From: Alishewanella jeotgali KCTC 22429
Lineage (GTDB): Bacteria; Pseudomonadota; Gammaproteobacteria; Enterobacterales; Alteromonadaceae
Direction: 5' to 3'
DNA length: 64,000 bases
Assembly (NCBI RefSeq): GCF_000245735.1
Contig: NZ_AHTH01000010.1
Span: 62,001-126,000, forward strand
Part shown: positions 1 to 64,000 of the stretch, piece by piece
Numbering within the stretch: position 1 is the first letter of the stretch
How the letters are laid out: the number at the start of each line of letters is the position of its first letter
Program-made: the position numbers and the translations under genes
Notes under the pieces: model-generated
Databases searched by the model: none
Told to the model about the DNA's origin: nothing
What the model saw: the letters and a program-made list of their open reading frames with translations, nothing else

Positions 1-1
1 G

Positions 2-523
2 CTAATGCAGCAATCACGGCTAATGATTGACGATAAAGGCGGCCAGCACTTAACGCAGATACAGGCGCGGGCTAAGCGTATGGCAATAAAGCAAGGAAGC
101 AACCCCGCTTTAATCGTAGTTGATTATTTGCAGCTAATCAGAGCAGAGGGCGAAAGCCAAACAATCCGCATTGGTAACGTAAGCGCGGGCCTTAAGAACC
201 TAGCAAAGCTGATGAACTGCCCTGTAATTGCCTTAAGCCAACTTAACCGGAACCTGACAGGCAAACCAACGCTAATAAACCTGAGGGATAGCGGAAGTAT
301 TGAACAGGATGCCGATATGGTGATCTTTTTACATGATGAAGATTATGAGGGCCAGCGAGACGAACACAGCCTGACAGAAATCATTTTCGCCAAAAACCGA
401 ATGGGCAGAACAGGCAGCACCTTTTTACAGCCAGAGCTACACCTGAGTCGTTTTAGCGATACCAAGCGCTTACCAGAGGCCAAGCCAGAATCACAGGCCA
501 AGCCACTTAAGAAACTGTATTAA
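2..523 (+). CDS. Replicative DNA helicase, DnaB C-terminal domain (5' end outside window)
   Basis: RecA-like motor domain of a DnaB-family replicative helicase, which unwinds DNA ahead of the replisome using ATP. The reading frame is open to the window edge, so the N-terminus and Walker A are missing from view. Visible motifs are Walker B (LIVVDYLQLI), the sensor segment ALSQLNR, the conserved RDSGSIEQDADMVIFLHDED stretch, and an arginine-finger-like end, FAKNRMGRTG. The tail after this (about 30 residues, Lys/Pro rich) is not typical of chromosomal DnaB. With no primary replication genes next to it and an unknown small gene plus a long gene-poor tract downstream, a phage or integrative-element helicase is more likely than the housekeeping dnaB. 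That placement is inference; the family is clear. Confidence 0.85.
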   Translation, partial: LMQQSRLMIDDKGGQHLTQIQARAKRMAIKQGSNPALIVVDYLQLIRAEGESQTIRIGNVSAGLKNLAKLMNCPVIALSQLNRNLTGKPTLINLRDSGSIEQDADMVIFLHDEDYEGQRDEHSLTEIIFAKNRMGRTGSTFLQPELHLSRFSDTKRLPEAKPESQAKPLKKLY

Positions 524-536
524 GAGGGCTGGCGCT

Positions 537-821
537 ATGAATAAATGGGTATTGCTGCAACCAGGGCAACAACCGCCCCAGCTGGCGCCAGATGATTTTA
601 TTTTGCTGGCAATGGCACAGGGCGGGATCTTGCGCGTTATGTATCGGTTCGTGAAAAACATCAGGGGCAACATTGGCGGCTATCTGGTACACGATACAGT
701 CACACCAACCGCCCACGATTGGCACGTTTACCAACCGGCCACCCTACCCTATTGGGTAAAGCTAAGACAGCCACGACAAGCCCGGGCGATAGTACAGCAG
801 CACCGACTAGGTTTGCATTGA
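537..821 (+). CDS. Small hypothetical protein of the mobile element
   Basis: Ninety-four residues, starting 13 bases after the helicase stop codon and on the same strand, so probably co-transcribed. I do not recognise the family. It begins MNKWVLLQPGQQPPQL, has no signal peptide or transmembrane segment, and is moderately basic with several aromatic residues in the second half. The purine-rich AGAGGG just after the helicase stop could act as its ribosome binding site. Its position suggests an accessory gene of the same phage or integrative element. Confidence 0.55.
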   Translation: MNKWVLLQPGQQPPQLAPDDFILLAMAQGGILRVMYRFVKNIRGNIGGYLVHDTVTPTAHDWHVYQPATLPYWVKLRQPRQARAIVQQHRLGLH

Positions 822-834
822 TTGGGCCGCTACT

Positions 835-858
835 TAACTACCGGATAAGCGGTAGTTA
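835..858. other. Perfect hairpin after the small element gene
   Basis: A 9-bp perfect inverted repeat, TAACTACCG and CGGTAGTTA, encloses a 6-base loop 13 bases after the stop of the preceding small gene. It is followed by an AT-rich stretch but not by a run of T, so it is a weak terminator candidate or a protein-binding site. Confidence 0.45.
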
Positions 859-1269
859 TAAATTATTGTGCAGACGGCAGGCATTGACCACGAAACAATA
901 TGCCGCCAAAGCCACAGCGGAAAAGGCGTACCGGACATTCGAGAATTTTACAGTATGGAATATTTTAAAACGGGCTAAAAACCGCGAATTTTCCCACCAA
1001 TCAACCTGAACCAATAACTGTACATATCGCGGATTGTATGGCGACTAGGACATTTTGGCGTCTTCGATAGTGGAATACGCCAAACCGCCTAAGCTGGGAA
1101 TTTTAATCAGATAACTGATAAGTTTTAGCAGTACAGTATTAAGTATGCTCGACGCATTTTGTCGCACCCTAGCGCACACCCGGCAGCGCGAACGATGGAC
1201 AGAATTGTCCAACGCTCACAGGTAATAGGCCGATGTGCAGATTTACATAGCGACCTCCAACACCAATAG

Positions 1270-1441
1270 CTAACCCCGAATTCGGGCTTAGCTCAGCAGT
1301 AACCCGCCTTAGCCCTTACAAGGGCTTAGCCGCCCTCGAGCAGTAGCGAACGATCCGCGCTGCGCCCTATAGCACCAACACCTAAGCAGGAATTCTGGCT
1401 TAGCTTAGTATCTAAACACTTAGCCCCGAATGTGTGGTTAG
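1270..1441. repeat. Array of 22-bp near-palindromes, about 37-bp phase
   Basis: Four related sites lie at 1270-1291, 1308-1329, 1382-1403 and 1419-1441. Their starts are 38, 74 and 37 bases apart, that is, one or two steps of about 37 bp. The first and third read CTAA(C/G)C outwards from a GAATTC centre to a closing GCTTAG. The second has the centre CCCTTACAAGGG. The fourth shares TAGCCCCGAAT with the first but has a diverged right arm. The regular phase and dyad symmetry suggest dimeric protein-binding sites rather than coding sequence. Confidence 0.55.
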
Positions 1442-1882
1442 CCTCGACCACTGGCAGCATATACAGGGGGCCGGGATAATCTCTGTAGCGCTTAGCACCT
1501 GTACCGCACCCTTAGGCAAATTTACGCGAACGCGAAATTAAAAGTTTTACTTTGTCCGGATCAGAGCGAAAGCGAACACAGGCCGCCGGAGAAATGCAGC
1601 GACAGGCAGGGACCCTAACCACGGGCTGAATCACCGAGGGGGCGGAGAGGCGCGGCGAGACAATTTTTTTCGAGCTTTCTATCTGATCCACCACAGCAGC
1701 ACCCAGCGCCAGCAATTCAGCCGGTTACAACCTGATCAACTTGTACAAAACCGGCCTAAGCGGTACCGGAGGGGGGATCTTAATCCCTGGGACCTATACA
1801 AAGCCTACACCGCACCCTTCAACGCTTTCTTATAACCGCGAAAAATGAAATTAAAACGGGCCGCCCAGCTGCATTTGACACC

Positions 1883-1904
1883 CTAAGGCAGAATTCCGCC
1901 TTAG
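1883..1904. repeat. Further copy of the 22-bp palindrome
   Basis: CTAAGGCAGAATTC followed by CGCCTTAG: dyad-symmetric except for one base pair, with the same GAATTC centre and CTTAG ends as the array 440 bases upstream. A more degenerate version with a shifted AATT centre may lie at 1089-1110. Confidence 0.5.
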
Positions 1905-2030
1905 ATAAAACGCTTACCGGTACCCGGATCACGGTATCGAGATCAGGTAATAAAACGGCATTTCACCCTGTAACCGGACAAAGCGCCAGCCGGGTTGAAA
2001 ATTATTTTTACCGGGTAACAGCGCATAAAA

Positions 2031-2054
2031 TGGGGTACTTTTGGGGGTATCTTT
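2031..2054 (+). other. Att-like tandem repeat TGGGGTACTTT / TGGGGGTATCTTT
   Basis: Two G-rich near-identical 11-13-mers lie in tandem. Similar TGGGGGTAC-type tandem repeats are often seen beside tyrosine-integrase attachment sites. No integrase is in view, so this is only a candidate element boundary. Confidence 0.25.
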
Positions 2055-2127
2055 AAATCAGGCAAATAACAAAAACGCCATATATCATAAGCATATAGCG
2101 CTAGTTCAATAGACGCCAGCAAATGAG

Positions 2128-2152
2128 AGCGGCGCATTAGCGCCGCTTTTTT
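2128..2152 (+). terminator. Rho-independent terminator
   Basis: The stem AGCGGCGC / GCGCCGCT with a 4-base loop ATTA is followed by TTTTTT. It is strong on the plus strand, yet no recognisable gene ends just before it. It may close a transcript from the gene-poor tract (possibly a small RNA) or insulate the vapBC promoter. Confidence 0.75.
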
Positions 2153-2193
2153 ATTGCCTGCCACTCCCGCCGCCGGATTTACTGGCCGATACT

Positions 2194-2222
2194 TTGAGTA
2201 TCTGACGCCATAGGTATATACT
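2194..2222 (+). promoter_or_regulatory. Sigma-70-like promoter of vapBC
   Basis: TTGAGT and TATACT are separated by 17 bases, and the -10 ends 27 bases before the vapB start. The AT-rich GGTATATAC within and after the spacer is a plausible part of the VapBC autoregulatory operator. Confidence 0.5.
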
Positions 2223-2249
2223 TCTACTATCTAGTTGCTAGAGGTAAAT

Positions 2250-2483
2250 ATGGATACGGGTACAGTGTTTAAAAATAACAATACCCAGGCGGTGCGACTG
2301 CCGGTTGAAGCGCGTTTTCCAGACGATGTAAAAAAGGTGGTGGTGCGTGTTGTCGGTAAAGACCGCATCCTAACGCCTGTTACCAACAGCTGGGATTCGT
2401 TTTTTCTGCAAGGCCCTGCGGTCACAGACGACTTTATGACTGAACGGGCTACACAGCAACAGCAGGAGCGGGAAGCCTTTTAA
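2250..2483 (+). CDS. vapB: VapB-type antitoxin
   Basis: Antitoxin of a type II VapBC pair; in this family it binds and neutralises the VapC ribonuclease and represses the operon. The 77-residue protein has an AbrB/SpoVT-like N-terminal fold (GTVFKNNNTQAVRLPVEARF) for DNA binding, and a Gln/Glu-rich C-terminal tail expected to cover the toxin. I chose the ATG at 2250, nine bases after GAGG, over an in-frame TTG at 2235. The stop overlaps the toxin start by one base (TAATG), the usual coupling for such pairs. Confidence 0.85.
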   Translation: MDTGTVFKNNNTQAVRLPVEARFPDDVKKVVVRVVGKDRILTPVTNSWDSFFLQGPAVTDDFMTERATQQQQEREAF

Positions 2484-2884
2484 TGCTGAAATTTATGCTG
2501 GATACCAATATCTGCATCTATGTAATTAAACGCCGGCCGCTTGAAGTGCTGCAAACCTTTAACCAATATGCCGGCTTAATGTGTATTAGCGCCATTACCT
2601 ATGCCGAGCTTTGTCACGGCGTAGAAAAAAGCGCGCGGCCCGAGCAAAACCGGCAAGCCGTGGAAGATTTTTGTTCGCGTTTGCAGATAGTACCTTACAG
2701 TGAAAAAGCGGCTCAGCATTATGGCGAAATCCGCGCAGAGCTGGAACAGCTTGGTATCCCTATCGGCGTCAATGATCTGCATATTAGTGCGCATGCCCGC
2801 AGTGAAAGCCTAACGCTGGTGACTAATAATCTGCGCGAGTTTGAGCGCGTTGCCGGCTTGCGGCTGGTTAACTGGCTAAAATAA
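2483..2884 (+). CDS. vapC: VapC-type PIN-domain ribonuclease toxin
   Basis: Toxin partner of the antitoxin just upstream. PIN-domain VapC proteins are Mg-dependent RNases that cut tRNA or rRNA and arrest growth. The 133-residue protein shows the expected acidic residues: Asp7 in FMLDTNICIY, a Glu in ITYAELCHG, an Asp in GVNDLHISAHA, and the closing LVTNNLREF. Length and layout match full-length VapC. The start codon overlaps the vapB stop. The pair lies just outside the mobile-element remnant and may have arrived with it, but no sequence evidence decides this. Confidence 0.9.
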   Translation: MLKFMLDTNICIYVIKRRPLEVLQTFNQYAGLMCISAITYAELCHGVEKSARPEQNRQAVEDFCSRLQIVPYSEKAAQHYGEIRAELEQLGIPIGVNDLHISAHARSESLTLVTNNLREFERVAGLRLVNWLK

Positions 2885-3163
2885 ACCCTGTTACTGGCTG
2901 CAGATGCCATTGCGACAGTAATTCAATTAAATATTTTCAAACCTTTTTCCCCTTAGCCAGGCGTGATTTAGCAGCAATTTGCTGCCAAACAGGCTATTGT
3001 CGGTTTGATCTCTGCAGATAAAATCTGCATAGTAAGCATCAGTACTACGCCGCACCTGAAAATAGCGGCCGGTTGCATAGCTGCCAAAGGAAATATTGCC
3101 GCACCCAGGACACGCCGGCCGGCTTATGCCAAAACAGCATTTTCCTACTGTCAGGGTTGCACC

Positions 3164-3949
3164 ATGCATTCAAATTATCAGGCCACGTCAGCCACGTGCC
3201 TGCAACAGGCTGTTGTGCCCAGCGATCAGCTACCACAGCAGAGCGGTCACTGGGCTTTGTTGTTTCAGCGCGATTTTCAGCTCAAATTAGCTGATACACC
3301 GACTGAAAAGCAGCAAACTTATCGGCTGCGGCATCAGGTGTATTGCGAAGAATTGGCGTTTGAGCCAGCAAACCCAATTGGGATCGAATCTGATACGTAT
3401 GATCTCAGATCGTTACACTATTTGTTATATCACCGCCAATCGCAGCAACCAGCCGGTACGATGCGCACTATCACCTGCACCAACCCTACGGAGCGGTTGC
3501 CGGTGGAGCGCTACTTTCGCAATAAGTTTACCCAATCTGCGCTTCAGCCCTCAGCGTTTTCAGCTCACACCATCTGTGAATTCTCCAGATTAGCGTTAGC
3601 CAGTTCATTCAGACGTCAACACGCAGCTGAAGGTAATGCGATTCAAGCGCTCAGTGCACCGAGCCATCATCGTTATCTGGCGGCAGCACTTTATCTTGCC
3701 GCTCTGGAACATACAACTTTACAGGGTTATCAGCATGCCTATGCTGTAATGGCTCCCGCACTGGCCAGGATCTTAATTCGCGTCGGATTACCATTCCAGC
3801 AAATCAGCACAGCTATTGAACTTAATGGGCTTCGCGCAGCCTATTACCTCGAATTAGAGTCGTCGTTAAAAAACCTGTGCAGCGATTACCAATTGCTTAG
3901 ACAAGTACTGTCGACACAACTACTGTCTGCTGGTATCAGCAAGATGTAA
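3164..3949 (+). CDS. PEP-CTERM/exosortase system-associated acyltransferase
   Basis: 261 residues with the layout of the GNAT-like family related to autoinducer synthases that accompanies exosortase systems. The motif YRLRHQVYCEELAFEP near residue 47 and the later CEFSRLAL are characteristic. The family's substrate is not firmly known; acyl transfer in the PEP-CTERM/exopolysaccharide system is presumed. I start at the ATG at 3164 because the 53 in-frame codons upstream look non-coding. No exosortase or PEP-CTERM target is in the window, so this copy is solitary here. It lies 20 bases before the next gene and may share its transcript. Confidence 0.7.
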   Translation: MHSNYQATSATCLQQAVVPSDQLPQQSGHWALLFQRDFQLKLADTPTEKQQTYRLRHQVYCEELAFEPANPIGIESDTYDLRSLHYLLYHRQSQQPAGTMRTITCTNPTERLPVERYFRNKFTQSALQPSAFSAHTICEFSRLALASSFRRQHAAEGNAIQALSAPSHHRYLAAALYLAALEHTTLQGYQHAYAVMAPALARILIRVGLPFQQISTAIELNGLRAAYYLELESSLKNLCSDYQLLRQVLSTQLLSAGISKM

Positions 3950-3969
3950 CATACCCAGAAAGAATTGAT

Positions 3970-5025
3970 ATGGACTCATTAACCCAAATTGCCCTTGGCT
4001 CGGCGGTTGCCGTTGCTGTAGTGGGCCGCAAAAGCTCAGTTAAAAAAGCCGCGCTCTGGGGTGCGGTAGCCGGCACGCTGCCGGATCTGGATATCTTGAT
4101 CGACTACGGTGATGCGCTGAGTAATATGGTGTACCACCGTGGCTTTAGCCATGCGCTGTTCTATCTTACGCTAATATCACCGCTGCTGGCGCTGCTGATT
4201 TGTAAAATTCATCGGCAAATGCCGCTATACCGTCATTGGTTGCTGGCGATCTGGCTGGTGCTAATTACCCACCCCCTGCTGGATACCCTTACCATCTATG
4301 GCACTCAGCTGGCGCTGCCCTTTAGTAATCATCCGTTTGCGGTGGGTAGCATCTTTATTATCGATCCCCTTTATACCCTGCCATTATTGCTCGGCCTGGC
4401 CTGGGTGCTGTGGCGCGGCAAAAGGGCCCTGGCCGCCAATACCGCAGCGCTGGTGTTCTCCAGCTGTTATTTACTCTGGGGCCTTGCTGCGCAGCAGCAT
4501 GTCTTACAAGTTGCGGCCAAGCAGCCGGTAAGCAGTGAAGCCAGGGTGCTGGTGGTACCGACGGCACTGAATACCTTACTGTGGCGGGTATTGCTGGTCA
4601 CCGAAGACGCTTACTATGAAGGCTTTTACTCGCTGCTGGAAAAGAACAGCGACATCGTGTTTCAGCGTTATGTACTGGACCCTGAGTTATACCAGCGCTA
4701 TCAGCAGCATCCGGATGTGCAGACGCTGGCCGCCTTTAGTCAGGGCTTTTACGCCCTGGAGCAACAGGGCGAGCAAGTAGTCATGACAGATTTACGGATG
4801 GGCCAACAACAAAACTATGCCTTTAGTTTTGTGCTGGCCGCGGAGCCGGGGCAACCGGTTAGTCGCTTGCCACGACAACTGCAGCTGGCCGAAACCGTAA
4901 GCTGGGTGTGGCGCACTCTGACCGGTGAGCTCAGTGCCGCTAACCAATTACCTCGTAACCTGACCAGTCCGGACGCAGAGTCTGAGCCTGACCGCCCGGC
5001 AGCAGCTCAATATAGTAGCCACTAG
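3970..5025 (+). CDS. YdjM-like membrane-bound metal-dependent hydrolase family protein
   Basis: 351-residue membrane protein of the LexA-binding/YdjM (DUF457-type) family. The N-terminus MDSLTQIALGSAVAVAV and the motifs GTLPDLDILIDYGD and YHRGFSHALF carry the conserved Asp and His residues thought to bind metal. Several hydrophobic segments follow (about residues 55-180), then a soluble C-terminal domain. The biochemical activity of the family is not established. The last 86 bases overlap the end of the convergent DUF1543 gene; the C-terminal residues there are low-complexity (Pro/Ala/Ser/Glu), as if the tail had been extended into the neighbour. Confidence 0.8.
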   Translation: MDSLTQIALGSAVAVAVVGRKSSVKKAALWGAVAGTLPDLDILIDYGDALSNMVYHRGFSHALFYLTLISPLLALLICKIHRQMPLYRHWLLAIWLVLITHPLLDTLTIYGTQLALPFSNHPFAVGSIFIIDPLYTLPLLLGLAWVLWRGKRALAANTAALVFSSCYLLWGLAAQQHVLQVAAKQPVSSEARVLVVPTALNTLLWRVLLVTEDAYYEGFYSLLEKNSDIVFQRYVLDPELYQRYQQHPDVQTLAAFSQGFYALEQQGEQVVMTDLRMGQQQNYAFSFVLAAEPGQPVSRLPRQLQLAETVSWVWRTLTGELSAANQLPRNLTSPDAESEPDRPAAAQYSSH

Positions 5026-5440
5026 CCTGCTGTAACGGCAGGCAATCGTCCAGCTGCAGCAAATCATCTTTGTGCGGGCTATCGGCATCGGTCAACAGCT
5101 GAGCTTTGGCCCTTGCCTTCGCCTCTGCAGCACTCTTCGCGACACAGAGCATAAAATCATGCTGCTCGGCAATCTTGCCCGGGTAATAGCCACCAAAATT
5201 AACAAAAAACAGCTTTTCCGCCTGCTCAACCGGCGTTGTCGACAGACGGATCTGATAGCCATCAATATTATGTAGCGCCAGATAGCTGTCCAGATGCAGA
5301 CCTTTAATCTCGCCAAACCATTGCTGGCGCAGCTGAGGGTAAGTCTGCTCAATGGTCTCACCAACCACAAAACGCACATCGTGCAGTTCAATATTGGCAC
5401 CGGGTGCGGTGCCACCTAAATAGACTAAAAATAGCTGCAT
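4940..5440 (-). CDS. DUF1543 domain-containing protein
   Basis: 166-residue soluble protein matching the DUF1543 family: it starts MQLFLVYLGGTAPGANIELHD and has a second related half with FFVNFGGYYPGKIAEQHDF, an internal duplication visible by eye. The function is unknown. It lies nine bases downstream of the ABC permease gene on the same strand, so it may be the last gene of that operon. Its 3' end overlaps the YdjM-like gene on the other strand by 86 bases. Confidence 0.8.
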   Translation of the reverse strand: MQLFLVYLGGTAPGANIELHDVRFVVGETIEQTYPQLRQQWFGEIKGLHLDSYLALHNIDGYQIRLSTTPVEQAEKLFFVNFGGYYPGKIAEQHDFMLCVAKSAAEAKARAKAQLLTDADSPHKDDLLQLDDCLPLQQASGYYIELLPGGQAQTLRPDWSGYEVIG

Positions 5441-5449
5441 CAGCTGTCC

Positions 5450-6706
5450 TTATAAACGAATACTTAAACCATCAGTCAGGGCGCGGCGATAAGCCACCAG
5501 CGCCGGCACGCAAGCCAGTAGCGCAGCGGCAGCCAGAATGCCGCCAGCCCAATACAGACTTTGTAAGCTAAAGGGGCTCAGGCTGATAAAGAGGCCATAG
5601 TTCGCCGCCAGATAGTCCTGCACACCCCACAGCGCTGCCAGCAGTAGGACGGCACTGCTAAGCATCGCCACACTGGTCAGCAACAGCACTTCCAGTTGGA
5701 TCAGCCAAAACAGATACCAGGGGCTGGCTCCCACTGCGCGTAAAATCGCCATTTCCCGTTGCCGCTCCCGCATCGAAGCCAGCAAGGTGGTCATCATGCC
5801 AACTAAAGCTGCCACCAGCACCAATAAGGTGATCAGCAGCAGCATATTCTCTACCATACCCAGCATCTGCCACAGTTCAGCCAGTGCCACCCCGGGTAAG
5901 ATGGCAGTCAGAGGTTCGCCGCGAAACTCGTTGATCTGCCGCTGCACCACAAAGGTGGCCATCCGTGAATTCAACCCCACCATAAAGGCGGTAATCGCCT
6001 TCGGAGTTAAATCCATTTCCAGCGCCTGCTCGGCACTGACCTGCCGGCCAGGCATAGGCGCGCCCTGCTGCCAGTCGATATGGATAGCTTCAATGCCTTC
6101 CAGGCTAACATGCACCGTTTGATCAACGGGAGTACCGGTTGGTGCCAGGATGCCGACGACGGTAAAGGGCTTGTCTTTATGCTCGGAAAAACTGACAGCG
6201 CCGATACCATGCGCCAGTACGATTTCCTGTCCCAGCACATAGCCCAGGCGTTTTGCCACCTCAGCGCCTAATACCGCATCATAAACACCGGCAAAGGGCA
6301 CGCCCTCAGCGAACTGCAGTTGTTGCGATGAGGCATAGCGGAAATGTTCAAAATAGCCCTGATTCGTGCCCAAAACCCGGTAGCCACGGTGTGAATCGCC
6401 GAGCGATAACGGGATAGTCCAGGCGATTTGCGGATGCCGGCTGATCCGCTCATAGGTCGCCCAGCTGACATTCGCGGTGGCATTGCCGATCCGGAATACC
6501 GAATACAGCAACAAATTCAGCTGACCAGAGCGAGCACCGACGATCAGATCAGTACCAGACACCGTATTGGTAAAGCTACTGCGGGCCTCTTTACGGATAT
6601 GATCAATTCCCAGTAGCAGCACCAGACTAATGGTTAGCGACAACAGGGTTAATAACACAGTGCCACGGCGGTTCCACAAACTTAGACGGGCGAGCTTAAT
6701 TAACAT
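5450..6706 (-). CDS. ABC transporter permease, FtsX/MacB type (Zrg-like zinc locus)
   Basis: 418-residue inner-membrane permease. It has one N-terminal transmembrane helix, a large periplasmic domain (about residues 45-275), then three helices with the FtsX core signature MRERQREMAILRAVGA near residue 315, the MacB/LolCE architecture. Its start overlaps the ATPase gene by seven bases. The neighbouring DUF2796 and DUF3299 genes match the set known as zrgABCDE in Vibrio, linked there to zinc uptake. Zinc handling rather than lipoprotein or macrolide export is therefore the best guess, but transport direction and substrate are inferred from context. Confidence 0.8.
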   Translation of the reverse strand: MLIKLARLSLWNRRGTVLLTLLSLTISLVLLLGIDHIRKEARSSFTNTVSGTDLIVGARSGQLNLLLYSVFRIGNATANVSWATYERISRHPQIAWTIPLSLGDSHRGYRVLGTNQGYFEHFRYASSQQLQFAEGVPFAGVYDAVLGAEVAKRLGYVLGQEIVLAHGIGAVSFSEHKDKPFTVVGILAPTGTPVDQTVHVSLEGIEAIHIDWQQGAPMPGRQVSAEQALEMDLTPKAITAFMVGLNSRMATFVVQRQINEFRGEPLTAILPGVALAELWQMLGMVENMLLLITLLVLVAALVGMMTTLLASMRERQREMAILRAVGASPWYLFWLIQLEVLLLTSVAMLSSAVLLLAALWGVQDYLAANYGLFISLSPFSLQSLYWAGGILAAAALLACVPALVAYRRALTDGLSIRL

Positions 6707-7392
6707 GCCACTACTCCTTGCTCCAGGGCTGTCATCGCCAGTTGATAATGAAAATAACGCTGCAACTGACTGTCATGGCTGACAAAGATCACAGTAGTGC
6801 CGCTTTTATCCGCTTCACTGAGCAATACCTGCATAAAGGCATCACGGTTATCAGCATCCAGCGCGGAGGTGGGCTCATCGGCAATCAGTAAGGTTGGCTG
6901 GGTCAGTAAAGCCCGGGCAATAGCGACCCGCTGCTGCTGGCCGACGCTTAACTGACTGGCTTTTTGCTGCCAGTAATTATCTCCCAGCCCCAGTGCCGTT
7001 AACAGCTCGCGGGCCCGCTGCTGCATTGCTGCGGCCGGCGCCCTGGCAAAGGCAGCGCGTAACAGCACATTATCCAGCACACTCAGATAGGGGATCAGGT
7101 TCAGCTGCTGAAACACCACCCCGATCTCCGAAGCGCGCAATTTATCGCGCCGCGAGGCACTAAGCTGATGCAGTGCCATGCCGTTTAACCAGATTTCACC
7201 AGCGTTAGGCACGGTAATACCGCATAACAAATTCAATAGCGTGGTTTTACCACTGCCCGAGGCACCGCGTACAAAGAGGTGCTGGCCGCTACTTAGCGAC
7301 AACTTTGGGATGGCCAGTTGCCAGCCGCCGGGCTGGTACCAAAATTTAAGATCTTTGAGTTCAATCGCAGGAAATTTCGGCTTGGTGGTCAC
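6700..7392 (-). CDS. ABC transporter ATP-binding protein (Zrg-like)
   Basis: ATPase subunit partnering the overlapping permease, of the LolD/MacB-like class. It has Walker A GASGSGKTTLLN (about residue 44), the signature LSVGQQQRVAIARAL, Walker B LLIADEPTSALD and the H-loop FVSHD. I start at a GTG seven bases after AAAGGAGA (231 residues) rather than at an upstream ATG in the same frame; the first residues are then MTTKPKFPAIEL. Transcription would begin in the 60-100 bases shared with the divergent DUF3299 gene, where a degenerate Zur-like palindrome lies. Confidence 0.85.
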   Translation of the reverse strand: MTTKPKFPAIELKDLKFWYQPGGWQLAIPKLSLSSGQHLFVRGASGSGKTTLLNLLCGITVPNAGEIWLNGMALHQLSASRRDKLRASEIGVVFQQLNLIPYLSVLDNVLLRAAFARAPAAAMQQRARELLTALGLGDNYWQQKASQLSVGQQQRVAIARALLTQPTLLIADEPTSALDADNRDAFMQVLLSEADKSGTTVIFVSHDSQLQRYFHYQLAMTALEQGVVAC

Positions 7393-7409
7393 AGGGTCTC
7401 CTTTCTGCA

Positions 7410-7424
7410 TGCTATGATAGCGCA
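7410..7424. promoter_or_regulatory. Zur-like palindrome upstream of the ABC genes (weak)
   Basis: TGCTATGATAGCGCA contains the dyad GCTAT-G-ATAGC and agrees at 9 of 14 fixed positions with the enteric Zur core TGTTATANTATAACA. It lies 8-20 bases upstream of the ATPase ribosome site, between divergent zinc-locus genes. A plausible but unproven operator. Confidence 0.25.
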
Positions 7425-7490
7425 GCATAGTGCAATGTGCTGTGCAGTGTTCTGTGCCGTATTATGCGTTAATTAAGAGGCGAAACTCCA

Positions 7491-8036
7491 ATGTTCAACA
7501 AGTTGTCTGTTGCGTTTTCTTTGGTACTGACCGCAATGTTGGCTTTTAGCCTGCAGGCGGCCGAGGTTAAAACCATTGAATGGACTGATTTAATGCCGGA
7601 AGAGGACCTGAAGTTACTCCAGTCCTTACCCGAGGTGACGCACGACTATAGTCAGCCTTCACCGTTTGAAGATAACTACAATGGTAATGACCCTACTGCC
7701 CAGGCCTGGCAGCAAATTTTACAGTCAGCCAAGGTAAAACCGGAATTTAATAACGTTAAGGTCCGGATCCCGGGCTTTATTGTGCCGCTGGAATTTGATG
7801 ACAAACAAAATGTGACCAGTTTCTTCCTGGTACCCTACTTTGGTGCCTGTATCCACGTACCGCCACCGCCACCAAACCAGATTATCTATGTTACCGGCGC
7901 GTCCAATCTGCGCGCGGATATGATCTATTCGCCATTCTGGATCAGCGGCACCATTACCACCGACAGTGTCTCGCATGACTTAGCCAATGCGGCTTACAGC
8001 ATCAAGGCCGATAAGGTAGAAGAATATACCTGGTAA
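7491..8036 (+). CDS. DUF3299 periplasmic/exported protein of the zinc locus
   Basis: 181 residues with a signal peptide (hydrophobic stretch ending LQAAEVK around residue 24) and the DUF3299 hallmark VPYFGACIHVPPPPPNQ around residue 120, whose Cys and His may bind metal. The predicted location is the periplasm or membrane surface. It is transcribed away from the ABC genes across a 98-bp shared upstream region. A DUF3299 gene is a recurring member of zrg-type loci, supporting a role in zinc acquisition, but its exact task is unknown. Confidence 0.8.
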   Translation: MFNKLSVAFSLVLTAMLAFSLQAAEVKTIEWTDLMPEEDLKLLQSLPEVTHDYSQPSPFEDNYNGNDPTAQAWQQILQSAKVKPEFNNVKVRIPGFIVPLEFDDKQNVTSFFLVPYFGACIHVPPPPPNQIIYVTGASNLRADMIYSPFWISGTITTDSVSHDLANAAYSIKADKVEEYTW

Positions 8037-8074
8037 CGCCCCGTAACAAAAATTAGTAACAAAAAACAGTTACA

Positions 8075-8113
8075 AAAAAGCCGGATTGCTGTTTAAGCAA
8101 TACCGGCTTTTTT
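8075..8113. terminator. Bidirectional terminator between DUF3299 and DUF2796 genes
   Basis: AAAAAAGCCGG ... CCGGCTTTTTT with inner ATTGC/GCAAT pairing forms a long stem with A-run and T-run on its two sides, so it can work on both strands between the convergent genes. Confidence 0.85.
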
Positions 8114-8152
8114 ATGGCGCTGCTTTTCCAGCGCCTTGCGATACAACTGCCG

Positions 8153-8779
8153 TTAGAATCGAATACTGTTGTTATTCAGCGTTGCTGTAGCAGCGCCCTG
8201 GCGACCGTTAATCACCCACTGCACCTCCACCTTTTCCAGTGCCGGCGTCAGACTGAACAAACCCAGCTCCAACTGCTGCAAACGCGCCGGGTTTTGACAC
8301 AGCAAACTGATATTGGCATAAAAATCACCATGACCGGTGTAACCCGGTTCGGTCAGATCAGTATTAGCATCGGCGCTTTGCACTTCGCAATGGGCGTCGC
8401 GGCTTAAGGTAAGCCAGGTTGCCTGAGCAAGATTATCCAGCGCCAGCGCAATTTCCTGCCGTTGCTCGTTATTGCTTGGCGCATGTTCAAAACCGACAAT
8501 ATTGTAGGCGGCAGATTGCAACGCCAGTTGCAGTTCATTGCCCTCCAGCACCAGCGTCAGCGTCGCCGCGCCATGCACATGGGCACCCAATTGAGTCATG
8601 TCATCATGATCATGGTCGTGCGCATGCTTGTGATCATGATCGTGTTTATGATCATGATCGTGATTATGTTGTTCAGCCTTGGGCGCTTTGTCGTGCTGAT
8701 GCGCCGGATGCGCCTGAACCAGCGCAGCCGGGCCCAGCAGTAAGGCGGGCAGCAGCAGGGCAATCAATTTTGATGACAT
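8153..8779 (-). CDS. DUF2796 (ZrgA-like) His-rich zinc-binding protein
   Basis: 208-residue exported protein. A signal peptide (residues 1-23, ending LVQA) is followed at 24-60 by an extraordinary His/Asp run with many HDHDHKHD-type repeats, then GAHVHGAATL and a beta-rich C-terminal domain. DUF2796 is the family of Vibrio ZrgA, a zinc-regulated factor needed with the zrg ABC proteins. The His tract would bind several zinc ions in the periplasm and pass them to the transporter. The gene stands alone on the minus strand, with a Zur-like site just upstream of its start. Confidence 0.85.
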   Translation of the reverse strand: MSSKLIALLLPALLLGPAALVQAHPAHQHDKAPKAEQHNHDHDHKHDHDHKHAHDHDHDDMTQLGAHVHGAATLTLVLEGNELQLALQSAAYNIVGFEHAPSNNEQRQEIALALDNLAQATWLTLSRDAHCEVQSADANTDLTEPGYTGHGDFYANISLLCQNPARLQQLELGLFSLTPALEKVEVQWVINGRQGAATATLNNNSIRF

Positions 8780-8791
8780 AGCCTTCTCCTC

Positions 8792-8812
8792 AAATGTTAT
8801 TGTGTCACATCA
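8792..8812. promoter_or_regulatory. Candidate Zur operator upstream of the DUF2796 gene
   Basis: AAATGTTATTGTGTCACATC resembles the Zur consensus: the half-site AAATGTTAT is exact, and the other half matches 5 of 8 positions. It begins 13 bases upstream of the start codon. Inferred from motif and from the zinc-binding product. Confidence 0.4.
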
Positions 8813-8903
8813 TACTCAGTTTTTACGCGACTGCAACGCTAACGAATGATCGCCAAAGGGCTCACGCCCGTACTCGCCATAACTCTGATTAACTGTGGCC
8901 GCT

Positions 8904-10433
8904 ATGCGCAAACTGATTATTATTCTGGGCGATCAATTAAGCCCGGCCCTTGCCAGCCTGCGTCAGGCAGGTCCTGACGACCTGATTCTGATGGCAGAAG
9001 TGAAAACCGAAGCCCGTTACGTGAAACATCATAAGCACAAAATCATTTTACTGTTTAGCGCAATGCGTCATTTTGCCGCAACCTTACGGCAACAGGGCTT
9101 TGCGCTTTGTTATCTGGAATATGGCGCACAGCCGGGTATTCACAGTATGACCGATGCCGTGGCCTATGCCTTGCAGCAGCAAGAGTTCAGTGACATTGTC
9201 ATCACCGAGTGCGGCGAATACCGGTTGCAACAGGAGATACTGAGCTGGCGCGAACGTTTTAATCTGCCGCTGCACGTGCTGGAAGATGACCGCTTTATCT
9301 GTTCAACGGCGATGTTTGCACAGTGGGCCACTGATCGCCAGCAGCTGCGGATGGAGTTTTTTTACCGCCAGATGCGGCGCTATACCGGCTTACTGATGGA
9401 TGCGAAGCAACAACCTGTCGGTGGCCAATGGAACTATGATAAAGACAATCGCAAAGCCTGCCCTCCGGATCTAAAGCAAGTTCCGCCATTGCAGTTTAGC
9501 CCCGATGACATTACCCGGCAGGTGATGGCGCTGGTTGAAACCGAGTTTGCCGACCATCCTGGCAGCGTCGGCGAATTTCACTATGCCGTCACTGGTAAAG
9601 CCGCCCGGCAGGCGTTCTTGCATTTTGTTGATCAGCAACTGGCCAACTTTGGCGATTATCAGGACGCAATGCTGCTGGAGCAGCCATTCTTGTTTCACAG
9701 CATCTGTTCGATGTACCTGAATGCAGGTTTACTGGATGTACGCTGGATGTGCCAGAAAGTCGAAACCGCCTGGCGCGAGCAAAGCGTCAGCCTGAATGCC
9801 GCCGAAGGCTTTATCCGGCAGCTCATTGGCTGGCGCGAATATGTCCGCGGGCTGTATTGGTTAATGATGCCAGACTACAGCCGCCATAATTTCCTGCAGG
9901 CGCATACACCTTTGCCCGGGTTTTACTGGCATGCCGGAACTAAGATGCGCTGTATGCAGCAGGCGATCAGTCAAACCCTGCAACATGGCTATGCGCATCA
10001 TATTCAACGCTTAATGGTTACCGGTAACTTTGCCTTACTGGCGGGCTTAGCCATCGATGAAGTCACGGCCTGGTATCTGGCGGTTTATGTCGATGCCTAC
10101 GAGTGGGTTGAGCTGCCCAATACGCTGGGAATGGCGTTATTTGCCGATGGCGGCATTCTGGCGTCAAAACCCTATGCCGCCAGCGGAGCCTATATCAACC
10201 GAATGAGCAACTATTGCAAACATTGCCACTACCAGGTGAAAGAGGTGACAGGTGCCAAAGCCTGCCCTTTTAACGCCCTATATTGGGATTTTCTGGCCCG
10301 CAACGAGTCGCAATTAGGTCAGAATGCACGGATGCAGCTGGCTTATAAAAACTGGCATAACAAAACGCCGGAGCAGCAACAGGCGATCCGCGCTCAGGCT
10401 GCGCAGTGGTTAATACAGATTGAGCAGTTATGA
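8904..10433 (+). CDS. FeS-BCP type (6-4) photolyase / cryptochrome
   Basis: 509-residue flavoprotein of the DPRP family (bacterial iron-sulfur photolyases such as Agrobacterium PhrB), which repair (6-4) pyrimidine photoproducts with light using FAD, a lumazine antenna and a 4Fe-4S cluster. The N-terminal Rossmann domain starts MRKLIIILGDQLSP. Counting from the ATG at 8904, cysteines fall at 350, 438, 441 and 454, exactly the cluster ligand positions reported for PhrB; this also favours this start over the GTG at 8895. It is the first gene of a three-photolyase operon, and its stop overlaps the next start (ATGA). Confidence 0.9.
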   Translation: MRKLIIILGDQLSPALASLRQAGPDDLILMAEVKTEARYVKHHKHKIILLFSAMRHFAATLRQQGFALCYLEYGAQPGIHSMTDAVAYALQQQEFSDIVITECGEYRLQQEILSWRERFNLPLHVLEDDRFICSTAMFAQWATDRQQLRMEFFYRQMRRYTGLLMDAKQQPVGGQWNYDKDNRKACPPDLKQVPPLQFSPDDITRQVMALVETEFADHPGSVGEFHYAVTGKAARQAFLHFVDQQLANFGDYQDAMLLEQPFLFHSICSMYLNAGLLDVRWMCQKVETAWREQSVSLNAAEGFIRQLIGWREYVRGLYWLMMPDYSRHNFLQAHTPLPGFYWHAGTKMRCMQQAISQTLQHGYAHHIQRLMVTGNFALLAGLAIDEVTAWYLAVYVDAYEWVELPNTLGMALFADGGILASKPYAASGAYINRMSNYCKHCHYQVKEVTGAKACPFNALYWDFLARNESQLGQNARMQLAYKNWHNKTPEQQQAIRAQAAQWLIQIEQL

Positions 10434-11770
10434 CAACACTGGTACTACTAAATAGCAGCTTACGGCTGGATGACAACCCACTGCTCAAGGCGCCAGCGGG
10501 GCCTGCCGCTGCCGTTGTGGTGCTTGAGCAGCAGCAGTGCTTTGGCCGCCAGTATGGCCTCTATCGCTGCAACCTGTGGCGCCTGAAAACCCAGCTGCAA
10601 GCCGTTCAGGCGCTCACTGAGGCCCTGGCACAGCATAATATTGGCCTGATTATCCGCTTTGGCGATACCCGCAGCGAACTCTTACAGTTAGCAGAACAGC
10701 TGCAGGCCGATAGACTGCTGGCCAGTGAGCCAACGGCACCGGAGGAATACCAGGCGCTGCGTGCTCTGACACCCGCGCTTGCGCTGGAACTGCAGGATAA
10801 TAACAGCCTACTCGGCGCTACGCTAAGACCAGAACTTGGCCGCTTGCCCGATCGCTTTACGCAATTTCGCAAACAGTTGGAGCCAAGCCTGTTGGTCACG
10901 CCGCCGCAAAGGACTCAGCCTGCTGGTGACTGGTTAAGCCCGGCAGCTGCCGCTACTTACTCGCAGCAGGTGATACTGCAGCAATGGCTTGGCAACAGCG
11001 TTCCGGCGCGCTGGGATGAAACTAAGGCGCTGGCGCGACTTAAGCATTTTATCTGGCAGGGCCAGCATATTCTGCATTACAAAGACAGCCGCAATGCGCT
11101 CATCGGTGAGCATTACGCCAGTTTTTTCTCAACGCCGCTCAGCCTTGGAACCTTGTCGGTGCGCCGCTGCTGGCAGCAGGTGGAACAATTTGAACAGCAG
11201 ATCGAAGCTAACGAATCGACCTACTGGCTAAAATTTGAATTACTGTGGCGGGAGTTTTTCCGCTGGCAAATGCGCAAATATCAGGCGCGCTGGTTTAGCA
11301 AAACCGGCATCAGCGGTAAGGCTGATTACACCAAACCCAACCTGAACAACTCGCAGCAGCATGCTTTTGCCAACTGGTGTGCCGGTAATACTGGCGTGCC
11401 TTTTATCGATGCCAATATGCGGCTGTTAAATCAGAGCGGTTTAATGAGTAACCGCGGCCGGCAGAATGTGGCCAGCTATCTGGTGCATGACTTGGCGCTG
11501 GACTGGCGGCTGGGCGCTGCCTACTTCGAGCAGCGGCTACTCGATTATGATGTGGCCAGTAACTGGGGTAACTGGGCCTATATCGCAGGCTATGGTAATA
11601 GTGAAGCCCGGCCATTTAACCCGATTAAGCAGGCGCTCTGGTACGATCCGGACGCGGCCTTTGTGCGGCAGCTGCTGCCGGACATCAGCGGCGTCGGTAA
11701 GGCAGCGCATCGCCCTGCCGCGCACGCCCGCCTGTTACCGCAGTGGCGCAGCTGGTTAAGCGAACTCTAG
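10430..11770 (+). CDS. DASH-family cryptochrome
   Basis: 446-residue cry-DASH: an N-terminal antenna-binding photolyase domain (MTTLVLLNSSLRLDDNP) and a C-terminal FAD domain with WREFFRWQMRKYQARWF, NMRLLNQSGLMSNRGRQNVAS and ASNWGNWAYIAGYG, all typical of DASH proteins. These repair CPD lesions mainly in single-stranded DNA and may act as blue-light sensors. The start codon overlaps the stop of the (6-4) photolyase by four bases, implying translational coupling. The cysteines of the iron-sulfur type are absent. Confidence 0.92.
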   Translation: MTTLVLLNSSLRLDDNPLLKAPAGPAAAVVVLEQQQCFGRQYGLYRCNLWRLKTQLQAVQALTEALAQHNIGLIIRFGDTRSELLQLAEQLQADRLLASEPTAPEEYQALRALTPALALELQDNNSLLGATLRPELGRLPDRFTQFRKQLEPSLLVTPPQRTQPAGDWLSPAAAATYSQQVILQQWLGNSVPARWDETKALARLKHFIWQGQHILHYKDSRNALIGEHYASFFSTPLSLGTLSVRRCWQQVEQFEQQIEANESTYWLKFELLWREFFRWQMRKYQARWFSKTGISGKADYTKPNLNNSQQHAFANWCAGNTGVPFIDANMRLLNQSGLMSNRGRQNVASYLVHDLALDWRLGAAYFEQRLLDYDVASNWGNWAYIAGYGNSEARPFNPIKQALWYDPDAAFVRQLLPDISGVGKAAHRPAAHARLLPQWRSWLSEL

Positions 11771-11772
11771 CG

Positions 11773-13281
11773 ATGCATCTGCTGTGGTTTAAACGCGACC
11801 TGCGCCTCGAAGACCACGCCGCGCTGTTTTATGCCGCCAAAAATGGCAGCGCCGTGTTACCAGTCTATATTGTCGAGCCGGATTATTGGCAACAGCCTGA
11901 CGTGTCGTTACGGCACTGGGCCTTTGTCAGCGAAGCTCTGACGCAGCTGCAGCAGCAACTGACAGCACTGGGGCAGCCGCTGTTAGTATGTTATGGCGCC
12001 GCGACCCGGGTACTACGTGAACTCTGTGCCCGCTTTCCGATCAGCGCTGTCTATAGCCACCAGGAAACCGGTAATTTATGGAGCTATCAGCGTGATCTGG
12101 CAGTAGCACGTTTACTGGCAGAACTGGCTCTACCCTGGCAGCAATACCCGCAGTTTGCGGTGATCCGCGCGCTCAGCTCCCGTGATCACTGGTTCGAGCA
12201 AGCTGATCATTGGCTGAGCCAACCGCTGTACCCCTGCCCGGCCAGGCTACCTTTTATTTGCGCCGCGAACTGGCTGGCGCCGCTGCCGGTACCGCAACGT
12301 AGCCGCGATTTGCCGGCGTGTCAGCAGCGGCAGCATGGCTGGCAGCTGCAACAAACGCTGGATAGCTTTCTACACCAACGCAGCCAGCACTATCATGGCG
12401 GCATTTCTTTTGCGGCGCGCGCAGTAAACAGCTGCTCCCGCCTCAGCCCCTTTCTGGCTTATGGCCAGCTTAGTATCCGTCAACTGCAGCAGCTTACCGA
12501 GCAACAACGTAAGGCCAGCGATTCCACGCAGCAAAAACGCGGGCTGCAGGCGTTTTACAGCCGGCTGCGCTGGCATTGCCACTTTATACAGAAGCTGGAA
12601 GATGAACCGGAAGTGGAAATGCGTAATATGCATCGCGGCTTTGATGGCTTACGCGAGGACGCCTTTGATGCGACGCTGTATCAAGCCTGGGCCAGCGGTC
12701 AGACCGGCTATCCGCTGATTGACGCTGCCATGCGCTCTCTGCTACATACCGGTTGGCTGCACTTTCGCGGCCGCGCCATGTTGGTGGCCTTTGCCAGTTA
12801 TCATTTGTGGCTGCACTGGCGGCCGCTGGCACTACATCTGACACAATGCTTTGTCGACTACGAGCCGGGCATCCACTATCCGCAAATACAGATGCAAGCC
12901 GGCACGACCGGGATCAACCCCGACCGTATGTATAACCCGGTAAAGCAAAGTATGCAAAAAGATCCCAAAGGCGAGTTTATCCGGCAATGGCTGCCGGAAC
13001 TACGCCGGGTGCCGGACAGCTGGCTGCATCAGCCCTGGTTGATGAGCAGCTCGCTGCAACAGCAATACGGTTGTGTGATAGGCCGCGATTATCCGGCACC
13101 GGTGGTCGCGGCCGGCCAGGCCGTAAGCGCAGCCAGAGCGAAACTCAGTCAGTGGCTGGCGCAGCAACGCGGGCAGTTTGAACTGGAAAAGCGTCAGGTA
13201 TTTCAGCGCCATGCCAGCCGGAATCGGCCAGCAGAGCGGCGCTCAGTAAAGCAGAGCAGCCAGCTCGGGTTATTCGACTAA
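11773..13281 (+). CDS. Photolyase/cryptochrome-like FAD-binding protein (third clade)
   Basis: 502-residue protein with an N-terminal photolyase domain (MHLLWFKRDLRLEDHAAL) and a C-terminal FAD domain including GYPLIDAAMRSLLHTGWLHF. At about residues 367-390 it has IHYPQIQMQAGTTGIN...YNPVKQ in place of the NWxW...NP segment of CPD photolyases and of the DASH neighbour. It therefore belongs to a separate, little-studied photolyase-like clade. The start is the ATG two bases after the cry-DASH stop; an earlier in-frame GTG lies inside that gene. Repair versus sensory function cannot be told from sequence. Its C-terminus is Arg/Gln/Ser rich. Confidence 0.8.
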   Translation: MHLLWFKRDLRLEDHAALFYAAKNGSAVLPVYIVEPDYWQQPDVSLRHWAFVSEALTQLQQQLTALGQPLLVCYGAATRVLRELCARFPISAVYSHQETGNLWSYQRDLAVARLLAELALPWQQYPQFAVIRALSSRDHWFEQADHWLSQPLYPCPARLPFICAANWLAPLPVPQRSRDLPACQQRQHGWQLQQTLDSFLHQRSQHYHGGISFAARAVNSCSRLSPFLAYGQLSIRQLQQLTEQQRKASDSTQQKRGLQAFYSRLRWHCHFIQKLEDEPEVEMRNMHRGFDGLREDAFDATLYQAWASGQTGYPLIDAAMRSLLHTGWLHFRGRAMLVAFASYHLWLHWRPLALHLTQCFVDYEPGIHYPQIQMQAGTTGINPDRMYNPVKQSMQKDPKGEFIRQWLPELRRVPDSWLHQPWLMSSSLQQQYGCVIGRDYPAPVVAAGQAVSAARAKLSQWLAQQRGQFELEKRQVFQRHASRNRPAERRSVKQSSQLGLFD

Positions 13282-13309
13282 CACCTTGGCTTAAGCTGAC
13301 GGGAGCAGC

Positions 13310-13708
<399 letters not shown>

Positions 13709-13786
13709 TCAGCTGTCAGAGCGCATTTTGTTGATCCTTTCAGCAATAAATCCGTTAAGATATCTATAACCAACAGCGAGGCCACT

Positions 13787-14620
13787 ATGAGCATAGAACA
13801 AGCAATTATCCGGGAAATGCGGGTGCTGCCGCAGATCGATGTCGAATTTGAGATCCGCCGCCGGGTCGACTTTATTAAAGCGAGGCTGCAAAGTGCCGGC
13901 TTAAAAACTCTGGTACTTGGCATCAGTGGCGGTGTTGACTCCACTACTTGTGGCCGGCTGGCCCAGTTAGCGGTGGATGAATTAAACCGCGAACAGAGTG
14001 GTGGCTATCAGTTTATCGCGGTACGGCTGCCGTACGGTGTGCAAAAAGATGAAGAAGAAGCGCAGCTGGCGCTGCGTTTTATCCAACCCAGTCTTAGTGT
14101 GACGGTCAATATAAAGGCGGCAGCCGATGCGCTGCATCAGAGCACCTTACTGGGTATTGAGAGCCTGCCGTTACCGGGCGAAGCGCAGCAGGATTTTGCC
14201 AAAGGCAATGTTAAAGCTCGCTGCCGGATGCTGGCGCAGTATCATATTGCGGCGCTGCAAGGCGGTTTAGTGCTGGGTACCGATCATTCGGCCGAGAATA
14301 TTACTGGTTTTTATACCAAATGGGGCGATGGTGCCTGTGATTTAGCACCGCTGTTTGGCTTAAGTAAACGTCAGGTACGGGCCTTGGCACGGCATCTGGG
14401 CGCGCCGGAACTACTGGTAGAAAAAACACCGACAGCCGATCTGGAATGTATGGCGCCGCAAAAGGCCGATGAAGCGGCTTTGGGACTTACTTACCAGCAA
14501 ATTGATGACTTTTTGGAAGGTAAGGCCGTGGATGCGGCGGTCAGCGCACGTTTAGTGCAGATCTATCAAAAAACCCAACATAAGCGCCAACCGATCCCAA
14601 CGGTATACGACCCTTTGTAA
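13787..14620 (+). CDS. nadE: NH3-dependent NAD+ synthetase
   Basis: 277-residue cytosolic enzyme that amidates nicotinate adenine dinucleotide to NAD+, the last step of NAD biosynthesis. The PP-loop [15 protein letters not shown] binds [34 protein letters not shown] and [11 protein letters not shown] are typical of the short ammonia-dependent form; there is no glutaminase domain. TTGATC at 13731 followed by TTAAGA about 18 bases on is a candidate promoter. Proximity to glnB fits the nitrogen link but is also common by chance. Confidence 0.95.
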
Positions 14621-14631
14621 CAGCGCACATC

Positions 14632-14668
14632 CCCTAAAGCGGATAGCATTTCCGCTTTAGGGCGTTTT
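14632..14668 (+). terminator. Terminator of nadE
   Basis: The perfect 12-bp stem CCCTAAAGCGGA / TCCGCTTTAGGG with a short loop is followed by CGTTTTA, 12 bases after the nadE stop codon. Confidence 0.8.
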
Positions 14669-14767
14669 AGCATAATAATCCAAACCAATATAAATAACAT
14701 TTATTTCACAAACGCAGTACCCTGACTACACTTCCTGCTAGCTATGTGTAAAAGTCGGAGTGCGACC

Positions 14768-15259
14768 ATGCGCCAAGATGGACTCACCTTATTAGAAATA
14801 CTCATATGTATAGCCGTGCTACTGATTTTGTTAACATTAGGTGCGCCAGCTATGGATGAGTTTATCCATAAACAAAGGGCTGAAAGTTATGTGCAACAAT
14901 TCCAGCGACACCTTAACTATGCTCGGGTACAAGCCAGCAGCAGTCAACAGCCAGTAAGGCTTTGTCCGGGGCAGATAGACTTATGCCAAGGTCAGTGGCA
15001 AAAAGATCCATTACTGCTGAGTTTATTAAACCCCCTGACCAACCAAGCGATATTGTTGCGAGAGCTTCCGCTGTTGCCATCAGGACATCAGTTAAGTTAC
15101 AACCGCCAACAACTGCAGTTTCGCCGTGACGGCAGTCTGGACGCGCTGGAGAATGGGACTTTTCATTATTGTCCACCAGGACGGTTTAACTGGCATTATC
15201 GTATTGTGATGAATCAAGCCGGGCGCAATAGGCTGCAACGGTTGCCATACGCTTGTTGA
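14768..15259 (+). CDS. GspH/FimT-type minor pseudopilin
   Basis: 163-residue type IV pilus/secretion pseudopilin. The class III signal MRQDG is cut before LTLLEI, putting Glu at mature position 5, followed by a long hydrophobic helix (residues 6-30). A GspH-like C-terminal domain with several cysteines follows (CPGQIDLC, CPPGR, terminal Cys). I start at the ATG at 14768, nine bases after GGAG, not the upstream GTG-type start. It is the only pilin gene in this region on the plus strand and converges on the PilE-like gene. It supplies the FimT/FimU-type subunit missing from the second minus-strand set. Confidence 0.8.
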   Translation: MRQDGLTLLEILICIAVLLILLTLGAPAMDEFIHKQRAESYVQQFQRHLNYARVQASSSQQPVRLCPGQIDLCQGQWQKDPLLLSLLNPLTNQAILLRELPLLPSGHQLSYNRQQLQFRRDGSLDALENGTFHYCPPGRFNWHYRIVMNQAGRNRLQRLPYAC

Positions 15260-15272
15260 GCAGCATACTAAT

Positions 15273-15674
15273 TTAGTCCCAACAACTTAGTGCCGCCGAC
15301 ACACCATGGTTGCGTTGTCCCAGGTGATTTATCGAAAATTGCTGACAAGCACTATCGTGTTGTTGTGCCCCCTGAGCTGTAAGAATTATCTGAAAAGCCG
15401 TACCATCTGAATCTATAACGAGCTGAATTCGATAACGTCCTGAACTTGTGTCAGCGGAGGACACCCCCAAATCGGCCAGCTGGTCGGAGTAACGCCCCGT
15501 GTCTAATAATCTTTGCTCCTGACGATTGGCTAGTTCTAACAAGGTGGTGACTGCCTCAGCACGGTAACTACGCAAAACAAACTGTTGATATGACGGGTAG
15601 CTCAGCTGTATTAAAATGCCTAAGATCGCTAATACCACTAACATCTCTAACAAACTAAAGCCCCGGGTAAACAT
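15273..15674 (-). CDS. PilE-like minor type IV pilin (set B)
   Basis: 133 residues; prepilin signal MFTRG followed by FSLLEMLVVLAILG with Glu5, then the pilin alpha-helix (SYPSYQQFVLRSYRAEA) and a small C-terminal domain ending in a likely disulfide loop (DSACQQF...ALSCW). This matches the PilE-type minor pilin at the end of Pseudomonas-like fimU-pilVWXY1Y2E operons. Its start overlaps the stop of the PilY1-like gene by one base. Minor pilins prime pilus assembly and tip complex formation at the inner membrane. Confidence 0.85.
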   Translation of the reverse strand: MFTRGFSLLEMLVVLAILGILIQLSYPSYQQFVLRSYRAEAVTTLLELANRQEQRLLDTGRYSDQLADLGVSSADTSSGRYRIQLVIDSDGTAFQIILTAQGAQQHDSACQQFSINHLGQRNHGVSAALSCWD

Positions 15675-16732
15675 CAGAATGCCCCCCTCTCATCACGGTA
15701 GGTAGCCAGGCGCTGCCAAAGCGGAAATCTGTCCAGAGTCAGGGGCGCAGTGCATTGATGGCATTCATGACTGATTTTTAGCAGCCCATCCAGCAAAGAG
15801 ATATAGTGCGTCTCATCCTGTAACACCAGCGCCAGTGTTTTATCTGGCTGTTCGCGTATCTTTAGCACAGCATTATCCAACACTGGGATTTTCCAACTCC
15901 GCTGTCGGTATACCTGAGTAGCAGTATATAATTGAAACGCGAAAAGTAATTGCTCCGTCTGATTCGCGTGACAAATACCAAATCCCTCGCTGGTAACAAC
16001 GGGCGCGTAAATCACACCGGCGATAACCTTTGGCATGCTACTAATTCTGCCCGGTAGCGACACCTTCCAACCGGCGGCACTTAATATTGTCCGCCAATCA
16101 GCCGCCGAGAACTGCTGTTTAAGCTCCGGCTCACTGAGTAAGGTTCTGTCGAGCAGATGCTGACTATTCAGCAGATACTGTAACTTCAAAAGCGCATCAA
16201 AACGCAAATTAAAGAGTACATCCTTACCGGATAGTGGCTCAGTACCTACCAGTAACAGTTGATGGTGGTCAACGCTACGCCAAGACGCTGGAGCCAGATG
16301 CCTTGGCAGGCGAGCACGAATTAGCGCAATGGTGCTACCAAAGAACAAGCCAGAATCAGATAAGTCGGCCATTAACCGTGGGATGCCAAACAACCCGTCA
16401 CTGATAGATAGCCGCCATAGCCGACCATCGATGCCTAGTAGCCATAAATGGTCTGCTATGCCGTCTAGGTTCCAGTCTTCCGCCAAGGGCTTAGCTAATA
16501 CTCGAATATCTGCCGCTATATCCGATAAATCGAAGCTGGTAAGGAGCGGACCGTGCTCTTTTACCAGCTCTAGCCGCTGCTTAGCATCGTCCGCTGTCAC
16601 TAAGTTTACGCTGGCATAAGTCACTTGTTGCTGATGATGGATCCTAACCTTTACCGGTTCAGCCTGAGATAAAGGACAAAATGCCTGTACCTGTGCAACA
16701 AACAATAACAAGCAGCCAAGTACGAACTTCAT
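15674..16732 (-). CDS. Short PilY1-like protein
   Basis: 352 residues with an N-terminal signal peptide (MKFVLGCLLLFVAQVQAF). No database-level match is claimed, but the segment from Asp86 carries a calcium-loop pattern DxNxDGxxD (DWNLDGIADHLWLLGIDGRL) followed by WRLSISDG, strikingly like the beta-propeller of PilY1, which caps type IV pili. It sits where pilY1 sits in Pseudomonas operons (after pilX, before pilE). PilY1 is usually over 1000 residues, so the von Willebrand-like N-terminal part is absent. The frame is intact, so this looks like a reduced version rather than a broken gene. Confidence 0.55.
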   Translation of the reverse strand: MKFVLGCLLLFVAQVQAFCPLSQAEPVKVRIHHQQQVTYASVNLVTADDAKQRLELVKEHGPLLTSFDLSDIAADIRVLAKPLAEDWNLDGIADHLWLLGIDGRLWRLSISDGLFGIPRLMADLSDSGLFFGSTIALIRARLPRHLAPASWRSVDHHQLLLVGTEPLSGKDVLFNLRFDALLKLQYLLNSQHLLDRTLLSEPELKQQFSAADWRTILSAAGWKVSLPGRISSMPKVIAGVIYAPVVTSEGFGICHANQTEQLLFAFQLYTATQVYRQRSWKIPVLDNAVLKIREQPDKTLALVLQDETHYISLLDGLLKISHECHQCTAPLTLDRFPLWQRLATYRDERGAF

Positions 16733-17106
16733 GGCCCCACCTCCTGTAACCGCAAACGCTTACGCATTAGCAGAGTGTTATAGCGGGTGATTGATGGTGG
16801 CTGCTGACTCTGCTCGCTCGTTTCCAAGACTAGCAATTCACACTGCAGCGCAGCATCAGACCAGGCGGCATAGACGCCAGGGCATGAGGGCAGAACAAAG
16901 CTACTCTCCTTGATTTCATTAGCATCTAAGGTTTTTAATTGCTGCAAATGCTGCTCCAACGCTCGCAACTCCTGCTGCAATTGCTGTTGGGCGATCTGCG
17001 CCGACTTGTAGCTGAGCTGACTCAGCAATAGATTACTTGCGACAACTAATAACATTACGACTAAAAACAACAGCGCACTGAGCAAAACCAATCCTCGCTC
17101 TCTCAT
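16729..17106 (-). CDS. PilX-like minor pilin (set B, short)
   Basis: 125 residues: the start MRERGLVLLSALLFLVVMLLV has the PilX-type N-terminus, which lacks the usual Glu5 context, followed by a Gln-rich coiled-coil helix (about 30-60) and a short C-terminal domain with two cysteines. PilX subunits help pilus aggregation and the tip complex. It is much shorter than the PilX of the upstream set. It overlaps the PilY1-like gene by four bases and follows the PilW-like gene by 54 bases. Confidence 0.7.
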   Translation of the reverse strand: MRERGLVLLSALLFLVVMLLVVASNLLLSQLSYKSAQIAQQQLQQELRALEQHLQQLKTLDANEIKESSFVLPSCPGVYAAWSDAALQCELLVLETSEQSQQPPSITRYNTLLMRKRLRLQEVGP

Positions 17107-17160
17107 AGCTCCTCCGATGTTTCAGTTACAATAAATTAATGTTAAAAAAGCTCCTTAACT

Positions 17161-18111
17161 CTAACCTTCAGCAACGGCAAATTGTACAGCTCCACTTAGT
17201 AACAAGCGGCGATAATGATCACCAGGGGCAACAAAACGACTCTCCCCCATTTGATAGTTTTGGTTATTACGATAACGCCGATCCGGTTCCAAAGTTCTTA
17301 GCAATACGTAAAAACGGATCCCGGTAATTCGATACTGTTGCTGCAACCAGTGTGCATCTTGCATTTGCGCTGTTGGCAGCAGAGCATCGGACTTACCATC
17401 CAGATCGGTATCAATTAGAAACTCGAAATGTAAACGTTCAACCCCATCAAGTATCGAGTCGGTGCTAATACTGGCCTGGCCTGAAGCAGTTCGGATCAGT
17501 CTTTTGCGCATCAATACCGGCACATCACTATCAGCCTGACGCTGCATTTGGATATACAGCACCAAATGTTGGTAGGGATAAATAAGATTATCCGTATGTA
17601 AATTGCTATCCCGGTTCAAAAAATAGGCCTGCGGCAAGTCGGCAGTAAGATAAAATCGATTGGAACGCATCTCTGCAGCTGCGACTGACGCTCCTAATGC
17701 TCGCTTTATCTGGATAAATTCAGTTTCTTTAGCGACATCATTCAGACAATTCAGCTGCCTACCACCTTGCCCCAGCCCTGCGTACAGATTGATAAATGGC
17801 TGTCCAACAACAGGGAAACTACCACTATCCAGACCTGACTCCAGGCAATCACCTGCAGGAGAGGCAATTTCCGATATCGCATCTTGCATTTGAGCCAGTG
17901 TTTTGCCAGCCAGAAAGCCGCCATTTTGGAGTTCGTTATACAGTAGATTAAGGGCTAACTGGCCATTTTGCTGTAAGAAAGCTAATTGACGACTTTGGGT
18001 TGAAGAAGCACTCAAGGTATTAAAAGCTGTCAGCATTAAAACGAGCAACATCAACCCTAAAGCGGTTGCTATCATTAATTCTGTTAGTGTTAAGCCTCCT
18101 TGCCTTTGCAT
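17161..18111 (-). CDS. PilW-like minor pilin (set B)
   Basis: 316 residues; prepilin signal MQRQGG then LTLTELMIATALGLMLLVLML with the Glu5 position, followed by NGQLALNLLYNELQNGGFLAG, a hallmark of PilW. The large C-terminal domain includes DTDLDGKSDALL, an acidic calcium-loop-like segment. It is separated by only three bases from the PilV-like gene upstream. PilW is one of the core minor pilins that start assembly. Confidence 0.85.
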   Translation of the reverse strand: MQRQGGLTLTELMIATALGLMLLVLMLTAFNTLSASSTQSRQLAFLQQNGQLALNLLYNELQNGGFLAGKTLAQMQDAISEIASPAGDCLESGLDSGSFPVVGQPFINLYAGLGQGGRQLNCLNDVAKETEFIQIKRALGASVAAAEMRSNRFYLTADLPQAYFLNRDSNLHTDNLIYPYQHLVLYIQMQRQADSDVPVLMRKRLIRTASGQASISTDSILDGVERLHFEFLIDTDLDGKSDALLPTAQMQDAHWLQQQYRITGIRFYVLLRTLEPDRRYRNNQNYQMGESRFVAPGDHYRRLLLSGAVQFAVAEG

Positions 18112-18114
18112 CGC

Positions 18115-18600
18115 TTACTCCTGGCTGCCAAGCCTTAACACGTTTCGATCAGGCCCTGTGCGGCAACCTTTCGTCGCTTGTGTAGCCAGGGTAGTACGCC
18201 CTTGCCAGCTGGCTTCAAGCTGCATAGAACCATGCTGTTTGTTTAAGCAAAAAGCCGGTTGGAACAATAACCCGTAACCGTTATCATTCAGCCAGTCTTG
18301 CTGCCAGCGAGCAATAAGAAATTGAGTGAAGTCTGATTCAGTACAGGGCGAAGAAGTAGTGCACGGCACCATCGCCAGAGCACTATCAGCGGTAACTGAA
18401 ACTGTTGGCGAAACACCATCCAGTGTCGAGAGTTGTTGCAGAATATCACGAGATAATGCTACTACCGAGGTGCGTTGAGTCGCTTCTGTCACCAAACGGA
18501 GTGCTTGCAATTGCGCAGCAAGCACGCCAAGTAAGCCTACCTTCAAGATAAGCAATGTGATCAGCACTTCAACTAATGTCGCACCTCGCTGGCGAGTCAT
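18115..18600 (-). CDS. PilV-like minor pilin (set B)
   Basis: 161 residues; prepilin signal MTRQRG, then ATLVEVLITLLILKVGLLGVLAAQLQAL with Glu5, typical of PilV. The C-terminal domain contains paired cysteines (PCTTSSPC). It is the first gene of set B, 83 bases downstream of the end of set A and on the same strand, so both sets may belong to one long transcript or have separate promoters; no clear terminator lies between them. Confidence 0.85.
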   Translation of the reverse strand: MTRQRGATLVEVLITLLILKVGLLGVLAAQLQALRLVTEATQRTSVVALSRDILQQLSTLDGVSPTVSVTADSALAMVPCTTSSPCTESDFTQFLIARWQQDWLNDNGYGLLFQPAFCLNKQHGSMQLEASWQGRTTLATQATKGCRTGPDRNVLRLGSQE

Positions 18601-18683
18601 AACGACCTCGGTTAATTAGTCTTGGGACAATAACCATAGATCACGCACCAGAAAAGTCAAAAAAAATTTACTTAAAATTAAAC

Positions 18684-19889
18684 TCACTTGGTTACTTCAG
18701 TCCAACTGGTTACCCGAATTGATGTTGAGCCACTACTTCCTGTTCCACTATTAGTATCCGTAAAACTCCAAAGCTCCTTCGCAGCGGTACCTAGTAGTGC
18801 TCGGCCTTGGGCAACTAATTGTCGATTGAATTCAATCTTCGCGTTACCACCGCCTTTTAAATCCAGATCGATAGTTGCCTCAGCCGAGCCAAAGGTCCAA
18901 TTATCAGGCTGGCCTGAAACGACATTCTTCACCATATGAGCAACGACCAAGGTACCTCGTAATCCATTGTTACCTAAACCATTCAGTCTAACCTGACTTC
19001 CGGTAACAATAATTAAGCCATCAAAAGTAGCTTGCCCACTAAATATTACGTTGCCTTCAACAATCAAAATCCCTGTACCTGTTGTATTGCCTGCTAATTC
19101 ACAACTTGACGGACAGTTCAAAATGTAGATTCTTGGTAATGACGTTGGGAAAGATTTATTATTAATACTGTTTTCATATAAGCAATTACTAGTTACCGCA
19201 CATTCTGCTTTAACAGTATCGATAAATTTACGCATATCGTTTGCATCACCAAATGGTCCGCTAAACTCAACTTGTTTCACCCCTCCGACATAATTTGCCT
19301 CCCGGCTGTCCTTGGTCGAGTCTAAAATCTTCTGCACATTACCTTGAGTGTTAGTCGCAACAGCAGGAGCAACTACAGAGCCGGCTATTTGTTCGCCCAC
19401 AATTTGAAACTGGGAGCTACTGGCGGCTGTCATATTTTTTATGGTTCCAATGATGTTCATCGCTGCAAGATTCCCCTCACCAGAACCTCTCTGCATAATG
19501 CTTTGAATGCACCGTTTTACCCCGGAATCGTTATGAGCTCCACAACTTACAATTAGCGCTCTATTTCCAACAAAATCAATGCTTTCTATATACCAATGCA
19601 GTCCACTTGAAATAGCATCTTTTAAACCTTCTTGCTTAACCTTTTCTGCTCCCCATGTCGCATTCGAGGCCGGCCACTTCGCAAGGTTGGTCGGGACCAT
19701 AAAAAAGTTTCGTGAAGCGACTAAGCCACTTTCGGCCTTCATCATTGCCTCAGAAATTTGCTTTTGATTTCCCGCCAATCGCTCACCAAGCATCGAATTA
19801 CCAACACCGGCAATGCCAACAATAGTGATAATTAACAGTAACAATAAACTTACGATAAGCACTGAGCCATTTTGGTAATTTTTCATCAT
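18684..19889 (-). CDS. PilX-type pilus assembly protein with extended C-terminal domain (set A)
   Basis: 401 residues. The N-terminal membrane segment is of PilX type (GSVLIVSLLLLLIITIVGIAG, then NSMLGERLAGN). A long beta-rich C-terminal region includes GTGILIVEGNVIFSGQATF and LIIVTGSQVRLNG, which look like solenoid repeats of the kind seen in extended PilX proteins. It is three times as long as the PilX-like protein of set B. Two ATGs are adjacent; GAGGG lies upstream of both. It is the last gene of set A. Confidence 0.75.
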   Translation of the reverse strand: MMKNYQNGSVLIVSLLLLLIITIVGIAGVGNSMLGERLAGNQKQISEAMMKAESGLVASRNFFMVPTNLAKWPASNATWGAEKVKQEGLKDAISSGLHWYIESIDFVGNRALIVSCGAHNDSGVKRCIQSIMQRGSGEGNLAAMNIIGTIKNMTAASSSQFQIVGEQIAGSVVAPAVATNTQGNVQKILDSTKDSREANYVGGVKQVEFSGPFGDANDMRKFIDTVKAECAVTSNCLYENSINNKSFPTSLPRIYILNCPSSCELAGNTTGTGILIVEGNVIFSGQATFDGLIIVTGSQVRLNGLGNNGLRGTLVVAHMVKNVVSGQPDNWTFGSAEATIDLDLKGGGNAKIEFNRQLVAQGRALLGTAAKELWSFTDTNSGTGSSGSTSIRVTSWTEVTK

Positions 19890-19901
19890 TTTGCCCTCAT
19901 C

Positions 19902-20417
19902 TTAACTACCGAACTTTCTCGTTAAGATATTATTTCGAACCCCTACTCGGAAATTTACTGTCACCAAATTAGTATTTGTTGCCCTCATGGATAGCTGTAC
20001 TGAAACACCTATAGCCGTGGGACAATCATTTCCACCTACCGATAGACAACTGGTATTAAAACCACTAATGTTTTGCGACAAAATCTCTGGTGTTGCTAAA
20101 CCGACCTGCCTAACTAAGGTGTTGTTCGCTTCGAGACGATATTCTGTTGTACCTTCGGGTCCAATCAGAATGAGAGTAGGAGCGGTTCCAACAATATTGC
20201 CAGCTCTAATATCGCTGGCCAAAAAATCACTAATTAAACTGAGATCGCTTTGTAAGCGGTTAAAACGCTGAGCTTCGTTGTATGCTTGCTGCCCGCTAAT
20301 AAAGATCTGAATACCTCCACCCAATACAACGATGCCCAATGTAAGAGCTATAAGCAGTTCAACCAAGGTAATACCTTGCTGCCATCGGTTCGTATACTTT
20401 TCGGTGCTTGATATCAT
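19902..20417 (-). CDS. PilW-like minor pilin (set A, short)
   Basis: 171 residues; a longer leader than usual (MISSTEKYTNRWQQG) before ITLVELLIALTLGIVVLGGGI with Glu5, then FNRLQSDLSLISDFLASDIRAGN as in PilW. Its start overlaps the PilV stop by four bases (ATGA). It is about half the length of the set B PilW, lacking much of the C-terminal domain, but ends cleanly. Confidence 0.8.
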   Translation of the reverse strand: MISSTEKYTNRWQQGITLVELLIALTLGIVVLGGGIQIFISGQQAYNEAQRFNRLQSDLSLISDFLASDIRAGNIVGTAPTLILIGPEGTTEYRLEANNTLVRQVGLATPEILSQNISGFNTSCLSVGGNDCPTAIGVSVQLSMRATNTNLVTVNFRVGVRNNILTRKFGS

Positions 20418-20830
20418 GGGTACAGGTCCATTTCATAAACGAAGGTTTCTACTGCATTGGTGTCTGCCAATCTATTCTCTTGCCACCTTACAGAAATCCT
20501 CCACTTACCACCGCCTAAATCTTCAATAGCACTTGCCGCAGTTGCTGCAGGCAACACCCCATTCCAGGCAGCGAGCCATTCTGTTTGAATAGTTGCAGCA
20601 GACTTTGCCGGGGTATCGCCAAGATTGATCCAGAGGCGCTCAGAGGCATCCATGGCAATTACGCTGGCTAGCGTACGTTGGAACGCAGAGTGGCTGTTCT
20701 GTACCGTCTTGAGCTGTAACGCTGCCATGCCGAGCAATCCGATTGCGATTATTAACACCGCGATTAATACTTCCAACAACGAAAAGCCGACCTGTGTAGT
20801 TCGTTGCCCGGATACTTTCACGTCCATCAT
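20414..20830 (-). CDS. PilV-like minor pilin (set A)
   Basis: 138 residues from the ATG at 20830, which overlaps the upstream FimT stop (TAATG) and follows a GGGGGG stretch. The prepilin leader ends at QVG, then FSLLEVLIAVLIIAIGLLGMAALQLKT with Glu5. Translational coupling with the upstream pilin supports this start over the ATG four codons earlier. Role as a core minor pilin is inferred from family. Confidence 0.82.
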   Translation of the reverse strand: MMDVKVSGQRTTQVGFSLLEVLIAVLIIAIGLLGMAALQLKTVQNSHSAFQRTLASVIAMDASERLWINLGDTPAKSAATIQTEWLAAWNGVLPAATAASAIEDLGGGKWRISVRWQENRLADTNAVETFVYEMDLYP

Positions 20831-21285
20831 TACCCCCCACAAGCACCGGCTTCGATCTTTAGTGCACCACCGGTTTCGATGAGTAATTGCCGTTGGTTAC
20901 CATAATACGAGAGCTCAAAACAGTTACCGGCGCTTTGACGCCGGCCGCGTAGATCAAAAACTACCGCTACCACCCCTGAGCCCTTCAAGGCCACTGAGCT
21001 TGTGGTTTTATCAACTGACCGCAACACCGTAGTTGTCCCTGGTTGAATAACTTCAGCCTTCCAGCCGTTACCCGTCGTTAGATTCACCGTAACATTAACC
21101 CGACGTTTGATCGCTTCAGTTCGCGCATAATGCATTACACCCAATAGCTCATTAGCCTGACTGCGCAAAGTGTTTTGCCGCATCATTTCGACAAAAGAGG
21201 GCGCAGCTATACCAATAATAATCGCCAACACCGCGATGGTGACCATTAACTCAACTAAACTAAAACCAGATTTGTTTATTCGCAT
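20830..21285 (-). CDS. FimT/GspH-like minor pilin (set A)
   Basis: 151 residues starting MRINKSG, then FSLVELMVTIAVLAIIIGIAAPSF with Glu5. The GspH-like domain has LLGVMHYARTEAIKRR, typical of FimT/FimU, and ends with a cysteine pair. A 43-codon upstream extension of the frame overlaps the PilE gene and is rejected. It lies four bases after the PilE stop. FimT-type proteins are implicated in DNA binding for natural uptake in some bacteria; whether that holds here is unknown. Confidence 0.83.
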   Translation of the reverse strand: MRINKSGFSLVELMVTIAVLAIIIGIAAPSFVEMMRQNTLRSQANELLGVMHYARTEAIKRRVNVTVNLTTGNGWKAEVIQPGTTTVLRSVDKTTSSVALKGSGVVAVVFDLRGRRQSAGNCFELSYYGNQRQLLIETGGALKIEAGACGG

Positions 21286-21289
21286 ACGG

Positions 21290-21688
21290 TTACCAACAAC
21301 CTGCCGGAGTTGAAGTTTTGACCCCAGCCTGATTAATCGTGAAACTCTTACAACTATCTTTTGTTTGTCGCGAACCACTGGCAGGTTCGGCAGTAATGGT
21401 ATAAGTGGTGGCACCCTTCGTCAGAGTGATACTATAAAAACCCGCCGGCGAGGTGGCAGGAGCAGAGTTGTAAGTAGCGTAGCTGTTGTTAAGCGTGTAG
21501 TGCCGCTCCAATTGCTGTGAAATATTTAACAGCGCATCCCGTGCATCCGTCCGGCCAGATCTCAAGACATAATTCTGATAAGACGGAAACGCGATACTGG
21601 CCAAAATAGCGATAATGACCACCACAACCATGACTTCTATTAATGTAAAACCCTGTTGTTCAGCGGGCTTAACGGATTTGTACTGCAT
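21290..21688 (-). CDS. PilE-like minor type IV pilin (set A)
   Basis: 132 residues from the ATG at 21688, preceded by TGGAAG at good spacing. The prepilin leader ends EQQG, then FTLIEVMVVVVIIAILASIAFPSYQNYVLRS with Glu5. Cysteines near the C-terminus (SCKSF and CW) form the usual pilin loop. It heads set A and shares its layout with the PilE of set B, which sits at the far end of that set. Confidence 0.85.
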   Translation of the reverse strand: MQYKSVKPAEQQGFTLIEVMVVVVIIAILASIAFPSYQNYVLRSGRTDARDALLNISQQLERHYTLNNSYATYNSAPATSPAGFYSITLTKGATTYTITAEPASGSRQTKDSCKSFTINQAGVKTSTPAGCW

Positions 21689-21824
21689 AATCTTCCAAAA
21701 CGTCATATAAACCTATGAATTAACCATATCATTTACTCGGTCTAGTGCGAGTCGAAACGGATAAAAGGTAATTTTTTCTGACCAGCGGTAAAGAGTCGAA
21801 CCGTTCCACTGCACTATGGATAGT

Positions 21825-22529
21825 TCAGGAATGTAAGGCTTGCTTAACTGTGCCTAACGCGCGCCGGCTAATTGGTAATTTGTACTTTCCTTGCACCAAT
21901 TCTGCCAGGGCGGGACCCGTTGCAGGCTGGCGGATAGCGGTCAGGTATAGAGGGTTAATCAACGTTTGGCGGTGAATGCGCAGTAACTGCGGATACGCCG
22001 CTTCGAGCTGATGCAGGCTTTTATCTAGCAAAATATTCTGGTCAGCAAGTTGCATCCGGACGTATTTGTCTTCCGCAGCGAAAAACAGCACTTCCGTCAG
22101 GGGTACCGTTTTTTGTAAGCCCGCATGCTGATAACTGACCAGCGGCAATTCGAGCGGTTGTTGCTGGAGACGATTAAGCTGACAGGCGCGCTGTAAGCTG
22201 CGCTGCAACTGGCTTAAGCTGACAGGTTTAAGTAAATAATCAACCGGGTGCACGTTAAACGCCGCCAAGGCATGTTCAGGATAAGCGGTAACAAAAATCA
22301 AGGCCGGTGGCAGCGTGCTATTGGCAAAGGCCTCTGCCAATTGTAAACCACTCTCACCGGGCATCGAGATGTCGAGTAGCACCAGATCCGGTTGCAAGCT
22401 AGCTGCCAGTTGCCTGGCCTGCTCTGCCGATGCCGCTTCGGTGACTACTGCATTAACTGCGCATTCGGCGAGTAAGCGTCGCAACCGGCTGCGAGCCAGC
22501 GGCTCATCATCAACGATCAGAATATTCAT
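21825..22529 (-). CDS. LytTR-family response regulator (AlgR-like)
   Basis: 234 residues: receiver domain (1-120) with acidic pocket Asp7/Asp8, phosphoacceptor Asp53 (LVLLDISMPG) and KPVSLSQL, then a LytTR DNA-binding domain (about 130-232) with AAEDKYVRMQL and LRIHRQTLINPLYL. Its start overlaps the kinase stop by four bases, so the pair is one unit. In Pseudomonas, AlgR of the same architecture activates the fimU-pilVWXY1Y2E minor-pilin operon, and here the pair stands directly upstream of the pilin genes. Control of those genes is inferred from this. Confidence 0.8.
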   Translation of the reverse strand: MNILIVDDEPLARSRLRRLLAECAVNAVVTEAASAEQARQLAASLQPDLVLLDISMPGESGLQLAEAFANSTLPPALIFVTAYPEHALAAFNVHPVDYLLKPVSLSQLQRSLQRACQLNRLQQQPLELPLVSYQHAGLQKTVPLTEVLFFAAEDKYVRMQLADQNILLDKSLHQLEAAYPQLLRIHRQTLINPLYLTAIRQPATGPALAELVQGKYKLPISRRALGTVKQALHS

Positions 22530-23560
22530 GAGATCTGCTCCCTTGCTAAAGGTAACAGCAAGGTAACACTAAACTGTTGATTCTGGTCTTTGATCACCAT
22601 TTGCGCTTGCTCGGCAAATACATAGGCCAACCGCTGTTGAATATTCTGTAGCGCCATACCATTGTGTGGCTGACGACTGCCCTGCAGCGGATAGGGGTTT
22701 GTTATGACGATTTGCAACTGTTGGGCAGTTTGCGTCATCTTAAGCAGGATCTCACCACCAGCGGCTGCTGGCTCGATACCGTGCAACACAGCATTCTCCA
22801 GCAGGGGTTGCAAGGTTAAGGCCGGCAACTGTAACTCAGGTATTGGCTCTGGCAGCTGCCAATTCACCTTTAACCGCTCGCCTAACCGCCATTGTTCTAA
22901 CGATAAATAACGCCGGCAGAGTGCCAACTCTTCTGTCAGAGAGATGGTTTCCGCTGTTTGCATCGCCGCACGAAATAATGCCGCTAAATCCAGCAATGCC
23001 TGCTCTGCAGCGGCGGCATTCTGGTGTACCAGCTCAGCAGTAGAATTTAAGGTGTTAAATAAAAAGTGAGGCCGGATCCTGGCCTGCAGTGCTATCAGTT
23101 CAGCCCGGCTTTGGGCGGTGATACTTTTGCTTTGTTCATCCGACATGATCAGTAGCTGGATCACCAGTAAGGCCACCACAAAACAGATCAGCAAGTTATT
23201 AATGAGTAACGCGGGTAATTCAAGAGCAGGGGCTAATTGCTGAAAATACCAAAAACTAATTATCGTGCAGCCGGCGGTAATAGTCAGCAGAATCCCCTGG
23301 ATCAACAGCGCCAACTGCCAAAAACTCGCCCGGCTTAACAGTGGCGTGAACCAGCTAAATGTCAGACAACTAATTAAAGCGATCCACTGTAAAAACAGAC
23401 TGATAAAACCCAGGCGATACCAAGGCGAAGAGTCGATAGCAAAAGGCGCGAAGGCTAACAATAACGCCAGGCCCTGCGTGAACACAATCACCCGTAATAA
23501 CTGCACCGGGCTACGAAAATCAGGGAGGCGTCTGTTAACCTGAGTTGGCTGGTTTAACAT
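22526..23560 (-). CDS. LytS/AlgZ(FimS)-like sensor histidine kinase
   Basis: 344 residues: several transmembrane helices in the first 165 residues with little periplasmic sequence, then a His_kinase domain with ALQARIRPHFLFNTLNSTAEL (His in RPHFLFN), the N-box LLENAVLHGI and a G-box GMALQNIQQRL. This is the AlgZ/FimS type partnering LytTR regulators. Coupled to the AlgR-like gene downstream. The missing large sensor domain suggests it senses membrane or interacting-protein signals. Confidence 0.8.
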   Translation of the reverse strand: MLNQPTQVNRRLPDFRSPVQLLRVIVFTQGLALLLAFAPFAIDSSPWYRLGFISLFLQWIALISCLTFSWFTPLLSRASFWQLALLIQGILLTITAGCTIISFWYFQQLAPALELPALLINNLLICFVVALLVIQLLIMSDEQSKSITAQSRAELIALQARIRPHFLFNTLNSTAELVHQNAAAAEQALLDLAALFRAAMQTAETISLTEELALCRRYLSLEQWRLGERLKVNWQLPEPIPELQLPALTLQPLLENAVLHGIEPAAAGGEILLKMTQTAQQLQIVITNPYPLQGSRQPHNGMALQNIQQRLAYVFAEQAQMVIKDQNQQFSVTLLLPLAREQIS

Positions 23561-23585
23561 CAGCTAACCTCCCTGTCTGAAGACG

Positions 23586-24515
23586 TTATCTTAGCTCTGC
23601 CGGAATGGCGAACACCACATTCTCTTCGCGGCCGGTGGTTTCGGTCACCGTTTTACCGCCCCACATTTTCAGCTGGCTAATCACATCCTGCACCAGAATT
23701 TCCGGTGCAGAAGCACCGGCGGTAACGGCAACCCGGCTGATACCATCGAGCCAGCTTTGCTGGATATCGTTGGCGGTATCAATTAAATAGGCTTTGCAAC
23801 CAAGCTTTTCCGCCAGCTCGCGTAAGCGGTTTGAGTTACTGCTGTTTTTCGCACCTACCACCAGCATCAGTTCAGCCTTGGCGGCCAACTCGCGCACCGC
23901 ATCCTGGCGATTCTGGGTGGCGTAGCAAATATCATCTTTGCGCGGCCCTTCGATATCCGGAAAACGGGCACGCAGTGCATCAATCACATCGGCGGTGTCG
24001 TCTACCGACAAAGTGGTCTGGCTGCTGTAGCACAGCTGTGCCGGATTCTTAACCTGCAGCTTTGCCACATCCTCGACCGACTCCACCAGATAGATGCCAC
24101 CTGCAGCATTATCATACTGGCCCATGGTACCCTCTACCTCAGGATGTCCCGCATGACCAATCAGGATACACTCGGTGCCTTTGCGGCTGGCGCGGGTCAC
24201 TTCCATATGCACCTTAGTTACCAGTGGACAGGTGGCATCAAACACCTTTAAGCCGCGCTGCCGTGCATTTTCACGTACCGCCTGCGACACACCATGGGCG
24301 CTGAAAATCACAATATGGCTATCCGGCACTTCGTCCAGTTCATCCACAAACACCGCGCCGCGACGGCGTAAACCGTCCACTACAAATTTGTTGTGCACCA
24401 CTTCATGCCGCACATAGATCGGATGCGGAAACAGCTCCAGCGCCCGTTCTACAATGCTGATCGCCCGATCAACACCGGCACAAAAGCCCCGCGGGTTAGC
24501 GAGTAAAATATCCAT
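23586..24515 (-). CDS. ispH: 4-hydroxy-3-methylbut-2-enyl diphosphate reductase
   Basis: 309-residue iron-sulfur enzyme making IPP and DMAPP, the last step of the MEP isoprenoid pathway. Cys12 in [13 protein letters not shown], the Cys in [11 protein letters not shown] and the Cys in [11 protein letters not shown] are the cluster ligands. [12 protein letters not shown] and VTAGASAPE are family motifs. It follows fkpB by two bases in the conserved ileS-lspA-fkpB-ispH order. Confidence 0.96.
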
Positions 24516-24517
24516 CT

Positions 24518-24949
24518 TTAGCTTACCTGCACAATTTCGACATTGAAGGTCAGAGTCTGACCCGCTAGCGGATGATTAAAATCGACGGTGACCGAATCGC
24601 CCACCACGTCCCGCACTAAACCCGGCAATTCCGAGCCATCCGGCATCGCAAAGCCAATAATGGCGCCTACTTTCGCCGGCGCATCAGCCGAGAATTTACT
24701 GCGGTCAACGTAATAAATATTATCCGGGTTCGGCATACCATAGGCGTCTTCCGGGGCCAGGGTAAAGCTTTTTTTCTCTCCGGCCGACATGCCTAACAGC
24801 TGGGCTTCAAATGCCGGTGATAAGCTGCCATCGCCCATCTGTAATTTTGCCGGCTTGTTGTGCACCCGGGTACTCTCGGCGGCACTGCCATCGGCCAGCG
24901 TGATATCAAAGTGGAAGATTACCGTACTTTTGGCCTGAATTTCGCTCAT
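24518..24949 (-). CDS. fkpB: FKBP-type peptidyl-prolyl isomerase (SlpA-like)
   Basis: 143 residues with one FKBP domain interrupted by an insert-in-flap, as in E. coli FkpB/Slp[48 protein letters not shown], and [17 protein letters not shown] near the end. It catalyses proline cis/trans isomerisation and assists folding in the cytosol. It overlaps lspA by four bases. Confidence 0.93.
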
Positions 24950-25437
24950 TTTTTTGCCTCAGAATCACTGCTAAAACTGTCCCAGATAATCAGGGCGGCG
25001 CCAATACAGATCGCCGAATCGGCGATATTAAAGGCCGGATAATGCCAGGTCTGGTAATACAGATGGAAAAAGTCTATTACGTAACCATAGATACTGCGAT
25101 CAATTAAATTACCGATAGCGCCGGCAAACACCAGGCTCAATGCCAACCCCAGCTTAATCTGCTGCCGTGGTAACCGGCTCATCCAGACCGCAATCACGCT
25201 ACTTATCACCACCGCCAGAATCGTAAAGAACCAGCGTTGCCAGCCACCAGCGTCACTTAAGAACGAAAAGGCCGCGCCATAGTTACGCACATAGGTCAGA
25301 TTAAAAAATGGCAGTAATTCAATCGAATCGAACAGGGCCATATTTTGATGTACCAGCTGCTTGGTCAGCTGATCCAGACCGATTAACAGCAGGATCAGCC
25401 ACCACCAGCGCCAGGCGGTATTATTAAACAACTGCAT
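24946..25437 (-). CDS. lspA: Lipoprotein signal peptidase II
   Basis: 163-residue inner-membrane aspartyl protease that removes signal peptides from prolipoproteins. Four transmembrane helices are visible; the catalytic aspartates sit in AIGNLIDRSIYGYVIDFFH and FNIADSAICIG. It overlaps ileS by one base and fkpB by four. Confidence 0.95.
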   Translation of the reverse strand: MQLFNNTAWRWWWLILLLIGLDQLTKQLVHQNMALFDSIELLPFFNLTYVRNYGAAFSFLSDAGGWQRWFFTILAVVISSVIAVWMSRLPRQQIKLGLALSLVFAGAIGNLIDRSIYGYVIDFFHLYYQTWHYPAFNIADSAICIGAALIIWDSFSSDSEAKK

Positions 25438-28262
25438 CAGGCAAATTCCCGCTGTTCACCGCTACCTTCTACGTTACTGACGCAACGTAAACAAATGCCC
25501 GGATGGGCGGCATCGGCGCCGACATCGTGACGGTGGTGCCAGCAGCGCTCGCACTTGGCGGCGGTAGAGGCTTCCACCAGCACACTTAAGCCTTTAATGG
25601 CGGTGGCCACCGCAGCGGCAGCCGGTTGCTCCGCACTCACCTTAGCGGTTGACGTAATCAGCACAAAACGCAGCTCGTCGCCCAGCTGTGACAGCGCTTG
25701 CACCAGTTCAGCACCGGCGAACAAGGTCACTTCGGCCTGTAAAGAGGCGCCGAGTTTTTCTTCGCGGCGCGCTGCTTCCAGCACCTTATTCACTTCATCG
25801 CGTACTTCTAACAGCTGTTGCCAGAAGGCGTCACTGAATTTACCTGCCGGTAAGTTGGCAAAACCCGGATACCAAACATCGGTAAACACATAAGGCGTGC
25901 TCTGGCCCGGTAAGGCTTCCCAGATTTCCTGCGCGGTAAAGCTCATTACCGGTGCCATCCAGCGCACCATCGCCTGGGCGATATGATACAGCGCAGTCTG
26001 GCAGGAGCGGCGGGCTTTGGACTCGGTGTGCGCGGTATACTGGCGATCTTTAATCACATCCAGATAGAAACTGCCAAGCTCCACGGTACAGAAATTCATC
26101 AGCTTCTGACTTACCTGATGGAACTGATAATTATCGTACGCATCGATAATTTCTTGTTGTAACTTCGCCGCCCGGTTTACTACCCACAGATCCAGCTCCA
26201 CCAGTTCATTAAATGGCAGAGCATCGGTTTGCGGGTTAAAGCCATTCAGGTTGGCCAGCAGGAAACGCGCGGTATTCCGAATACGGCGGTATTTATCAGC
26301 GGCACGGTTCAGAATTTCATCCGATACCGTCATCTCCGAGGTGTAGTCCGTGGTCGCCACCCATAAGCGCAGAATATCAGCACCCAGTTTGTTCATTACA
26401 TCCTGCGGTGACACCACGTTGCCCAGCGATTTCGACATCTTGCGGCCTTCACCATCCACGGTAAAGCCATGTGTCAGTACCTGTTTATACGGCGCCTTGC
26501 CTTTAATGCTGACGCCAGTCATCAGTGACGACATAAACCAGCCACGGTGCTGATCCGAACCTTCTAAATACAGGTCAATTTCAGCACCATGGAATTCCGG
26601 CCGCGCATCGACGACTGCGGCATGGGTTACACCAGAGTCAAACCAGACATCCAGAGTATCGGTAACCTTAACATAATCGGCAGCGTCCGCGCCCAACAGC
26701 TCAGCAGCATCCAGATCAAACCAGGCCTGAATACCCGCCTGCTCAACTTTATGCGCCACCTGCTCAATCAGTTCGGCCGTACGCGGATGCAAGGCGCTGT
26801 TGTCTTTGCGCACAAACAGCGCAATCGGTACGCCCCAGGTACGCTGGCGTGAAATACACCAGTCCGGCCGGCCGGCGACCATATTTTCAATCCGTTGCTG
26901 ACCCCAATCCGGGATCCAGCGGGTTTGCTCAATTTCCGTTAATGACGTCTGGCGCAGGCCCTGCTGCTCCATGCTGATAAACCACTGCGGCGTGGCACGG
27001 AAGATAATCGGCGTTTTATGGCGCCAGCAATGCGGATAACTGTGCTTATAGGCTTTGTGTACCAATAAGGCACCGGCCGCTTTCAGCGCTTCAACCACGG
27101 TGTCATTGGCTTTAAACACATGTTGCCCGGCAAACAGCGGCGTATCCGGTAGATAAACACCATTGGCACCAACCGGGTTAGCGACTTCCAGACCATATTT
27201 CTGGCCAACGACAAAGTCTTCCTGACCATGGCCCGGTGCCGTATGCACACAGCCGGTACCCGAATCCGTCGTAACGTGTTCGCCTAACACCACCGGCACG
27301 CTAAAGTCATACAGTGGATGCTGCAACTGAACTAAATCCAGCGCCGCGCCCTGACAGAAACCCAGCGCATGGTAATGCTCGATATTGGCGCGCGCCATCA
27401 CGTCTTTCACCAGGTCAGTGGCCAGAATTAAGCGCTCTGCACCATTCGGGCCTTGTTCAACCTGTACCAGCGAATACTGTAACTCAGCATTGAGGGCCAC
27501 GGCGCGGTTTGCCGGAATAGTCCAGGGAGTGGTGGTCCAGATCACCACAGAAATCGGGCCCTGACCGGCATGGCCAGCCGGATGATCAAACTTATCCGCA
27601 ACGCTGTCATCCAGTACCTTAAAGCGCACATCAATCGCTGGCGAGACCTTATCCTGATATTCCACCTCGGCTTCGGCCAACGCCGAACCACAGTCGGTAC
27701 ACCAGTGCACCGGCTTAAAGCCCTGTTGCAAGTGGCCATTGCCGATAATTTTACCCAGGCTGCGGATAATATTGGCTTCGGTCGCATAATCCATGGTGCG
27801 GTAGGGGTTATGCCAGTCACCCAACACACCCAAACGGATAAAATCCGTGCGCTGGGCATCAATTTGGGTTAACGCATATTCGCGGCATTTGTCACGAAAC
27901 TCCGCCGCAGTCAGCTTGGTACCCGGCTTGCCGTATTTTTTCTCCACCACCAGCTCAATCGGCAGACCATGACAATCCCAGCCCGGGACATAGGGCGCAT
28001 CAAAATCAGACAGGGTTTTGGCTTTAACAATAATATCTTTCAGAATTTTGTTAACGGCATGACCGATATGGATATTGCCATTGGCATAGGGCGGGCCATC
28101 ATGCAGGATAAAGGTTTGCTTGCCTTTTTTTGCACTGCGGATCTGACCATAGAGATCATCCTGCGTCCACTTGGCCAGCATTTGCGGTTCCCGCTGCGCC
28201 AGATTACCGCGCATGGCAAAGGCCGTTTCCGGTAAATTAAGGGTATGCTTGTAATCGCTCAT
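25437..28262 (-). CDS. ileS: Isoleucyl-tRNA synthetase
   Basis: 941-residue class I synthetase, the usual length. The HIGH-type motif is in [12 protein letters not shown] (about residue 65) and KMSKSLGN lies near residue 605. The editing domain is present ([16 protein letters not shown]), and a C-terminal zinc-binding knuckle has CERCWHHR and CLRCVSNV. It charges tRNA-Ile in the cytosol. Downstream of ribF by 14 bases, in the conserved operon. Confidence 0.97.
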
Positions 28263-28276
28263 CCGTTTCGGTTCCG

Positions 28277-29227
28277 TTAGGTTGTCGGGGCCTGCGCGGA
28301 CGCGGCCTCACTAAAATACTGTTGTGCTGCCGCAACATCGGCGGCAATTTGTTGTTGCAACGCATCCAGACTGGCAAAACGTTGCTCGGCTCGAAGTTTA
28401 TGCCGTAGCTCTACCCGGATCTGGCTGCCATATAAATCCTGATTAAAATCAAATAAATGAGCTTCTAACTGCTCACGGCTGCCCTGCACTGTCGGTCGGT
28501 TGCCAATATTGGCAACACCGTTAAAAACACCATAACAAGTATGCGCTGTAATAGCGTACACACCTGACACCGGCAGCTTACGCCGGTAAAGCCAGACATT
28601 GGCCGTCGGAAAACCCAGATCCCGCCCCAGCTTACGACCATGGCGCACCCGGCCGCTTAGCGTAAAAGGCCGCCCCAGCATGGCGGCGGCTCTGTCCAGT
28701 TGGTCGTGCTGTAGCGCTTCACGAATTAAGGTGCTGCTGACCCGCTGCTCGCCCAGTTTTAAACTGGAAGTACTGTTTAAACCAAAGCCATATTGCGCCG
28801 CGGCCTGGGCCAGTAAGGCATAATTACCACTGCGATTTTTGCCAAAGTGAAAATCATCGCCTACGATCAGATGCCGCACGCCCAGCTTATCCAGCAACAG
28901 AGTTTTGATAAACTGCTGCGGATCCTGAGCGGCAAAGCTGCGGTTAAAATTCACACACAGCATCCGGTCAATCCCGACCGCGGCCAGCGCCTGATATTTT
29001 TCCCGGAAGCGGCTTAAACGCGCTGGCGCGGCATTACCGGCAAACAGCTCCAGCGGCTGCGGCTCAAATACCATCACGCAGGATGGCAGCTTAAGTGACT
29101 GCGCTAACTGCTGCACCTTTGCCAGCACCGCCTGATGCCCCAGATGCACACCATCAAAATTACCAATAGTCAGTACACAGCCTTGATGCTGCGGCAGAAT
29201 ATTATGGATACCGCGGATTAACTCCAT
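28277..29227 (-). CDS. ribF: Bifunctional riboflavin kinase/FMN adenylyltransferase
   Basis: 316 residues. The N-terminal nucleotidyltransferase domain ([14 protein letters not shown], then [14 protein letters not shown]) makes FAD from FMN. The C-terminal riboflavin kinase domain has [20 protein letters not shown] and [11 protein letters not shown]. It supplies the flavin cofactors used, among others, by the photolyases elsewhere in the window. The start overlaps neither neighbour; murJ ends 48 bases upstream. Confidence 0.96.
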
Positions 29228-29275
29228 GCCTGCAATAATGCCTCTGGTGCCTGTAAACGCCGGATTATAACCGGA

Positions 29276-30853
29276 TTAGTGACGGCTTTCAGCAACAGAT
29301 TTCGCTTTAAAATCAGCCAAACGTACCCCGAAAAGCAACAGCAAGGCGAAGTACAGCAGCACCGCGCCGACACAAAGGCTACTTAACAACAGAATTTGTG
29401 CTGCCAGTGGCCGGGCAATCCAGTCATTCAATTCTGGACTTAACCACCACAAGGTTGCCGCCATTAAGATCGCGGCCAGGCTAAACTTGGCTAAGAACCA
29501 ACAGTTCTGCCGGCTTAGCTGATATATTCCGGCTAGCTTTAAACCCCGATACAGTAAAAACGCATTTAAACTTGCCGACATCGCAGTCGCCAGCGCCAGA
29601 CCAACATAACTTAAAAACGGCGCCAGCATCAGGTTAAACACCATATTAGCGACCATAGCAATAATGCCAATTTTTACCGGGGTTTTAATATCCTGTCTGG
29701 CGTAGTAGCCCGGTGCCAGCACCTTAATCAGCATATAGCTGAGCAAACCACAGCTATAGGCCACCAGACTGTATGACACCATCAGCACATCCTGCTGGGT
29801 AAATTCGCCGCGCATAAAGAGTACACTGATAATGGGCTGCCCCAGCACCATCAGCGCCAGCATCGCCGGCAAGCCAAACATCACCACAAAACGGATCGCC
29901 CAATCCAGCGTATGCGAAAAACGCTCCGCATTGGCGGTGGCATGATGGCGTGACAGGTTCGGTAGAATGACAGTGGCAATAGCAATACCGAATAAACCCA
30001 GTGGAAATTCAATTAAGCGATCTGAGTAATACAGCCAGCTCACCGCACCGGTTAATAAAAACGACGCGATCACGGTATCCAACAGCAGGTTGATCTGGCT
30101 GACAGATACCCCGAAAAGCGCCGGCAACATCAGGGTGCGGATTTTCGTCACGCCCGGATCGCGCCAACCCCATTTTGGCATCACCAGCAAACCGGCTTTG
30201 GCCAGAAACGGCAGTTGAAACAACAGCTGCACCACGCCACCGATAAACACACCCCAGGCCAGGGCCAGCGCAGGCTCATCCAGCGTCGGTGCCAGATAGA
30301 GCGCACTACCGATAATGGCAATATTTAAAAATACCGGCGTAAAGGCCGCCACCGCAAAGCGGTTATAGGTATTTAGAATGGCGCCCGACAAGGCAACCAG
30401 CGTGATAAACCACAGGTAGGGAAAAGTGATTTTCAGCATTAACGAGGCCAGCTCAAACTTCTGCGCATCCGGACCATCGTTAAGCCATTCGATAAACCAG
30501 CCCATACCAAACAGCAAGGCTAATAGCGGTGAGGCAATGACACCAAATAAGGTCACCAGCGTAACAATCACACCGAGAGTACCAGCGACTTTCGCCACCA
30601 GTTCGCGCACCGCATCATCGCCATGCTGCGCTTTCACCTCACTTAATACCGGTACAAAGGCCTGCGAGAACGCGCCTTCGGCAAATAAACGACGTAAGAA
30701 ATTTGGAATGCGGTTGGCAAAAAAGAATACGTCGGCCGCCGCACCGGCGCCGACAAAATTAGCGACCACCACGTCGCGGACCAGCCCCAATACCCGTGAA
30801 ATCAGGGTCATAAAACTTACAATCAGCCCTGACTTTAATAATTTTCCCGACAC
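29276..30853 (-). CDS. murJ: Lipid II flippase MurJ
   Basis: 525-residue polytopic inner-membrane protein of the MVF family that moves lipid II across the membrane for peptidoglycan synthesis. The N-terminus KLLKSGLIVSFMTLISRVLG and ADVFFFANRIPNFLRRLFAEG are family hallmarks. I chose the GTG at 30853, seven bases after AGGAG, because the 38 codons above it reach into the rpsT promoter region and do not resemble MurJ. It heads the murJ-ribF-ileS-lspA-fkpB-ispH series and is divergent from rpsT. Confidence 0.94.
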   Translation of the reverse strand: MSGKLLKSGLIVSFMTLISRVLGLVRDVVVANFVGAGAAADVFFFANRIPNFLRRLFAEGAFSQAFVPVLSEVKAQHGDDAVRELVAKVAGTLGVIVTLVTLFGVIASPLLALLFGMGWFIEWLNDGPDAQKFELASLMLKITFPYLWFITLVALSGAILNTYNRFAVAAFTPVFLNIAIIGSALYLAPTLDEPALALAWGVFIGGVVQLLFQLPFLAKAGLLVMPKWGWRDPGVTKIRTLMLPALFGVSVSQINLLLDTVIASFLLTGAVSWLYYSDRLIEFPLGLFGIAIATVILPNLSRHHATANAERFSHTLDWAIRFVVMFGLPAMLALMVLGQPIISVLFMRGEFTQQDVLMVSYSLVAYSCGLLSYMLIKVLAPGYYARQDIKTPVKIGIIAMVANMVFNLMLAPFLSYVGLALATAMSASLNAFLLYRGLKLAGIYQLSRQNCWFLAKFSLAAILMAATLWWLSPELNDWIARPLAAQILLLSSLCVGAVLLYFALLLLFGVRLADFKAKSVAESRH

Positions 30854-30954
30854 CAGAAACTCCTGTGTATAATGCGACGCTATTTTCACCTGTTCGGGGC
30901 GCCAATTACCAGCGGTAATCCCAATTAAATTGCTGGCCTTTTCGCGGAAAGCAT

Positions 30955-30985
30955 TTGACAATGGCACAGTAAATAGGCATATTAT
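30955..30985 (+). promoter_or_regulatory. Probable rpsT promoter
   Basis: TTGACA at 30955-30960 is followed by CATATT (17-base spacer) or TATTAT (19-base spacer), with a GCGGCC discriminator-like stretch just after it, about 45 bases upstream of the rpsT start. GC-rich discriminators are usual for ribosomal-protein genes under stringent control. Confidence 0.55.
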
Positions 30986-31027
30986 GCGGCCTTTAAAGAG
31001 TCCGGTTTAGTTTTTAGGAGTGTTACC

Positions 31028-31297
31028 TTGGCTAACATTAAGTCTGCTAAGAAGCGCGCAATTCAATCAGAAAAACGTCGTCAGCAAAACGCCAGTCAAC
31101 GTTCTATGATGCGTACTTTCATCAAGAAAACCTACGCAGCGGTGTTAACTGCTGACGCAGTTGCTTCTCAGGAAGCATTCAACAAAATGGTTCCGGTAAT
31201 TGACCGCATGGCGGCCAAGGGTCTGATCCATAAGAACAAAGCAGCTCGTCATAAAGCTCGCTTAAATGCACATGTTAAAGCGTTAAAAGCCGCTTAA
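31028..31297 (+). CDS. rpsT: 30S ribosomal protein S20
   Basis: 89-residue basic ribosomal protein that binds 16S rRNA ([20 protein letters not shown], then [14 protein letters not shown]). It starts with TTG after TTAGGAG; E. coli rpsT also uses the rare UUG start, linked to autogenous control, so this is a conserved feature. Its terminator hairpin 20 bases downstream was the target of the insertion sequence that follows. Confidence 0.97.
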
Positions 31298-31316
31298 CTG
31301 TCAGAGTTCGACGAAA

Positions 31317-31336
31317 AAGCCAGCTAATGCTGGCTT
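31317..31336. repeat. Left 20-bp direct repeat (rpsT terminator stem-loop)
   Basis: AAGCCAGCTAATGCTGGCTT, itself an inverted repeat, is the stem-loop of the rpsT terminator. Its T-run has been cut off by the insertion: the next bases are CAGACTG of the element's left end. Confidence 0.85.
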
Positions 31337-31348
31337 CAGACTGCTGAC

Positions 31349-31376
31349 AAAGTCCTGGACGCCGATCCAGGACTTT
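31349..31376 (+). terminator. Subterminal hairpin, left end of the IS
   Basis: The perfect 10-bp stem AAAGTCCTGG / CCAGGACTTT with an 8-base loop, between the left inverted repeat and the transposase start. It may stop transcription entering from rpsT, or may mask the transposase ribosome site in read-through RNA. Confidence 0.6.
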
Positions 31377-31413
31377 GATCTAATAGGGTTAGTTGATTTG
31401 AAGGCTAACCAAC

Positions 31414-32853
31414 ATGCTCAAAACTCCCTCTCCTCAACAATATCAGTTAGAAATGGTCACGCTCGAAGAGCTGGTACCGAAGAACCATTTGGTTCGCAAG
31501 GTCGATGCCGCCATTGATTTCGAGTTCATTCGTGCTGAAGTCGAACATCTCTACTGCAAAGATAATGGCCGTCCGCCGATTGACCCTGTCCGTTTGTTTA
31601 AGATGATGATCCTCGGCTATCTGTTTGGCATTCCCAGTGAGCGTCGTCTGGTACAGGAAATTCAGGTTAATGTGGCTTATCGCTGGTTTTTGCGGATGGG
31701 ATTAACCGAGAAAGTGCCTGATGCCTCCACGCTGAGCCAGAATCGTATTCGTCGTTTTAACGGCACGGATGTGTTTCAGCGTATCTTCGACCGGATAGTT
31801 GAACAGGCGTATGAGCAGCGTCTGATTGGTGGTCACACGCTTTACACTGACAGCACACATTTAAAAGCCAATGCCAATAAGCGCAAGGCGGTGAACAAAG
31901 AGGTGGCGGTCAGTGCATCGGCGTATATCGCTGAGCTCAACAAGGCGGTTGAAGAGGACCGGTTAGCCCATGGCAAAGCGCCACTGAAGCAAGATGACTC
32001 GAAGGAGCCCGAAACCAAAAATCAAAAGGTCAGCACAACCGACCCTGACAGTGGCTTTATGACGCGGGAAGGCAAACCACAGGGCTTCTTCTACCTTGAC
32101 CATCGCACCGTGGATGGCCGCCACGGCATCATCACGGATACCTTCGTGACGCCGGGGAATGTGCATGATAGCCAGCCCTATCTGGCCAGATTAGACCGTC
32201 AGCTTGAGCGCTTTAAGTTTAGTCCGATAGCCGTTGGTTTGGATGCGGGCTACTTTACTGCACCGCTTTGCCATTTAATCCGGGAGCGGCAAATTGCACC
32301 GGTTATTGCCTACCGTCGTCCCAATGTCACCGCTAATCCGATTAAGAAGAAGCAATTTACCTACGATAAAACAACCGATACCTATCGTTGCCCCCAAGGT
32401 GAAATCCTGACTTACAGCACGACAGACCGTCAGGGCTACCGGCATTATCAATCTAACCCTAAAGTGTGTCAGGATTGCCCGCTACGTCAGGACTGCACGA
32501 AGAACAAGCAGTATAAGAAAACGATAACCCGGCATGTCTGGGAAGAGGATAAAGAGCATGTGAGTGGTTTGCGGCTGCTGTCGTGGGGTAAGAAGATTTA
32601 CAACCGACGAAAAGAGACGGTTGAACGCAGCTTCGCAGACGCAAAACAGCATCATGGCCATCGCTATGCACGGTTCCGTGGTCTGGCGAAAGTGCAGATG
32701 CAGTGTTTACTGGCGGCGGTAGCGCAAAACATCAAGAAAATGGCCTTGCTGGCCTTTTTATCGCTTTTTTATGGCCTGAAATCGGCACTATACACCTTTG
32801 CAGAGTGCATTCTGCGGCATAACAAATCCGAGATTCAATACTGCCAGATTTAA
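31414..32853 (+). CDS. IS1182-family DDE transposase
   Basis: 479 residues, full length. An N-terminal helix-turn-helix-like DUF772 region ([32 protein letters not shown]) precedes a DDE catalytic domain with Asp in [14 protein letters not shown], Asp in [12 protein letters not shown] and Glu in [17 protein letters not shown] Cys-rich segment before the last motif ([16 protein letters not shown]) is typical of the family. No frameshift or premature stop; likely active. Confidence 0.93.
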
Positions 32854-32902
32854 TAAAAGAAAGCAGAAAACACAGATCAAAAAAGATCAGAATCCAGAAA
32901 AC

Positions 32903-32932
32903 ACAAACCCCGGCCAAAAAACCGGGGTTTGT
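32903..32932. terminator. Subterminal hairpin, right end of the IS
   Basis: ACAAACCCCGG / CCGGGGTTTGT, an 11-bp perfect stem with an A-rich loop, partly inside the right inverted repeat. It probably ends transposase transcription. Confidence 0.6.
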
Positions 32933-32942
32933 CATTAATCTG

Positions 32943-32962
32943 AAGCCAGCTAATGCTGGCTT
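32943..32962. repeat. Right 20-bp direct repeat, restoring the rpsT terminator with T-run
   Basis: Identical to 31317-31336 and followed here by TTTTG, so this copy is still a working terminator. The original site can be rebuilt by deleting the element plus one copy. Confidence 0.85.
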
Positions 32963-33041
32963 TTTTGTTTTACGCGATTCTTCATAGTAAAGGTCAACAA
33001 ACCCTGATAGCGGCCAAAAATAAAGGCTGCCGTAGCAACCT

Positions 33042-33338
33042 TTATTCTGAACAGTACAATTTATGCATCAACGCAATCAAGGCCTCGGCCTCGGCGCTAT
33101 TGAGGCGGTAAAATACCGTTTGTGCTTCTTTGCGGGTTTTCACCAGTTTATGCTTTCGTAACAATGCCAAATGCTGCGAAAGGGCTGACTGACTTAAATC
33201 CAGCTTTTCGTTAATTTCACCCACCGACATTTCACCTTCTAACAGGTGACATAAAATAATCAGCCGCCGTTCATTCGAAACGGCTTTCAGCAATTTCACC
33301 GCTTGTGCTGAGTTCTTCAGCATATCTTCTAAATTCAT
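33042..33338 (-). CDS. ArsR-family regulator, SqrR/BigR/YgaV-like
   Basis: 98-residue winged-helix repressor. The DNA-recognition helix region is LSQSALSQHLALLRKHKLV. Cys30 (IILCHLL) and Cys96 (KLYCSE) fall where the persulfide-sensing cysteines lie in SqrR/BigR/YgaV, while the arsenic site CVC and usual zinc ligands are absent. Family members repress sulfide-oxidation or detoxification genes until a polysulfide bridge forms. No such target gene is next to it, so its regulon lies elsewhere or only includes itself. Confidence 0.8.
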   Translation of the reverse strand: MNLEDMLKNSAQAVKLLKAVSNERRLIILCHLLEGEMSVGEINEKLDLSQSALSQHLALLRKHKLVKTRKEAQTVFYRLNSAEAEALIALMHKLYCSE

Positions 33339-33427
33339 TTATTGTTACCGTACCTGACTGAACCTGAAAAAGAACCCAGAGCTGACAACTGAAGCCCTGA
33401 TACGCCTGACCAGCCTCAGACCAACAA

Positions 33428-33817
33428 TCAGAGCAAAGGTTGCACCAGATGACTAATTCGCTCTGCCGAAAATGGCTTCACGACAAAAGCCTTGGCACCA
33501 CCTGCTACTGCCGCTTTCAGGTTGTCGACACTGGAGTGGGCCGACACCATAAAAATATGCGAGTGCTGATCAATACGCCGGAATCGTTGTAAGAGTACCT
33601 TACCGTTGATGTCTGGCAGCTGAATATCCAAAAAAACCAGCTGCGGTTGCTGTTGCACAAATAAGGCTTCAGCACTGGCGCCATCTGCGGCCTCATGCAC
33701 TACCGCTACGCCAAGCGACTGCAGGATCTGTTTCAGATAATGTCGGCTGGTTAGCGTATCGTCTACCACCAAAGCTGTCAGGCCTGATGATGCGTCTCCC
33801 TGTGTCTGCCCTTGCAT
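33428..33817 (-). CDS. Single-domain CheY-like response regulator
   Basis: 129 residues, receiver domain only: acidic pair in VVDDTLTSR, phosphoacceptor Asp64 (LVFLDIQLPDI), then the conserved Ser in FMVSAHS and Lys in FVVKPF. No output domain follows. Such proteins work by protein contact with motors or kinases. No kinase lies nearby, so the partner is unknown. Confidence 0.85.
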   Translation of the reverse strand: MQGQTQGDASSGLTALVVDDTLTSRHYLKQILQSLGVAVVHEAADGASAEALFVQQQPQLVFLDIQLPDINGKVLLQRFRRIDQHSHIFMVSAHSSVDNLKAAVAGGAKAFVVKPFSAERISHLVQPLL

Positions 33818-33937
33818 CCTGAAGGTACTCCTTACTCAGTTAGTCTGGCTTTTTCTTACGTTAGCCGCTAAATCTGGGTTTAATCCGTTAAAGATGATAA
33901 ATTCGAAAAAATCTAAACCACCAAGGTCACTTAGCAT

Positions 33938-35266
33938 ATGAAACTCTGGATCAGCACAATAATAGCAGCTTTTAGTCTGAATGTGCAGGCAACAACCCTA
34001 CCACTGGATAAAGATTTGGCCTATAAGCTGGTGGAATCCTTAACCGTCGAGGTCGGACCGCGCCTGGCTGGCAGTGAAGCTGACATCCGCTCTGTGATCT
34101 GGGCCGAGCAACATTTTAAACAGTTAGGTTTTGATAAAGTCTGGCGCGAGCCGTTTGAGATGCTGTATTGGGAGCGTGGTGACGCCAGTCTGCGCGTTGG
34201 CGCGCCCTTTAACCAGGCATTGGTACTCACCGCTCTGGGTGGCTCTGTGGGTACGCCCTTTGATGGTATCACGGCTCAGGTCGTGATGTTTAATACCCTG
34301 GAAGAGCTGATTGCCGCCGAGCCGTCACAGGTCAAAGATCGTATCGTCTTTATTAACCATGCGCTGGAAAAAGACATCCGTGGTGGCTTCTACGGCCAGG
34401 TAGTCGGTGGTCGCGCCCGCGGTGCTGTCGAAGCGGCAAAACTCGGTGCCAAAGCCTTGCTGATCCGCTCGGTCGGCAGCAGTAGCAACCGTTTCGCTCA
34501 TACCGGTCAGATGCGCTATGAAGAGGGCGTGCCGCGGATCCCGGCGGCGGCGATCTCGGTACCTGACGCCTTGCAGCTTAGTAAAATGCTCAGCCGTAAC
34601 CCGGAAGTCAGCTTAAGCTTGCAAATGAACAACAAGCTGCCAGGCACCGTCACCAGCCATAATGTGATTGCGGAAATTACCGGCAGTAAAAGACCGGATG
34701 AAATTGTGTTAATTAGTGCGCACCTGGATTCCTGGGACGAAGGCACCGGGGCTTTGGATGATGGCGCCGGGGTGGGCATCGTGATGGCGACGGCCGCCCT
34801 GCTAAAACAGGAAAAGCCGGAGCGCACCATCCGGGTGGTGCTGTTTGGCAACGAAGAAGGCGGCCTGATTGGCGCCCGTGCTTATGCCGCCCGTCATCAC
34901 CAACAACTGCATAAGCATGTCTTTGCCTCTGAATCTGACTTTGGTGCCGGCCGGGTTTGGCGTTTTGATACCGGTATGGGCGAGCAGGCGCTGCAATTTG
35001 CCAGACAGATCCAGCAACAACTGGCACCGCTGGGTATTGCCATGGGTCCGAATACCGCCTCAGGTGGTCCGGATGTGTCAATTTTAAAGGCTCAGGGTGT
35101 GCCAGTCGCCAGCCTGATGCAGGATGGCACCGATTACTTCGATTATCACCATACGCCAAACGATACCCTGGATAAAATTGATCCAACGGCACTGCGGCAA
35201 AACCTGGAAGCCTGGCTGATTATGACCCGCGCCATCGCCAATAGCAGCGTTGATTTACGCCAGTAA
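33938..35266 (+). CDS. M28-family zinc metallopeptidase (carboxypeptidase Q-like)
   Basis: 442 residues with a signal peptide (first 18-19 residues, to VQAT). A PA-like insert lies at about 100-225, then the M28 catalytic domain with metal-binding SAHLDSWDEG, ALDDGAGVG, GNEEGG, ESDFGAG and the late YHHTPNDTLD. This order matches secreted di-zinc aminopeptidases or carboxypeptidases. It is predicted periplasmic or secreted and likely breaks down peptides. Confidence 0.88.
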   Translation: MKLWISTIIAAFSLNVQATTLPLDKDLAYKLVESLTVEVGPRLAGSEADIRSVIWAEQHFKQLGFDKVWREPFEMLYWERGDASLRVGAPFNQALVLTALGGSVGTPFDGITAQVVMFNTLEELIAAEPSQVKDRIVFINHALEKDIRGGFYGQVVGGRARGAVEAAKLGAKALLIRSVGSSSNRFAHTGQMRYEEGVPRIPAAAISVPDALQLSKMLSRNPEVSLSLQMNNKLPGTVTSHNVIAEITGSKRPDEIVLISAHLDSWDEGTGALDDGAGVGIVMATAALLKQEKPERTIRVVLFGNEEGGLIGARAYAARHHQQLHKHVFASESDFGAGRVWRFDTGMGEQALQFARQIQQQLAPLGIAMGPNTASGGPDVSILKAQGVPVASLMQDGTDYFDYHHTPNDTLDKIDPTALRQNLEAWLIMTRAIANSSVDLRQ

Positions 35267-35279
35267 ACTCCCCCCCTGC

Positions 35280-35307
35280 CCCTGCTGTCGCCTTTATGAC
35301 AGCAGGG
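35280..35307 (+). terminator. Hairpin after the M28 peptidase gene
   Basis: CCCTGCTGTC / GACAGCAGGG, a 10-bp perfect stem with an 8-base loop, begins 14 bases after the stop. Only a weak T-rich tail follows, so termination may be inefficient. Confidence 0.55.
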
Positions 35308-35418
35308 TTACATCTATTAAAAAATCTAATTTGAAATCTACAATATTCCTCAGTTGAGTAAAAACTCGACACTGCTCATAATGCGCGCAATTAACCTGCC
35401 GTATCGTGGAGCCTGCAG

Positions 35419-35697
35419 ATGGAAAACTTAATTTATGACATTATCAGCTGGGTTGGCCTGACGATCTGTATCGGCGCCTTTTTTATCAAAGATGTATTCT
35501 GGCTGAGATTAGCTACATTAATAGGTTGCAGCCTGTTATTTGTCTATTACAGCCATATTGCCATTCCGCAGGGGGTGATCTCCAATCTGCTGGTATTGCT
35601 GATTAACGCCTACTATTTACTGCGCTTTGCTGCCGCACGCAAAAAGGCCGCCAGTAGCGACACCGTACCCGCCGCCTTAAAACCGCAAGCCGAATAA
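35419..35697 (+). CDS. Small inner-membrane protein, YgjV-like
   Basis: 92 residues with three hydrophobic segments (about 8-24, 30-48 and 53-71) and a basic, Ala-rich cytosolic tail. It is reminiscent of short YgjV-type membrane proteins, of unknown function. GGAG upstream of the ATG gives a clear ribosome site. It is followed at once by a hairpin. Confidence 0.7.
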   Translation: MENLIYDIISWVGLTICIGAFFIKDVFWLRLATLIGCSLLFVYYSHIAIPQGVISNLLVLLINAYYLLRFAAARKKAASSDTVPAALKPQAE

Positions 35698-35720
35698 GCC
35701 GCTTTTTTCCAAAGCGGCTT
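35696..35720. terminator. Terminator-like hairpin
   Basis: AAGCCGCTTT / AAAGCGGCTT, a 10-bp perfect stem around a 5-base loop overlapping the stop of the small membrane protein gene. The T-run lies inside the upstream arm, so it is a weak terminator on the plus strand. Confidence 0.5.
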
Positions 35721-35809
35721 GCCGTTATACTTTCCGATCTTTCAGGTCTGGACCAGCGCTAGCTTTTTAACGTAGTGCATCCAGACCATGCTAATCGACG
35801 GAGACCGCT

Positions 35810-36388
35810 ATGCAGGAAGATGAATTCGAGCTGTTTCTTTCTGAAATGGCCGATGTAAAGCCACTGACTCAGGATGCTGTGCTGCAAGCCAACGCTGAGT
35901 TTAGCCCCACTCTGGCGCAACAAGCCAGACGCAAGGCGGCGGAACAGGAAATGGAGTATGATCCGCATTACCTGAGCATGGAATATGTCGAGCTGGTAAA
36001 GCCGGATGACGTCTTTGCCTATTGTAAAGACGGTGTGCAACAAGGGGTATACCGCAATCTGCGCCTGGGCAAGTATCAACTGGATGCCACCCTGAACCTG
36101 CTGGGCAAAACACTGATCGAAGCCCGCGGTGCGCTACAGCAATTTATTACCGACTGCCATCAACGGGGCGTGCGTACCTTATTGATCCAGCATGGTATGG
36201 GCCGCAACAGCAAGCCGCATCCAGCCATCTTACGTAGCTATGTTTTTAAATGGTTACCGGCTTTTGGTGTCGTTCTGGCAGCGCATACCGCACAGCGTCA
36301 ACATGGCGGCTATAGTGCTACCTATGTCCTGCTGCAAAAAAATGCCGAACAAAAACGCGAAAACCGGGAACGGCATAGCAAGAAATAA
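35810..36388 (+). CDS. smrA: Smr-domain DNA endonuclease SmrA
   Basis: 192 residues. The C-terminal Smr domain (about 87-175) has LDATLNLLGKTLIEAR, the catalytic-type LLIQHGMG and GGYSATYVLL. The N-terminus is the acidic region typical of SmrA. Smr domains nick branched or structured DNA or RNA; the physiological role of SmrA is not settled. Arg/Glu/Lys-rich tail. A perfect terminator follows. Confidence 0.88.
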   Translation: MQEDEFELFLSEMADVKPLTQDAVLQANAEFSPTLAQQARRKAAEQEMEYDPHYLSMEYVELVKPDDVFAYCKDGVQQGVYRNLRLGKYQLDATLNLLGKTLIEARGALQQFITDCHQRGVRTLLIQHGMGRNSKPHPAILRSYVFKWLPAFGVVLAAHTAQRQHGGYSATYVLLQKNAEQKRENRERHSKK

Positions 36389-36413
36389 TGAAACAAGATT
36401 AGGCTAACAGATA

Positions 36414-36446
36414 AAAAATTAAGGGCCCAAACGGCCCTTAATTTTT
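36414..36446. terminator. Bidirectional terminator, smrA and small convergent gene
   Basis: AAAAATTAAGGGCC / GGCCCTTAATTTTT: a 14-bp perfect stem with loop CAAAC, with A-run and T-run arms. The last bases include the stop codon of the small minus-strand gene. Confidence 0.88.
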
Positions 36447-36558
36447 AAATCACCCAGCAAAAGGCTTCTGCCCGGGTGAGAAGGGCTGACAACGCCATTA
36501 AAATCACGGCAATAGCCAGAGTGGTAAAGCCAAAACCACGACTGGACGCTTTACTCAT
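36445..36558 (-). CDS. 37-residue single-pass membrane protein (unannotated)
   Basis: Begins MSKASSRGFGFTTLAIAVIL and continues through a hydrophobic helix to TRAEAFCWVI. GAGG lies upstream of the ATG, and the gene ends exactly in the shared bidirectional terminator, which argues that it is a real transcription unit. One transmembrane helix (about residues 10-27) follows a basic, Ser-rich N-terminus. I do not recognise a family; small stress or leader proteins look like this. Confidence 0.5.
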   Translation of the reverse strand: MSKASSRGFGFTTLAIAVILMALSALLTRAEAFCWVI

Positions 36559-36690
36559 AACCTAACCTCAACATTTATTCTTATTATTCTGTCACGGCAA
36601 CAGCCCTGGTTGCGACCGGCAGGCAGGTTACTGCGACCAAAAGAGTGTAGTCCGTTAATAACTCCTTGGCAACGCTGTAATTTTAACCAG

Positions 36691-37611
36691 TTAATAGCCC
36701 TGTTGCCGGTCGATTTGATTTAACAATGCCAAGCCGGCTTCACTACGCCGGTAATTCTCTGCGATCTGCGCCACCACTGTATCCACCCGGGTTACAGCTG
36801 AGATATGCGGTGTGACCAAAATCGACGGATGCGACCAGAACGGATGCGTTGCAGCAAGGGGCTCCTGCCGGAACACATCAAGACACGCCGCCTGAACCTG
36901 CCCACTGTCCAGTGCGGCCAATAAATCTGCCTCCACCAGCAGCGCGCCACGCGCGACATTGACCAGTATCACTCCCGCCTTCATCAGGGCAAACAGCTGT
37001 TTATTTAACAGATCCTCGGTGGCACTGGTCAGTGGTAATAAACAGATCACCAGATCGGCATCGTTAAGGGCTGCGGCTAAGCCATCAACGCCGGCATAGC
37101 AAGTTACACCGCTAAGCTGCTGCGGGCGACGGGCCCAGCCCGTCACCTGATAGCCCTGCATCTGAAAAAATTGTGCGGCGGCCGCGCCCAGTTCGCCTAA
37201 CCCCAGCACACAAAGCTTGCGCAACTGACGTGGGCTTTTCGGTTTCCACTGCGCCTGCTGTTGCTGGCGATGAAACTGATCCAGGCGCAAACGGTAATAG
37301 CTTTCAATACCGGCCAGATAACGCAGCATAGACTCAGTTAACGCCGGATCGACAACCCGCGCCAGTGGTACCAAAGGCAGCTCAGGATCGGCAAGAATAC
37401 TATCCACACCGGCACCATAACTTTGCAGCGCTTTTAAATTTGGTAGCTGCTGTAAACAGCCTGCCGGGTGCTTCCATACCACGGCAAAGGTGACAGCAGC
37501 AGGATCATTTAGCTCGGGCCAGACCTCAATCGTTACCCCCGGTAGGGCGGCACTGAGCCGTTGTTGTAAGTCATCCAGTTTTCGATCAGGGATAATAAGG
37601 GCAATAGTCAC
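36691..37611 (-). CDS. ghrA: Glyoxylate/hydroxypyruvate reductase A
   Basis: 306-residue D-2-hydroxyacid dehydrogenase of the GhrA type. It has a Rossmann segment LCVLGLGELGAAAAQFFQMQGY, the catalytic Arg in VNVARGALLVEADLL, Glu in DVFRQEPL, and His in ILVTPHISA. It reduces glyoxylate and hydroxypyruvate with NAD(P)H in the cytosol. It stands alone on the minus strand. Confidence 0.88.
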   Translation of the reverse strand: MTIALIIPDRKLDDLQQRLSAALPGVTIEVWPELNDPAAVTFAVVWKHPAGCLQQLPNLKALQSYGAGVDSILADPELPLVPLARVVDPALTESMLRYLAGIESYYRLRLDQFHRQQQQAQWKPKSPRQLRKLCVLGLGELGAAAAQFFQMQGYQVTGWARRPQQLSGVTCYAGVDGLAAALNDADLVICLLPLTSATEDLLNKQLFALMKAGVILVNVARGALLVEADLLAALDSGQVQAACLDVFRQEPLAATHPFWSHPSILVTPHISAVTRVDTVVAQIAENYRRSEAGLALLNQIDRQQGY

Positions 37612-37763
37612 AGCTCACTCCATATCTTGGCCAGGGTGCCAACCTTAGCATAAAAGCGGCACTTCGGCTGTCGTCAAACTGCCATAAAACTGCCAACTTG
37701 GCGTCATACAAAGGCATTAGGCTCAACTGTGTGACCCTATGTAACAGGTGAGAGGACAGAGCG

Positions 37764-39470
37764 ATGCTGAATGTCGAGCAAATGATCGAACAACAACTGC
37801 CACTGGTTGACCGCCAGAGCTGGTTTTACCGGCCGGTTAAAGGATTCCTCAGCTACCTGTTACATGAGCAGGATTTTCAGAATTTTGCCAAGCGCTACCC
37901 GCACCTGCAGGGACTGGAGTTTGTGGAGCAGGTGCTGGACTATTTTAACTTCAGCTACGCCGTACGCGACAACGAGCTGGAGCGGATCCCGACGACCGGG
38001 CGGGTGGTGATTATCGCCAATCATCCGATCGGCTCGCTGGACGGGCTGGCCCTGCTAAAACTAGTCAGCGAGATCCGGCCAGACGTTAAGGTTTTGGCCA
38101 ATCAGCTACTGATGGCGCTACCGCCGCTGCACCCCCTCTTGTTACCGGTAAATAACATGACAGGCGGCACCGAGCGGCGCCGCTTAGACGCCATTGCCGC
38201 CCATCTGGCGGCGGAAGGCGCACTGATCCTGTTTCCGGCCGGTGAGGTATCACGCTTAAAACCCAATGGAATCCGTGACGGCAAGTGGCATAGCGGCTTT
38301 TTGCGCTTTGCCAGTCAAAGTAAGGCGCCAATTCTGCCGATCTATATTGGTGGGCGCAATTCGGCGCTGTTTTACAGTGCCTCGATGCTATATAAACCGC
38401 TGGCCACCTTATTGCTGGTAAAGGAAATGTTTAAGCAACAGCGCAAATCGATCACGCTGCGCATTGGTGAAAGCATTCCGTTTGACAGCGTTAACAACCT
38501 GCAGCTGGAGCTGGCAGATAAAGTTAAACTGTTTAAAAAGCATCTGTACCGGCTGGCAAAAGATAAAGCCCCGCTGTTTAAAACCCAGAGTGCGATAGCG
38601 CATCCGGAAGAGCGGGCTGTGCTGAAAAAGGCAGTAGAAAGTTGCCAGTTATTGGGCGAAACCGGCGATGGCAAAAAAATCTACCTCTATCATCATCAGC
38701 AAAGTTCGCCGGTGATGCGTGAAATCGGCCGCCTGCGCGAGCTGGCGTTTCGGGCTGTCGGCGAGGGCTGTGGCCAGCGCCGTGATATTGACCGTTTCGA
38801 CAGCCACTATGAACACCTGATCCTGTGGGATAGCGATGATCTGGAGATCGTCGGCGCCTACCGTTTTGCCAATACGGCCCGGGTGATCGCTGATCACGGC
38901 TTAGCCGGCTTATATACCGCCTCGTTGTTTCAATTTAGCGCCCAGATGCAACCCTATCTGGCACAGGGGCTGGAGCTGGGACGCAGCTTTGTGCAACCGC
39001 GCTATTGGGGTAAGCGCAGCCTGGACTATCTGTGGTATGGCATTGGAGCTTACCTTAAGCAGTATCCGGAACTGCGCTATCTGTTTGGCGGCGTCAGCCT
39101 ATCAAACAGCTACCCGCAAGCAGCCCGGGATCTGATGGTCTACTTCTACTCTTTATATTTTCAGGATGAACAGCAAACAGCAGTATCAAATCAGCCCTAT
39201 CAGCTGCCGCAAGCTATTCTGCAACAGCTGCAGCAGCACTTCAGCGGTCAGGACTATGCAGCAGACTTTGTGCAGCTAAAACACCTGCTGGCCAATATGG
39301 GGGTAAGTATTCCCACCTTATATAAGCAATACAGTGAGCTGTGCGAGCCAGGCGGGGTGAAATTTCTGGCCTTTGGCACGGATCCGGATTTCGCTGACTG
39401 CATTGATGGTCTGGTACTGGTGGACCTGACACAGTTAAAAGCACAAAAGCGCGCCCGTTATCTGAGCTGA
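37764..39470 (+). CDS. Lysophospholipid acyltransferase-GNAT fusion (OlsF-like)
   Basis: 568 residues, two domains. The N-terminal glycerolipid acyltransferase domain (about 30-250) has NHPIGSLDG at 86-94 and FPAGEVSRLK. The C-terminal half (about 300-560) is a GNAT/hemolysin-type N-acyltransferase with REIGRLRELAFRAVGEG, DRFDSHYEHLILWD and ELGRSFVQPRYWGK. This is the OlsA+OlsB arrangement of OlsF, a bifunctional ornithine-lipid synthase. Ornithine lipids are phosphorus-free membrane lipids made when phosphate is scarce. The order of reactions and amino-acid substrate are inferred from family. Confidence 0.8.
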   Translation: MLNVEQMIEQQLPLVDRQSWFYRPVKGFLSYLLHEQDFQNFAKRYPHLQGLEFVEQVLDYFNFSYAVRDNELERIPTTGRVVIIANHPIGSLDGLALLKLVSEIRPDVKVLANQLLMALPPLHPLLLPVNNMTGGTERRRLDAIAAHLAAEGALILFPAGEVSRLKPNGIRDGKWHSGFLRFASQSKAPILPIYIGGRNSALFYSASMLYKPLATLLLVKEMFKQQRKSITLRIGESIPFDSVNNLQLELADKVKLFKKHLYRLAKDKAPLFKTQSAIAHPEERAVLKKAVESCQLLGETGDGKKIYLYHHQQSSPVMREIGRLRELAFRAVGEGCGQRRDIDRFDSHYEHLILWDSDDLEIVGAYRFANTARVIADHGLAGLYTASLFQFSAQMQPYLAQGLELGRSFVQPRYWGKRSLDYLWYGIGAYLKQYPELRYLFGGVSLSNSYPQAARDLMVYFYSLYFQDEQQTAVSNQPYQLPQAILQQLQQHFSGQDYAADFVQLKHLLANMGVSIPTLYKQYSELCEPGGVKFLAFGTDPDFADCIDGLVLVDLTQLKAQKRARYLS

Positions 39471-39605
39471 ACCACAGTTTCTTGTAGCTTAGTGTAAAGA
39501 TCCGGTAAAGTTCAGCCGCGATTCAGCCGCGGCCCACTATAAGTTGTATACTTAATGTCCATCCCTCTGCCGGCGCAATCTATCGCCCGTGGTTAGGAGC
39601 TTGAT

Positions 39606-41267
39606 ATGACGATACAACGAACCCTGCCACAGCTACTGTTAGCCCTGGCGATTTTATTGCTCAGCGCCTGCGCCAGTCAGGCACAAAGCCGCACCAGTAA
39701 CAGCGAGGCCGAGCTGGACCAGATGCTGGCCCCGATTGCACTGTATCCGGACTCAGTACTAACCCACGTCTTGATTGCCTCGACCTATCCGCTGGAAATT
39801 GTGCAGGCGGCACGCTGGTTAGAGCGTAACCCGGATCTTCGCGGCGAAGACGCGGTAGAAGCCGTGCAAGGCCAGGACTGGGACCCCAGTGTGCAGGCTC
39901 TGGTTGCCTTCCCGCAGTTAGTGCAACGCCTGAATGATGATCTGCAATGGACGCAGCGGCTGGGAGAAATCTTTTTAGCCGATGAGCCAGCGTTACTGGC
40001 GAGTATTCAGCGCTTACGGCAACGCGCCTATGCTCAGGGCTCACTGCAGCAGATGGAGCATGTGGTGGTGGAGCGCGAACGCGAAGTGATCGTGATTGAA
40101 CCGGCGCGGCGTGAGGTGATTTACGTACCCTACTACGATACCCGGGTGGTTTACGGTCACTGGTGGTGGCCAGCCTATCCACCACTGTATTGGTATGAGC
40201 CTGTCGGTCACCGCAGCCGGGTCAGCTTTTACTGGAGTAGTGGCTTTTACGTCAGGCCAGCGTTTTATTTCAGCGTCTTCGACTGGCACCGTCATCATGT
40301 GATAGTGCACCACCATTACTATCATAAGCCACCGCGCTATTATCCAAAACGGCAGCATTTCCATAATGCGCCTCGCTGGCAGCATGATCATTATCACCGC
40401 CGTGGCGTGCACTACCGGCACAGTCAGTTACGTGACCGGCCAGACTATCAGCACCGCCCGGATCGGCCACGCCGTCATGACGATGCGCCGCACAGACCTC
40501 GCGAACAGTGGCGTGCTGAGCGCAATCAGGAGCAGCGCTCACAAGCTGATAATCGCTTTATTCCGGCCGACAGCAAGTTACGTCAGGCCAATCGCGAAGC
40601 AGAGGCTGCACCACGCAATGCGCAGCGTGAAGGCCGCCAGTATGACAGCAACCGCCAGCCGCGCCAGCATGAGACGGCACGAAGCGAACAGCCGCAACGC
40701 CAGGAGCGCCCTCAGGGACGTATTGCTCAGCAGTGGGCAGAAAACGAGCAGCGTATCCAGCCAATCCCTGCCGCAGACACCAGCCCGGCTGTTGACCGGC
40801 AACGGCCGCAACGTGTGCAGGATAGTGCGCTGCGCGCGCAGCAGCGCAACGAAGCACTAAATAGAGAACAGCGGCGCAATGAGGCGCTGGGCAGAGAGCA
40901 GCGAGCACAACAGCGCAACGAAGCACTAAACAGAGAGCAGCGGGTACAGTATCAGCGCCCGGCGCAGGACAGCCGGCCGGAACGGGTACAGCCTATCAGA
41001 GTGCCGCAAGCTGAAACCCAGCGCGTGCAGTATCAACGGCCACCGCAAGAGGTAAGAACCGAGCGGGCGCAGCCGCAAAGATTTCAGCAAGAGCGGGTAC
41101 AACCGGTGAGCCGGCCAGCACAGGACAGTCAGCGGGTACAACCACAGCGGCCACAAATGGAACAACGGCAAGCAGTGGTCAGCCGGCCAGCAAGCGAGAG
41201 CCGGACAACAGGTTCGATCTCCGAGCGCTCTAACCGCTTTGAAAACCGGCGCCAACAGCAGGACTAG
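39606..41267 (+). CDS. DUF3300 lipoprotein with Arg/Gln-rich repetitive tail
   Basis: 553 residues. A lipoprotein-like signal (LLLSACASQA) is followed by the DUF3300 domain (about 35-200: LAPIALYPDSVLTHVLIAST, ARWLERNP, WDPSVQALVAFP). Then comes a Trp/Tyr/His-rich segment (WWWPAYPPLYWYEP, many HHH pairs), and from about residue 285 a very hydrophilic Arg/Gln/Glu tail. The tail includes internal repeats of the type QQRNEALNREQR (about 415-445) and QYQRP. The function is unknown; the envelope is its likely place. The repeat region may vary in length between strains. Confidence 0.82.
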   Translation: MTIQRTLPQLLLALAILLLSACASQAQSRTSNSEAELDQMLAPIALYPDSVLTHVLIASTYPLEIVQAARWLERNPDLRGEDAVEAVQGQDWDPSVQALVAFPQLVQRLNDDLQWTQRLGEIFLADEPALLASIQRLRQRAYAQGSLQQMEHVVVEREREVIVIEPARREVIYVPYYDTRVVYGHWWWPAYPPLYWYEPVGHRSRVSFYWSSGFYVRPAFYFSVFDWHRHHVIVHHHYYHKPPRYYPKRQHFHNAPRWQHDHYHRRGVHYRHSQLRDRPDYQHRPDRPRRHDDAPHRPREQWRAERNQEQRSQADNRFIPADSKLRQANREAEAAPRNAQREGRQYDSNRQPRQHETARSEQPQRQERPQGRIAQQWAENEQRIQPIPAADTSPAVDRQRPQRVQDSALRAQQRNEALNREQRRNEALGREQRAQQRNEALNREQRVQYQRPAQDSRPERVQPIRVPQAETQRVQYQRPPQEVRTERAQPQRFQQERVQPVSRPAQDSQRVQPQRPQMEQRQAVVSRPASESRTTGSISERSNRFENRRQQQD

Positions 41268-41327
41268 GCTTGGTTAGGGCGTGTTCCCTACCTCTTTGTT
41301 GATATAGAACAATACTTACCGTTAAAG

Positions 41328-41351
41328 GCCCGCTTTGTAGCGGGCTTTTTT
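41328..41351 (+). terminator. Terminator after the DUF3300 gene
   Basis: GCCCGCT / AGCGGGC with loop TTGT, followed by TTTTTT. Confidence 0.85.
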
Positions 41352-41415
41352 GATCCAGCCCAAGGTTTTCACCGCCAGCAAGCGCACAATGGCGCCAGTT
41401 ATCTGACTGGAGAAT

Positions 41416-42114
41416 ATGATGAAAACAATGTTATCTACAGTAGCACTGGGCCTGAGTTTAGTTGCCGCCCCTGCCATGGCCGAATTTTCTGTCAACGTTG
41501 GCGCCATCAGCGTGATGCCAAGTGACAGCAGCGGCAATCTGAATGTGGTAGAAGCCGTCGCAGGCTTACCAGCCGGCTCAACTGGCGTCAAGGTGAATGA
41601 CAATACCCAACTGGGCCTGACCTTTGACTACAAACTGGATAAAAACTGGGGCGTGCAGTTAATTGCCGCTACCCCTTTTACCCACAAAATCAGTGGCGAT
41701 GGCGCTATTGACGGTTTAAAAGTAGGTAAAACCAAGCATTTACCGCCTACCTTACTCGGCCAGTATTATTTTGATGTTGGCAACAGCAACATTCAGCCTT
41801 TTGTTGGCCTGGGCGTCAATTACACCAACTTCTTTAATACCGAAGCCGATGGTCAGCTGAAAAGCACGCTGGTCGCGCTGGGTGCGGCTGGTGCTAATGA
41901 TCCTGTGACCATTAAGCTGAAAAACTCCTGGGGCCTGGCCGCACAAGCCGGCGTCAATATCAAACTGGCTGATAACCTGGGTGTCCACCTGATGATCAGC
42001 AAAATTGATATCGATACCAAGGCGCATGTCCGGGTTAATGGCAATACAGTGCAAAGCGTTGATGTCAGTATTGATCCGCTGGTAGCAATGATTGGTCTGC
42101 GCTGGACGCTGTAA
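41416..42114 (+). CDS. ompW: OmpW-family outer-membrane protein
   Basis: 232 residues with a signal peptide (cleavage after AMA, about residue 22) and an eight-strand beta-barrel pattern. Hallmarks are NTQLGLTFDYKLDKNWGVQL, HLPPTLLGQYYF, IQPFVGLGVNYT and the C-terminal aromatic-type end IGLRWTL. OmpW forms a narrow hydrophobic pore and is often stress-regulated. It stands alone between two terminators. Confidence 0.92.
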   Translation: MMKTMLSTVALGLSLVAAPAMAEFSVNVGAISVMPSDSSGNLNVVEAVAGLPAGSTGVKVNDNTQLGLTFDYKLDKNWGVQLIAATPFTHKISGDGAIDGLKVGKTKHLPPTLLGQYYFDVGNSNIQPFVGLGVNYTNFFNTEADGQLKSTLVALGAAGANDPVTIKLKNSWGLAAQAGVNIKLADNLGVHLMISKIDIDTKAHVRVNGNTVQSVDVSIDPLVAMIGLRWTL

Positions 42115-42132
42115 GTTTTATCTTGCCCTTTG

Positions 42133-42163
42133 CCGTCAACATTACGGTGTTGACGGTATTTTT
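42133..42163 (+). terminator. Terminator of ompW
   Basis: CCGTCAACA / TGTTGACGG, a 9-bp perfect stem with a 6-base loop, then TATTTTT. Confidence 0.85.
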
Positions 42164-42247
42164 CCGGGCGCTCCGACCAAAGTCGGGGCTTTTCCCGCTC
42201 CGGCTTCTGGATTAGAGTGCTATTACTGATCTCAAGCCGGAGCTGTT

Positions 42248-44092
42248 ATGCCAAGTCCTGTTTCCAAACTTAACTGGCAACACCTGCTAAAATCCGGAAA
42301 CCGGATTTTTATTGGCTCCCATGCCGCGGTGCCGACCCTACTGATTGACGATCTGATTGCGAATGCCAAAAGCCTGCATGATATTGAAATTGTGCAACTG
42401 GTGACCCTGTCAGACAACAAATGGGCCAAACCCGAGTTTCAGCATTTATTTAAGGTCAATACCTTCTTTATCGGCGGCCATACCGTGCGTCAGGCTGTCG
42501 CTGAGGGCCGGGCTGATTACACCCCCTGTTTTATGACCGATATTCCGGCGCTGTTTACTGACGGCGTACTGCCGCTGGATGCCGCGCTGATTATGGTGAG
42601 CCCGGCCGATGAGCATGGCTATCATTCACTTGGTGTATCAGTTGATGTGATAGCCGCTGCAGCAAAGGCCGCCAAAACAGTGATTGCCCAGGTCAATCCG
42701 GCGATGCCGATCACTTACGGCCAGTCTTTTATTCATAAAGACGATATCGATGCTTTTTTCTATGCCGAGCAGCCACTACCGGAAGTCCAGCCTACCGAGC
42801 TGGATCCGCGCACTGAGCGTATCGGCCAGTATGTGTCGCTGCTGGTCGAAGATGGCGCCACTATTCAGCTCGGCGTAGGTAAAATCTGCGAAGCGGTAAC
42901 CCGCTATCTGAGCAATCACAAGGATTTGGGCCTGCATACCGAGCTGCTGACCGACGGTGTACTGGAGCTGATTAAAAAAGGGGTGATCAACAACAGGCGC
43001 AAAACCTTTCATCCCGGCAAAAGTGTCACCAGCTTTTGTATCGGTACTAAGCAGCTGTATGACTTTGTGCACCAAAACCCGCATATCGGCTTTTATCCGA
43101 GTGAGTATGTCAATTCGCCCAGCAATATCGCCCGCAACGAGCGCATGGTCTCGATTAACAGTGCCATCGAAGTTGATCTGACCGGGCAGGTGGTGTCAGA
43201 TTCAATTGGTCATCAGTTTTACAGCGGCGTTGGCGGTCAGGTTGACTTTAGCCGCGGTGCTTCAATGAGTAATGGCGGTAAACCCATTATCGCCCTGCCC
43301 TCGACCGCCAAAGATGGCAGTATTTCCCGCATCGTGCCGCATATCCGCGAAGGTGCCGGCGTGGTCACCAGCCGGGCGCACGTACACTATGTGGTGACGG
43401 AGTTTGGCGTGGCCTCGTTACGCGGCAAAAGTATCCGCGAGCGGGCGCTGGAGCTGATCCGGGTCGCCCATCCGAAATTCCGTAATCAGTTACTGGCTGA
43501 AGTCCGTAAACATTACTGGGTACCGCATTATCAGGTGCAAACCCCGGTCGAAGTACCGGAGCTGGGGCCTGTCGGCTTTAAAGAGCTGAGCGTAAACGGC
43601 GAGAGCTTTGATTTGCGGCCACTGAACCCTTCAGATGAACGGCGCTTGCAGGAGTTTTTTTACTCCCATACCAAAGAAACGCTGCAAATGCGCTATAACT
43701 CAGTGCCGACTCAGATGAGCCGCGAAAAATCCTGCACCCTGGTCAGCGTCGATCAGTCCAAGGATTTAGCACTGTGCATTGTGAAGCAAAAAGGCTCAGT
43801 CGTAGAGATCCAGGCCGTCGGCCGCTACTACCTGATTGAGAGCCAGAATAGCTGTGAAGTGGCCTTTGTTACCCGCGAAAAGTTCCAGGGCAAAGGCATG
43901 GCTAAGCGGCTGCTGGCAGAAATGATTAATGTGGCAAAAGCCCGCGGCCTGGCTTCAATGCAGGCCTATGTGCGCGCCGAAAACAAACCCATGCTCAAAG
44001 TATTCGAAAACGCCGGCTTTGTGCGCTTGCGTAGCGAAGATCCATCCGAAGCCTATTTAAAACTGGATTTAACTCCAGCAGGAGACAGCTGA
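42248..44092 (+). CDS. Acetyl-CoA hydrolase/CoA-transferase fused to GNAT acetyltransferase
   Basis: 614 residues. An acetyl-CoA hydrolase/4-hydroxybutyrate CoA-transferase region spans about 1-430 (IFIGSHAAVPTLL, QLGVGKICEAV, GVGGQVDFSRGASMSNGGK, VTEFGVASLRGKS). A GNAT domain with the acetyl-CoA loop FQGKGMAKRLL lies at about 465-610. The fusion is known in several gammaproteobacteria. It may move acetyl groups between CoA and small acids or protein amines; the precise reaction is unproven. Its stop overlaps the start of the deacetylase-like gene (TGATG), so both are made together. Confidence 0.88.
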   Translation: MPSPVSKLNWQHLLKSGNRIFIGSHAAVPTLLIDDLIANAKSLHDIEIVQLVTLSDNKWAKPEFQHLFKVNTFFIGGHTVRQAVAEGRADYTPCFMTDIPALFTDGVLPLDAALIMVSPADEHGYHSLGVSVDVIAAAAKAAKTVIAQVNPAMPITYGQSFIHKDDIDAFFYAEQPLPEVQPTELDPRTERIGQYVSLLVEDGATIQLGVGKICEAVTRYLSNHKDLGLHTELLTDGVLELIKKGVINNRRKTFHPGKSVTSFCIGTKQLYDFVHQNPHIGFYPSEYVNSPSNIARNERMVSINSAIEVDLTGQVVSDSIGHQFYSGVGGQVDFSRGASMSNGGKPIIALPSTAKDGSISRIVPHIREGAGVVTSRAHVHYVVTEFGVASLRGKSIRERALELIRVAHPKFRNQLLAEVRKHYWVPHYQVQTPVEVPELGPVGFKELSVNGESFDLRPLNPSDERRLQEFFYSHTKETLQMRYNSVPTQMSREKSCTLVSVDQSKDLALCIVKQKGSVVEIQAVGRYYLIESQNSCEVAFVTREKFQGKGMAKRLLAEMINVAKARGLASMQAYVRAENKPMLKVFENAGFVRLRSEDPSEAYLKLDLTPAGDS

Positions 44093-45009
44093 TGCCCATT
44101 ACCATTTTCAGTCACCCCAGCTGTTACTACCATGAAAATGGCGTTGATCATCCGGAGTGTCCGGAGCGCCTGTCAGCGATTAATGACCAGCTGATCCGTT
44201 CCGGTATGGAATATGTGGTGATGCAGCGCGACGCCAGCCCCGCCACAAAAGAAGCGTTATATCTGGCACATGGCAAACGCTATGTCGATGAATTATTTGC
44301 CAAAGCACCAACCGAGGGCCATATCTGGCTGGATCCCGATACCATTATGGGCCCGAAAAGCCTGAATGCCGCCCTGCATGCCGCCGGCAGCGGTATCAAT
44401 GCCGTGGATCAGGTAATGAAAGGCAGTAACGAGCAGGCCTTTTGCGCGGTGCGTCCGCCCGGTCATCACGCCACCCGCGAGCAGGCAATGGGCTTTTGTC
44501 TGCTAAATAATATTGCTATCGCGGCTGAGCACGCCCTGAATACCTATCAGCTAAGCCGGATCGCCATCGTTGATTTCGACGTACATCATGGTAACGGTAC
44601 CGAGGATATTTTTCAGCACGAACCCAGAGTACTGTTTTGCTCCTCGTTTGAGCATCCACTATACCCTTACACCGGCGCCGACAGCAGTAACGAGCATATT
44701 ATCAATTTACCGCTGGCCGGCGGCTGCCGCAGCGGCGCCTGGCGTGAGCAGGTGCAGCAACACTGGCTACCGGCCATTGATGCCTTTGCCCCACAACTGA
44801 TCCTGATCTCGGCCGGCTTTGACGGTCACGCTGAAGATGAGATGGCGCACTTTATGTTGCGCGAAGAGGACTATCAGTGGATCGCCAGCGAGCTAAAACA
44901 ACTGGCCGATAAACATTGCCAGGGCCGCATCGTCGCCATGCTGGAAGGCGGTTATGCGTTAAGTGCGCTCGGACGCAGCGTGGTGGCTTTTTTAAAAGGC
45001 TTGCTCTGA
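44092..45009 (+). CDS. Histone-deacetylase superfamily protein
   Basis: 305 residues of the arginase/deacetylase fold. It has HPECPERLSAI, CAVRPPGHHA, the zinc-binding DFDVHHGNGTEDIF and SAGFDGHAED, and LEGGYALSALG. Family members remove acetyl groups from lysine, polyamines or acetoin-related compounds. Translational coupling to an acetyltransferase fusion suggests a paired acetylation-deacetylation role, which is inference. Confidence 0.92.
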   Translation: MPITIFSHPSCYYHENGVDHPECPERLSAINDQLIRSGMEYVVMQRDASPATKEALYLAHGKRYVDELFAKAPTEGHIWLDPDTIMGPKSLNAALHAAGSGINAVDQVMKGSNEQAFCAVRPPGHHATREQAMGFCLLNNIAIAAEHALNTYQLSRIAIVDFDVHHGNGTEDIFQHEPRVLFCSSFEHPLYPYTGADSSNEHIINLPLAGGCRSGAWREQVQQHWLPAIDAFAPQLILISAGFDGHAEDEMAHFMLREEDYQWIASELKQLADKHCQGRIVAMLEGGYALSALGRSVVAFLKGLL

Positions 45010-45060
45010 GTAACAAATTAGCTGCTAAGCTTAGAGGTATCATTTGGATATCTCTTTTCT

Positions 45061-46155
45061 ATGCAATTGATTAAAAACTACTTTCCAGCTTTATCTTATC
45101 TGGACCCGGCCAGCGAGGCGGAGTTCCGGCTGTATCTGGTTGCCAGTACCCGCCATATTGCGCAGCGGCTGGCATTAGTCTGTGTGGCATTAATGCTGTT
45201 GTTTTCGATCACAGATATTCTGGTTGGCGACAGCTGGTACAGCCTGGGTAATCTGTCACGCTATACAGCGGCCGGCCTGATTTTACTTTATGCTCTGGCG
45301 AATAAAACACTCAACGCTGAGCAGTGGTTACAGGGTTGGCTTGGGATCTCAGCCCTGGTTATCTTATTATTAAGTATCACTTTTTATGGTTCATCACTCT
45401 ACTACGGCAAATTAGGTGAAGGTGGCCCTATGGTCGTGGCTTTCGCCATTGCCGCCATTCCGATTTTTAACTTACAACAAAAAATCTTATTGTGGTTACA
45501 ACTGGCCGCCGCAGTGTTATTCCTGAAATATTGCACTGCTATTGATACCGGCTGGTCCGTCTTTTATCTGGTGGTAACAACCTTGCTTTGCCTGAGCTGG
45601 CAGCGGCAATTCGACCGCTTGTTACGCAGCCAGTTTAAAACGGTAAGGCTGGAACAACAAAAAGCCGAAACCGATCAATTAACCGGTTTGCTTAACCGGC
45701 GTAGCTTCGAACAACGCCTGCAGCAAAAACTCCAGCAGTTGCCGGCAGATCAGCAATTATCCCTGGGGTTGTTGGATATCGATTACTTTAAACGCTACAA
45801 CGACTTCTATGGTCATCTGGATGGTGATCTGGTTTTGGTACGCCTATCCCGGCTGCTCTCTGCCGATCCTAAGCTGCTGGTGGTACGTTTTGGCGGTGAG
45901 GAATTTATTCTGGTTGAGCAACATAATGCAGATATCAGCACCTCACTCCTACAATTACCAGACAAGCTGGCGGCAATGGCGATCCCGCATAAAAACTCAC
46001 CCTTTGGCGTAGTCACCGCATCAATCGGTATTATCACCCTAAATTACCCGGCCAGCGGTTATCAGAGTGGTCAGTTGATGCAGCAAGCCGATCAGCTGCT
46101 TTATCAAGCCAAGCAGCAGGGCCGTAATCAGGCCCGGCAACAGTTTTTAAACTAG
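45061..46155 (+). CDS. Diguanylate cyclase (GGDEF) with membrane sensor
   Basis: 364 residues. Six or so transmembrane helices lie at about 35-195. A GGDEF domain follows from residue 205: DQLTGLLNRRSFEQRL, LLDIDYFKRYND, and active-site GGEEF at 278-282. The RxxD inhibitory site five residues before GGEEF is replaced by LSAD, so feedback inhibition by c-di-GMP through that site is unlikely. It makes c-di-GMP at the inner membrane, which commonly controls pili and biofilm. A relation to the pilin cluster is only general. Confidence 0.88.
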   Translation: MQLIKNYFPALSYLDPASEAEFRLYLVASTRHIAQRLALVCVALMLLFSITDILVGDSWYSLGNLSRYTAAGLILLYALANKTLNAEQWLQGWLGISALVILLLSITFYGSSLYYGKLGEGGPMVVAFAIAAIPIFNLQQKILLWLQLAAAVLFLKYCTAIDTGWSVFYLVVTTLLCLSWQRQFDRLLRSQFKTVRLEQQKAETDQLTGLLNRRSFEQRLQQKLQQLPADQQLSLGLLDIDYFKRYNDFYGHLDGDLVLVRLSRLLSADPKLLVVRFGGEEFILVEQHNADISTSLLQLPDKLAAMAIPHKNSPFGVVTASIGIITLNYPASGYQSGQLMQQADQLLYQAKQQGRNQARQQFLN

Positions 46156-46210
46156 ACAAACAGCCTTAATAGTTTAAAAATGCCCGACTATTTACTGACA
46201 AGGATTAAGT

Positions 46211-46471
46211 TTGCACAACACCAAAAAAATCACCACTATAGCTGCCGTTGCCTTTAGCTTAATGATTAGCGCCTGTAGCACTTACAGTACCCAACAAGGC
46301 GCCGATGATTTCTTTGACGGCGCGATCAACAATTCCAAGCAATCTCAGACGCAGTCGCCAACTGCGATTAATCAGGCGGAACCCTCGGCAAAGGCAGACA
46401 CCCTGGCTGGGCTCGTTAATATCGGTTTTGGTTGGATCCGCTCCTTGTTCGTGGAAGAAAAAAACCAGTAG
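46211..46471 (+). CDS. Small lipoprotein, unknown
   Basis: 86 residues with a TTG start after AAGGATT; a lipobox is present (SLMISAC, Cys22). The middle is Ser/Gln/Thr rich; a short amphipathic or hydrophobic segment (LVNIGFGWIRSLF) lies near the C-terminus. I do not recognise a family. It lies 55 bases after the diguanylate cyclase and before a long terminator, so it may share that transcript. Confidence 0.6.
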   Translation: MHNTKKITTIAAVAFSLMISACSTYSTQQGADDFFDGAINNSKQSQTQSPTAINQAEPSAKADTLAGLVNIGFGWIRSLFVEEKNQ

Positions 46472-46508
46472 TGATGCCGTGATAGCTAGTTCGTGACAAC
46501 GGGAAAAG

Positions 46509-46550
46509 CACCCAATAAAAAACCTGCCGCAGCAGGTTTTTTATTGGGTG
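46509..46550. terminator. Long bidirectional terminator between lipoprotein gene and purL
   Basis: CACCCAATAAAAAACCTGC / GCAGGTTTTTTATTGGGTG with loop CGCA: a 19-bp perfect stem containing A-run and T-run, working for both convergent genes. Confidence 0.92.
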
Positions 46551-46560
46551 GTGTTAGGAA

Positions 46561-49500
46561 TTAACCTAACCAGACCCGGGCATTGCGGAACATCCGCATC
46601 CAGGGGCTGTCTTCCTGCCAGTCATCCGGATGCCAGGAATTGGCCACGGTGCGGAATACCCGCTCCGGGTGTGGCATCATAATGGTGACCCGGCCATCGG
46701 TGGTAGTCAGCGCGGTAATACCGGCCACTGAGCCATTCGGGTTTGCCGGATACTGCTCGGTAACCTGACCATAGTTATCAACAAAACGCAGTGCCACAGT
46801 ACCGCTCTGGTTGGCAGCGGCAAAGGCAGCTTGAGAGGCAAACTCGGCATGGCCTTCACCGTGCGATACGGCAATCGGCATCCGCGAGCCAGCCATACCG
46901 CTAAAGAACAGCGACGGGCTTTGCTGGACTTCCACCAGGCTAAAGCGGGCTTCAAAGCGCTCAGATTTATTGCGCACAAAGTGTGGCCATAAATCAGCAC
47001 CCGGGATCAGACTCTTCAGATTCGACATCATCTGACAACCGTTACAAACACCCAGCGCAAAGGTAGATTGCCGTTCAAAGAAGGTCTGGAACTCTTTGCG
47101 TGCCTGCTCGTTAAACAGCACTGACTTGGCCCAGCCCTCACCGGCCCCTAACACGTCACCGTAAGAGAAGCCACCACAAGCCGCTAAGCCGTTAAAGTCT
47201 TTTAGCGACACCTGACCGCTCAGAATATCGCTCATATGCACGTCAACCGCGCTAAAGCCGGCACGGTTAAAGGCAGCGGCCATTTCCAGCTGCGAGTTAA
47301 CACCCTGCTCGCGCAGAATCGCGATCCTGGGTGCGGCACCTTTTAAAATCATCGGCGCGGCAATATCGGCATTCTGGTCAAAGGTCAGTTTGGCATGCAA
47401 GCCCGGATCCAGCTGATCGGCCTTGGCGTCAAACTCCTGCTTGGCGCCCGCCGGGTTATCGCGCAGGCTCTGCATCTGATAAGTCGTTTCGGCCCAGACG
47501 GTGCGCAGACGGCTGCGGCTATCGTTAAATACCACTGTGCCCTGCTGGCTGATCACAAAACGATCGCTTTGTTCAACTTTACCTACAACATGACTTAAGT
47601 CTGCCAGGTTATGTGTTGCCAGCACCTGCTGGACATAAGCCAGTTCACTGTCGGCAATCTGCAGCACCGCACCCAGCTCTTCGCTGAATAACGCCGCCAG
47701 CGCATCGCTACCCAGAGCGCTGATATCGGCGGCGATACCGGCTTTACCGGCAAAGGCCATCTCGGCCAGGGTGACAAATAAACCACCGTCGGAGCGATCA
47801 TGGTAGGCAAGCAATTTCTGCTCGCGCGTCAGTTGCTGCATGGCATTAAAGAAGTTAATCAGTAGCTGTGGGCTATCCAGATCAGCAGGCTGATCGCCCA
47901 GTTGCTTATACACCTGAGCTAAACACGAGCCGCCTAAGCGGTTAGCGCCCTGCCCCAGATCAATTAACAACAGGGAGCTGGCACCTTTATCCGTGCGCAG
48001 CTGTGGCGTCACGGTTTTACGGATATCTTCTACCCGGGCAAAGGCGGTGATAATCAGCGACATAGGCGCGGTAACGGCCTTATCTTCACCATCCTGTTGC
48101 CAGCGGGTTTTCATTGACATCGAGTCTTTGCCCACCGGGATCGTCACTTTTAGTGCCGGACACAGCTCTTCGCCGACCGCTTTTACTGCCGCATATAAAC
48201 CGGCATCTTCGCCCGGGTGACCGGCGGCGGCCATCCAGTTGGCAGAAAGTTTAATCCGGTTTAAGTCGCCAATATCTGTGGCAGCAATATTAGTAATAGC
48301 TTCCGCTACGGCCAGACGGGCCGAGGCAGCAAAGTCCAGCAAGGCAACCGGCGTCCGCTCACCCATCGCCATGGCTTCGCCATGGTAAGTATCATAACTG
48401 GCGGCAGTGACACCACAGTTCGCCACCGGCACCTGCCAGGGGCCCACCATCTGATCGCGCGCAACCAAACCCGTTACCGTACGATCACCAATAGTTACCA
48501 GGAAGGTTTTCTCGGCAATGGTCGGCAAACGTAATAAACGCTCAGCCGCATCGGCAAGCGTAATAGCAGAGCGATCTAAAGGCTTAGCCGGCGCTTTTAA
48601 GCTTTGCACTTCGCGGTGCATTTTTGGCGCCTTGCCCAGTAACACGTTTAACGGCAGATCAATCGGCGTATTGCCAAAGTAACTGTCGCTCAGCGTTAAA
48701 TGCTGTTCAGCAGTGGCTTCACCCACTACCGCATAAGGGGCGCGTTCACGTTTACAGATGGCTTCGAATACCGGCATTTTGTCGGCCGGGATCGCCATTA
48801 CATAGCGCTCCTGCGATTCGTTACACCAGATTTGCAGCGGCGACATGCCAGGCTCATCGTTCGGTACATTACGCAGCTCGAACTTACCACCGACACCGCC
48901 GTCGTTTACCAGCTCCGGGAAGGCATTGGATAAACCGCCGGCACCAACGTCATGAATAAAGACGATAGGGTTGTCCTGGCCCAGCTGCCAGCAGCGGTCA
49001 ATCACTTCCTGACAACGGCGTTCAATTTCCGGGTTATCGCGCTGTACCGAAGCAAAGTCCAGATCTTCATTCGACTGGCCTGATGCCATCGAAGACGCCG
49101 CACCACCACCCAGACCGATATTCATCGCCGGGCCGCCTAATACCACCAGCTTGGCACCCACTGGCAAATCGCCTTTTTGGACGTGCTCTGCGCGGATATT
49201 GCCCAGACCACCGGCAATCATAATCGGCTTATGGTAACCACGAACTTCTTCGCCGTTATGACTGTGTACCTTTTCTTCATAAGTACGGAAATAACCGTTG
49301 ATCGCCGGACGACCAAATTCGTTGTTAAAGGCGGCGCCACCCAGTGGGCCTTCCAGCATAATGTCCAGTGCGGTAACAATGCGCTCCGGCTTACCAAAAT
49401 CACTTTCCCACGGCTGTACAAAGCCTGGAATACGCAGGTTAGACACAGAGAAACCCACTAAGCCCGCTTTGGGCTTAGAGCCAACGCCAGTGGCACCCTC

Positions 49501-50451
49501 GTCGCGGATTTCGCCGCCCGAGCCGGTTGCCGCCCCCGGATAAGGCGAAATCGCCGTGGGGTGGTTATGGGTTTCTACCTTCATCAGCACATGAATTGGC
49601 TCATGATGATACTGATACTCGCGGCTAGCCGGCGTCGGGAAGAAACGACCGGCTTCAGAGCCAACCATCACGGCAGCGTTATCTTTATAGGCTGATAACA
49701 CATAATCCGGTGTTTGCTCGAAGGTATTTTTAATCATTTTAAACAGCGATTTAGGCTGTTTTACGCCATCGATGGTCCAGTCGGCGTTAAAAATCTTGTG
49801 CCGGCAGTGCTCAGAGTTGGCCTGCGCAAACATATAGAGTTCAATGTCGTTCGGGTTGCGACCGAGCTGCTGAAAATTGCTGACCAGATAATCAATTTCA
49901 TCATCGGCTAAGGCCAGACCCATCGTCTGGTTGGCCTGTTCCAGTGCCGCACGGCCACCGCTCAGAATGTCCACCGAGCTTAAAGTACCCGGCTCGGCCT
50001 GCGCAAACAGCGCGGCAGCCTGCTCCAATTCGGTAAACACCGCTTCCATCATCCGGTCATGTAACAGGCTGGCCAGTTGTTGCTGCTGAGCCGCGGTTAA
50101 GGCTACGGCGTCAACATAATAGGCAATACCACGCTCTAGGCGTTTTACCGTTGGCAGGTTACAGTTGCGGGCAATATCGGTGGCTTTGGAAGACCAGGGA
50201 GAAATAGTGCCGGGGCGTGGTGTCACTAACAGCAACAAACCGCTGGGTTGGTGGCTGGCAATGCTCGGGCCGTAGGTTAACAGTTGATCCAGCACCTGGC
50301 GCTGTTCGCTGCTAAGTGGTGCCGATAAATCAGCAAAATGCATATATTCGGCATAGATACCGTTAACCGGTAAATTTTGCTGGGCACAAAGATCGAGTAA
50401 CTTTTGAATTCGGAATTCGGACAGTGCAGGTGCACCACGCAGGATCAACAT
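46561..50451 (-). CDS. purL: Phosphoribosylformylglycinamidine synthase
   Basis: 1296-residue single-chain FGAM synthase, the long gammaproteobacterial form, for the fourth step of purine synthesis. The N-terminal domain and two AIRS-like ATP domains ([46 protein letters not shown]) are followed by a C-terminal glutaminase domain with [15 protein letters not shown], its catalytic Cys, and PHPERVFR. It works in the cytosol. A long stem-loop lies upstream of its start. Confidence 0.97.
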
Positions 50452-50500
50452 AGGCTATTTTCCGTTGGTTGAACGACAGTGGAACCTAGGACGTGCTGAC

Positions 50501-50526
50501 GTTTGCTACTTGTTTTTGCAGCAAAC
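50501..50526. other. Inverted repeat in purL/mltF intergenic region
   Basis: GTTTGCT ... AGCAAAC, 7-bp perfect arms around 12 bases, about 50 bases upstream of purL and next to CGTTTGC-like sequence. A weak PurR-type site (GTGCTGACGTTTGCTA, 50493-50508; 8 of 12 fixed positions) overlaps it. Possible purine-responsive control, unproven. Confidence 0.25.
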
Positions 50527-50649
50527 ATCAACACGCCTTAAAAGGCGCCACATTATAAAGAAAATTCGCGCTAAGTGATATGTGAAAAGGCTGGCTGTGA
50601 CTAAGAAGTTTGCGGTAACATCGCAAAATCGTCTAAACCGGAACTGATT

Positions 50650-52080
50650 ATGCTGCGATTATGGTCTGTGCTTTGCCTGAGCTTGCTGTTACTGGCCTGC
50701 TCTAAGCCATTGCCAGAGCAAACAAATCAGCTGGCTGACATTTATCAGCGCGGTCAATTACGGGTTGGCATCCTGCATGGCCCGACCAGTTACTATATTG
50801 GTGTCGATGGCCCTACCGGCTTTGAGTATGAGTTGGCTAAGGGGCTGGCCGATCGCTTAGGCGTTGAACTGCAACTGTTCCCCAGCTTCGATTTAGATGA
50901 TTTACAAACCAAGCTGAAAAATGGTCAGGTTGATTTTATTGCCGGCGGCCTGACACTCACCCCGGAGCGCACCCAAAAATTCCGGGCGGCACCGGCCTAC
51001 CGCTGGATTAACGAACTGTTGGTGTTTCGCCAGGGCAACAACTGGCCGCAACAATTAACCGACCTGACTGAGCCAGTGATTGTCTCCGCTCACAGTAGCC
51101 ATGCGGAAACCCTGAAACGACTCAGTGCAGAGATTCCGGGGCTGAGCTATCAGGAAGATCCGGAGCTGGATGCCGACGAGCTACTGCAAAAAGTGGTCGA
51201 TGGCAGTATCAACTATACGCTGACAGACTCTAATCAGCTGGCAGTTAACCGCCGTTTATTCCCACAGCTGACGATTGGCTTTACCGTCAGCGAAAACTTA
51301 CCGGTGGGCTGGTTACTGCCCAAAACCCTGGACGACAGCCTGTTTAGCGTGCTAATCGAATACTTTGGCCACGTGTATCAAAACGGCGATTTGGTTACGC
51401 TGGAAGATCGCTATTTTGGCCATGTTGAGCTGTTTGACTATGTCGATACCATCCGCTTTATCCGGGCTATCGAAGACACCCTACCGGCATTCCGGCATTG
51501 GTTTATCGAATATGCCGGCGACCTCGACTGGCGCCTGTTAGCAGCGCTGAGTTACCAGGAATCGCACTGGAATCCGAAAGCCCGCAGCCCTACCGGGGTA
51601 CGCGGTATGATGATGCTAACCATGCCCACTGCGCGGCAAATGGGAGTACAAAGCCGGTTGGATGCCGAAGAAAGTATTGCCGGGGGTAGCCGTTATCTGC
51701 AGCTGCTGCTAAACCGGATCCCGGAGCGGATCCCGATGCCAGACCGGCTGTGGTTTGCGCTGGCGTCGTACAATATTGGCTGGGGTCATCTGGAAGATGC
51801 CCGGCGCCTGACGCAGCGTGATGGCGCCGATCCGGATAAATGGTTGGAAGTAAAACAGCGCTTGCCGTTGCTACGGCAAAAATCGGTGTACCAACATACC
51901 CGCTTTGGTTTTGCCCGCGGTGACGAAGCCGCACTCTATGTTGAAAATATCCGCCGCTATTACGATACGCTAGTGGGTGTAGATGAGCGGCAACAATTAG
52001 AGCAGCGTCAGGAACAACAGCGGCAACGACTGGTCGAACAAAGTGAGCAAGTTGCCGAGGCGCCGCCCCTGTCACAATAA
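50650..52080 (+). CDS. mltF: Membrane-bound lytic murein transglycosylase F
   Basis: 476-residue outer-membrane lipoprotein (signal ending LLLLACS). An ABC-substrate-binding-like regulatory domain spans about 35-265 (LRVGILHGPTSYYIGVDG, DDLQTKLKNGQVDFIAGG). A lysozyme-like SLT domain spans about 285-450 with catalytic Glu in ALSYQESHWNPKARS and GVRGMMMLT. It cleaves peptidoglycan to anhydromuropeptides. The C-terminal tail is Gln/Glu rich coiled-coil. In most gammaproteobacteria it adjoins purL or tadA, as here. Confidence 0.95.
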   Translation: MLRLWSVLCLSLLLLACSKPLPEQTNQLADIYQRGQLRVGILHGPTSYYIGVDGPTGFEYELAKGLADRLGVELQLFPSFDLDDLQTKLKNGQVDFIAGGLTLTPERTQKFRAAPAYRWINELLVFRQGNNWPQQLTDLTEPVIVSAHSSHAETLKRLSAEIPGLSYQEDPELDADELLQKVVDGSINYTLTDSNQLAVNRRLFPQLTIGFTVSENLPVGWLLPKTLDDSLFSVLIEYFGHVYQNGDLVTLEDRYFGHVELFDYVDTIRFIRAIEDTLPAFRHWFIEYAGDLDWRLLAALSYQESHWNPKARSPTGVRGMMMLTMPTARQMGVQSRLDAEESIAGGSRYLQLLLNRIPERIPMPDRLWFALASYNIGWGHLEDARRLTQRDGADPDKWLEVKQRLPLLRQKSVYQHTRFGFARGDEAALYVENIRRYYDTLVGVDERQQLEQRQEQQRQRLVEQSEQVAEAPPLSQ

Positions 52081-52154
52081 ATTCATCTGGGGTGCTTGCA
52101 GCCCGCCAGCCCTGCCCATATTATTCACAACAGTGTAAAGAACAGGATAAGTCT

Positions 52155-52785
<631 letters not shown>

Positions 52786-52964
52786 TTACAAAAATTCACT
52801 TTCTTTGGCCAATTTTACCACTAGACTATGTTTAAACTGACTAAATATTTGAATATTACACTAAGCACTATCACAGAATATAAAGCAATCTGATATTAAT
52901 CAGCAGCTTAAAATAATGGCATCGTGCTTGCTTTCCTTACAAAAAAAACAGCAAGGAGATAATA

Positions 52965-53177
52965 ATGGGTCCATTTGAAATTGCCGCTATCGCCATTATT
53001 GGTGGCCTGGGTTACGCAGCCTACGAAACGCATATGAAAACCAAAGGCAAAGCCTGTAAGGCTGATATCGAAGCCTTACAGGCAGAAATTGCCAAACTGA
53101 AGGAACGGGTGGGCACCCTAGAGAGTATTGTTACCGACAAGTCCTATCAGCTAAAAGAGCAGATTAACAAGCTCTGA
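52965..53177 (+). CDS. Small membrane-anchored coiled-coil protein
   Basis: 70 residues: an N-terminal hydrophobic segment (FEIAAIAIIGGLGYAAYE) followed by a charged heptad-like helix (ADIEALQAEIAKLKERVGTLE). The layout recalls PspB of the phage shock response, but the sequence is not clearly homologous. AAGGAGA precedes the ATG. A strong terminator follows, so it forms its own unit. Confidence 0.65.
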   Translation: MGPFEIAAIAIIGGLGYAAYETHMKTKGKACKADIEALQAEIAKLKERVGTLESIVTDKSYQLKEQINKL

Positions 53178-53200
53178 CAGCACCATCCTACAACCTCCGG

Positions 53201-53228
53201 AACGGGCTGCTTACTGCAGCCCGTTTTT
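53201..53228 (+). terminator. Terminator of the coiled-coil protein gene
   Basis: AACGGGCTGC / GCAGCCCGTT with loop TTACT, then a T-run. Confidence 0.88.
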
Positions 53229-53472
53229 TTGCTGTAACAGCCCAGACTTTAGCGCTGTCACAAGCCCAGACGCTGGCCCTGCCGCTGACTGCGTGCTCTG
53301 ATAAAGATTTTCGCTACTAATTGGTTAATTTCGCTAAGCCAGGTGGTCTAAAATCTCTACAGCGATAAATGGCACAACTTAAACAATTGATATTTAACAA
53401 CTATATTATTGGCATACTGTTTGATTACCTTAAGCTAACCTGAATCAATAGCTCGAACAAAAGGATCTTAGT

Positions 53473-53694
53473 ATGAACAGAACAATCGTTATTATTTTAT
53501 TAGTCGCCGTGGGTATTTACTGCTTACCAAGCTTAATCGCTATTGCTGCGACCATCTTTGGCTTATTAATTGGTCTGGTCGGTGCGGTCATTGGTATCGG
53601 CCTGACTTTGTTATTCACCGTATTACCCCTGGTGATCCTGGGTTACCTAATTTGGTGGCTGGTGCGTGATAACAAACGTAGCCGGCAGTATTAA
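53473..53694 (+). CDS. Small two-helix membrane protein
   Basis: 73 residues, almost entirely hydrophobic (two or three transmembrane segments: IVIILLVAVGIYCLPSLIAI, then Gly-rich LIGLVGAVIGIGLTLLF and VLPLVILGYLIWWLV), ending in a basic tail. AAAGGATCT lies upstream of the ATG. The Gly-rich helix pattern resembles stress-linked membrane proteins of the PspD/PspG kind, but I do not recognise a family. Confidence 0.65.
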   Translation: MNRTIVIILLVAVGIYCLPSLIAIAATIFGLLIGLVGAVIGIGLTLLFTVLPLVILGYLIWWLVRDNKRSRQY

Positions 53695-53765
53695 GCAACA
53701 CCGGTAGCACTAACTAACAAGCCAGAGGCTGAACCTGCATTCAGCCTCTGCTCCTCGCAGAATAT

Positions 53766-54713
53766 TTAGGCTCTGGCCAGACGCTTTAACCGCAGCAGAT
53801 CCCGTACCAATTCATATCCCGGAAAACAGGCAGTAATCAACAGCGTTACCACTATGGTGCGCTGCAGATAATCCCACTCAAAAACATAGGGCAAGGCAGC
53901 CATGTTGATCTCCAGTAACGGCCCACTGACAGCCAGATACAGCAAAATCAGCACCAGCGCGCTATTTAGCGCCACATTCGCGATCAGCAGCGGGCGATTC
54001 CAGAAGCGTTGTTTTAGTTGCCCGATATTCAGCACTATGCCGGCCAGCAACACCGGTGTACACCAGGTGAGAAACTGCCGTGCCGGTTCAGCCAGACTAA
54101 TACGCTGCGCTTCCAGCTGCTCTGGGGTAAACCAAAGCGGATACCAGATCAGCACCAATAAAAAGGCATAGGTGCCAAGATCGGTAAAAATATTCTGCAG
54201 CGAAATCGTCTGCCAGCCCGGCTCCACTGCCGGTAACTGCCGCGGATGCCAGTTCGGTGTCGTTTTAGCCGCTGCAGCCGGCTCCCGCGATAACAACATA
54301 TAAGTCACCGTAATCGCAGTAAATGCCAGACAGGCATCGCCGATAAAGCCACTGGCAACGCTTTTCAGATACAGCAGCAAACCAAACTGACTGTGCAACC
54401 AGGCGCTGGTACTGGCGATAATTTGCAGGACAAACAAAATCCCCAGCACCATATACAGGGTATAGCGGTACACCGGCATATAGCTCAGGCTGATTAACGG
54501 CTGCGGCGGCACAAATTGCTGGGCTACATCACGTGGATGCCCCATTTGTAGCAGCACGGCAGCACTGTCGTCGTCGCTAAGCTCACCTTTTTGCTCCGCC
54601 AGCGCATCCAGCTGATCCCGGATATTGGCATTCAGTTCACGACCAATTTCATCGCGTTTATCCTCGGGTAACTCGCGCTGCACCGCAGCAATATAACGTG
54701 TTACTAAATCCAT
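53766..54713 (-). CDS. HAAS-domain membrane protein
   Basis: 315 residues. The N-terminal HAAS signalling domain (about 1-65: YIAAVQRELPEDKRDEIGRELNANIRD without its full motif quoted, ending with HPRDVAQQF) is followed by six or so transmembrane helices. Such proteins are nearly always coupled to a PadR regulator, as here: the start overlaps the padR stop by one base (TAATG). The substrate or signal is unknown. Confidence 0.75.
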   Translation of the reverse strand: MDLVTRYIAAVQRELPEDKRDEIGRELNANIRDQLDALAEQKGELSDDDSAAVLLQMGHPRDVAQQFVPPQPLISLSYMPVYRYTLYMVLGILFVLQIIASTSAWLHSQFGLLLYLKSVASGFIGDACLAFTAITVTYMLLSREPAAAAKTTPNWHPRQLPAVEPGWQTISLQNIFTDLGTYAFLLVLIWYPLWFTPEQLEAQRISLAEPARQFLTWCTPVLLAGIVLNIGQLKQRFWNRPLLIANVALNSALVLILLYLAVSGPLLEINMAALPYVFEWDYLQRTIVVTLLITACFPGYELVRDLLRLKRLARA

Positions 54714-55060
54714 TATGCTGTCTCCTCTGGCTTTACACCCAGTAAGTTACTCAGGGCGCCATTAAGCTGTTGCCATTCATCGGTTAACTGCCCAAGCAAG
54801 CTGTGGCCGCTGGCAGATAGCTGGTAATAACGCCGCTCCCGCCCTTCGCCTTGCTGCCATTCACTGTCAAGTAACCCCTGCTCTGCCAGACGGCGGATCA
54901 GCGGATACAGGGTGCCTTCATCAATCTCAATACCGTTGTCGTTAAGCTGTTTGCGCAGCGAATAGCCATAATGCGCTTCTTTCAGCGACGCCAGCACCGC
55001 CAAAACCAGCACCCCGCGGCGCAGTTCCAGCCGAATTTTGTCCAGTTGCGATTGTGTCAT
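54713..55060 (-). CDS. PadR-family transcriptional regulator
   Basis: 115 residues from the ATG at 55060, which follows AGGAG. The winged-helix is clear: ELRRGVLVLAVLASLKEAHYGYSL, then EGTLYPLIRRLAEQGLL and EGRERRYYQLSASG. It likely represses itself and the downstream HAAS gene through the palindromes in its promoter region. An in-frame ATG 14 codons upstream is unlikely. Confidence 0.88.
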   Translation of the reverse strand: MTQSQLDKIRLELRRGVLVLAVLASLKEAHYGYSLRKQLNDNGIEIDEGTLYPLIRRLAEQGLLDSEWQQGEGRERRYYQLSASGHSLLGQLTDEWQQLNGALSNLLGVKPEETA

Positions 55061-55089
55061 CTTTTGCTCCTGATACTGTGCACCGCATA

Positions 55090-55129
55090 CTGTGTGCCAC
55101 ACAGCTATATACTAGGTGGCGCATAGTAT
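55090..55129. promoter_or_regulatory. Palindromes upstream of padR, probable operator
   Basis: CTGTGTGCCACACAG (55090-55104) is a 15-bp perfect dyad; ATACTA ... TAGTAT (55109-55129) is a second inverted repeat just beside it. Both lie 30-70 bases upstream of padR. Confidence 0.5.
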
Positions 55130-55167
55130 AAAAGCAAGGGGGATAATAATTAAAAATTGCACTACTG

Positions 55168-55199
55168 GCCCATATGGGCTATTTTTAATAGGCCATATG
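55168..55199. promoter_or_regulatory. Palindromes upstream of the RES-Xre pair, probable operator
   Basis: GCCCATATGGGC (55168-55179), a perfect 12-bp dyad, and the related GGCCATATG (55191-55199) lie 17-48 bases before the antitoxin start. Antitoxins of this family usually repress their own operon through such sites. Confidence 0.45.
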
Positions 55200-55215
55200 A
55201 ACCAAAAAGGGCTCA

Positions 55216-55671
55216 ATGATGACTGTCAGCGCAGTGAAAAGCTTTAAACCCACACCGCTGTACCAACCGAATTTTTGGTATAGCCTTGGTATAGAAGATG
55301 AGGCAACGTCAAAAAATGCCGCTATTCATCAAGGCTTTAAACCAGAGGTCTATCGTAACATTCTGGCGAAAGCTCGGTTGTCACAAACCGAGTTTCACCA
55401 TGTTACCCTGATCCCAATCAGCACCATTAAGCGCCGCCTGAAAAATGGAGAACGTTTCAACACGCAGGAAAGTGACGTTATGTACCGCCTGGCACTGCTG
55501 ATCAAACTAGCGACCGAGCTTTTTGGCAATGAACAACGCGCTCTGGCCTGGTTGCGTGAAAGTGTGTATGGCCTGAATGGCAAGCGGCCATTAGATATGA
55601 TTGCGACCACTGTCGATTTTGAAACGGTTAAAGAGTTAATCGGCCGGCTCGAACACGGCGTGTTTTCTTGA
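55216..55671 (+). CDS. Xre/MbcA/ParS-type antitoxin of a RES toxin
   Basis: 151 residues. The N-terminal helix-turn-helix (about 45-80: YRNILAKARLSQTEF, IPISTIKRRLKNGERF) is followed by a DUF2384 toxin-binding domain (about 90-150: LIKLATELFGNEQRALAWL, NGKRPLDMIATTVDFETV). The domain order and the coupled RES gene identify it as the antitoxin. It would bind and block the NAD-consuming toxin. Its stop overlaps the toxin start (TGATG). A second ATG immediately follows the first. Confidence 0.9.
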   Translation: MMTVSAVKSFKPTPLYQPNFWYSLGIEDEATSKNAAIHQGFKPEVYRNILAKARLSQTEFHHVTLIPISTIKRRLKNGERFNTQESDVMYRLALLIKLATELFGNEQRALAWLRESVYGLNGKRPLDMIATTVDFETVKELIGRLEHGVFS

Positions 55672-56141
55672 TGCAACTGTATCGGCTGACCCAAAAAAAG
55701 TTCGCCGAGGCGCCCTTCAATCCGCAAGGCGCAAAATTATTTGGCGGGCGCTGGAACTCAAAAGGCACAGCGGCGCTGTATTTCGCTGCATCTGAATCGC
55801 TTTGCATACTGGAAGTTTTTGTACACCTTAATCACGACCCTGAGGTTATTCAGCAATACGATCTTTACCGCATTGAGTTACCCGACGAGCTGATTATCCC
55901 GTTAGATAATTCAGTTCTACCACCTAACTGGCGGGCAATACCGGCGCCGGAACAGACGCAACTGATTGGCGATCAATTTCTTAACGCCGAAAACCCCGAG
56001 TTCGCCGCACTCCAGGTCCCCTCAAGTATTTCGCCGCGAGACCGTAACTACCTGGTTAATCCACAGCACCCGCTGCTACCTGCTATCCTCGCCAAAGCCG
56101 AAAAACTTGAATTTAGTTTTGATGCACGGATCTTCAGATAG
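55671..56141 (+). CDS. RES-domain toxin
   Basis: 156 residues with the RES signature: RLTQKKFAEAPFNPQGAKLFGGRWNS (Arg near the N-terminus, GGRWN), then AASESLCILEVFVHL and a late Ser in VPSSIS. RES toxins (MbcT, ParT) degrade NAD+ or ADP-ribosylate a metabolic enzyme. I start at the ATG overlapping the antitoxin stop, not the adjacent TTG. Confidence 0.9.
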   Translation: MQLYRLTQKKFAEAPFNPQGAKLFGGRWNSKGTAALYFAASESLCILEVFVHLNHDPEVIQQYDLYRIELPDELIIPLDNSVLPPNWRAIPAPEQTQLIGDQFLNAENPEFAALQVPSSISPRDRNYLVNPQHPLLPAILAKAEKLEFSFDARIFR

Positions 56142-56175
56142 CTTAATACACCAAACCCAATATAGCTCCCGGCCC

Positions 56176-56219
56176 CAACTCCGGTATGCTTGCCGTACCG
56201 CAGTCGCCATCTGCGATAG
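56176..56219 (-). repeat. REP-like palindromic repeat, copy 1 (reverse orientation)
   Basis: Read on the minus strand: CTATCGCAG, then CGACTGCGGTACGGCAAGC and ATACCGGAGTTG. The two halves pair as CGACT(C)CGGTA ... TACCGGAGT(C)G. The same consensus recurs at 59484 and 60271. Confidence 0.65.
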
Positions 56220-56391
56220 TGGGATAAGCACCTTTAGTTGATGTCGCTCTATCATGTTGTGAGGAGAGGCTGCTTTGAACGTGAAACAGGAATTCAACAC
56301 AATATATAACTGTCATACCTAAAACTTCGTGGCGCCCAATAGAAAAACGAGCTAATATAAGACCATAATTAAGGTCAAAATAGAGGTTTTC

Positions 56392-56643
56392 ATGCGTCAG
56401 GTATTAGCTGACTTTTCTGTAAGCATTTCAGAATTAAAGAAAAACCCCTCAGCCTTGCTCGCTCAGGCAAGTGGTTCACCGATAGCGGTGCTAAACCACA
56501 ATAAACCTGCAGCCTACCTGATTCCAGCAGAGACCTACGAGGCTCTGATGGATATGCTCGAAGACTATGAATTGGCGCGGCTTGTTGAGGAACGTCGTGG
56601 TGACAAGGATAAAGCTATAACGGTGTCGCTGGATGACTTATAA
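56392..56643 (+). CDS. YefM/Phd-type antitoxin
   Basis: 83 residues: Phd/YefM fold (VSISELKKNPSALLAQASG, PIAVLNHNKPAAYLIPAETYEALMD) with an acidic C-terminal segment that covers the toxin. It represses the operon and neutralises the RelE-type toxin. It overlaps the toxin gene by 11 bases. AGAGGT lies upstream of the ATG. Confidence 0.9.
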   Translation: MRQVLADFSVSISELKKNPSALLAQASGSPIAVLNHNKPAAYLIPAETYEALMDMLEDYELARLVEERRGDKDKAITVSLDDL

Positions 56644-56917
56644 GCTGCGATTTCTTCCGGCTGCGCTTAAGGAATGGGAAAAGCTTGGTGCCCCGATCAA
56701 GAGTCAATTCAAGAAAAAACTGGCGGAGCGATTAGAAAATCCCAGAGTACCTGCTGATAAGTTAAGTGGCTATGAATCAGTGTACAAAATTAAACTTCGC
56801 TCTGCTGGATATCGATTAGCCTATGAGGTTGTTGACGATGAACTGTTTGTGTATGTAATTGCCGTAGGTAAGCGGGAAAAGGGTAAGGTTTATTCGTCTC
56901 TCAAAAAGCGAACCTAA
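56633..56917 (+). CDS. relE: RelE-type mRNA interferase toxin
   Basis: 94 residues of RelE fold: YKLRFLPAALKEWEKLGAPI, FKKKLAERLENPRV and the basic AGYRLAYEVVDDELFVYVIAVGKREKG split across the C-terminal half. RelE enzymes cut mRNA in the ribosomal A site. Partner of the overlapping antitoxin; the pair stands 250 bases after the RES-Xre pair. Confidence 0.9.
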   Translation: MTYKLRFLPAALKEWEKLGAPIKSQFKKKLAERLENPRVPADKLSGYESVYKIKLRSAGYRLAYEVVDDELFVYVIAVGKREKGKVYSSLKKRT

Positions 56918-56986
56918 GATCTAATAGAGCAAGCACTACAAACAATTGCAACAGACACCGTTTGAACTCATTATTTTAAATAAACC

Positions 56987-57018
56987 GAATGCCCGCATTG
57001 ATTTATTTGCGGACATTC
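56987..57018. terminator. Terminator-like inverted repeat after relE
   Basis: GAATGCCCGCA / TGCGGACATTC, an 11-bp stem with one mismatch, lies between relE and the convergent MipA gene, with short T-rich tails on both sides. The next 110 bases, to the MipA stop, hold nothing I recognise. Confidence 0.5.
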
Positions 57019-57130
57019 AGTTTTGGTAGCAAACACACAGCTTGCGGACGCGGGGATCTGGCAATGCCCTATTTTCCGACGGCCAAATGCTGGAGCTGCG
57101 GGCTTTCTCGCGCACTGTTAGCTTTAGCGC

Positions 57131-57958
57131 TTAAAACACATAGATAAAGCCGATGCCAACCTCTGCTTCAAAGTCACCACGGGCAATCGGGCTTTTGCGG
57201 ACAGCACTGCTAAAATGCTCATACAGTGCCTCACCATAAATCTGCCAGTTATTGTTTATGTAGTGACGATAATTGTAATTGATACCGACAGAGCGATAAC
57301 CGCCGCTCATATTGGTTGCGGCTAAACCTGATGCCGCCGACTGCTCAGCGGTGATGCCGAAATCTTTATTGGCATATTTACTATCGTGAAATACTGCAAC
57401 AATATTCACCTCTGAGCCCGAGCCATCAAACTTCTCGCCAAAGCGGCGACCCACACCAAACAACCCCAGGTTACCATCACCGCCGGTGACAAGCCGGCCA
57501 ACCAGCCAATAGCGCCAATCCGCATCAAAGGCGCGACGGGTTTGCAGCACTAATTCAAAGCCCTCATCACTGTCACCGAGCCCATCCAGATAACCTTTTT
57601 TTGAATCACTCTCTGCACGACCTTCGTCAAAGCCAATAAGGGCTTCAAACAACCAGGTATCCGCACGTAAGCCACGCCACCCTATGGCTTCACCGACCCA
57701 ATAGAACACATCATTACCGCGCCGCCATTGTAAGCCCCCTGCCGGTTCAAGCTCCAAACCAAATTCGTCTGAACCCTCGTAGGCAGTTTCGTATTCAATA
57801 CCCGCACCTAACGCGAAACTCCAGCCATCTTTACCCCGACTAAAATCATCAATAGATGGCAAGGGCACCAAAGCGGTTCTTGTTTCTTGTGCGCTCGCTG
57901 CCGGCAACAGCAGGCTATGCATAACAAGGGCGGTACCTAACACTAGTAATTTCTTCAT
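57131..57958 (-). CDS. MipA/OmpV-family outer-membrane protein
   Basis: 275 residues with a signal peptide (to about residue 23, PAASAQE). The beta-strand-rich body has the family pattern WSFALGAGIEYETAYEGSDE, YRSVGINYNYRHYINNNW and a C-terminal barrel end GIGFIYVF. MipA scaffolds murein hydrolases with the synthase in E. coli; other members are barrels of unknown role. The divergent upstream region of 225 bases carries a partial REP-like copy at 58065-58086. Confidence 0.88.
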   Translation of the reverse strand: MKKLLVLGTALVMHSLLLPAASAQETRTALVPLPSIDDFSRGKDGWSFALGAGIEYETAYEGSDEFGLELEPAGGLQWRRGNDVFYWVGEAIGWRGLRADTWLFEALIGFDEGRAESDSKKGYLDGLGDSDEGFELVLQTRRAFDADWRYWLVGRLVTGGDGNLGLFGVGRRFGEKFDGSGSEVNIVAVFHDSKYANKDFGITAEQSAASGLAATNMSGGYRSVGINYNYRHYINNNWQIYGEALYEHFSSAVRKSPIARGDFEAEVGIGFIYVF

Positions 57959-58064
57959 AAAATTCTTTCCTATGCCAATTTAGCAAAATGCCAACTTATC
58001 TATACATTAGCGTTTACGGATTTTGTTGCGTAAAGATCACTGTTTGTCATGTTTTTAGCGTGGT

Positions 58065-58086
58065 TCTGGTATCGACTCCGGTGGGC
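58065..58086 (+). repeat. Partial REP-like repeat, left arm only
   Basis: TGGTATCGACTCCGGTGGGCG carries the CGACTCCGGT arm of the family without a right arm. Could be chance or a decayed copy. Confidence 0.3.
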
Positions 58087-58183
58087 GCTGTTTGCGTTAC
58101 GTTGAAAATTGTACCTTTTTTGGGTTGAACTTTAATTCGGAGCATGGTAGTTTGCGCCCTTTTTTTGAAAAGGATAATAAATA

Positions 58184-58552
58184 ATGAAACTAAATCATGC
58201 TGTTGCAATATTAATGGCTCTATTGCTTTCTGCTTGTTCGGTTAGGTTGGGGCAGTTTACTGCGGCGTCTACACACAATGTTCGTGGATTAGACTATTCT
58301 ACAGAGCAAGGCACACTAACAAAGACTGAAGGGGAGACCTGTCTCCATACTGTCATCATTTTTCCTGTAGGCAAACACGATGATCGTATCCAACGAGCTA
58401 TGGACAATGCTATTAGCAACGGCCGTAGCTCTGGCATTGATGGTGATTTACTAGTCAATGTCCGTATTGAGATGAACAGATGGTACATACCTTTAATTTA
58501 CGGTCGTGATTGTATGCGTGTAGAAGGTGATTTAATTCATTTAAATCGCTGA
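58184..58552 (+). CDS. Lipoprotein, unknown
   Basis: 122 residues: lipobox at MALLLSAC (Cys18), then a domain with CLHTVIIFPVGKHDDRIQRA and a second cysteine near YGRDCMRVEGDL. It resembles short TRL-like lipoproteins of gammaproteobacteria, without a known function. AAAGGATAA lies upstream of the ATG. A 440-base gap with no clear gene follows. Confidence 0.6.
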   Translation: MKLNHAVAILMALLLSACSVRLGQFTAASTHNVRGLDYSTEQGTLTKTEGETCLHTVIIFPVGKHDDRIQRAMDNAISNGRSSGIDGDLLVNVRIEMNRWYIPLIYGRDCMRVEGDLIHLNR

Positions 58553-58670
58553 TTAACGTGATATAGCATATATCTGTAATAACAGATTTCGGAATTTCAG
58601 ATATCTTCACTTAGATTTTTTCTTAATAAGTTATGAAACAAGTGGTGTCGAGTAAATGCCTGCTGTGCTT

Positions 58671-58726
58671 GGAGGTCGCTCGCCACTACTTCGTTGTAGG
58701 TTTCAAGATTCTTGCGACAGACCTCC
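58671..58726. other. Structured stretch with nested inverted repeats
   Basis: GGAGGTCGCTCGC and GCGACAGACCTCC pair (11 of 13) around an inner CTAC-TTCGTT-GTAG hairpin. It lies in the 450-base interval between the lipoprotein and creA genes, with no reading frame. Possibly a small structured RNA or a miniature mobile element; the remainder of the interval shows nothing recognised. Confidence 0.35.
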
Positions 58727-59000
58727 CGCGTTAACCTATGTTTTCAGGCACGTTAATAGCACTAACTTTATATAGTATTTGGCAAAAGTTACCCTAACTT
58801 CTGATGCTGGGTATGTTGCGCATTTAATAGTCTGTTTGACAGTTCTGCTTAGCTCTGTGTACTGTTTCTAATAGAAATAATTATACTTTTATAGTGAAAA
58901 GTATACTTCTTACACCTAACCGCAAAACCACCTATTACGCTATTATTGCCACTAACCACTGGGCTGGCAGCGGCCAGCAAAGCACACTAAGGAGTCTGGG

Positions 59001-59465
59001 ATGCGGATACTAGGTTGCGTTTTATTATTACTGGCACTTACCGGCTGCAATAAAAATGAAGTGGGAGATGTGTCGTTGGGGCTCTTTACTACCAAAGATA
59101 TCAAACTGGATGCTTTTACTGATCCTATCGTCAGCGGCGTAACCTGCCATGTATCCAGTATTGAGGCCAATCTGGATTTTTCGGATCCTTCGGATAGCGC
59201 TATCTCTTGCCGGCAAACCGGGCCTATTACCGCAGAGATGATTGCTAAAATCGATAAAAGCAAAAACGGGGAAGTGCTTTTCACTAAATCGAAAAGCGTA
59301 TTTTTTAAAAGTATGAAAATCCGCCGCATCTACGATGTGCAGAATCAAACCCTGATGTATCTGTCTTATTCAACCAAGGAAACCTCGGGTAGCTTTAAGC
59401 ATGGCCTGTCAACGGTACCACTGTGGGGGACCGAGGCTTATACCGCTCCGAGTGTTGCCCGTTAA
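59001..59465 (+). CDS. creA: CreA-family protein
   Basis: 154 residues: a lipoprotein-type signal ends LALTGCN (Cys16). The body has the CreA pattern EVGDVSLGLFTTKDIKLDAF, DPIVSGVTCHVSSIEANL, SDSAISCRQTGPI and FKSMKIRRIYD. The function is unknown. The start is the ATG at 59001 after AGGAGT. A REP-like copy follows its stop. Confidence 0.9.
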   Translation: MRILGCVLLLLALTGCNKNEVGDVSLGLFTTKDIKLDAFTDPIVSGVTCHVSSIEANLDFSDPSDSAISCRQTGPITAEMIAKIDKSKNGEVLFTKSKSVFFKSMKIRRIYDVQNQTLMYLSYSTKETSGSFKHGLSTVPLWGTEAYTAPSVAR

Positions 59466-59483
59466 GCTCGGTGTTCCTGTCAC

Positions 59484-59526
59484 TCTCGCAGGATCGACTT
59501 CGGTGCGGCAAGCGTAGCGGAGTTGT
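59484..59526 (+). repeat. REP-like palindromic repeat, copy 2
   Basis: TCGCAGGATCGACTTCGG, then TGCGGCAAGCGTA and GCGGAGTTG, between creA and the nitroreductase gene. Same order of motifs as the copy at 60271. Confidence 0.65.
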
Positions 59527-59623
59527 GCTGATAGTGGCGGCAAAAATCTTTTGACGCTCACCTTGAAAGCGATTGCTGCTGTACCAATTTCAGCCAAACT
59601 GCGTAAGCTATCACGGAGATACC

Positions 59624-60259
59624 ATGTCAAATATTGTTGAGTTATTAAACTGGCGCTATGCCACTAAGAAAATGAATGCGGCCGAGCAAGTGCCGGCAGA
59701 TAAACTGGAGATTATCCTGGAAGCGATTCGTCTTAGCGCCAGCTCCAGCGGGTTACAGCCCTATCAGGTGTTAGTGATAACGGATCCGGCAATCAAGCAG
59801 CAAATCCGTGCGGTGGCCTGGGATCAGTCACAGGTAACCGATTGCTCGCATTTGTTGGTGTTTGCTGCCTGGGATAACTATACCGCTGAACGGATCAATA
59901 TGATGTTTGATCTGGTTAACGAGCAGCGTGGCTTTAAAAACGAAGGCTGGGAAGCCTACCGGCAGAAACTGCTGGCGTACTATCCGCAGCGTCCGGCAGA
60001 GCAAAATTTTGAGCATGCTGCCCGTCAGGCCTATATTGGCCTGGGTTCAGCGCTGCTTGCTGCGGCAGAGCAGCAAGTCGATGCGACACCGATGGAAGGC
60101 TTTGAACCGGAGAAAGTGGACCAGATCCTTGGCTTGGCAGCCTCAGGTTTAAAATCGGTGCTGTTATTACCGCTGGGTTATCGCGCCGCCGAGGGTGACT
60201 GGCTGGTTAACCTGAAAAAGGTGCGACGCGCTAAAGACGAGTTTGTTTCCTACCGTTAA
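59624..60259 (+). CDS. NAD(P)H nitroreductase, NfsB-like
   Basis: 211 residues from the ATG at 59624, nine bases after ACGGAGA. Flavin-binding features are WRYATKKMNAAEQVP, RLSASSSGLQPYQVLVI and the later HAARQAYIGLGSALLAAAEQ, DATPMEGFEPEKVD, LPLGYRAAEGD. It is a cytosolic FMN enzyme reducing nitroaromatics or quinones, or acting in pteridine reduction. A REP-like repeat lies right after it. Confidence 0.92.
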   Translation: MSNIVELLNWRYATKKMNAAEQVPADKLEIILEAIRLSASSSGLQPYQVLVITDPAIKQQIRAVAWDQSQVTDCSHLLVFAAWDNYTAERINMMFDLVNEQRGFKNEGWEAYRQKLLAYYPQRPAEQNFEHAARQAYIGLGSALLAAAEQQVDATPMEGFEPEKVDQILGLAASGLKSVLLLPLGYRAAEGDWLVNLKKVRRAKDEFVSYR

Positions 60260-60270
60260 TTTATTTATCG

Positions 60271-60340
60271 CTATCGCAGGATCGACTCCGGTACGGCTAG
60301 CATACCGGAGTCGTAGTGCGAGCATACCGGGGTCGCGATG
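60271..60340 (+). repeat. REP-like palindromic repeat, copy 3, with an extra arm
   Basis: CTATCGCAGGATCGACTCCGG, then TACGGCTAGC and ATACCGGAGTCG: arms GACTCCGGTA / TACCGGAGTC are perfectly complementary. A second right arm, AGCATACCGGGGTCGCGATG, follows at once. It lies between convergent genes and could also act as a transcription stop. Confidence 0.7.
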
Positions 60341-60345
60341 CTGGG

Positions 60346-61236
60346 CTAGGTTTTTAGATAGCGGGCAAACCAATCCAGGGTGCGTTGCCATGCCAGTTTG
60401 GCAGCGGCTTCATCGTAACGGGGTGTAGAATCATTATGAAAGCCGTGGTAAGTGCCGGGATAGAAATGGGCTTCGAAGGTTTTATTAGCGGCTTTTAGTG
60501 CTGCTTCTACCGCCGGCCAGGTTTCGTTGACTCTGGGGTCGTTCTCCGCAAAGTGATATTGCAACGGCGCCTTGATTGGCGCTACGGCGGCCGGATCTGC
60601 CTGCCGGCCATAAAAAGGTACTGCACAGGCCAGCTCTGGATAAGCAATAGCCGCTGCATTACAGACACCGCCACCATAACAAAAGCCGGTGATGCCGACT
60701 TTATCGGTGGTTAGCTCGCTGCCCATTAAAAATTCAAGCGCAGCGAAGAAATCGTTTAACAGTTTTTGTGGATCAACCTGACGTTGCAAGGCCCTGCCCT
60801 CGTCATCATTGCCCGGATAACCACCAACCGAACTTAAACCATCCGGCGCCAGCGCCACATAGCCGGCTTTGGCTACCCGCCGTGCCACATCTTCGATATA
60901 AGGATTCAGGCCACGGTTTTCATGTACCACCAGCACGGCTGGCGCGGGCTGCTCCAGCTTGGCCGGTCGCACCAGGTAGGCGCGCACTTTACCGTGCCCA
61001 TTGGGTGACGGATAACGGATATAGCTGGCGATAATATCGGGGTCGTTAAAAGAGATCTGCTGCGCCAGCGCATAATTCGGGCTTAACGCGGACAGAAGCG
61101 CAACCGCCGTCATTGAGCCAACGGCAAATTTAGCCGCCTGCTCTAAAAAATCACGCCGGCTTAATTTGCCATGCACATAAAAATCGTACAGCTCAAGTAA
61201 TTCCGGGCTAAAGTCGGCGGCGGTTAAACGTGGCAT
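60346..61236 (-). CDS. Dienelactone hydrolase family protein (exported)
   Basis: 296 residues from the ATG at 61236. An N-terminal twin-arginine-type signal is visible (KLSRRDFLEQAAKF then a hydrophobic run to YALAQQ). The alpha/beta-hydrolase core has the nucleophile Cys in GITGFCYGGGVCN, acid in HFAENDPRVNE and His in GTYHGFHND. It likely hydrolyses lactones or esters in the periplasm. The upstream in-frame ATG is 16 codons away and less likely. Confidence 0.87.
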   Translation of the reverse strand: MPRLTAADFSPELLELYDFYVHGKLSRRDFLEQAAKFAVGSMTAVALLSALSPNYALAQQISFNDPDIIASYIRYPSPNGHGKVRAYLVRPAKLEQPAPAVLVVHENRGLNPYIEDVARRVAKAGYVALAPDGLSSVGGYPGNDDEGRALQRQVDPQKLLNDFFAALEFLMGSELTTDKVGITGFCYGGGVCNAAAIAYPELACAVPFYGRQADPAAVAPIKAPLQYHFAENDPRVNETWPAVEAALKAANKTFEAHFYPGTYHGFHNDSTPRYDEAAAKLAWQRTLDWFARYLKT

Positions 61237-61396
61237 AGTGCTCTCCCTGGATGCGTTATTCGCTAATGCACAATAATAGCGCAATATTTGCGCAATAAAC
61301 GCCGTGCTGTGGCTGCCGGTTCAATCTGCTGTACCCTATTGCGACCAGTAGCCTGCAGCCGGCGGCTGATGGCAATTGACCGCGATGATGTGGTAG

Positions 61397-62374
61397 CTAG
61401 TGAGTCACACTACAGCTCGCTGTTGTCGCCTGAGCGGTAATTTGTTGCTCACTATCTATAATATTGGCATCGTCAGGCGCCAGCTGCCGCGCAGCTTTGA
61501 TCAGTTCCAGCGCCTGCGCTTTGCAGCCCAGCTCGCTCAATACCAAAGCATAATTATTTAAATAGGCTGGTTGCTGTTTGGCCAGCGGCAGACCCTGAGC
61601 AAACCAGGTCGCAGCCTCGGCCGGTGCTAGTGCTAGTGCTAAAAAATGATTACCCAGTAGAAAATACGGTAGCCAGTAATCCGGCCACTGTTCGGTGGCG
61701 CTGATGAGCGCCGCAACACCAGCTTCAGTTTGCCTGGTTTGCAATAGGTCCTGACAGGCTCGGGTATAAAGAAAGGGGTCCAGCAGCGCGCTGGTGCGCC
61801 CGGGCGGCAACATTGCCAATAGCCAATAGTTAGCTCTTTGCCAGGTCCGCTCAAAGGTAGCCAGCGGAAGCCGGTATTCGGCGGTGAGACCGCTATGCAA
61901 AATCATCTCGCGCCGATCCAAATCATAGCCAATGACAACGGCGTAGTGCCATTGCGGCAACCAGCTAAGACCATTGTTTTGCAGCACAATTACCGGGATT
62001 TTCTCGTCAATTAGCTGCAGTAACTGGCTTAAACTGCTGCGCTGTTCATAAGCGACAAAGCCCAGTTGGCGGCTGGCAGCGGCCATTTCAATTTGCAGGC
62101 TGCCCTGCAGCCCTGGCGTAAAGGTGAGACTGGCAATACTATCGGCGCTGTGCTCTACCCCATAATAGGCAGCCACTTCTGAGAGCGTGGTTGGGCCACA
62201 AAAATAGTCTTGCTGTGGATAAAAGGGTACTGTGCTAAGCAAAGCCTGACGGCTGATGGCCGGTGGCTCAGCCAGCAGTTGCCGGCTTTGCGGTGGGCTT
62301 TGACACCCTGATAACAGCAGTAGTAATAGCAAGAGGCCAGCCTTTAGGCTGGCCGCTGCGATTTGCGCCGGCAT
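61397..62374 (-). CDS. PA2778-family cysteine peptidase lipoprotein
   Basis: 325 residues. Lipobox at LLLSGCQS (Cys24). A C39-like papain fold has nucleophile Cys59 in DYFCGPTTLSEVAAYYG and the general-base His in WHYAVVIGYD. TPR-like repeats follow (about 225-315: LPYFLLGNHFLALA, PAYLNNYALVLSELGCKAQALEL). It is always found next to a PA2779 gene, whose stop it overlaps by one base. The target is unknown. Confidence 0.85.
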   Translation of the reverse strand: MPAQIAAASLKAGLLLLLLLLSGCQSPPQSRQLLAEPPAISRQALLSTVPFYPQQDYFCGPTTLSEVAAYYGVEHSADSIASLTFTPGLQGSLQIEMAAASRQLGFVAYEQRSSLSQLLQLIDEKIPVIVLQNNGLSWLPQWHYAVVIGYDLDRREMILHSGLTAEYRLPLATFERTWQRANYWLLAMLPPGRTSALLDPFLYTRACQDLLQTRQTEAGVAALISATEQWPDYWLPYFLLGNHFLALALAPAEAATWFAQGLPLAKQQPAYLNNYALVLSELGCKAQALELIKAARQLAPDDANIIDSEQQITAQATTASCSVTH

Positions 62375-62757
62375 TACCTGGAACGGATAGGACGGATAAA
62401 GGGATAAACGTCGGTCAGGCCCATCAGATCCAACACTGCCACAACCACCAGCACGGTGACGATAGTACCGACAACACCGCCCGCCGGCATCTCATGTAAC
62501 TGGCTATTCAGCGCAGCCAGTTCCGCATCGGTCATATTGGCAATACGCTGGGCGGCGTCTTGCTGGCTAACACCCAGCTGTACCAGTTTTTGCTGCACTT
62601 CGGCCGTATCGAGGAACGACAGTACCTGCTGCTTATTATAATGGTGTTGCTGCTTGGCAATAACCTGCTCAGAGCTGACCACAGCGGCAGACGCCTGGCT
62701 CAAACCAAACGTCAGGCTGGCGGCCAGTAAAGTTGCGGTAATTAGCTTAGCTTGCAT
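62374..62757 (-). CDS. PA2779-family small exported protein
   Basis: 127 residues: a signal peptide (to about residue 24), a helical region (QQQHHYNKQQ-like to FLDTAEVQQKLVQLGVSQQDA), a Gly-rich transmembrane segment (AGGVVGTIVTVLVVVAVLDLMGL) and a short basic tail. The function is unknown; it may be the partner or substrate of the coupled PA2778 peptidase. Confidence 0.85.
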   Translation of the reverse strand: MQAKLITATLLAASLTFGLSQASAAVVSSEQVIAKQQHHYNKQQVLSFLDTAEVQQKLVQLGVSQQDAAQRIANMTDAELAALNSQLHEMPAGGVVGTIVTVLVVVAVLDLMGLTDVYPFIRPIRSR

Positions 62758-62884
62758 TTCGGTATCCTTGTAGTTAATAACAGAATCTGCAACAGCAACA
62801 ACTAAGATAGTTCTGCGCTGCTGAACCCTAACTGACTGAGATTAGACCAATAAAAACCAAGCTGCAAGGAAGGAACAGGGTCCT

Positions 62885-62927
62885 CGGCAGCGTCGCTGCC
62901 GAAGACCTTAGCGCGCCGCGGCGCGCT
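62885..62927. other. Two tandem GC-rich hairpins next to lysS
   Basis: CGGCAGC-GTC-GCTGCCG (62885-62901) and AGCGCGCCGCGGCGCGCT (62910-62927), the second a perfect 18-bp dyad. No T-run follows, so they are stems between convergent or tail-end genes rather than a classic terminator. Confidence 0.55.
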
Positions 62928-62933
62928 GACAGA

Positions 62934-64000
62934 TCACTTATCGTGATGTAAACGCATATGCGGGAACAGGATCACATCGCGGATTGAAGCGGCGTCAGCC
63001 AGCAACATCACTAAGCGGTCGATACCAATACCCTGACCTGCTGTTGGTGGTAAACCGTGTTCCAGCGCGGTAACAAAGTCTTCATCGTAGAACATGGCCT
63101 CATCATCGCCAGCATCTTTTTGCGCGACCTGCTCGCGGAAGCGCTCGGCCTGATCTTCGGCATCGTTCAGCTCGCTAAAGCCGTTACCCAGTTCACGGCC
63201 ACCGATAAAGAATTCAAAGCGGTCGGTGATCTCCGGGTTATCGTCGTTACGCCGCGCCAGCGGGGATACCTCGGCCGGGTACTCGGTAATAAAGGTCGGA
63301 TGCCGCAGCTTGGTTTCCACCAGCTCGTCAAACACTTCCATTAAAATACGACCATGGCCATAGTTGGCTTTCACTTCAATCCCCAGTGATTTTGCCAGCT
63401 CAGCCACCGACTCACGGGTTGCCAGCTGCTCTTTCGTGATCGACGGGTTGTAATGCAGAATCGATTCTGTAACCGACATCCGCGCAAACGGCTTACCGAA
63501 GTCAAACACCTCACCCTGATACGGCACTTCAGTGCTGCCCAGTACGTCCAGCGCTAAGCCACGGAATAACTTTTCAGTTAAATCCATTAAGTCGTTATAG
63601 TCGGCATAGGCCCAGTAGAATTCCAGCATAGTGAATTCCGGGTTATGCCGGGTCGACACGCCTTCGTTACGGAAGTTACGGTTTAACTCAAACACCTTCT
63701 CAAAACCGCCAACCACCAGCCGCTTTAAGTACAGCTCGGGCGCAATGCGCAGGAACATTTGCATATCCAGCGCATTGTGGTGGGTTTCAAACGGCCGTGC
63801 CGAGGCACCGCCCGGAATGGCTTGCAGCATTGGCGTTTCGACTTCTAAAAAGCCATGCTCGTTAAAGAAACGGCGGATATAGGCCACAGTTTTGCTGCGC
63901 ACCAAAAAGGTTTTACGTGATTGCTCGTTCGAGATCAGATCCAGATAACGCTGGCGGTAACGCGCTTCGTTATCAGTTAAACCGTGGAATTTGTCTGGCA
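62934..64000 (-). CDS. lysS: Lysyl-tRNA synthetase (5' end outside window)
   Basis: Class II synthetase; the frame runs to the window edge, so the N-terminal anticodon-binding domain is missing. Motifs visible from the partial sequence: motif 2 [19 protein letters not shown] and motif 3 [19 protein letters not shown], ending [11 protein letters not shown]. The residues before the first Met, [15 protein letters not shown], match LysS, so the apparent Met is internal. It charges tRNA-Lys. Confidence 0.96.

Follow-up and report, generated by a model that had tools for sequence, protein, structure and literature searches.

What do three different members of the photolyase/cryptochrome family do side by side, and what does the last of them act on? 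The genes occupy positions 8904-13281 of the window, the whole 64,000-nucleotide stretch of Alishewanella jeotgali DNA that was analysed. The run is real: as the sequence-only reading had described, the genes are coupled by an ATGA overlap and a 2-nt gap, and their products are three different members of the photolyase family.

8904 to 10433, forward strand: FeS-BCP-type (6-4) photolyase (PhrB/CryB family), 509 residues; ATG at 8904, stop at 10433; PF04244, PDB 4dja at E 1.3e-162.
10430 to 11770, forward strand: cry-DASH-type photolyase, 446 residues; ATG at 10430 within the ATGA shared with the preceding gene, stop at 11770; TIGR02765 at 344 bits.
11773 to 13281, forward strand: photolyase-family protein of a third clade, 502 residues; ATG at 11773 after the two-base gap, stop at 13281; own clade in the tree (100/100), photolyase fold in the AF2 model.

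An alternative GTG at 11743 would lengthen the third frame; ATG 11773 was preferred because it suits the N-terminus of the relatives. The three genes are presumably co-transcribed. Scans of 8780-13700 gave three promoter sites against 3.2 expected and eight terminators against 5.9 expected. The synteny proposed as a check is borne out: the identical order FeS, DASH, third recurs in loci L076 (Alishewanella aestuarii), L077 (Arsukibacterium indicum), L078 (a gammaproteobacterial bin) and L148, and the reversed order third, DASH, FeS is found in L107 and L113. PMC9649867 knows of only two prior reports that place photolyases in operons, and presents its own two-photolyase operon as the first to be UV-B-inducible; we found no report of a three-photolyase operon in the open-licence literature on photolyase operons.

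The first two proteins are of the types originally assigned to them. The first contains the Pfam DPRP domain (PF04244) and matches its nearest solved chain, PhrB, over the full length, which places it among the FeS-BCP (6-4) photolyases; a 4Fe-4S cluster and (6-4) repair are predicted. In its alignment to PhrB the cysteines of the CxxC...CPF region, which we take to be the FeS ligands, are retained. The second scores 344.4 bits with the crypto_DASH model TIGR02765 (cut-off 317.05) and groups with the DASH protein 1np7 (100/100), as a cry-DASH should. Three proteins of the genome carry PF03441: the second, the third and one encoded at G000:C1, outside the operon, which groups with E. coli Phr (98/74) and is hence a class I CPD photolyase. 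With this separate enzyme, the genome probably provides for duplex CPD repair from outside the operon. The suggestion that the operon could repair all main UV lesions at once is thereby qualified: the operon need not cover every lesion, given the class I enzyme elsewhere.

The third protein is a member of the photolyase/cryptochrome superfamily. PF00875 and PF03441 both score above cut-off (photolyase domain 3-124, FAD domain 261-459) and the AF2 model adopts the photolyase fold with a mean pLDDT of 92.4. It matches five NCBIfam models, all of them below cut-off, the best at 179 against 506 bits. With TIGR02765 it reaches 155 bits (cut-off 317), which leaves it outside cry-DASH; its best PDB sequence match is the DASH protein 1np7 of Synechocystis (E 7e-47). 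The third clade is separate in the tree (100/100, stem 1.7), with class I apart (97/80), and it and DASH form distinct groups, each at 100/100. In two trees the protein falls outside the group of the E. coli and Anacystis Phr and does not join class III 4u63, and a tree on 132 columns separates it from the eukaryotic (6-4) photolyases and animal cryptochromes 3fy4, 6fn0 and 6kx4. Nor does it have the inverted domain order, FAD domain first, of NewPHL/SPL. AU tests do not reject a joint side with class I (p 0.204 in one test, 0.247 on 132 columns), nor one with DASH on 132 columns (p 0.443). The phylogeny that had been named as a check therefore returns a clade of its own together with a tolerated sister placement with class I, and the doubt raised earlier about a standard CPD enzyme is upheld to that extent. 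The clade occurs in 66/147 genomes of Alishewanella's family and also in other phyla; it is a widespread, barely studied branch of the family.

To examine the active site, 130 third-clade ORFs (132 loci tried) and the window protein, 131 rows in all, were aligned with 36 references (15 class III, 6 class I, 13 DASH, the plant CRY 6x24 and one archaeal). The 131 rows include near-copies, for example L048 and L076 (98% identity) with the window protein and L146 with L159, and also L142 and L171, which deviate at most pocket positions. Residue roles and numbering are assumed to be those of E. coli Phr (full-length index minus 1), with Glu274 as the catalytic glutamate and Asn378 facing flavin N5. 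The Trp triad is also given by PMC13274461. The segment IHYPQIQMQAGTTG, present as quoted when the absence of the usual FAD-pocket segment was first remarked on, aligns to E. coli NNGGWQWAASTGTD and is ungapped up to the Trp384 column. Three stretches hold replaced positions as follows.

12562 to 12582, forward strand: RLRWHCH, residues 264-270; Arg264 where E. coli Phr has the catalytic Glu274, Trp267 kept, His268 and His270.
12763 to 12777, forward strand: FRGRA, residues 331-335; Phe331 at the Asn341 position, Ala335 at the Met345 position.
12856 to 12918, forward strand: DYEPGIHYPQIQMQAGTTGIN, residues 362-382; His368 at the Asn378 position, Ile372 at Trp382, Met374 at Trp384; Tyr369 adjoins His368.

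The Glu274 position is Arg in 129/131 rows; it is Glu in 6/6 class I and 13/13 DASH references and Gln in 7/15 class III. Asn341 is replaced by Phe (129/131) and Asn378 by His (128/131, with Asn retained in one row, L060); the 34 references of class I, class III and DASH all have Asn at both positions, and plant CRY 6x24 has Asp at the latter. The Met345 position is Ala in 124/131 (Gln in DASH), the Trp384 position Met in 130/131 (Tyr in DASH), and the Arg226 position I, M, L or V in 129/131. Trp306 is lost. All 36 references carry the flavin-proximal Trp382; none of the 131 rows does, and in its place they have V, I, L, C, F, M, A, T, S or a gap. The FAD cradle is kept: in E. coli numbering Tyr222 in 129, Ser235 in 128, and Ser238, Arg344 and Asp372 each in 129 of the 131 (in window-protein numbering Y207, S225, R334 and D362, each in 129/131). 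Also kept are Trp277 (Trp267 here; 130), Trp359 (129) and Trp316 (110). H268 is found in 104/131 and H270 in 129/131.

The protein shares with E. coli Phr the fold, the N-terminal photolyase domain, the FAD cradle and the equivalents of Trp277 and Trp359, but Glu274, Asn341, Met345, Asn378, Trp382, Trp384, Trp306 and Arg226 are replaced and a clamp tail (see below) is added. Within the class I set of Glu274, Asn341, Trp384 and the triad 382-359-306, Trp359 is the sole residue retained. We note that some changes are shared with other groups: cry-DASH, of the same fold, likewise has no Trp306, Met345 or Trp384, and Gln replaces Glu274 in the seven class III rows. Cry-DASH differs, however, in keeping Glu274, Asn341, Asn378 and Trp382 in 13/13 rows. 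PMC7560933 treats the canonical triad or tetrad as a hallmark of its subfamilies, class II alone excepted; the third clade is an exception to this rule because the flavin-proximal Trp is never present. The same source allows that the triad is not essential in every case. In 123 of the 131 rows the residue adjoining His368 is Tyr or Trp, and in 5 it is Phe; it is possible that this Tyr/Trp is a relocated electron donor. As aligned, the pocket is unexplained by the known CPD and (6-4) mechanisms.

In eukaryotic (6-4) photolyases two histidines perform the proton chemistry. The new conserved histidines at pocket positions could thus mark a second (6-4)-type photolyase, independently evolved, in which H268, H270 and H368 supply this chemistry. 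The histidine positions of the HHLARH motif of 3fy4 are however Phe331 and Ala335 in the third protein, the 132-column tree separates the clade from the eukaryotic (6-4) group, and the operon already encodes an FeS (6-4)-type photolyase. We consider such an enzyme unlikely.

A divergent yet ordinary CPD photolyase, perhaps acting on ssDNA and using an alternative electron path, would fit the common fold, the kept Trp267 and the sister placement with class I or DASH that the tests did not reject. It would also fit V. cholerae VcCry2 (VC1392), perhaps an orthologue of the third protein, a link set by description and not by sequence. PMC9426592 draws a likeness between phr1, discussed below, and a V. 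cholerae cryptochrome. According to PMC4019646 VC1392 is of unknown function, and PMC5241685 and PMC11976125 call V. cholerae Cry1 and Cry2 both DASH/ssDNA photolyases. Against this, Glu274 to Arg and Asn341 to Phe each hold in 129/131 rows, Met345, Trp384 and Arg226 are replaced as well, and a DASH enzyme is already present in the operon. We regard an ordinary CPD enzyme as very improbable.

Two features lie at the C-terminus of the third protein.

13207 to 13278, forward strand: C-terminal tail RHASRNRPAERRSVKQSSQLGLFD, net charge +4; residues 493-502 have pLDDT <50.
13261 to 13275, forward strand: QLGLF, putative beta-clamp (DnaN) binding motif, with the same letters as in E. coli Pol II (PMC3716654).

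The window protein terminates in QLGLFD. QLGLF is the peptide by which E. coli Pol II attaches to the beta clamp, and the corresponding UmuC peptide is QLNLF (PMC3716654); the consensus is QL(S/D)LF (PMC3716654, PMC9690074), and by this likeness DnaN binding is predicted. A loose pattern matched 78/130 third-clade ORFs versus 1/44 other photolyases, and a tighter one 75/131 tails (shuffles: mean 0.4, maximum 3 in 500). A widened pattern, which admits forms such as QGELF and QADLF and was scored within the last 15 residues, matched 93/112 rows with tails of at least 20 residues, a count that is post hoc because the pattern was widened after inspecting the misses of the first count; 19/112 had no match. 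Shuffled tails gave a mean of 0.385 and a maximum of 3 in 1000, and a chance origin of the motif was rejected. QLSLF is the commonest form (14). Among non-third ORFs of the same loci 5/994 match the widened motif: two Thalassospira FeS proteins, two near-identical unrelated ends and one third-clade-like tail. In complete photolyase ORFs the motif is found in 81/114 third-clade proteins, 0/36 DASH, 2/31 FeS, 0/17 weak NewPHL-like and 0/3 class III. None of the 19 short- or no-tail rows of the 131 has it, L010 and L088 among them being cut by a contig end. Fourteen of these 19 come from Alishewanella's own family (L012 and 13 of L060-L075). The short-tailed L014 and L070 branch off first within the third clade (pair 100/99, rest 96/94); the tail was therefore lost there or gained later.

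It thus seems that the third protein probably docks on DnaN through its basic tail and terminal QLxLF peptide. The peptide is shared with the clamp clients Pol II and UmuC (PMC3716654); here it sits on a low-confidence, probably disordered tail, and the third protein, unlike those two, is not a polymerase and its clamp binding is only predicted. A search of the open-licence literature returned no report of a photolyase with a clamp motif or of replisome-coupled photorepair. The clamp motif argues for a DNA-bound job as against a free light sensor. The light sensor once suggested for the operon is disfavoured in that free form, since a sensor with no role on DNA is weakened both by the motif and by the repair-type neighbours. 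The sequence-only reading had overlooked that most substrate-pocket residues and the flavin-proximal Trp are changed in a pattern conserved across phyla, as well as the beta-clamp motif at the end.

The motif would also suit a clamp-bound cryptochrome that carries out no repair, its light-driven FAD state altering clamp traffic, for instance polymerase choice, in the presence of light and hence of UV damage. A non-repair cryptochrome, too, would be expected to have lost the Glu, Asn and Trp residues; the catalytic Glu, Asn and Trp contacts are gone while the FAD-cradle residues stay, and another residue takes the place of the N5-facing Asn, as it does in the plant CRY row 6x24 (Asp). On the other side, Trp267 occupies the position of the CPD-contacting Trp277 in 130/131 rows, the adjoining genes are repair-type photolyases, and a probable member of the clade, Phr1, protects E. 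coli, a foreign host, from UV-C in a light-dependent manner (PMC9426592). A role without repair therefore appears doubtful to us.

Synechococcus sp. RS9916 Phr1 is probably this member, as judged by hand-translated primer-encoded peptides and elimination and not by a whole sequence. The phr1 primers (PMC9426592) translate to (G)LKRREG, RFQAWKE and, at the end of the protein, DQQLQLEL, peptides in keeping with third-clade segments and cyanobacterial tails. The pattern RxLxxRxxW is found in 108/130 third-clade proteins versus 0/51 other photolyases, and the stricter G[LMIV]xxR[DENQ]GW in 9/130 versus 0/51; cyanobacterial third-clade tails end, for example, in DSQQLTLDL or GSQQLSLGL. In Cyanobium G330 PF03441 picks out a third-clade protein, a second protein whose FAD domain is likewise whole (253 bits) and one partial match. 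The RS9916 primers had no matches in 251 genomes of G330's family and at least six mismatches everywhere in 13 cyanobacterial loci at the DNA level, so that the primer-encoded peptides are what ties Phr1 to the clade. According to PMC9426592, every one of its family members conserves the flavin-site residues, N349 and N386 among them. The third-clade rows do not agree with this, which counts against the link; the statement may be loose, because as worded it covers the PhrB-like Phr2 too.

Disruption of phr1 lowered UV-C survival 6-fold and left UV-B survival unaffected (PMC9426592). In E. coli lacking phr and lexA, phr1 had no effect on survival of UV-B. Survival of UV-C in light rose 10-20-fold with all four genes, and the protection by phr1-phr3 was 5-20 times less in the dark (PMC9426592). 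This UV-C-only profile resembles that of Phr4/5, which are predicted to be (6-4) enzymes, and would favour the independently evolved (6-4) type, though the Phr4/5 effect in E. coli is not light-dependent (PMC9426592). In RS9916 phr1 is not near DNA-repair genes, unlike the third gene here, and the authors, in the accessible text, propose a CPD photolyase and make no mention of a clamp motif (PMC9426592).

From its sequences, the third clade is a class of the photolyase family with a rewired pocket and a putative clamp-binding tail. We give an even chance to the reading that the third protein is a clamp-tethered light-dependent repair enzyme for a target other than the ordinary duplex CPD; within it the binding of FAD and of the clamp, the light-driven repair and the substrate are all predictions. 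The basic tail and QLxLF peptide would tether the protein to the DnaN sliding clamp, which would keep it on DNA both at replication forks and at repair gaps. The pocket, rebuilt around His368, Arg264, His268/His270 and Phe331, would hold the FAD that harnesses blue light, either to undo a pyrimidine photolesion or to shield the fork. An ordinary duplex CPD is probably not the target and would be left to the class I enzyme encoded elsewhere, and the operon would co-produce the third protein with the (6-4) photolyase and the DASH enzyme. Photolyases are usually regarded as freely diffusing enzymes. A clamp-tailed class, if true, would couple photorepair to the replisome and make light repair at forks directly testable, and identifying the third-clade substrate would close a gap in bacterial sunlight survival.

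The surroundings of third-clade genes were also surveyed. Among the best 80 of at least 584 loci, 50 have a further photolyase-family gene at a distance of up to 6 kb (FeS 32; DASH 14, one weak; class I/III-like 22, 18 weak), a set that leans towards the window because it is the best of at least 584; many of the contigs are short. In the 39 loci from class and family searches a photolyase gene lies within 1.5 kb in 31 (DASH 26, FeS 13). Other recurrent neighbours are DUF2805 (12/91 loci) and, more rarely, MerR, SDR and lipocalin families (representatives scanned); this survey of 91 loci gave no partner accounting for the function of the third protein. In three of the weak photolyase neighbours Pfam places the FAD domain close to the N-terminus and gives no PF00875 match. 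This FAD-first inverted order has been described for NewPHL (PMC13274461), and such neighbours would fit ssDNA CPD photolyases that replace DASH.

The basic tail and its beta-clamp motif are absent, with the rebuilt pocket kept, from a subset of third-clade proteins (L012, L014, L060-L062, L065 and L067-L075; L numbers denote loci from other genomes carrying a third-clade gene, with local coordinates). Most tailless members come from the window's own family, and RHVRP-type C-terminal ends are found in the subset. The clamp-like peptide SEQGSLF closes two Thalassospira FeS-type (6-4) photolyases:

L093:7534-9177, minus strand
L109:7534-9180, minus strand

These C-terminal peptides suggest that clamp docking may have arisen in a second photolyase class, the FeS type.

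The alphaproteobacterial third-clade gene adjoins that of a NewPHL-like protein of about 400 aa, the place held by cry-DASH in the window. The FAD domain lies near the N-terminus of these neighbours, as checked with Pfam for three:

L090:2073-3317
L095:7551-8837
L110:4796-5992

A similar neighbour is observed at L106 and L114. In 12 of 91 loci, L036 among them, the surroundings of the third-clade gene include a member of one family of small proteins, whose representative is DUF2805. Other neighbours are listed with it:

L036:6836-7066, DUF2805 representative
L116:4430-5428, MerR regulator
L113:5341-5970, lipocalin
L107:11755-12591, short-chain dehydrogenase

The last three are reminiscent of light-stress clusters.

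Two further features surround the operon in the window:

8153-8779, minus strand, protein with long His/Asp runs (HDHDHKHDHDHKHAHDHDHDD)
14744-18111, both strands, series of prepilin-like proteins (from the ORF list alone)

The former, immediately upstream and on the strand opposite to the operon, is probably metal-related; the latter resemble type IV pilus minor pilins in appearance.
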